Below, in pieces: positions 1-22,135 of a stretch of DNA of 22,135 nt. The stretch comes from a virus. The DNA lies in the IMG/VR virus record IMGVR_UViG_3300030419_001928, positions 13,881 to 36,015 of that record; one strand, 5' to 3'. The notes beneath the pieces were generated by a model. It saw only the letters and a list, made by a program, of their open reading frames with translations. It did not search any database and was not told the origin of the DNA. Numbering within the stretch: the first letter of the stretch is position 1; each line of letters opens with the position of its first letter. The translations under genes were made by a program, and so were the position numbers.

Positions 1-1
1 G

Positions 2-496
2 TTTCACGACTTAGGTAAGTTAGGTGATTTGGATAATCCATATTACATACTTCAAACAGATCAGTGGAGACGTGATAAGTTAAATGAATGGTATACCTGG
101 AATCCAGATCTAGAACCAATGTCCGTAACGGATAGAGCTTTGTGGTTGCTACAACATTTTGAGATAAAGGTAAGTGCAGAGGTGTGGAAAGCTATCAAGC
201 TAAGTGATGGTATGTTTGATGAAGGTAACCAATCACTATATAAAAGACCTGATACTAATAGAAACATATTACATTATATAGTACACTTTGCTGATTGGAT
301 GAGTACCATTGCTGAGAAGCAACATTGGATGCAAGGTAATGAAGTGGACGAAGATAACGAATACGAGCCATTACCGGATGAAAGGAATCACGTAGATCCA
401 GTAATGGTTAAGAAGAAAGACAAGACATCAATGACGAATAAAGACATAGATGAGATGAAGAAAAAATTTGATGATCTGTTTAAGGATAAAAAATGA
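2..496 (+). CDS. HD-domain phosphohydrolase, 5'-truncated by the window edge
   Basis: The reading frame is open from base 2, so the gene begins upstream of the window. The first visible residues are FHDLGKLGD, a classic HD motif (bases 5-10 encode the His-Asp pair). A TTG at 29 is internal, not a start. Further along, VHFADW carries an aspartate (bases 293-295) that fits the last metal ligand of the HD superfamily. These enzymes use bound metal to hydrolyse phosphate esters, often of nucleotides; the substrate here is unknown. The C-terminal 45 residues are charged and low in complexity (EVDEDNEYEPLPDE, then a Lys-rich end), probably a flexible tail. The stop overlaps the next start (ATGA at 493-496), so the two are probably translationally coupled. 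The HD superfamily call is fairly firm; the specific activity is not. Confidence 0.8.
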   Translation, partial: FHDLGKLGDLDNPYYILQTDQWRRDKLNEWYTWNPDLEPMSVTDRALWLLQHFEIKVSAEVWKAIKLSDGMFDEGNQSLYKRPDTNRNILHYIVHFADWMSTIAEKQHWMQGNEVDEDNEYEPLPDERNHVDPVMVKKKDKTSMTNKDIDEMKKKFDDLFKDKK

Positions 497-783
497 TAAC
501 TGAAATACTTTTAGGAATTGCAATAATATTGTTGACCTTTGTTTCTTATATGCTTATCTTAGCACTAAGAAGAATCAATGATTACGAACAATTCATTATA
601 CAATTCGACCAAATCGTCAGCTATTGTTCTGAGCAGATAAAGCGTATCGATGATAGAGGAACATTTGAATCGGATGATGAAGTAGGAACGTTTTTTGAAC
701 AACTTAAACAATTACAGACACTACTTAATAATATTTTTGAACCCCAACTAAACGAGGAAGTAAATGCCACGAAAGAAAGCTAA
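493..783 (+). CDS. small membrane-anchored protein of unknown function
   Basis: This 96-residue protein begins with a hydrophobic stretch (about residues 3-25, ITEILLGIAIILLTFVSYML then ILAL). That is a typical single transmembrane anchor and is followed by a basic 'RR'. The remaining 70 residues are polar and probably helical, with spaced Leu/Ile/Phe that could form a coiled coil (FFEQLKQLQTLLNN). By the positive-inside rule the soluble part would face the cytoplasm. AAGGAT at 482-487 serves as the ribosome binding site inside the preceding gene. It overlaps that gene by 4 bases and the sigma-factor gene by 20 bases. The position between HD phosphohydrolase and late sigma genes suggests a middle-phase accessory role, but I do not recognise the family. 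Confidence 0.75.
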   Translation: MITEILLGIAIILLTFVSYMLILALRRINDYEQFIIQFDQIVSYCSEQIKRIDDRGTFESDDEVGTFFEQLKQLQTLLNNIFEPQLNEEVNATKES

Positions 784-1498
784 AGCAAAAAAGAAGATGT
801 ACTTTGATCAAGCAGTCGAAGATCATATTATAGCATATAATAACGAAACTAATTCTGTTAAACGTAACAAGATATACAATGAAGGTATTGCGTATGCGTT
901 TGATAAACTGTGTGAGAATATAATTAATACATTTAAATTCTCATACTTTGACTCCGACTTTGAGGATGTCAAACAAGAAGTTATTTCTTTTCTTGTATTG
1001 AACATGCATAAGTTTGATCACACCAAAGGATACAAAGCATTCAGCTACTTCTCAGTTGTTGCTAAAAACTATCTTATATTAGTTAATAATGGTAACTACA
1101 AGAAGATGAAAATGCATAGCGATTTAGGAGCCACATCAACAGTTAAGGAGATGAGTAAGAATCCATACTACAATTCTGTAGATGATCCAACCGATCTTTT
1201 TATGACAGAGATGGTTGATTATTTTGAAGGAACTATACCAAACATATTCAAGAAAAAGCGTGATATTGATATTGCGTATAGTATAGTAGAGATACTAAAA
1301 CAACGTAATGAGATTGATAACTTTAATAAAAAAAGTTTGTATATCTTAATTAGAGAGATGACTGGTGTTAATACTACATATATAACTAAGGTGGTTGGCG
1401 AGATGAAAAAGCACTATAAGAAGGTTGCTAATGAATTCCGCACCGTTGGTAGTATAAATAAATCATTAATGAGCGGAAGTCTCAACCAGTTTTTTTAA
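764..1498 (+). CDS. gp55: late-transcription RNA polymerase sigma factor (T4 gp55-like)
   Basis: This is a probable phage sigma factor that directs host RNA polymerase to late promoters. The supporting region is residues 60-110: an acidic helix (SDFEDVKQEV) leads into a helix ending MHKFDHTKGYKAFSYFS (Y90-S97), then VVAKNYLI. This matches the sigma region-2 pattern in which an aromatic 'F.YF..VA.N' helix contacts the -10 element. The N-terminus is very basic (PRKKAKAKKK). The protein ends in SLNQFF, which fits the sliding-clamp-binding tail known for T4 gp55 (family knowledge). At 244 residues it is longer than T4 gp55 (185). GAGGAAG at 754-760 supports the ATG at 764, inside the end of the upstream gene. 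It is the last gene before the terminator at 1524-1550. Confidence 0.82.
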   Translation: MPRKKAKAKKKMYFDQAVEDHIIAYNNETNSVKRNKIYNEGIAYAFDKLCENIINTFKFSYFDSDFEDVKQEVISFLVLNMHKFDHTKGYKAFSYFSVVAKNYLILVNNGNYKKMKMHSDLGATSTVKEMSKNPYYNSVDDPTDLFMTEMVDYFEGTIPNIFKKKRDIDIAYSIVEILKQRNEIDNFNKKSLYILIREMTGVNTTYITKVVGEMKKHYKKVANEFRTVGSINKSLMSGSLNQFF

Positions 1499-1523
1499 AC
1501 TAAACTAACACATCACTTATATC

Positions 1524-1550
1524 AAAAGGCTAAGCAATTAGCCTTTTTCT
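1524..1550 (+). terminator. intrinsic terminator after the gp55-like gene
   Basis: AAAAGGCTAA (1524-1533) pairs perfectly with TTAGCCTTTT (1538-1547) across a GCAA tetraloop (1534-1537, a stable GNRA loop). The 3' side runs into a T-rich tract (TTTTTCTTTTTATT, 1544-1557). It lies 26 bases after the sigma-factor stop and separates that unit from the virion genes. Confidence 0.9.
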
Positions 1551-1576
1551 TTTTATTATAGACATTTTATGTATTC

Positions 1577-1589
1577 TGTATATTTATAT
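1577..1589 (+). promoter_or_regulatory. candidate late promoter element upstream of the virion operon
   Basis: The string TGTATATTTATAT lies just after the terminator and 31 bases before the ATG at 1621. Nearly the same string (TGTAATATTTATAT) recurs at 18278-18291, the only other sizeable gap. Its core TATTTATA is the reverse complement of the T4 late promoter core TATAAATA. As read on the + strand it would be a variant of that core. The orientation problem and the AT-rich background keep confidence low. Confidence 0.4.
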
Positions 1590-1620
1590 ATGAATAACTG
1601 CATGTCGCGAGGATAATAAC

Positions 1621-2022
1621 ATGAGTGATAATAATATAGAAATCTTTAAAGGTAAGACGTTTCAAGACCTTACAAAAGACATATACGATAATACTAAAAG
1701 CAAGAAACTACAACTAGATCTCTTGGTTCAAGAGATACATGGCTTCATCCGAACAATAGATGATGCTATTATAATTGCTCCAATTGTTAAAGAGCTATTT
1801 GAGGTTAGCGTAAAAAACGACGAACACCTAGTCAAACTCGCAAGCGTTTTGCAAAGAATACTAACCAGATCCACTGGTGCCACAGACGATCAATTCACAT
1901 TAACGGATGCTGAGAAGGAAGATTTAATTACAGCATTACAAGAAACAGCTAATGATGTACAGCTTGAAAGTGATAGAATAAATCAAGTTAGCGCTACTGG
2001 ATCTAAACTTATGGATAACTAA
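1621..2022 (+). CDS. conserved-looking helical protein of unknown function, first gene of the virion operon
   Basis: This is a 133-residue soluble protein with no signal peptide or membrane segment. It starts MSDNNIEIFKGKTFQDL, and the middle (residues 35-85) is strongly helical and amphipathic (APIVKELFEVSVKNDEHLVK). The C-terminal third is acidic and probably also helical (LTDAEKEDLITALQETANDV). It is first after the terminator and candidate late promoter and ends in a TAATG overlap with the gp5-like gene, so it is probably made with the baseplate proteins. A small virion component, assembly factor or small terminase-like protein is conceivable, but I see no diagnostic motif. The ribosome site is GAGGA about 9 bases before the ATG. 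Confidence 0.75.
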   Translation: MSDNNIEIFKGKTFQDLTKDIYDNTKSKKLQLDLLVQEIHGFIRTIDDAIIIAPIVKELFEVSVKNDEHLVKLASVLQRILTRSTGATDDQFTLTDAEKEDLITALQETANDVQLESDRINQVSATGSKLMDN

Positions 2023-3359
2023 TGGGTTCTGTTATAACACCACTACCTGATATATACGATCAGGGTTCATTATTTGGTAGTCAACCATCTACAGTTTTTA
2101 TGCAATTTGTTCCTGGAAAGGTAGTTGATGTCGCTACGAGCAGTCGGTCCGGAATAGCACGTGGTGATAAACGTAAAACTAATAGCATATTAGCTAAAGT
2201 GCATTACGGTAACAAACTAAGAGTAAGTGGATTAATGGATGAATCAGATAGATACTTTCCATTGTTGAGAGGTGTAATAGACGTTCCAGCAAAAGGGGAT
2301 CCGGTATTGTTATGTACAATAGGACCACGTCAATATTATTTAGGTCCATTGAATACAGACAACAATCCTAATTTTAATTACGACAACCACGATAGTCTTT
2401 TAGAAGATAGATTTGATTATGATACACCAGCAAGAACTTCAGATGCTCTAGGCGTGTCAGCTAATTTTAAGTTTGATAAGAACGCTCGCTACTTAGAAAA
2501 ACCATATAAAGATGGATTAGATGATGTAGAGTCAGGACCACAAAAAAATAAAAACGTAAGAGATATACATGGAGATATGTATCTTGAAGGACGTCACGGT
2601 AATAGTATTAGGATAGGTAGCAGAGCAAACGATCCATACATTATGATCGCAAATGGCAGATTCACACCAGTACCATTTGAACAATTATCTGGAGCTAGTA
2701 AAACTGGAACGTTATTATCGATAACAAAGCGAGGTACATTCAATGAACATTTTGGTGTCCCGGAAGATATGTTTCGTGGGTGGTCTGGAAAATCATTTGT
2801 GTTTGCAACGGAGGAGCGACCTGAAAGAGATGCAAATGATAGAATAATTTTTGGTGATATGTTTAATATATTTGAAAAGGATAGTGGAACAAAAGCACCG
2901 GATTGGCTATATGATTATAACAAGCACCAAACGTTATTGAATACAGGGAAGCTTAGTTTGAATGCTTACGATCACGGTATGACACTTACAGCTAAAGGAC
3001 ATATTTTATTAGGCTCAAAAAAGAATATAGTATTAGGAGCAAATAAAGATATAATAATTGATGCACCAACTATTTATATTGGACAGCGTTCTTTTGAAAA
3101 ACGTGAAAATAATACCGCACAAGGAATGGTGCATGGAGAGAATCTAAGAGCAGTTTTAGAACATATGGTAGACTTACTAAGTGGATTAAATTGCTTATGT
3201 ACAGGAGCCCCAGCACCAATGGTGTACAACGGAGACATCTCCGGAGCGCTCTATGCTACAGAAGTAAATAAATTAAAAATGGCTTTGTCAAAGGGTGATA
3301 ATACAATAGTCAGCGAAAGATATTTTATAGACAATGATAGAGAATATCAAAGAAGATAG
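2022..3359 (+). CDS. gp5: baseplate central spike/hub protein, gp5-like, without lysozyme domain
   Basis: This is a probable trimeric needle at the centre of the baseplate that pierces the outer membrane. About residues 25-112 read as an OB-fold: FVPGKVVDVA, then KVHYGNKLRVSG, GVIDVPAKGDPVLLCTIG and YYLGPL. A second conserved block follows at about 180-205 (DIHGDMYLEGRHGNSIRIG). Residues 327-357 show octads like the T4 gp5 beta-helix: ILLGSKKN, IVLGANKD, IIIDAPTI, YIG. The C-terminus (MVHGENLRAVLEHMVDLLSG onward) is helical and unlike T4. T4 gp5 has 575 residues because it contains a lysozyme domain between OB-fold and helix; here 445 residues hold no recognisable lysozyme signature. Start ATG overlaps the preceding stop (TAATG). 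The family is fairly sure; a VgrG-like spike is the alternative name for the same fold. Confidence 0.78.
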   Translation: MGSVITPLPDIYDQGSLFGSQPSTVFMQFVPGKVVDVATSSRSGIARGDKRKTNSILAKVHYGNKLRVSGLMDESDRYFPLLRGVIDVPAKGDPVLLCTIGPRQYYLGPLNTDNNPNFNYDNHDSLLEDRFDYDTPARTSDALGVSANFKFDKNARYLEKPYKDGLDDVESGPQKNKNVRDIHGDMYLEGRHGNSIRIGSRANDPYIMIANGRFTPVPFEQLSGASKTGTLLSITKRGTFNEHFGVPEDMFRGWSGKSFVFATEERPERDANDRIIFGDMFNIFEKDSGTKAPDWLYDYNKHQTLLNTGKLSLNAYDHGMTLTAKGHILLGSKKNIVLGANKDIIIDAPTIYIGQRSFEKRENNTAQGMVHGENLRAVLEHMVDLLSGLNCLCTGAPAPMVYNGDISGALYATEVNKLKMALSKGDNTIVSERYFIDNDREYQRR

Positions 3360-3368
3360 TTACATTAC

Positions 3369-3375
3369 AGGAGGT
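3369..3375 (+). promoter_or_regulatory. strong Shine-Dalgarno site
   Basis: AGGAGGT sits 5 bases before the ATG at 3381, in the 21-base gap after the gp5-like gene. It is one of the best ribosome sites in the window and suggests high translation of the following structural protein independent of upstream coupling. Confidence 0.8.
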
Positions 3376-3380
3376 AACAA

Positions 3381-3839
3381 ATGAAAGTAAATGAGTTGAA
3401 AACGATGATAAGAAAGATTGTTAGGGAAGAGGTTGCTATGACTATTAAAGAAGTAGTCAAAGAAATAAAGAGCCCACCAGCAAAGAAACCAACCATCACT
3501 AAAGCTAAAAGAACACGTCAGGTATTAGAACAAGAAAGTAAACCTAACAGAACATTTAGTAAGAATAAAATTATTAATGACGTCTTAAATGAAACGGCAA
3601 ATGATAATGATTGGCAAACTATGGGTGGTGAAACGTACACCACAGATAAGGTGCATGAAGTACTGCAAAACTCATACGGTGATATGATGAACACTCCAGT
3701 TGGTGGTTCTAGTAATGGCGTGAACCCAGATGCGATGATAGCGTCGATGGGGATGAATCCATCTACAGTACCTGACAAAGCAAAAGAAATTTTTACAAAA
3801 GATTATAGTAAGTTAATGAAGAAGGTAGCTAAAAAATAA
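3381..3839 (+). CDS. hypothetical protein with N-terminal amphipathic helix
   Basis: This 152-residue, strongly basic protein has an N-terminus (MKVNELKTMIRKIVREEV) that predicts a long amphipathic helix, probably a coiled coil, to about residue 30. A Lys/Pro-rich linker follows (SPPAKKPTITKAKRTR). Then comes a polar middle with a Gly/Ser/Asn segment (PVGGSSNGVNPDA, about residues 110-125) and a basic C-terminal helix (YSKLMKKVAKK). There is no signal peptide or enzyme motif. A strong AGGAGGT precedes it, and its stop overlaps the next ATG (TAATG at 3838-3842). The location between spike and gp25 genes suggests a baseplate or tail-tube-associated component or assembly factor. I do not recognise the family. 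Confidence 0.75.
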   Translation: MKVNELKTMIRKIVREEVAMTIKEVVKEIKSPPAKKPTITKAKRTRQVLEQESKPNRTFSKNKIINDVLNETANDNDWQTMGGETYTTDKVHEVLQNSYGDMMNTPVGGSSNGVNPDAMIASMGMNPSTVPDKAKEIFTKDYSKLMKKVAKK

Positions 3840-4333
3840 TGGCATCGTTGAGTAAGGAAATAGAAAACGCACTTGCTGAAGGTAACGGATTACAGCCGTC
3901 TGATAATCGTGGTAATCTACCTAAGATCGCTAACGGTATAGCTAAAGCTGTAGAAAAGTGGCTTACTAAGCAAACGTTTACTATAACTGAGTTTGAGGGT
4001 GGAGTTGGTATAGAAGAAATTCAAATTAAAAAACCAATAAATCTTAACGTGGCAATTGATCCGAGTTCTATAGTAGTAGGAGGAGCAGCAGGAGCACCAG
4101 CTGTTGCTGGAACACCTTGTCTACCAAACCCAGCAACCTTTGCAATTAATAAAGGAATATCAATTGCTAAATTAATGCCGCAAACATTAAGGTCACAAGA
4201 TATGGAAGCTTGGGGCAAAGCAACACTTGGTAATGTTCCACATGTAAAGGGAGCACAAAAAGCAAATGCAGAAGGCAAATGGAATCAAGTAGCAAAGGTG
4301 CGACTAGATCCATCTAACGTGAGAGAAGTATAA
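3839..4333 (+). CDS. hypothetical baseplate-region protein
   Basis: This is a 164-residue soluble protein. Its N-terminal 55 residues predict a helix (IANGIAKAVEKWLTKQTFTI) leading into beta strands. A low-complexity Ala/Gly segment follows (VVGGAAGAPAVAGTPCLPNP, residues 80-99), then a mixed C-terminus with KLMPQTLRSQDMEAW. It has no transmembrane segment despite the Ala/Gly run, and no motif I can tie to a function. TAATG overlaps at both ends (3839 and 4333) place it between the preceding small protein and gp25, so it is probably co-translated with the wedge proteins. It may be a virion or assembly protein specific to this phage group. Confidence 0.72.
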   Translation: MASLSKEIENALAEGNGLQPSDNRGNLPKIANGIAKAVEKWLTKQTFTITEFEGGVGIEEIQIKKPINLNVAIDPSSIVVGGAAGAPAVAGTPCLPNPATFAINKGISIAKLMPQTLRSQDMEAWGKATLGNVPHVKGAQKANAEGKWNQVAKVRLDPSNVREV

Positions 4334-4827
4334 TGGCAGCAACACAACAACCAGATTCAGCAGTTGACCCAACACAAAGTCAGCAAGCTCAAGCGCCAAA
4401 CGATCCAATTACTCAACCATATATGGTTGATAGAGATTCAAACGTTTTTGTTGGAATAGACTATCCCTTTCATAAAGCTGATACAGCACCTGGATGGTTT
4501 GCATCTACACAAACCACATTACTTGCTGTAAAAAATAATTTAAAAATGTTATTATTAACTGAACGTGGTGAGCGATTAATGCAACCAGATCTTGGATTGG
4601 GATTGAGACAGTTTTTGTTTCAACCAATTACAGAAGATCTTAGAGCAAACATATCAGCTGAAATACAACGAATGATAGACATTTGGTTACCATTTGTAGA
4701 GATACGTGAATTGCACGTAAGTCCAGGATCAGGTGGAGAGGACAATAGATTATTAATAAAAGTAATATTTAATATTACAAGAGACCCTAATACCCTAGAA
4801 TCCGTTGAGGTAGATATAGGAGAATAA
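4333..4827 (+). CDS. gp25: baseplate wedge protein gp25 (GPW/gp25 family)
   Basis: This is an inner-baseplate wedge component, conserved in all contractile injection systems. It bridges the wedge to the sheath and initiates sheath assembly. Residues 35-150 fit the family: a long helix (TLLAVKNNLKMLLLTERGER, ending at R81), then MQPDLGLGLRQFLFQP, then a helix around IQRMIDIWLPFVEIREL and a C-terminal beta strand (LLIKVIFNIT). The 'TERGER...P..G.GLR..LF.P' pattern is the gp25 hallmark. A 35-residue Gln/Pro-rich N-terminal extension (AATQQPDSAVDPTQSQQAQA) makes it longer than T4 gp25 (132). The older 'lysozyme' label of the family is not supported for this fold. It starts in a TAATG overlap and is followed after 2 bases by gp6. 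Confidence 0.92.
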   Translation: MAATQQPDSAVDPTQSQQAQAPNDPITQPYMVDRDSNVFVGIDYPFHKADTAPGWFASTQTTLLAVKNNLKMLLLTERGERLMQPDLGLGLRQFLFQPITEDLRANISAEIQRMIDIWLPFVEIRELHVSPGSGGEDNRLLIKVIFNITRDPNTLESVEVDIGE

Positions 4828-4829
4828 GA

Positions 4830-7070
4830 ATGCCGTACGAAGACAATCAATATTCAGAAACAAATGTAAATTATCTTAATAAAGATTTTTCAACACTCAA
4901 AGGTAATTTAATTGAATATGCAAAAACCTATTTTCCAAACTCATACAAAGATTTTAATGAGACATCACCTGGTATGATGTTAATTGAAATGTCTGCATAT
5001 GTTGGAGATGTATTATCATTTTATATAGACCAGCAATATAGAGAGATGATGCTACCCTTAGCAGAGGAGAGACGTAGTGTAATGAATCTAGCTAAGATGT
5101 TAGGATATAAAGTAAAACCATCTGTACCAGCTTTTGCAAACATAACATTTACACAAACTGTAGATGCATCTTCAGATGGCAGTGAACCAGATTATAGTCA
5201 GGCTGTAGTTGTAGCATCAAACCTACAAGTAAAATCAGTAACTGATTCTGAAATAGTATATGAAACTTTAGCTCCACTAGATTTTACTATAAGTGGATCT
5301 GGAACTGGTTTCCAAGAACCTAGCATTAGTGCAATCAATGCTAATGGATTAGCAACTAGTTATGATTTGAAAAGAACTGTAAAAGCAATATCTGGTGAAA
5401 CTAAAACAACAACTATAAACGTCGGCACACCTAAGAAATTTTTAAAACTAACTCTAGAAGATACTGATGTCGTTGATATAATAAGTTGTGTTGATTCTAA
5501 TGGTAATGATTGGTATGAAGTAGATTATCTCGCACAAGATAAGATACCTGTTGAAACGCATTATACTGCAGACGGTGATCGCACTACAGCATACGAACGT
5601 ATATCAGATGAAACGTCAACACAAATACCAGTACCTTATACATTAACTTATAAACAAACCGGGAAGCGTTTTATTGTAGAAACAAATGATGATAATACAA
5701 CATCATTGTTATTTGGAAATGGCGTGTTAAGACATGGTGGAATACAAACATCAGCCTTTCTACAATCACAGCAAGTTGGAATAACGTTCCCGGGAAACAC
5801 AGAAAATTTAATAGAAGCCATTGATCCACAATTAGGTGATGAGTATTCTACTCTAGGAGAAACTCCAGCACAAACGGCATTAACAATCACATATAGAACT
5901 GGTGGTGGAATAGTAGCAAACGTCCCTGCCGGCGATCTTACAGAGGTAGGAACGATTACATATTTACAAGGAAGTGATGCAACAATAACATCTACAAACG
6001 AAGATCCAGGTGTGGGTGGATCAAATGAAGAATCGGTAGATGAGATAAGGCAAAGAGCAAAAGCGCATTTCTCTACACAAAACAGATGTGTAACTAAAGA
6101 AGATTACGAAGCTAGAATTATCAGTATGCCTGCTAAGTTTGGAAACCTTGCTAAGGTGTATGTAAACAGAGCGGCTATGTTTAGTGAAACGATGAGAGGT
6201 ATTATTGACACCAATAATGATAAAGTAATTAATGAAACAGATGCAAGCACGTATCTTGAGCTTGGTGAGAAGGATTATACAGTAGCGTTTGTTGAGGAAC
6301 TACTAAACCAATATCCAATACTTAACGATCCAAGTAATGAAGTAGAATTTAATTTTGATACAATGCTTCCACTCTTGACTAGTATGGCAACGATAGTCGA
6401 TCCAGTAAAACAACAATCAGCTAATATAGGTAATGCACTCAATACATTACTTTCTAATGATCAGAATTTACCAACAATTGACGTGTACACTTTAAGCTAC
6501 AACAACAAAAAAGAGCTTACAGGAACACCAATGGATCCAATTGGTATTAATATAAAAAGTTATCTAAATCAATTTAAATTAATAACAGATGAAGTAATAA
6601 TTAAATCTGGTTACGTAATAAATTTTGGAGTATTGTTTGATGTGTATGCTCACAAATGGGCCAACAAACAAGAAGTTAAATTTAAATGTATTCAAAAAAT
6701 AGCTGACTATTTTGTGATAGATAAAATGCAATTTCGTCAACCAATTTATCTAAGCAACTTAGAATATTTGTTAATGGGTGTGGAAGGTGTCAGATCTGTA
6801 CAGTATGTTTGTGTAACACAAGATGCAAATTATAAATCTGATCCAATTGATGCACTTGCTTTCAAACCAAGATTATATTCAACATCGTGGGACGCTGATT
6901 CAGGAACGTGGGTTGACCACTCAGGTGATACAGAAAACTTTTCACCAAACATGGGATACAAATTTAATTTTCAAGCAGCTGAAGAAAACGGAATCATTAG
7001 ACCTTCAGTGACACCAGCGGTTTTTGAACTAAAGAATCCAGAACTGAATATTAGGGGGAAAGTAAGATAA
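4830..7070 (+). CDS. gp6: baseplate wedge protein gp6 (baseplate J-like)
   Basis: This is a major inner-baseplate wedge protein. In T4, dimers of gp6 with gp7 form the ring around the hub that switches from hexagon to star on infection. N-terminal residues 1-110 are characteristic: NYLNKDFSTLKGNLIEYAK, then SPGMMLIEMSAYVGDVLSFY and EERRSVMNLAKMLGYK. About residues 390-450 carry the J-like signature: DPGVGGSNEESVDEIRQRA followed by RCVTKEDYEARI (V421-Y426). The C-terminal domain includes NIKSYLNQFKLITDEVIIKSG and KIADYFVIDKMQFRQPIYLS. At 746 residues it exceeds T4 gp6 (660). Part of the excess is a segment after residue 445 containing an EF-hand-like loop (DTNNDKVINETD, 460-471). GGAGA near 4818 provides the ribosome site, and the stop overlaps the next gene (TAATG). 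Confidence 0.93.
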   Translation: MPYEDNQYSETNVNYLNKDFSTLKGNLIEYAKTYFPNSYKDFNETSPGMMLIEMSAYVGDVLSFYIDQQYREMMLPLAEERRSVMNLAKMLGYKVKPSVPAFANITFTQTVDASSDGSEPDYSQAVVVASNLQVKSVTDSEIVYETLAPLDFTISGSGTGFQEPSISAINANGLATSYDLKRTVKAISGETKTTTINVGTPKKFLKLTLEDTDVVDIISCVDSNGNDWYEVDYLAQDKIPVETHYTADGDRTTAYERISDETSTQIPVPYTLTYKQTGKRFIVETNDDNTTSLLFGNGVLRHGGIQTSAFLQSQQVGITFPGNTENLIEAIDPQLGDEYSTLGETPAQTALTITYRTGGGIVANVPAGDLTEVGTITYLQGSDATITSTNEDPGVGGSNEESVDEIRQRAKAHFSTQNRCVTKEDYEARIISMPAKFGNLAKVYVNRAAMFSETMRGIIDTNNDKVINETDASTYLELGEKDYTVAFVEELLNQYPILNDPSNEVEFNFDTMLPLLTSMATIVDPVKQQSANIGNALNTLLSNDQNLPTIDVYTLSYNNKKELTGTPMDPIGINIKSYLNQFKLITDEVIIKSGYVINFGVLFDVYAHKWANKQEVKFKCIQKIADYFVIDKMQFRQPIYLSNLEYLLMGVEGVRSVQYVCVTQDANYKSDPIDALAFKPRLYSTSWDADSGTWVDHSGDTENFSPNMGYKFNFQAAEENGIIRPSVTPAVFELKNPELNIRGKVR

Positions 7071-8209
7071 TGCATTATTATATTTTTTCTACAAAAGACA
7101 ATTGGGTGTCAAGCGGGTCTAACAAAATAGATGGCGAAACCTTTACAGATCAAAACTTTGGACGTGATGAAATACTCGAACTAAAAAAAGTTTTTTATGA
7201 CGAATCGTTTGATTATCAAACTAGAGTATTGGTTAGTTTCAAAGGAACAGATTTTACCAACCTTTCACAATCTGTAGTTGATGGTGATATAACTAATCCA
7301 AGATATTATTTGAGATTATATGAAGCTAACGGGACACAAGAAATACAAAACGAATATAGCCTAATAGCACATCCAGTAAGTCAATCTTGGGATGAAGGTA
7401 TAGGCAAGTTTGCAGATGATCCAAAAGTTACAGATGGATGTAGTTGGGTCAATAGGCAATGGCCTCAAGGTAACTCCGCTCAATCTTGGAGTAAGGCAGA
7501 CGGTAGTCCTAGTGACGGGCCTTCTGTTATAACTGGTTCATTATTAGCAGCAACTCAATCATTTAGTAACGAATCACCAGACATTAACATGGATGTCACT
7601 GATTTGGTTACATATTGGTATGAGAATGGTGCTTCTAAAAATCATGGATTACTATTAAGGTTTTCAGGTAGTCAAGAAACAAACGAAACTGGTAGTGAAG
7701 TAACTACTGGTCAATTTAAATTCTTTTCAAGAAATACAAATACAATATATGCTCCAAAGTTAGAAGTAAGATGGGATGATCACACACCATGCTCTGGATC
7801 TAACACTGGTAGTTTGTTAGAGATGACGATGAGTGGACAGACAGATTATATACTAAACACTAAGGGATTGCAAAAAGCATATAAGGAGCAAGATAAAGTA
7901 AAATTTAGAATACGTCCAAGAGAACGATATGTTCAAAAAACGTTTTCAAGATCAGTTCAAACTACAAGTGGATCATTTATTCCAGAACATAGTGGGAGCT
8001 ATTCTATTGTAGATTTAGCTACTGGTGAAACAGTAGTACCATTTAGTGCATACACTTCAATGAGTTGTGATGCAGAAAGTAATTATTTTATACAGTGGAT
8101 GAATGGATTCCATCCAAACAGAGCTTATAAAATATTATACAAAATAAAATTTAACGATGGACAAGAAAAGATATACGACGACGACTTTGAGTTCATTGTA
8201 AGGTCATAG
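7070..8209 (+). CDS. probable baseplate/virion protein with DNRLRE-like beta-sandwich
   Basis: This 379-residue protein has no signal peptide or membrane segment. Residues about 80-240 resemble the DNRLRE beta-sandwich of extracellular proteins: YYLRLYEANG, an SQSWDEGIGKFAD turn, VTDLVTYWYENG (from about residue 176), NHGLLLRFSGS, then FKFFSRNTN and PKLEVRWDDH. The order 'V.D.V..WY....NHG..L.F......F.SR.....P.L.V' is the family logic. The last 120 residues (KVKFRIRPRERYV ... YKIKFNDGQ) look like another beta domain. It follows gp6 directly (TAATG). T4 has gp7 and then gp8 here; I see no convincing gp8 similarity, so a replacement or add-on wedge or fiber-attachment protein is an inference. 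The next gene's Shine-Dalgarno overlaps its stop. Confidence 0.65.
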   Translation: MHYYIFSTKDNWVSSGSNKIDGETFTDQNFGRDEILELKKVFYDESFDYQTRVLVSFKGTDFTNLSQSVVDGDITNPRYYLRLYEANGTQEIQNEYSLIAHPVSQSWDEGIGKFADDPKVTDGCSWVNRQWPQGNSAQSWSKADGSPSDGPSVITGSLLAATQSFSNESPDINMDVTDLVTYWYENGASKNHGLLLRFSGSQETNETGSEVTTGQFKFFSRNTNTIYAPKLEVRWDDHTPCSGSNTGSLLEMTMSGQTDYILNTKGLQKAYKEQDKVKFRIRPRERYVQKTFSRSVQTTSGSFIPEHSGSYSIVDLATGETVVPFSAYTSMSCDAESNYFIQWMNGFHPNRAYKILYKIKFNDGQEKIYDDDFEFIVRS

Positions 8210-8214
8210 GAGGA
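8208..8214 (+). promoter_or_regulatory. strong Shine-Dalgarno site overlapping a stop codon
   Basis: AGGAGGA overlaps the TAG stop at 8207-8209 and lies 5 bases before the ATG at 8220. Terminating ribosomes would be placed directly on the next start. It fixes the start of the 575-residue protein. Confidence 0.8.
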
Positions 8215-8219
8215 CAGAT

Positions 8220-9947
8220 ATGGCGGGTACACCTGACGTTGATTATCAAGACCCAGCTCTTCAGGAAAATCAAAGTGTAAGCACTGATACTTTTTATTCA
8301 AAAGAACAAATTGTAGATAAAGTCCAAGCGCTTTTGATATCAAAAGAAAATCTTTTGGTAGATGGTCAATTGGAAAATTATCAAAAAACAGTTCGTGATG
8401 GTAAAATAGTACGTGGTAGATTACCAAATGAAAAAGCTGTAATCTTCTCAAGCGATCTGCTATCCAACGTCGACGACTTACCTATATTTGATACCATACA
8501 ATCTCTACTTCATCCAGATGGAACAAATCATCCTGCGGCTCTTTCTTTAGATGACTTAACAATAGAATCACACGTTATTCCAAGTACTGGTGAGACTGCA
8601 TACAACATGAGGTTAAATGATATTCCTATTGATGTGGATGGTAAAGCGTTAGATAACTTTAATCAGTATTTACGACTTCCAAGTGGAAAAACTTTTATAA
8701 ACAGAGACAACGTTGATGGCATTATTGATACAGATATATACGAATTAATACCAGGTGGTACTGAAACTAAACAGGCTCGTATTGATAGATTCTTTGCTGA
8801 ATATAATGCATTGAAACCACCATCTCCAGTTGACGAAGAAGTGTTACTTGATGGGGATGGAGATGGTCTAACAGATACTATGAGCAACTCAGGTGCCCTT
8901 CTTTTTTCTAACCAATACGATATATCATCTGCAGATACAGTAGCAGAAGCCAATGATAGATTTATAACATGGTTACGAGAAAGTGAAGATGACACAAACA
9001 ATACTAAAAGTTTAGAATGGTTAAGAAACGACTTAAACAATAATTATTTTTTACAAGAAGATCCAACAATAGAAGATGCTGATGAGCGACCAGAATATTC
9101 ACCAGTATCAGAAGGATATTTTAAAATAAGACAATTGAACCAAGCTATTATTATACGTAATGAACTCGGATCAGATGTTGGTTTCATAGGTGCAGACACA
9201 TCTAATCCTAATTATCTTAGAACTGGTATTACCATAGCTATGTGGGTAAAGTTTTTAGATAGAGTTAATACAGGAACATTATTTAATTTTGGTAATCCGT
9301 TTAGAGAAGCTTCCCCCACAGGGTTTGCATTAGAGACGTTTGTTGTAAATGACGATGGTTCTATTCCCGGATACTATGATGCATTTACTGGCAACGAAGG
9401 GTGGGACATTGATCTGTTACCAGAAGATGCATTTACTCAAGGAACGTCTGAACGATTTGTAAGGTTCGTTGTGTATGAAGAGCCTGTAGCTGATCCACTT
9501 GAAGGAACTACATATAATACAAGGTTAAGAGATTCAAACAAACCCAATGTAATGGAGAGAGTCAATTCTGCACGAATCGGTGGTGCCCTAGCACAACAAA
9601 GAGAAGTTGCTTGGAACTATACAAGAATACCATTTGATTATGATGAGTGGTATTATATAGTAGCAAATTATAATCCGTTTACTGATGAAGAGAGTTCAGC
9701 TGGAAACTCAAACGCCATGGATCCAGATTTTTGGAACTGGTATAGAAATGCAGACGGAACATATACAAATTTCTCAGGGCTTGGTGCTAAATGCAAAGTT
9801 GATTTTATATCAAAAACTACATTGTTAAAAGCTCGAGGATATAAAGTAGATGAAGAAGCTACAGTACAATATTCAAGTCGAGATAGAGATATAAGACAAA
9901 TGACTGAGCAACAAGAGGACATCGATGAGACATCACTTAATATGTAA
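8220..9947 (+). CDS. virion protein with LamG/concanavalin-like domain and calcium-loop motif
   Basis: This 575-residue protein has an N-terminal 130 residues that look like a tail-attachment part (FYSKEQIVDKVQALLISKEN). Residues 211-219 read DGDGDGLTD, exactly the DxDxDGxxD calcium-binding loop of dockerin/EF-hand-type motifs. Residues about 310-550 resemble a concanavalin/LamG jelly roll: YFKIRQLNQAIIIRNE, then GITIAMWVKFL...TGTLFNFGNP, the FDYDEWYYIVANYNP strand, and VDFISKTTLLKARGY at the end. Such domains commonly bind glycans, so host-surface attachment is the likely role (inference). It lies between the DNRLRE-like and Cys-rich genes in the same operon. The C-terminal 30 residues are Gln/Asp/Glu-rich and probably disordered. 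The exact virion position is unknown. Confidence 0.68.
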   Translation: MAGTPDVDYQDPALQENQSVSTDTFYSKEQIVDKVQALLISKENLLVDGQLENYQKTVRDGKIVRGRLPNEKAVIFSSDLLSNVDDLPIFDTIQSLLHPDGTNHPAALSLDDLTIESHVIPSTGETAYNMRLNDIPIDVDGKALDNFNQYLRLPSGKTFINRDNVDGIIDTDIYELIPGGTETKQARIDRFFAEYNALKPPSPVDEEVLLDGDGDGLTDTMSNSGALLFSNQYDISSADTVAEANDRFITWLRESEDDTNNTKSLEWLRNDLNNNYFLQEDPTIEDADERPEYSPVSEGYFKIRQLNQAIIIRNELGSDVGFIGADTSNPNYLRTGITIAMWVKFLDRVNTGTLFNFGNPFREASPTGFALETFVVNDDGSIPGYYDAFTGNEGWDIDLLPEDAFTQGTSERFVRFVVYEEPVADPLEGTTYNTRLRDSNKPNVMERVNSARIGGALAQQREVAWNYTRIPFDYDEWYYIVANYNPFTDEESSAGNSNAMDPDFWNWYRNADGTYTNFSGLGAKCKVDFISKTTLLKARGYKVDEEATVQYSSRDRDIRQMTEQQEDIDETSLNM

Positions 9948-9950
9948 TAG

Positions 9951-9957
9951 AAGAGGT
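9951..9957 (+). promoter_or_regulatory. Shine-Dalgarno site deciding a GTG start
   Basis: AAGAGGT ends 8 bases before the GTG at 9966. The first ATG-like triplet downstream (9980) is out of frame, and the stop of the previous gene is at 9945-9947, so GTG at 9966 is the best start for the 1693-residue protein. Confidence 0.6.
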
Positions 9958-9965
9958 AATTAGCT

Positions 9966-12900
9966 GTGGCTGTAGCTCAATGTTGTAGTAACCAATCTGG
10001 TGATCACGGCTATTGGACATGCCAAACTAATCAATACGGTAATGTTGAATTTTACTACACCGTAAATGGTGAGGACACTAATCAATGTGCTAATCAAGCA
10101 TCAAGACCACAATACGTAATCGACAACCCAGAGGCATGGTGTCCTTCTTACCCATATGAAGGACAAGGACAATGTGTTTGTAATGGTTGCGAAACTGAAT
10201 ATTCGTGTAAAGAAGAAACATCTGGTCGACCAACACCATGTAATTTTGATGATAGCGGTACTCATCATAATCCAGATTTATGCTCTTTTCCATTTCAATG
10301 TTGTATATCATCAAACGGTGTTAGTTGTGACGAATTTTGGATTAATCAGATGGGCACAGTAAATGCATGCGCAAATGATTTCCAACGCGGACAATATAGT
10401 CCTGGTGGAGATGGAGCCGCAGAGGTTTCATACAATCAAAATACATACACCTGGGCAAACGGTCAAAGTCCAAATGGTGTTTATAACGGAGGTTGTATTC
10501 AACCTACACTTGATTCATATCAAAATGGTGTAGAATTAGATTATATAGAAGCGCTTTTAGATACTGAAGGATGTACACATCCAGGTGCTTGTAATTACGA
10601 TCCAGTAGCATTTATAGATAATGGAACTTGTTGGTTCCCAGCAGAACTGTTTATAGAAGACGGGGATATTCCATGGTGTGAGGATCAATATGGCGACGTA
10701 CCAGTTGATGAGAATGGAGTTCCAACACTATGTAAACAAAATCCATTTGTAACTTATATATCATCAGAATCTAATATTGTTGATGGTGTAGAACTTGGTC
10801 CACCAAGTGGAGAATTTGATCCAAGACTTTTTAACGACGATGGTGATCCAGTTCATCAAAACAGTGAATTTGCTTGTTGGGGTGGAGACGATTGGAGAGC
10901 TGACGGAACAACAGATCTTTACGAACCATTCTACGGTTGCTGGTGTAGTGATATGGATTACCTAAATGGTGCTCCAAATGGAAACAGCACTAATCATCAA
11001 GCAATGTTTCCACAACCAAATTTTAGAAATGACCCAGATGCTACTCAAACTGAAAGTGGTATTTGGGATCCAAATTATAATGACGCTTCTGATTGGTGGG
11101 AGGATTGGGTTTACGCTTGTGGTGAGGGTGGAACGCAATATTCTCCTAACGACGATACAGATCCAATAACTTATACTCGCTCGAACGCAGATATGATTGG
11201 ACCATACAACCCATACTACTTCTGTTCAGATTTTAATTGGATAGTTGATGCTGAAGATAGATTAACATATATGAATGCTAGAGCTAACAATCAACTAACA
11301 GAATATGATGGACCATATCCAGGAACACATTGGACGTGGAGACAATCCAATCCAGCATTTCAAGTAGATGAAGACGGACAAGCTGATGAAGACAATCCAC
11401 CTTTAAATCCAGAAGCGTGTACAGATCCAAACGCATGTAACTACAATCCATATGTAACATTATCATGCTTTCAAGATCCAGGTAATGGAACGGTTGTAGA
11501 AAACGGTTGTTGTACATATCCCGGACCACCTGAAGAAGGAGCTGACTTTCCTAACCGTGGTGAGTTTTTACATATACACGAACAACTTACAGAAGCGGAT
11601 GACTTGTATGGAGTATACCAATGTGATGATATTGGAATCAATGGAGGGTTTCCATATTGTGCTAACCCAGGTAATTTAGATATTGGTGGTGCATCAACAC
11701 ATTACTTTGATGATGCGCTTCAAGAAATAATATACAACCCTTCAGGATTAGCAGAGCAATGTTTAGATACCAACACAGAATATAATAGTGATGGTCAAAT
11801 AATAAGACTAGGTAGTATGTGTGCTGAAGGAGAATCCGCTCCAGATGATTGTAACGGTCACGAGCCAAATTATTGTAATACACAATTTGTTCAATATGGA
11901 ACATGCGACACTGGTGAAGGATGTGACCACGTATTACCAATTGTACCAGCGTATGATTGTAACGGAGTCTGTGGTGGAACTTCTACATACGATTGTTCTT
12001 TTGATGAGTTTGAAGATGAGGGAACACCAAATTATGGTATTGGAACAGGATGGAATGAGAGTGCTTGTATAGGGCCTTACGAAACACCAAGAATTGTTGA
12101 CGACCTTGGTGGGTGTTGTTTTAGAACTGAAATGGATGCTGTTGATCAATGTTTTGGAACAGTAGTGTTGACAAGTTGTAATGAGCTTATTGATGAAGTG
12201 AATGGTGGTACACCAAATCCAATGACCGGAGAAATATATCCAACAGAACCAACAATTATTCAAGACGAATGTGGTGTCTGTGGAGGACCAGGTGACATAT
12301 ACGAATGTTCACAATTTGAAGGTGGTCCTAATTGTTTTAATCTAGTTCCACCAGATCCACCTAATGGTAGACCTGTAATAGGAGTTACTTGTGACGATGG
12401 ATCAGTTGTATGTTATGAAGAATTATGTCCTAGAGATATAACTAAAATTGATATACAAAGTTTATGGGATAGTGGAGAGCTACCAGCTTCTATTGAAGGT
12501 GCTTGTGTTGAAATAGATAATTTAGTAGAAGATCCAATTGATTCGTTTGTAATAAACGGACCAAGTAGATTTAGGGAATCTGGAACTGATGAGCCATATG
12601 ATACACAAATGACTTTTTGCACACCACAACATTCACCGCACCAGGGATGGGAAGTGATTGATGATCTAACGGATCCAGAGACGTGGGTGATACAAGCATA
12701 TGGTGTAGGTGATACAAACAATCAAGGTAATTTTTCATACAATACTATATACTCAGGACAAGGTAGTTATGAAAATGTATTGAATAGATTAAGTGGAGAA
12801 GATCCAATTTCAAGGTCAGGTATCAATCAATTCTTTAGACCAGCTACAACAAATAAATCAGATATTGAAGGTCGTGACTTAGATGCAAGACCTGGATTAG

Positions 12901-15047
12901 GATTAACATACTGGGAAGATGATCAGCCATATCAAACGTGGGACGAATTACTTTCTAGTAAACCACATAAATTACCAGATGAATTTTTAACTACAACGTG
13001 GGCTGAAGGTGTAGGCAAAACAATCAAACCAGAAATAATGGCAACTGATAATTGGTTATCTGAACAATGGACACCAGACGTTGATGCTCGAACTCGAGAA
13101 AGTGTTGATCTAGGATATAACGCTCGAGTCACAAGATACTACGATCCAGAATTACAACCAATAGAATATGAATTAAATATGGCACCGTCTGAAGTACAAC
13201 TTTATTTTTATCCAAGAAGAGGTACAATTTTATGTAGTGGTGTTTATAGCAAGTTTGATGAAGATGGAACACATCCATATTACACACATAAACAATGTGC
13301 TGAACATTTTACAAACAATGAAGAAGCAAGACACGTACCACCACCTAATGCATTGAACCCATATAGTACACTTGGGGGCGGTGATAGTGTTCTTAGTAAC
13401 ATACCACGTAGAATAATGGGTGAAGATAGAGATAACAATGGTAACCAACTAAGACAAGCAGGAGTAGATCAATACCTTGATGATGGAAATTTTTATATAG
13501 CTTTTTTAGATTGGGGTGATGGAACTAAACCGCAATATGATGGAATAGATGCACCACCACATCAACTGTTAAGTTATGACAATGCAACATTACTAAAACA
13601 TAATTATACATCACCAGGTGTCTATACAATATCCGGATATATGATTAATATAATGGATGAAGATAGTACACCAAAAGGTTGTCAAGACACTTTTGTGCGC
13701 ACGTATAGTAATTGTGATGAAGCGTACACGTGGCCAGATGAGTTGGCTGAACTAAACGATCCAGATAGTTCATTATGGAATTGGAGAATACTTACGTTTA
13801 GAAAATTTGAATGTAATATAGTTGTCAACGAAGATCCAAATCTAGTTAATGAGTTTCCAGCTGTAGGTGGCTCTGGTGCTATTACCATTCCACAAAAAGG
13901 AACTACAGCAATTGTTGGTGGTGTATCTGATGATAGTATGTATGTATCATCTTTGAAAAGAATGGCTGGGTTTGTTGGTAACAATACAATTATAGAAAAC
14001 ACTTTCCTTAGTTCCCAAGGCGATAGAATGCTAGCAGAAAAATCTTACGCGCTAGTAAACCCAGATGCTGTGGGTGCTGAGATACAAAAGTTTATAGGAA
14101 GAGAAGATAAAGTAGCATGGATAATAAACGAAGATGGTAATAGTCAACCATTACAATTAGTTGACAATATGAATGACCCAGGTCCAAAAGGTTTTTGGCT
14201 TGGTACTTGTCGTCATAATTATTTTAGTGGCGGACCAATAATAGATATGTGGGATAGGTTTAGTGGTGGATATGTTTTTGATACTAGTGAAGATAGAGGT
14301 TCTAATGCATCCACATCAGCCGCCCAATGCATCCCAGAAACATTAAATTATAATCTTGTATATAATGGATATAAAAATGAAAGTGTAGGAGAGTTAGGTA
14401 GGCATGTTGGATATATGGATATAGGACAAGTACGAGCGTTTAGTGGTGTTAGAACAATAGCTGATTTACTTGATGTTCCAGATGTCGCTATAAATGATGA
14501 ACGACATTGGTCTAACATATTACCTATAGAAGAGAGTATTTATAATAGAAGAGGAGTTGTTATAGAAGAAGGTACGATAGTAGAAATTAACGAAGATAGT
14601 GCTCAAGAATATCAAGCTGAAAATCAATTTGGTAACAGGCGATATTATCCTGTATTACCAAAACTTAACAAATTAGGAAAGTTTGATGAAGACCTTGGAT
14701 TGCAAGGCACGGTGTATGATGATAATGGAAACGTAGTATCAGATAGCCCAAACATACAGTTTGGTCAAGATAGAGGGGGATGGTTAGCACCTGATATGCA
14801 AGCACCAATTACAAAAAATAAATTAGATCCAAAAATATTTGATGATTTAATAATAGATTTAAATATGGAAGAAATAGATGAAGATGTTGTTGAAGATCAT
14901 TCCGGAACAAGTAACTTAGGTATAGTAATTAATGATTATCTTATGACTACTCAAACTTCTTTCACTACAAGTTTTAATAAATTAATTAATAAACCTTCTG
15001 TATTAAAAATAAAAAGAGCAACGAATGCAACTAGGAAACCATTTTAA
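9966..15047 (+). CDS. giant Cys-rich modular virion protein with 'DPNACNY', 'CGVCGG' and PKD modules
   Basis: This 1693-residue protein is the largest complete gene here, with a GTG start. Residues 1-900 hold roughly 55 cysteines by my count. Two motifs match a repeat known from secreted proteins of marine Bacteroidetes and from marine viruses: CTHPGACNYDP...NGTC (203-222) and CTDPNACNYNP (485-495) with C501 and CC at 515-516. Two related motifs are DCNGVCGG (664-671) and ECGVCGG (768-774). Residues about 1170-1240 form a PKD-like fold: LDWGDGT (1181-1187), then HNYTSPGVYTI (from 1212). Residues 1316-1500 (IVGGVSDDSMYVSSL, ELGRHVGYMDIGQVRAFSG) and the C-terminus (1624-1660) resemble parts of the next protein. 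There is no signal peptide, as expected for a virion protein. A host-binding fiber or rim protein is likely; the ligand is unknown. Confidence 0.72.
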   Translation: MAVAQCCSNQSGDHGYWTCQTNQYGNVEFYYTVNGEDTNQCANQASRPQYVIDNPEAWCPSYPYEGQGQCVCNGCETEYSCKEETSGRPTPCNFDDSGTHHNPDLCSFPFQCCISSNGVSCDEFWINQMGTVNACANDFQRGQYSPGGDGAAEVSYNQNTYTWANGQSPNGVYNGGCIQPTLDSYQNGVELDYIEALLDTEGCTHPGACNYDPVAFIDNGTCWFPAELFIEDGDIPWCEDQYGDVPVDENGVPTLCKQNPFVTYISSESNIVDGVELGPPSGEFDPRLFNDDGDPVHQNSEFACWGGDDWRADGTTDLYEPFYGCWCSDMDYLNGAPNGNSTNHQAMFPQPNFRNDPDATQTESGIWDPNYNDASDWWEDWVYACGEGGTQYSPNDDTDPITYTRSNADMIGPYNPYYFCSDFNWIVDAEDRLTYMNARANNQLTEYDGPYPGTHWTWRQSNPAFQVDEDGQADEDNPPLNPEACTDPNACNYNPYVTLSCFQDPGNGTVVENGCCTYPGPPEEGADFPNRGEFLHIHEQLTEADDLYGVYQCDDIGINGGFPYCANPGNLDIGGASTHYFDDALQEIIYNPSGLAEQCLDTNTEYNSDGQIIRLGSMCAEGESAPDDCNGHEPNYCNTQFVQYGTCDTGEGCDHVLPIVPAYDCNGVCGGTSTYDCSFDEFEDEGTPNYGIGTGWNESACIGPYETPRIVDDLGGCCFRTEMDAVDQCFGTVVLTSCNELIDEVNGGTPNPMTGEIYPTEPTIIQDECGVCGGPGDIYECSQFEGGPNCFNLVPPDPPNGRPVIGVTCDDGSVVCYEELCPRDITKIDIQSLWDSGELPASIEGACVEIDNLVEDPIDSFVINGPSRFRESGTDEPYDTQMTFCTPQHSPHQGWEVIDDLTDPETWVIQAYGVGDTNNQGNFSYNTIYSGQGSYENVLNRLSGEDPISRSGINQFFRPATTNKSDIEGRDLDARPGLGLTYWEDDQPYQTWDELLSSKPHKLPDEFLTTTWAEGVGKTIKPEIMATDNWLSEQWTPDVDARTRESVDLGYNARVTRYYDPELQPIEYELNMAPSEVQLYFYPRRGTILCSGVYSKFDEDGTHPYYTHKQCAEHFTNNEEARHVPPPNALNPYSTLGGGDSVLSNIPRRIMGEDRDNNGNQLRQAGVDQYLDDGNFYIAFLDWGDGTKPQYDGIDAPPHQLLSYDNATLLKHNYTSPGVYTISGYMINIMDEDSTPKGCQDTFVRTYSNCDEAYTWPDELAELNDPDSSLWNWRILTFRKFECNIVVNEDPNLVNEFPAVGGSGAITIPQKGTTAIVGGVSDDSMYVSSLKRMAGFVGNNTIIENTFLSSQGDRMLAEKSYALVNPDAVGAEIQKFIGREDKVAWIINEDGNSQPLQLVDNMNDPGPKGFWLGTCRHNYFSGGPIIDMWDRFSGGYVFDTSEDRGSNASTSAAQCIPETLNYNLVYNGYKNESVGELGRHVGYMDIGQVRAFSGVRTIADLLDVPDVAINDERHWSNILPIEESIYNRRGVVIEEGTIVEINEDSAQEYQAENQFGNRRYYPVLPKLNKLGKFDEDLGLQGTVYDDNGNVVSDSPNIQFGQDRGGWLAPDMQAPITKNKLDPKIFDDLIIDLNMEEIDEDVVEDHSGTSNLGIVINDYLMTTQTSFTTSFNKLINKPSVLKIKRATNATRKPF

Positions 15048-18000
15048 TGGCTAATTATGATCACAAACATCTCGTTATAGGAAATCCAGATAGTGGAGTA
15101 AAGGGGACGTATGAGATTCACGATGGTGAAAACTTTAGTACAAATAATCCATATGGATTATATGACGTCAATTTGTTTACTCAAACTTCTCGGGAACAAG
15201 CTGGAGTTGGAAATGTTGTTGTAGATGATGTGAATAAATATGGTGTCGATGTTACACCTCCATGGAGCACTCAACATAATTTAGTTATACATTGGTTGAC
15301 ATTAAGGTCAAATACTTCCACTGGTGGTTGTAGCGGTGGATACATACACGACAAAGCATATATCTCAGCATGGTTTGTAGATATAGATGAATTAGCTGCT
15401 GGAGGACACGATGGGAGTATAGAAGGATTAAAGAATTTTGTCAATTCAGATCGAGGTAATGGAAAGACTAGTACACGTATGATTTACAATGCGGATCTTA
15501 CTGGTGCAGACAATAAGACTAGTGTTAATCATGTACAGGCTACTGTAAAGGGACCAAGGTCCTTTGCTGGAACTACACATATGGATGCTCAAATATTAAG
15601 AAATAATAAACGAGTTTCTATATGGGGTGGACGGACAGGAGTTGATCATAGTTGGGATATAGGAGCTCACCAAGATGGTGTATCTTTTGGTGTCAAGGGT
15701 GCTTGGGAAAACTACGTTTTTGGAGAGGATGGAACTTGGACAAGCCAAAATCCAGACCAAAGTTTTAACGACAGAGTGCAATACACGGGTCCAATGTATA
15801 GACCACAATTTAATAATTTAAATATAGACGGTGGAACAGGAGCCTACAGACCAAGTGGTATGACTGGAGAAGATGTAAATCCACACCCAACTTTTTTTAG
15901 TGTAGGAAACGGTTCTCAAGATTGGTTGACAAATTCAACTCGAGATGCATTCTCAGAGACTAGTGGTCACTTTGCTATTATTATACGTACTAGAGGTGAT
16001 AGGTGGAAGGGTTTGTCTCCAACATGTCAAAAATCTGGTAGGTATGGATATTATGTTATTAGAATTCCAAAATTTTGGTTTGTTCAAAATCAACGAGAAG
16101 ATATTAGTCCGGCTAGTAGAGTTCCGCTAGGTGTTCCAGGATATTGTCATTATCACAGTTTTGGATGCAGTGATCTTCCTGATGGAGAAGATAGTGAATA
16201 TTGTAACTGGGTGGGATCAGGAACTAATCGTGCGTATCTAGATCCAGCTTCACCGTGGGTTAATAATCACAACGCTAGCAACAGCAACCTTTTAAAAAGA
16301 GGTGCTCAAGGATTATGTGCAAACTTTATCAACCAAGAACGTGCGTATGAAAAACAACTTCAAGGAATCGATCCAGATGAACCAGAAGGTCTTCAATCAA
16401 ACGATCCAGCTGTAAGTGAACCCGCCTGGGAAGAATTATATGATATGTTTAATGAGATTGAGATGACAGACACGTTATATAAAAGAAAATTGTATTCAGT
16501 GACCCAAAATAATATAGATGATTTTATGACTGGTGTTAAATATGATGAATATTTAAGTAGAGGATTATTAGATGAATATGGATATGAAGTAAATGATGCC
16601 GATACTGATCTCAAACCATTCCATAGAGCAAATAACGGAACTAGAAGCATGTTGTTTGATCCAGCTATCAAACGTATGATTAATGATGTTACCCATCTAG
16701 CTTCTCCTGAAGGAACTATAACAATTAATGGTGTAAACTTATATGAGACTTCATCTCAGGGTGGTGGAGCTGCTGGTGTCATGTGGAATGAGATGAGTCT
16801 AGCATTTGAAATACAATCCAGCGCTGAACCAGTATATACAACCAATGAGTTTCCTAATACAGTATGGCGAAACTTTAATATAATTGGATTTGATCCATTA
16901 CAGTTGTGTGATTGGGATACAATAAGAAGTCAGTTTTATGTTGGAGCACAGACATACCCAGTTCCTTTTAACACATTACATCAAACTCTCACAGAAGATT
17001 TTGAGGTGGCATCTAACGTAACAATTACTACAGAAGATGCAGAATATTCTGTTGGTAGATATTATGATGATGTTGATGCATTAGAGGCAGTTTCAGCACC
17101 AGCTACTGTTTCATTAAATTATGAAATACTTAACTCATCAAACACAAACGATGCAGATGCTGTAGTGAAAAATATAGATAGTGAATTTGCTTCACTTGGT
17201 GGTATGATGGCTAGGGTTGTACAATGGGGTGATGAGCAGACGTTAAAATCAAATGGTGAATTGGTAGATGGATTTTCACTGATAAATCGAGAAGATTACG
17301 ATTATGTAGAATTAGAAAATAACAATGATGTTCCTGAAAGAAGTTTTTCACATACGTATGCAGAACCAGGAGCATATACTATTAGAGCATTAATTTTTAC
17401 ATATATTAATCATCCTTATATTGACAATCTACAGATGGCTGTTAAATGGAAATTTGTATCCACTACAGTCAACATACCACAGCCAGGATATATGGTAGAA
17501 GATTTTGGACAAGTAGGTGGATATGATTTTACTACCATACCTTGGAACGAAACTGCTGGAGTGGTTGGAGGAATTTCTGAAGACAGTGGATATATAAAAA
17601 GTTTAAGATCATTAACAAGAGGAGCACCGTTTGCTAACGAAGAGACACCACTTCTTTTAAATATGAGAGAAGCATTAGGAAATGATGAATTGGGAACTCA
17701 TATTGGAAAAGCTGACATTAATACAGTACGAGCTTACATTACAGGAGATTTAGATTTAAGAAGGTTGCACGGTCGACCACCAAAACCAGACGCACAGGTA
17801 GATGGCATTCCAGCATTTGTTAGAAAAGCAGACGCTGAGAAATATGGACTTTTGTTTGTAGGATTAGAAGGAGTGCACGAACACGCGGCTACAGTAAGAG
17901 GTACTATTAAAAAAGTTTATATGGCAGGCAAAGACCACAGTGAGAGTACAGATGAAAAGCAGCAACAATTATTTGCTTTATACTATCCAGATGGAATAAG

Positions 18001-18268
18001 TGCATATCCATCAAACGTAGATACGTATAGCAGTTTAATGGAAGTTGGTATAGATTCTTCAAGAGGTGGTGATGAAGCGGCAACTGCCATACTTGATATA
18101 AATTTTGAAGACATAACAAACAACACTGTTCTTGATGTAAGTGGTAGAGGAAACGTGGGTGTATTTTTAGGTGACTATACGATAAGAAAAGAAGAACTTA
18201 ATCAAAACGCTTCACGAGACAGAGGTATGAAAGTTGGTAAGCAAGGAAAGAAAGATAAAGCTATATAA
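15047..18268 (+). CDS. large virion protein with degenerate PKD and shared C-terminal module
   Basis: This 1073-residue protein starts in a TAATG overlap with the giant Cys-rich gene. The first 480 residues are Gly/Asn/Trp-rich beta-type sequence I do not recognise (WGGRTGVDHSWDIG, YGYYVIRIPKFWF). They include a small cluster of cysteines around residues 365-390. Residues about 720-800 form a PKD-like domain: QWGDEQ (726-731), then SHTYAEPGAYTIRALI (768-783). The first half of the PKD signature is degenerate (GDEQ where GDG is usual). Residues 839-853 (VVGGISEDSGYIKSL) and 881-897 (ELGTHIGKADINTVRAY) parallel residues 1316 on and 1476 on of the upstream protein. Residues 1011-1060 end with LDVSGRGNVGVFLGDY, like the first strands of a LamG domain. 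It is probably a fiber or baseplate-rim partner of the upstream protein. Confidence 0.7.
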   Translation: MANYDHKHLVIGNPDSGVKGTYEIHDGENFSTNNPYGLYDVNLFTQTSREQAGVGNVVVDDVNKYGVDVTPPWSTQHNLVIHWLTLRSNTSTGGCSGGYIHDKAYISAWFVDIDELAAGGHDGSIEGLKNFVNSDRGNGKTSTRMIYNADLTGADNKTSVNHVQATVKGPRSFAGTTHMDAQILRNNKRVSIWGGRTGVDHSWDIGAHQDGVSFGVKGAWENYVFGEDGTWTSQNPDQSFNDRVQYTGPMYRPQFNNLNIDGGTGAYRPSGMTGEDVNPHPTFFSVGNGSQDWLTNSTRDAFSETSGHFAIIIRTRGDRWKGLSPTCQKSGRYGYYVIRIPKFWFVQNQREDISPASRVPLGVPGYCHYHSFGCSDLPDGEDSEYCNWVGSGTNRAYLDPASPWVNNHNASNSNLLKRGAQGLCANFINQERAYEKQLQGIDPDEPEGLQSNDPAVSEPAWEELYDMFNEIEMTDTLYKRKLYSVTQNNIDDFMTGVKYDEYLSRGLLDEYGYEVNDADTDLKPFHRANNGTRSMLFDPAIKRMINDVTHLASPEGTITINGVNLYETSSQGGGAAGVMWNEMSLAFEIQSSAEPVYTTNEFPNTVWRNFNIIGFDPLQLCDWDTIRSQFYVGAQTYPVPFNTLHQTLTEDFEVASNVTITTEDAEYSVGRYYDDVDALEAVSAPATVSLNYEILNSSNTNDADAVVKNIDSEFASLGGMMARVVQWGDEQTLKSNGELVDGFSLINREDYDYVELENNNDVPERSFSHTYAEPGAYTIRALIFTYINHPYIDNLQMAVKWKFVSTTVNIPQPGYMVEDFGQVGGYDFTTIPWNETAGVVGGISEDSGYIKSLRSLTRGAPFANEETPLLLNMREALGNDELGTHIGKADINTVRAYITGDLDLRRLHGRPPKPDAQVDGIPAFVRKADAEKYGLLFVGLEGVHEHAATVRGTIKKVYMAGKDHSESTDEKQQQLFALYYPDGISAYPSNVDTYSSLMEVGIDSSRGGDEAATAILDINFEDITNNTVLDVSGRGNVGVFLGDYTIRKEELNQNASRDRGMKVGKQGKKDKAI

Positions 18269-18312
18269 AACAAGGAATGTAATATTTATATGTACAGCTA
18301 TAGGAACAACAC
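18269..18312 (+). other. 44-base intergenic gap with promoter-like element
   Basis: This is the only gap larger than 25 bases inside the virion operon. It contains the promoter-like string at 18278-18291 and an AGGA ribosome site at 18302-18305, 7 bases before the ATG at 18313. There is no terminator-like hairpin. TGTA...TACA arms (18278-18281 and 18293-18296) give the AT-rich core weak dyad symmetry. Confidence 0.55.
18278..18291 (+). promoter_or_regulatory. candidate late promoter element before the gp7-like gene
   Basis: TGTAATATTTATAT, 21 bases before the ATG at 18313, matches the element at 1577-1589 apart from one extra A. Its placement in the only internal gap of the operon suggests a second late start that boosts the following large gene. 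Confidence 0.4.
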
Positions 18313-21300
18313 ATGTCCACAGTAGAACATAACTTTTCAGAAAAAGAAAGAGAATTAATTGGTATTGACAATCAAGATGTCAACGTCCAACTTGATGAAA
18401 CTACGTATGCACGTATGTGTGTGTATGATCCAAACGATGTTTATCTAACATCATTTGATACGTTACCTGATACCAATAACGTTTTAGTATATAGTTTTGA
18501 AAATGAAAAAATCTTTATTAAACCTAACGATTCTTTACAAAGTGCTACAATTGAAACAGGACAATATAGATTAAAGTTTGATGTATTACAATCACGTTTA
18601 TTAGAATTACAATTAGCAACTGGATTTACTAATCTTAAATTTCTTGTAACAGAGATATCACCAACTAGAAAAGAAATAAGAGTAGAGCTAAGACGATCAG
18701 TAGCTCAAGAAGGATCTTTCCCAGTACAGCTCTCATCAGATTATCAAAATGATATAAGTAAATTATTTAATAACGTACCGTTAGAATATAGTTACCTAGG
18801 AGCATATAACTTTGATCACGTTGTTATATTACCTCAAGGGTATAACGCTACTATAACTAATTATGTATTTGATACGGTTAGCGATCCGGACAACCCAACA
18901 TTAGTAATAAAATTTAGTGAACCAATACCTAATACACTTGCAGTATTAGATTTTGTTGATGTTGCTCGTGAAGTGGTTGATACAACATACGAAGATATTT
19001 TTTACGATGCTGCATTATATAATGAAGTAGTAGTTTATGATGGATTAGATAGCTATGAAGGACTACTACCAGTTGATTCAAATCAACAACAACTAGATCC
19101 ATTTCAAAGTTCTGCTGACTTAACCGGATCATTTTCTAACAATTCGATACAACAATTATTAATATCTGGAAGTGATGTTAATCTTAACATCGATTATAAT
19201 CATTTTGAAAATCACATATTTTTTGGATCTGCTGTAACAAGGTTAGATAATTTTAAAACTAAAGTATCAAGTATAGAAGATAAATATTTAGAAATATCTA
19301 AATCTCTTGGATATGCTGATCACGTTAGTATGAGTGGTGACTCGACATTTGTAACAGAGAGACGTGAAAATTTATTTAAGGAAGTGCAAAATACTATAAG
19401 CACATTAACACCATATGAAAAGTTCTTATATTATGACAATCAAAGTTTAGCAGAATCAACATCATCAGCACCGGGATTAGGAATAAATCTAACAACAAAC
19501 ACACCGGTGTCATTAACACATTTAGAACAGACATTAGAAGATTTTGAAGGATTTGGTACAGTATATAAAGTATCAACAGCGCCTGATACTGGTAGTAATG
19601 GAGAACTCACTAATGGATTATTACGTGACGTTCCATTGTTTAGTGATTTGTATTATGCTCAAAAGAAACCATTCTTTAGTGATAGTGGATCAATTTATTT
19701 ATCTTTCTTGTTGAAAGGAGACTCGTTTGTAGGTAGTGATATAGAAAACACTAAACTAACGTGGAGAAACAAGAACAATACAACTTCAACCGATCACCTA
19801 AAAGCACCAGAAGACACGCTACATACATCTAGTATATTAGCACCAAGCATTACAGGAAGCAGATGGAGCCGCTTTATATTTGAAGCGTCACAATCATATT
19901 GGAGACCTATTGAAAACAGAACAGTTGGTGGCGGTGGTAATCCTGTTTTTAATTTTGAAGCTGGGTCATCTCAAGTTGAGATATTGAGTGGTTCAAATGT
20001 AAGTGGATCATATCCAATACAATTGTATGGCAATTTTTACAGTGCATTAGGAACTACAATAACGGGTAGTGGAAAACCATTTACAGGTTCAGTGGCACCA
20101 TCTGGAGAATTGTTTAACGTATCATTTCCACGTAGTGTAGATAGTTCTGGAAATCCAATACAAGGACAAGCTCCTGATTCACATACAAGTGTAAATATTG
20201 GTACGCATTATACAGCATCGTTAATAACTGATGTGAAGGTAACAACAAACAATCCATTGAATGTATTACCATTTTCACATTTATATTCAACAAGTAGTGC
20301 TGAATTTAGTAATTGGTTTGACGGAATGAGAGCTTCGGCTTCAGCTTATGATGAAGCTAACATACACAGCTTAGAAAACAATCTACCTAGATTTATCAGA
20401 GACTCAGAAGAGTCAACAGAAATCAAATTATTTGTTAATATGATAGCTGAACATTTTGATATTATACGAAATTATATTGATAATTATTCATCACTTAACA
20501 AACGTAATTATACTAAATTAGAATCTGTCCCAACAAATTTACTTCCAATATTAGCTGATCAATTAGGATGGGAATTAATATCACCTTATACTGGTAGCAT
20601 GAGTGAATACTTCGGAACATCAGAACAAGATAACCAAGTAGGTTCAGGATTATCTGTACAAGAGATAACTAACAACACGTGGCGTAAAGTTGTAAATAAT
20701 TTAATATACATTTACAAAACAAAAGGTACCATGGCTGGTATCAGAGCTTTGTTGAACACATATGGATATCCACCAGATGCAATAAACATAGCGGCTCAAG
20801 GAACTTCAAACCAAAATCCTTTTGGTAAATTAGATGGAGTTGACGATGATGATGTTAACAAACAATACTCTGGTGTAGGTGGTAGTAAGGGTGCAAGCAT
20901 AATCACCAACTCACCAAACCAAAAGAAATCCGCTATATCAGATTTACCAGGAAACATTTCGTTTACACAACAACAAGAAGATTTATTTAGTTATCAATTT
21001 GACACAAGTGGTGATTATAGTTTTGGAAGTAGTTGGTATACATTAGATAAACCAATTAACACGTTAGAGTTTATAGCACGTCCAATATCAACACATAACA
21101 CACAAAGCGTGGTAGCAAGTTCTGGTAGCTTAGGTGAACGCTTTTGGGATTTAATTATTAAACCTTCTGGAAGTGGTTATCCTGAATATGGAGCTGTAGA
21201 ATTTAGAATTAGTACTATATACACCGGATCAACAACAGGAGGTGGTGGTATCAATGGTGTAAATAATGCAGTGTCAATGTCAACTGATATGCTACCAATA

Positions 21301-22135
21301 AAAGCAGAAGATGGTTTTTGGAACATTATGTTGCAACGTGTATCATCAAGTATTAGTGGTTCAGGTACCAATGGATATAAATTAGCTGTAGGTAAATTGT
21401 CAACTTCACAGCCAGATAAGTTTCAATATTTTCAAGTAGTATCAATGAGTGTAAGTGGTGGCTTAGTTGATTCTTATCACAACGGACAAGGTGATTCTAA
21501 TTTCAATGCTAATCAAAATTGGTTAAATACTGGTAGTATAAATGCTGCAGTATCAAATAGTTTGAAATGGGGAGCACCTGTATCTGGAGGATACTCCGGA
21601 AGTATATCTAACGTACGTACTTGGCAAACGCAGTTAAGTATGTCATCATTTAAAGAACATGTATTAAACAAACCATCATCTATAGGTAACACATTAACTT
21701 CGTTTTTAGATGAAGCGGTATATCAATATAAGTTACAAGAAAATTATTTATCTGGTTCAACAAATCTAAAACTAACTGATACTGGACCAGACAAAACAGA
21801 TAGCTATCATATTAATATCCCAGAAACGTTTGTAACAAAATCAATGAGGTTCACATCAGATCAAATTACAACAACTAAGTTTCAATTGATATCAACAACT
21901 GGTAGAGATGATGATAACAAAATATTATTGAATCCAAGCGAATCAGTAAAATCTAATCTCTCAGCTACAGATGAAAGTAATCAAAGTATATACAGTCCAG
22001 TTGAAGGAAAAAGAACAGCACCACAAGGAAAGGTTGAGATAAGTGTTTCACCGGCAAACGTATTAAATAAAATTATATTAAATCATATAGGTCCAACAAA
22101 CGTTGCTAATAAGTTTGGTGAGGCAAAACATTTCA
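18313..22135 (+). CDS. gp7/tail-protein-I-like baseplate wedge protein with LamG-like domain, 3'-truncated
   Basis: The frame is open from ATG 18313 to the window end (more than 1274 codons, no stop), so the gene continues to the right. Residues about 690-820 carry a P2 gpI / T4 gp7-type segment. It reads NLPRFIRDSEESTEIKLF (from 690), then LLPILADQLGWELI (743-756), then TWRKVVNNLIYIYKTKGT (789-806) and MAGIRALLNTYGYPPDA (807-823). In contractile tails this part pairs with gp6/J in the wedge. T4 gp7 has 1032 residues. Residues about 885-1120 resemble a concanavalin/LamG jelly roll (YSFGSSWYTLDKPINTLEFI, then YSGSISNVRTWQTQLS near 1095). The N-terminal 300 residues are beta-rich and unrecognised. 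Many SGS/TGS turns occur in between. The wedge role is a family inference; the added jelly roll suggests contact with host or fibers. Confidence 0.72.
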   Translation, partial: MSTVEHNFSEKERELIGIDNQDVNVQLDETTYARMCVYDPNDVYLTSFDTLPDTNNVLVYSFENEKIFIKPNDSLQSATIETGQYRLKFDVLQSRLLELQLATGFTNLKFLVTEISPTRKEIRVELRRSVAQEGSFPVQLSSDYQNDISKLFNNVPLEYSYLGAYNFDHVVILPQGYNATITNYVFDTVSDPDNPTLVIKFSEPIPNTLAVLDFVDVAREVVDTTYEDIFYDAALYNEVVVYDGLDSYEGLLPVDSNQQQLDPFQSSADLTGSFSNNSIQQLLISGSDVNLNIDYNHFENHIFFGSAVTRLDNFKTKVSSIEDKYLEISKSLGYADHVSMSGDSTFVTERRENLFKEVQNTISTLTPYEKFLYYDNQSLAESTSSAPGLGINLTTNTPVSLTHLEQTLEDFEGFGTVYKVSTAPDTGSNGELTNGLLRDVPLFSDLYYAQKKPFFSDSGSIYLSFLLKGDSFVGSDIENTKLTWRNKNNTTSTDHLKAPEDTLHTSSILAPSITGSRWSRFIFEASQSYWRPIENRTVGGGGNPVFNFEAGSSQVEILSGSNVSGSYPIQLYGNFYSALGTTITGSGKPFTGSVAPSGELFNVSFPRSVDSSGNPIQGQAPDSHTSVNIGTHYTASLITDVKVTTNNPLNVLPFSHLYSTSSAEFSNWFDGMRASASAYDEANIHSLENNLPRFIRDSEESTEIKLFVNMIAEHFDIIRNYIDNYSSLNKRNYTKLESVPTNLLPILADQLGWELISPYTGSMSEYFGTSEQDNQVGSGLSVQEITNNTWRKVVNNLIYIYKTKGTMAGIRALLNTYGYPPDAINIAAQGTSNQNPFGKLDGVDDDDVNKQYSGVGGSKGASIITNSPNQKKSAISDLPGNISFTQQQEDLFSYQFDTSGDYSFGSSWYTLDKPINTLEFIARPISTHNTQSVVASSGSLGERFWDLIIKPSGSGYPEYGAVEFRISTIYTGSTTGGGGINGVNNAVSMSTDMLPIKAEDGFWNIMLQRVSSSISGSGTNGYKLAVGKLSTSQPDKFQYFQVVSMSVSGGLVDSYHNGQGDSNFNANQNWLNTGSINAAVSNSLKWGAPVSGGYSGSISNVRTWQTQLSMSSFKEHVLNKPSSIGNTLTSFLDEAVYQYKLQENYLSGSTNLKLTDTGPDKTDSYHINIPETFVTKSMRFTSDQITTTKFQLISTTGRDDDNKILLNPSESVKSNLSATDESNQSIYSPVEGKRTAPQGKVEISVSPANVLNKIILNHIGPTNVANKFGEAKHF

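Follow-up and report, generated by a model that had tools for sequence, protein, structure and literature searches.

The window, a 22,135-nucleotide stretch of viral DNA corresponding to bases 13881–36015 of a 36,015-base IMG/VR virus record, encodes a two-part, cysteine-rich, putative tail or baseplate protein of 1693 aa with 63 cysteines in one uninterrupted frame (9966..15047, + strand). The N-terminal half carries motifs homologous to those of exported bacterial repeat proteins, the C-terminal half is a module conserved among phages, and the arrangement recurs in other viral contigs. With a probability of roughly 60%, the product is an exchangeable, peripheral adhesin on the baseplate or tail of a T4-like marine phage, whose N-terminal half would be oxidatively folded outside the cell.

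Extent and composition of the cysteine-rich gene

The gene starts with GTG at 9966, downstream of a plausible ribosome-binding site (AGAGG, 9952–9956), and its frame is also open in the parent record. The initial annotation described a gene of 9966–12660 with roughly 55 cysteines; the count agrees with ours (56 in aa 1–898), but the gene runs on to a stop at 15047, nearly double that length, and 9966–12660 (898 open codons) makes up its first 53%. The half that was overlooked is the conserved phage module, and the first half can therefore be read as an exchangeable N-terminal region. The cysteines are unevenly distributed, with 56 within aa 1–885 and seven within the remaining 808 residues. 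The hypervariable N-terminal region (aa 1–885; 9966..12620, + strand) also contains 150 Asp+Glu and 3 Lys. Its cysteine share was 6.3%, compared with 0.1–0.8% in six other structural ORFs, and its lysine share and net charge were 0.3% and −14.6 per 100 residues, respectively, within the ranges of similar bacterial repeat proteins (0–1% and −11 to −20 per 100). The giant relatives described below have cysteine-rich N-termini of similar composition, while the other virion genes differ. The lysine poverty in particular (3 of 885 residues, window 9966–12620) recurs in both the bacterial repeat proteins and the giant relatives. By inspection, the N-terminus (MAVAQCCSNQSGDHGYWT) has no hydrophobic segment and no signal peptide was seen, nor was the C-terminal sorting signal of exported Bacteroidota-type repeat proteins, the C-terminus being the phage module.

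Motifs of the N-terminal half and their relatives

The four motifs previously reported all start at the residues given for them in the translation (CTHPGACNYDP at C203, CTDPNACNYNP at C485, DCNGVCGG at D664, and ECGVCGG at E768). Profile HMMs made solely from bacterial repeat units confirmed both motif types, using 1000 shuffles of the same 890 residues as the control (best shuffles, 8.0 bits for CTDP and 9.9 bits for CGVCGG). CTDP unit 1 (GCTHPGACNYDPVAFIDNGTCW, aa 202–223; 10569..10634, + strand), with a spacing of C-x5-C-x12-C, scored 36.4 bits, and the degenerate unit 2, which contains an insertion (ACTDPNACNYNP...CCTYP, aa 484–517; 11415..11516, + strand), gave a partial match of 14.0 bits at 485–495. 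The second CGVCGG-type motif (DECGVCGGPGDIYEC, aa 765–781; 12258..12308, + strand) reached 19.1 bits, while the first (DCNGVCGGTSTYDC, aa 663–677; 11952..11996, + strand) is marginal on its own because its 10.6 bits barely exceed the best shuffle. The HMM search of the window protein found no tandem CTDP array, only one full and one degenerate unit approximately 280 aa apart, in agreement with the earlier description of few repeats with long unique spacers. The predicted model of the CTDP unit had a mean pLDDT of 68 (85 over the unit itself) and no significant Foldseek match.

Bacterial genomes gathered with a DNA pattern for CTDPxACNY[DN]P provided at least 80 loci, and among the 80 matches listed nearly all were Bacteroidota; two were Neomarinimicrobiota, and an FCB-group MAG and an archaeal MAG accounted for one each. 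The repeats extend beyond flavobacteria to Saprospiraceae, Chitinophagales, Crocinitomicaceae, Neomarinimicrobiota, and one archaeal MAG; the initial assignment to secreted proteins of marine flavobacteria stands as to exported Bacteroidota proteins but was taxonomically too narrow. The motifs do not settle the host, because DECGVCGG is present in both Flavobacteriales (38 of 199 genomes) and Neomarinimicrobiota (12 of 199). For poorly known phages, they give a hint of hosts within Bacteroidota or Neomarinimicrobiota. The phage protein and the bacterial GCTDPxACNYxP/DECGVCGG repeat proteins are alike in motif types, unit-1 spacing, and acidic, lysine-poor composition; the phage protein differs in lacking a signal peptide, in its small number of units and unique spacers, and in carrying the phage C-terminal module. 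A Flavobacteriales protein (L180) contains CGICGGPGDIYECG, and the corresponding stretch of the window is CGVCGGPGDIYECS.

For both motifs, the solved relatives are eukaryotic proteins of extracellular or lumenal location. The CTDP profile matched perforin-2 (MPEG1; PDB 6u2j, E 5e-5) across the CTDP unit, at the site of a truncated EGF-like domain that links MACPF and P2 (PMC6989145), although perforin-2 is a eukaryotic pore-forming protein and has this single 29-residue match and no other domain in common with the phage protein. The CGVCGG profile matched ADAMTS5 (E 6e-6) and, weakly, ADAMTS13 (PDB 9rwm and 3ghm), eukaryotic metalloproteases in which the likeness is the DKCGVCGGDNSSC motif of the ADAMTS cysteine-rich domain and covers 17 residues only.

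Genomic neighbourhood and phage type

The cysteine-rich gene lies among structural genes, all on the + strand. Upstream are a gp25-like baseplate wedge gene (4333..4827; Pfam GPW_gp25, 1.6e-13), a gp6-like baseplate wedge gene (4830..7070; Baseplate_J above the cut-off and phrog_10646, 1.1e-22), a gene for a DNRLRE-domain protein (7070..8209; NCBIfam 1e-8, above the cut-off), and a gene for a 575-aa protein that is syntenic in the relatives (8220..9947). Downstream are a paralogous gene identified by sequence comparison (15047..18268; 1073 aa, 7 Cys) and a large tail protein gene that runs past the window end (18313..22134; TIGR02242, 1.3e-6, and Tail_P2_I, 0.0057, both below the curated cut-offs). 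In the family, a paralog with part of the C-terminal module is usually the next gene where the contig continues. The presence of gp25 and gp6 homologs nearby identifies a T4-like baseplate cluster, and a weak late-sigma-factor match in the PHROG search, along with DNA ligase, polynucleotide kinase, Hsp20, and peptide deformylase genes elsewhere on the record, is compatible with a T4-like phage of bacteria. As far as gene position goes, with gp25 and gp6 baseplate genes upstream and tail genes downstream, the product would be a virion protein, as was initially proposed.

The cultivated gp6 relatives infect Flavobacterium and Microcystis. In Immutovirus (Flavobacterium phage vB_FspM_immuto) and Microcystis phage Mel-JY01, the gp6-like protein is 34–36% identical and the local gene order is similar, but the cysteine-rich gene and its paralog are absent from both baseplate regions at the HMM level.

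Conserved C-terminal module

Same-position proteins of related phages align with the window protein in its second half only (aa 914–1693), and the N-terminal half is similar to bacterial repeat proteins but to none of the family members compared. Whole-protein searches retrieved no matches in phages (tblastn), PHROGs, PDB (by sequence), or viral contigs (single query), and the window protein had no significant Pfam or PHROG match; the family was reached only via the gp6 neighbour and then by C-terminal alignment, which yielded 59 viral loci. An HMM built without the window matched it from aa 1002 (12969..15044, + strand; E 8e-50), in stretches at 1002–1085, 1172–1504, and 1509–1683, and the module represents a new family of phage C-terminal modules. 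One block (aa 1273–1376; 13782..14093, + strand) is common to the product of the next gene and has a second match in its own genome (blastp). The conserved module also offers a handle for finding such adhesins.

Within the module, a putative PKD-like domain lies at aa 1170–1232 (DWGDG...HNYTSPGVYTI; 13473..13661, + strand). The pattern WGDG...HxY..PGxYxV is present in the window protein, the family-level PDB match is weak (family profile against 4xed, E 0.029), and Pfam PKD matched one family member (1.8e-5) and not the window protein. Pfam profiles further detected CBM60 in 3 of 32 members and CBM_4_9 in one of the 32. These CBM and PKD matches point to carbohydrate binding among the members, the window member being without such a match. 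AlphaFold, given 32 sequences, modelled the C-terminal half poorly (pLDDT 43.7), the PKD-like part coming out best, and a Foldseek search with this model returned nothing significant.

Recurrence and exchange of the N-terminal half

Among the 54 members with complete genes, 16 had at least 2% cysteine in the N-terminal part, a fraction biased by five giant members that had been found via the motifs, and the others had approximately 0.3–1.8%. In an independent motif scan of viral contigs, 5 of 20 tested records also carried the C-terminal module. The largest protein (G041; L366, L367) has 6224 aa and 374 Cys and is encoded by an uninterrupted 18.7-kb gene ending in the C-terminal module, and another (G039) combines five CTDP and three CGVCGG matches with the module in one frame of 5364 aa and 326 Cys. 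Two further members (G038 and G052) have about 3400 aa and 282 Cys each. In G037, G038, G041, and G052, the motifs are located in a separate gene just upstream. The same gene order is found in L298 and L344.

One related contig (L015) showed 82.5% identity to the window across 9.9 kb and then diverged at window position 9851, so that DNA homology ends inside the 575-aa gene, just before the cysteine-rich gene. Within one subclade, two or three CTDP units occur in an acidic linker in L241, L257, and L276, and none there in L236 or L267. Judging from these sequence comparisons, the N-terminal part is exchanged. Similar phages that part ways sharply at a single gene typically do so at receptor-binding genes, and the divergence seen here resembles theirs; by this analogy, a binding function is putatively assigned.

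Proposed role and alternative explanations

In the proposed arrangement, the C-terminal half, with its PKD-like domain and conserved blocks, would be the phage-specific part and is most likely what anchors the protein to the baseplate or tail. Attachment via the N-terminus is usual for known tail fibres, and C-terminal attachment, suggested here by conservation only, would reverse this order. The N-terminal half would face outward and be exchangeable, and consists in this phage of acidic, lysine-poor modules of the disulfide-type CTDP and CGVCGG kinds that were probably acquired from Bacteroidota or Neomarinimicrobiota hosts. Its ligands are likely glycans or proteins on the surface of host cells or particles, and the cysteines of this half probably pair once the protein is released into oxic seawater.

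The initial annotation considered that the cysteines might either bind metal or form disulfides after lysis. The cytoplasm in which phage proteins are synthesised is reducing, and to our knowledge these proteins seldom depend on disulfides. A high cysteine content in a protein made there, together with 12 His in aa 1–885, could indicate coordination of zinc or iron-sulfur. CxxC pairs were not enriched in this region (2 observed and 3.5 expected from shuffles), which makes such sites unlikely, and metal-binding was set aside on these counts. Since Pfam also gave no match to a metal-domain profile and both motifs have extracellular modules as their solved relatives, the evidence favours disulfides, and we regard the metal-binding alternative as very improbable. 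Because the cytoplasm is reducing, the cysteines probably pair after lysis. In a search for thiol-oxidoreductase genes, thioredoxin was found in 3 of 17 records and not in this fragment, while the Erv search matched no control genome and is silent on Erv.

The cysteine-rich half might instead copy the exported repeat proteins of the host and dock with them rather than with glycans, as host-surface mimicry or self-association. Motifs and composition do match exported proteins of the likely hosts, and a near-identical stretch (CGVCGGPGDIYEC) occurs in a Flavobacteriales protein, but only two short motif types are common to them, the spacers are unique, and the explanation presumes both a function for the bacterial repeats and a host; we consider it rather unlikely. 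Disulfide-stiffened stalks that distance domains from the baseplate, with no binding specificity of their own, would suit the CTDP cassettes in acidic linkers between conserved domains of L241, L257, and L276, and the related perforin-2 module is indeed a hinge between two domains (PMC6989145). Such a structural spacer, however, does not account for why the N-terminal half is hypervariable throughout or why the breakpoint falls at the cysteine-rich gene, and is in our estimate unlikely. The bacterial-type motifs and the slightly higher GC content of the N-terminal half (0.39 vs about 0.35) would also fit an assembly chimera in which a bacterial exported protein was fused to a phage contig. The uninterrupted frame, the similar architectures of other, independent contigs (L246, L251, L273, and G039), the shared gene order in L298 and L344, and the lack of a signal peptide all argue against this, leaving the chimera with a negligible chance.

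Comparison with known phage adhesins

Modular phage adhesins of the Ig/PKD/BACON type are known, among them those of gut Bacteroidota phages and T4 Hoc (PMC13370021). The window protein resembles them in its putative PKD-like domain near structural genes, in its modularity, and in its presumed surface binding, but those adhesins are described as Ig-like, whereas the window protein has a cysteine-rich N-terminal half and a C-terminal module without a named family. In the limited open-access literature covered, we found no description of a phage family with disulfide-type extracellular modules at such a scale, and no paper was retrieved on the motif sequences or on repeats rich in cysteine in phage tails. 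The presence of tens to hundreds of cysteines in presumed adhesins raises the question of when and how folding occurs. A tentative and more speculative extension of the adhesin reading is that these proteins constitute a widespread marine phage tail family, reaching more than 6,000 aa and 370 Cys, whose host-derived extracellular disulfide modules are synthesised in reduced form in the cytoplasm and become oxidised only once the cell has lysed, with oxygen from seawater completing virion maturation. The shared motifs also suggest that marine bacteria and their phages exchange surface modules.

Additional features of the related loci

A short N-terminal stretch resembling MKIYN...W......EDSFEYDGP opens tail genes in L015, L020, L021, L233, and L246; the window gene lacks it, and its own start falls about where the stretch would end. 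In L020, a small gene that looks glycosyltransferase-like by eye (10682–11359, + strand) is located among the structural genes, directly before a cysteine-rich gene. L096 contains a 1324-aa frame (5036–9010, − strand) in which 143 residues (10.8%) are Cys and CTDP units are numerous, and the same phage also encodes a 3693-aa family member. HINT/intein-like domains adjoin a stretch rich in Gly at two loci, within the cysteine-rich gene or next to it, namely at aa 274–436 of the L251 protein (ECFVAGTKV...FFANGILTHN-S; PF07591, 2.8e-8) and, by eye, in an 813-aa frame of L344, and self-cleavage or splicing of the tail protein is possible. The N-terminal part of the 5364-aa protein (L364 in G039) includes a Lamin tail domain (LTD, 1.9e-9).
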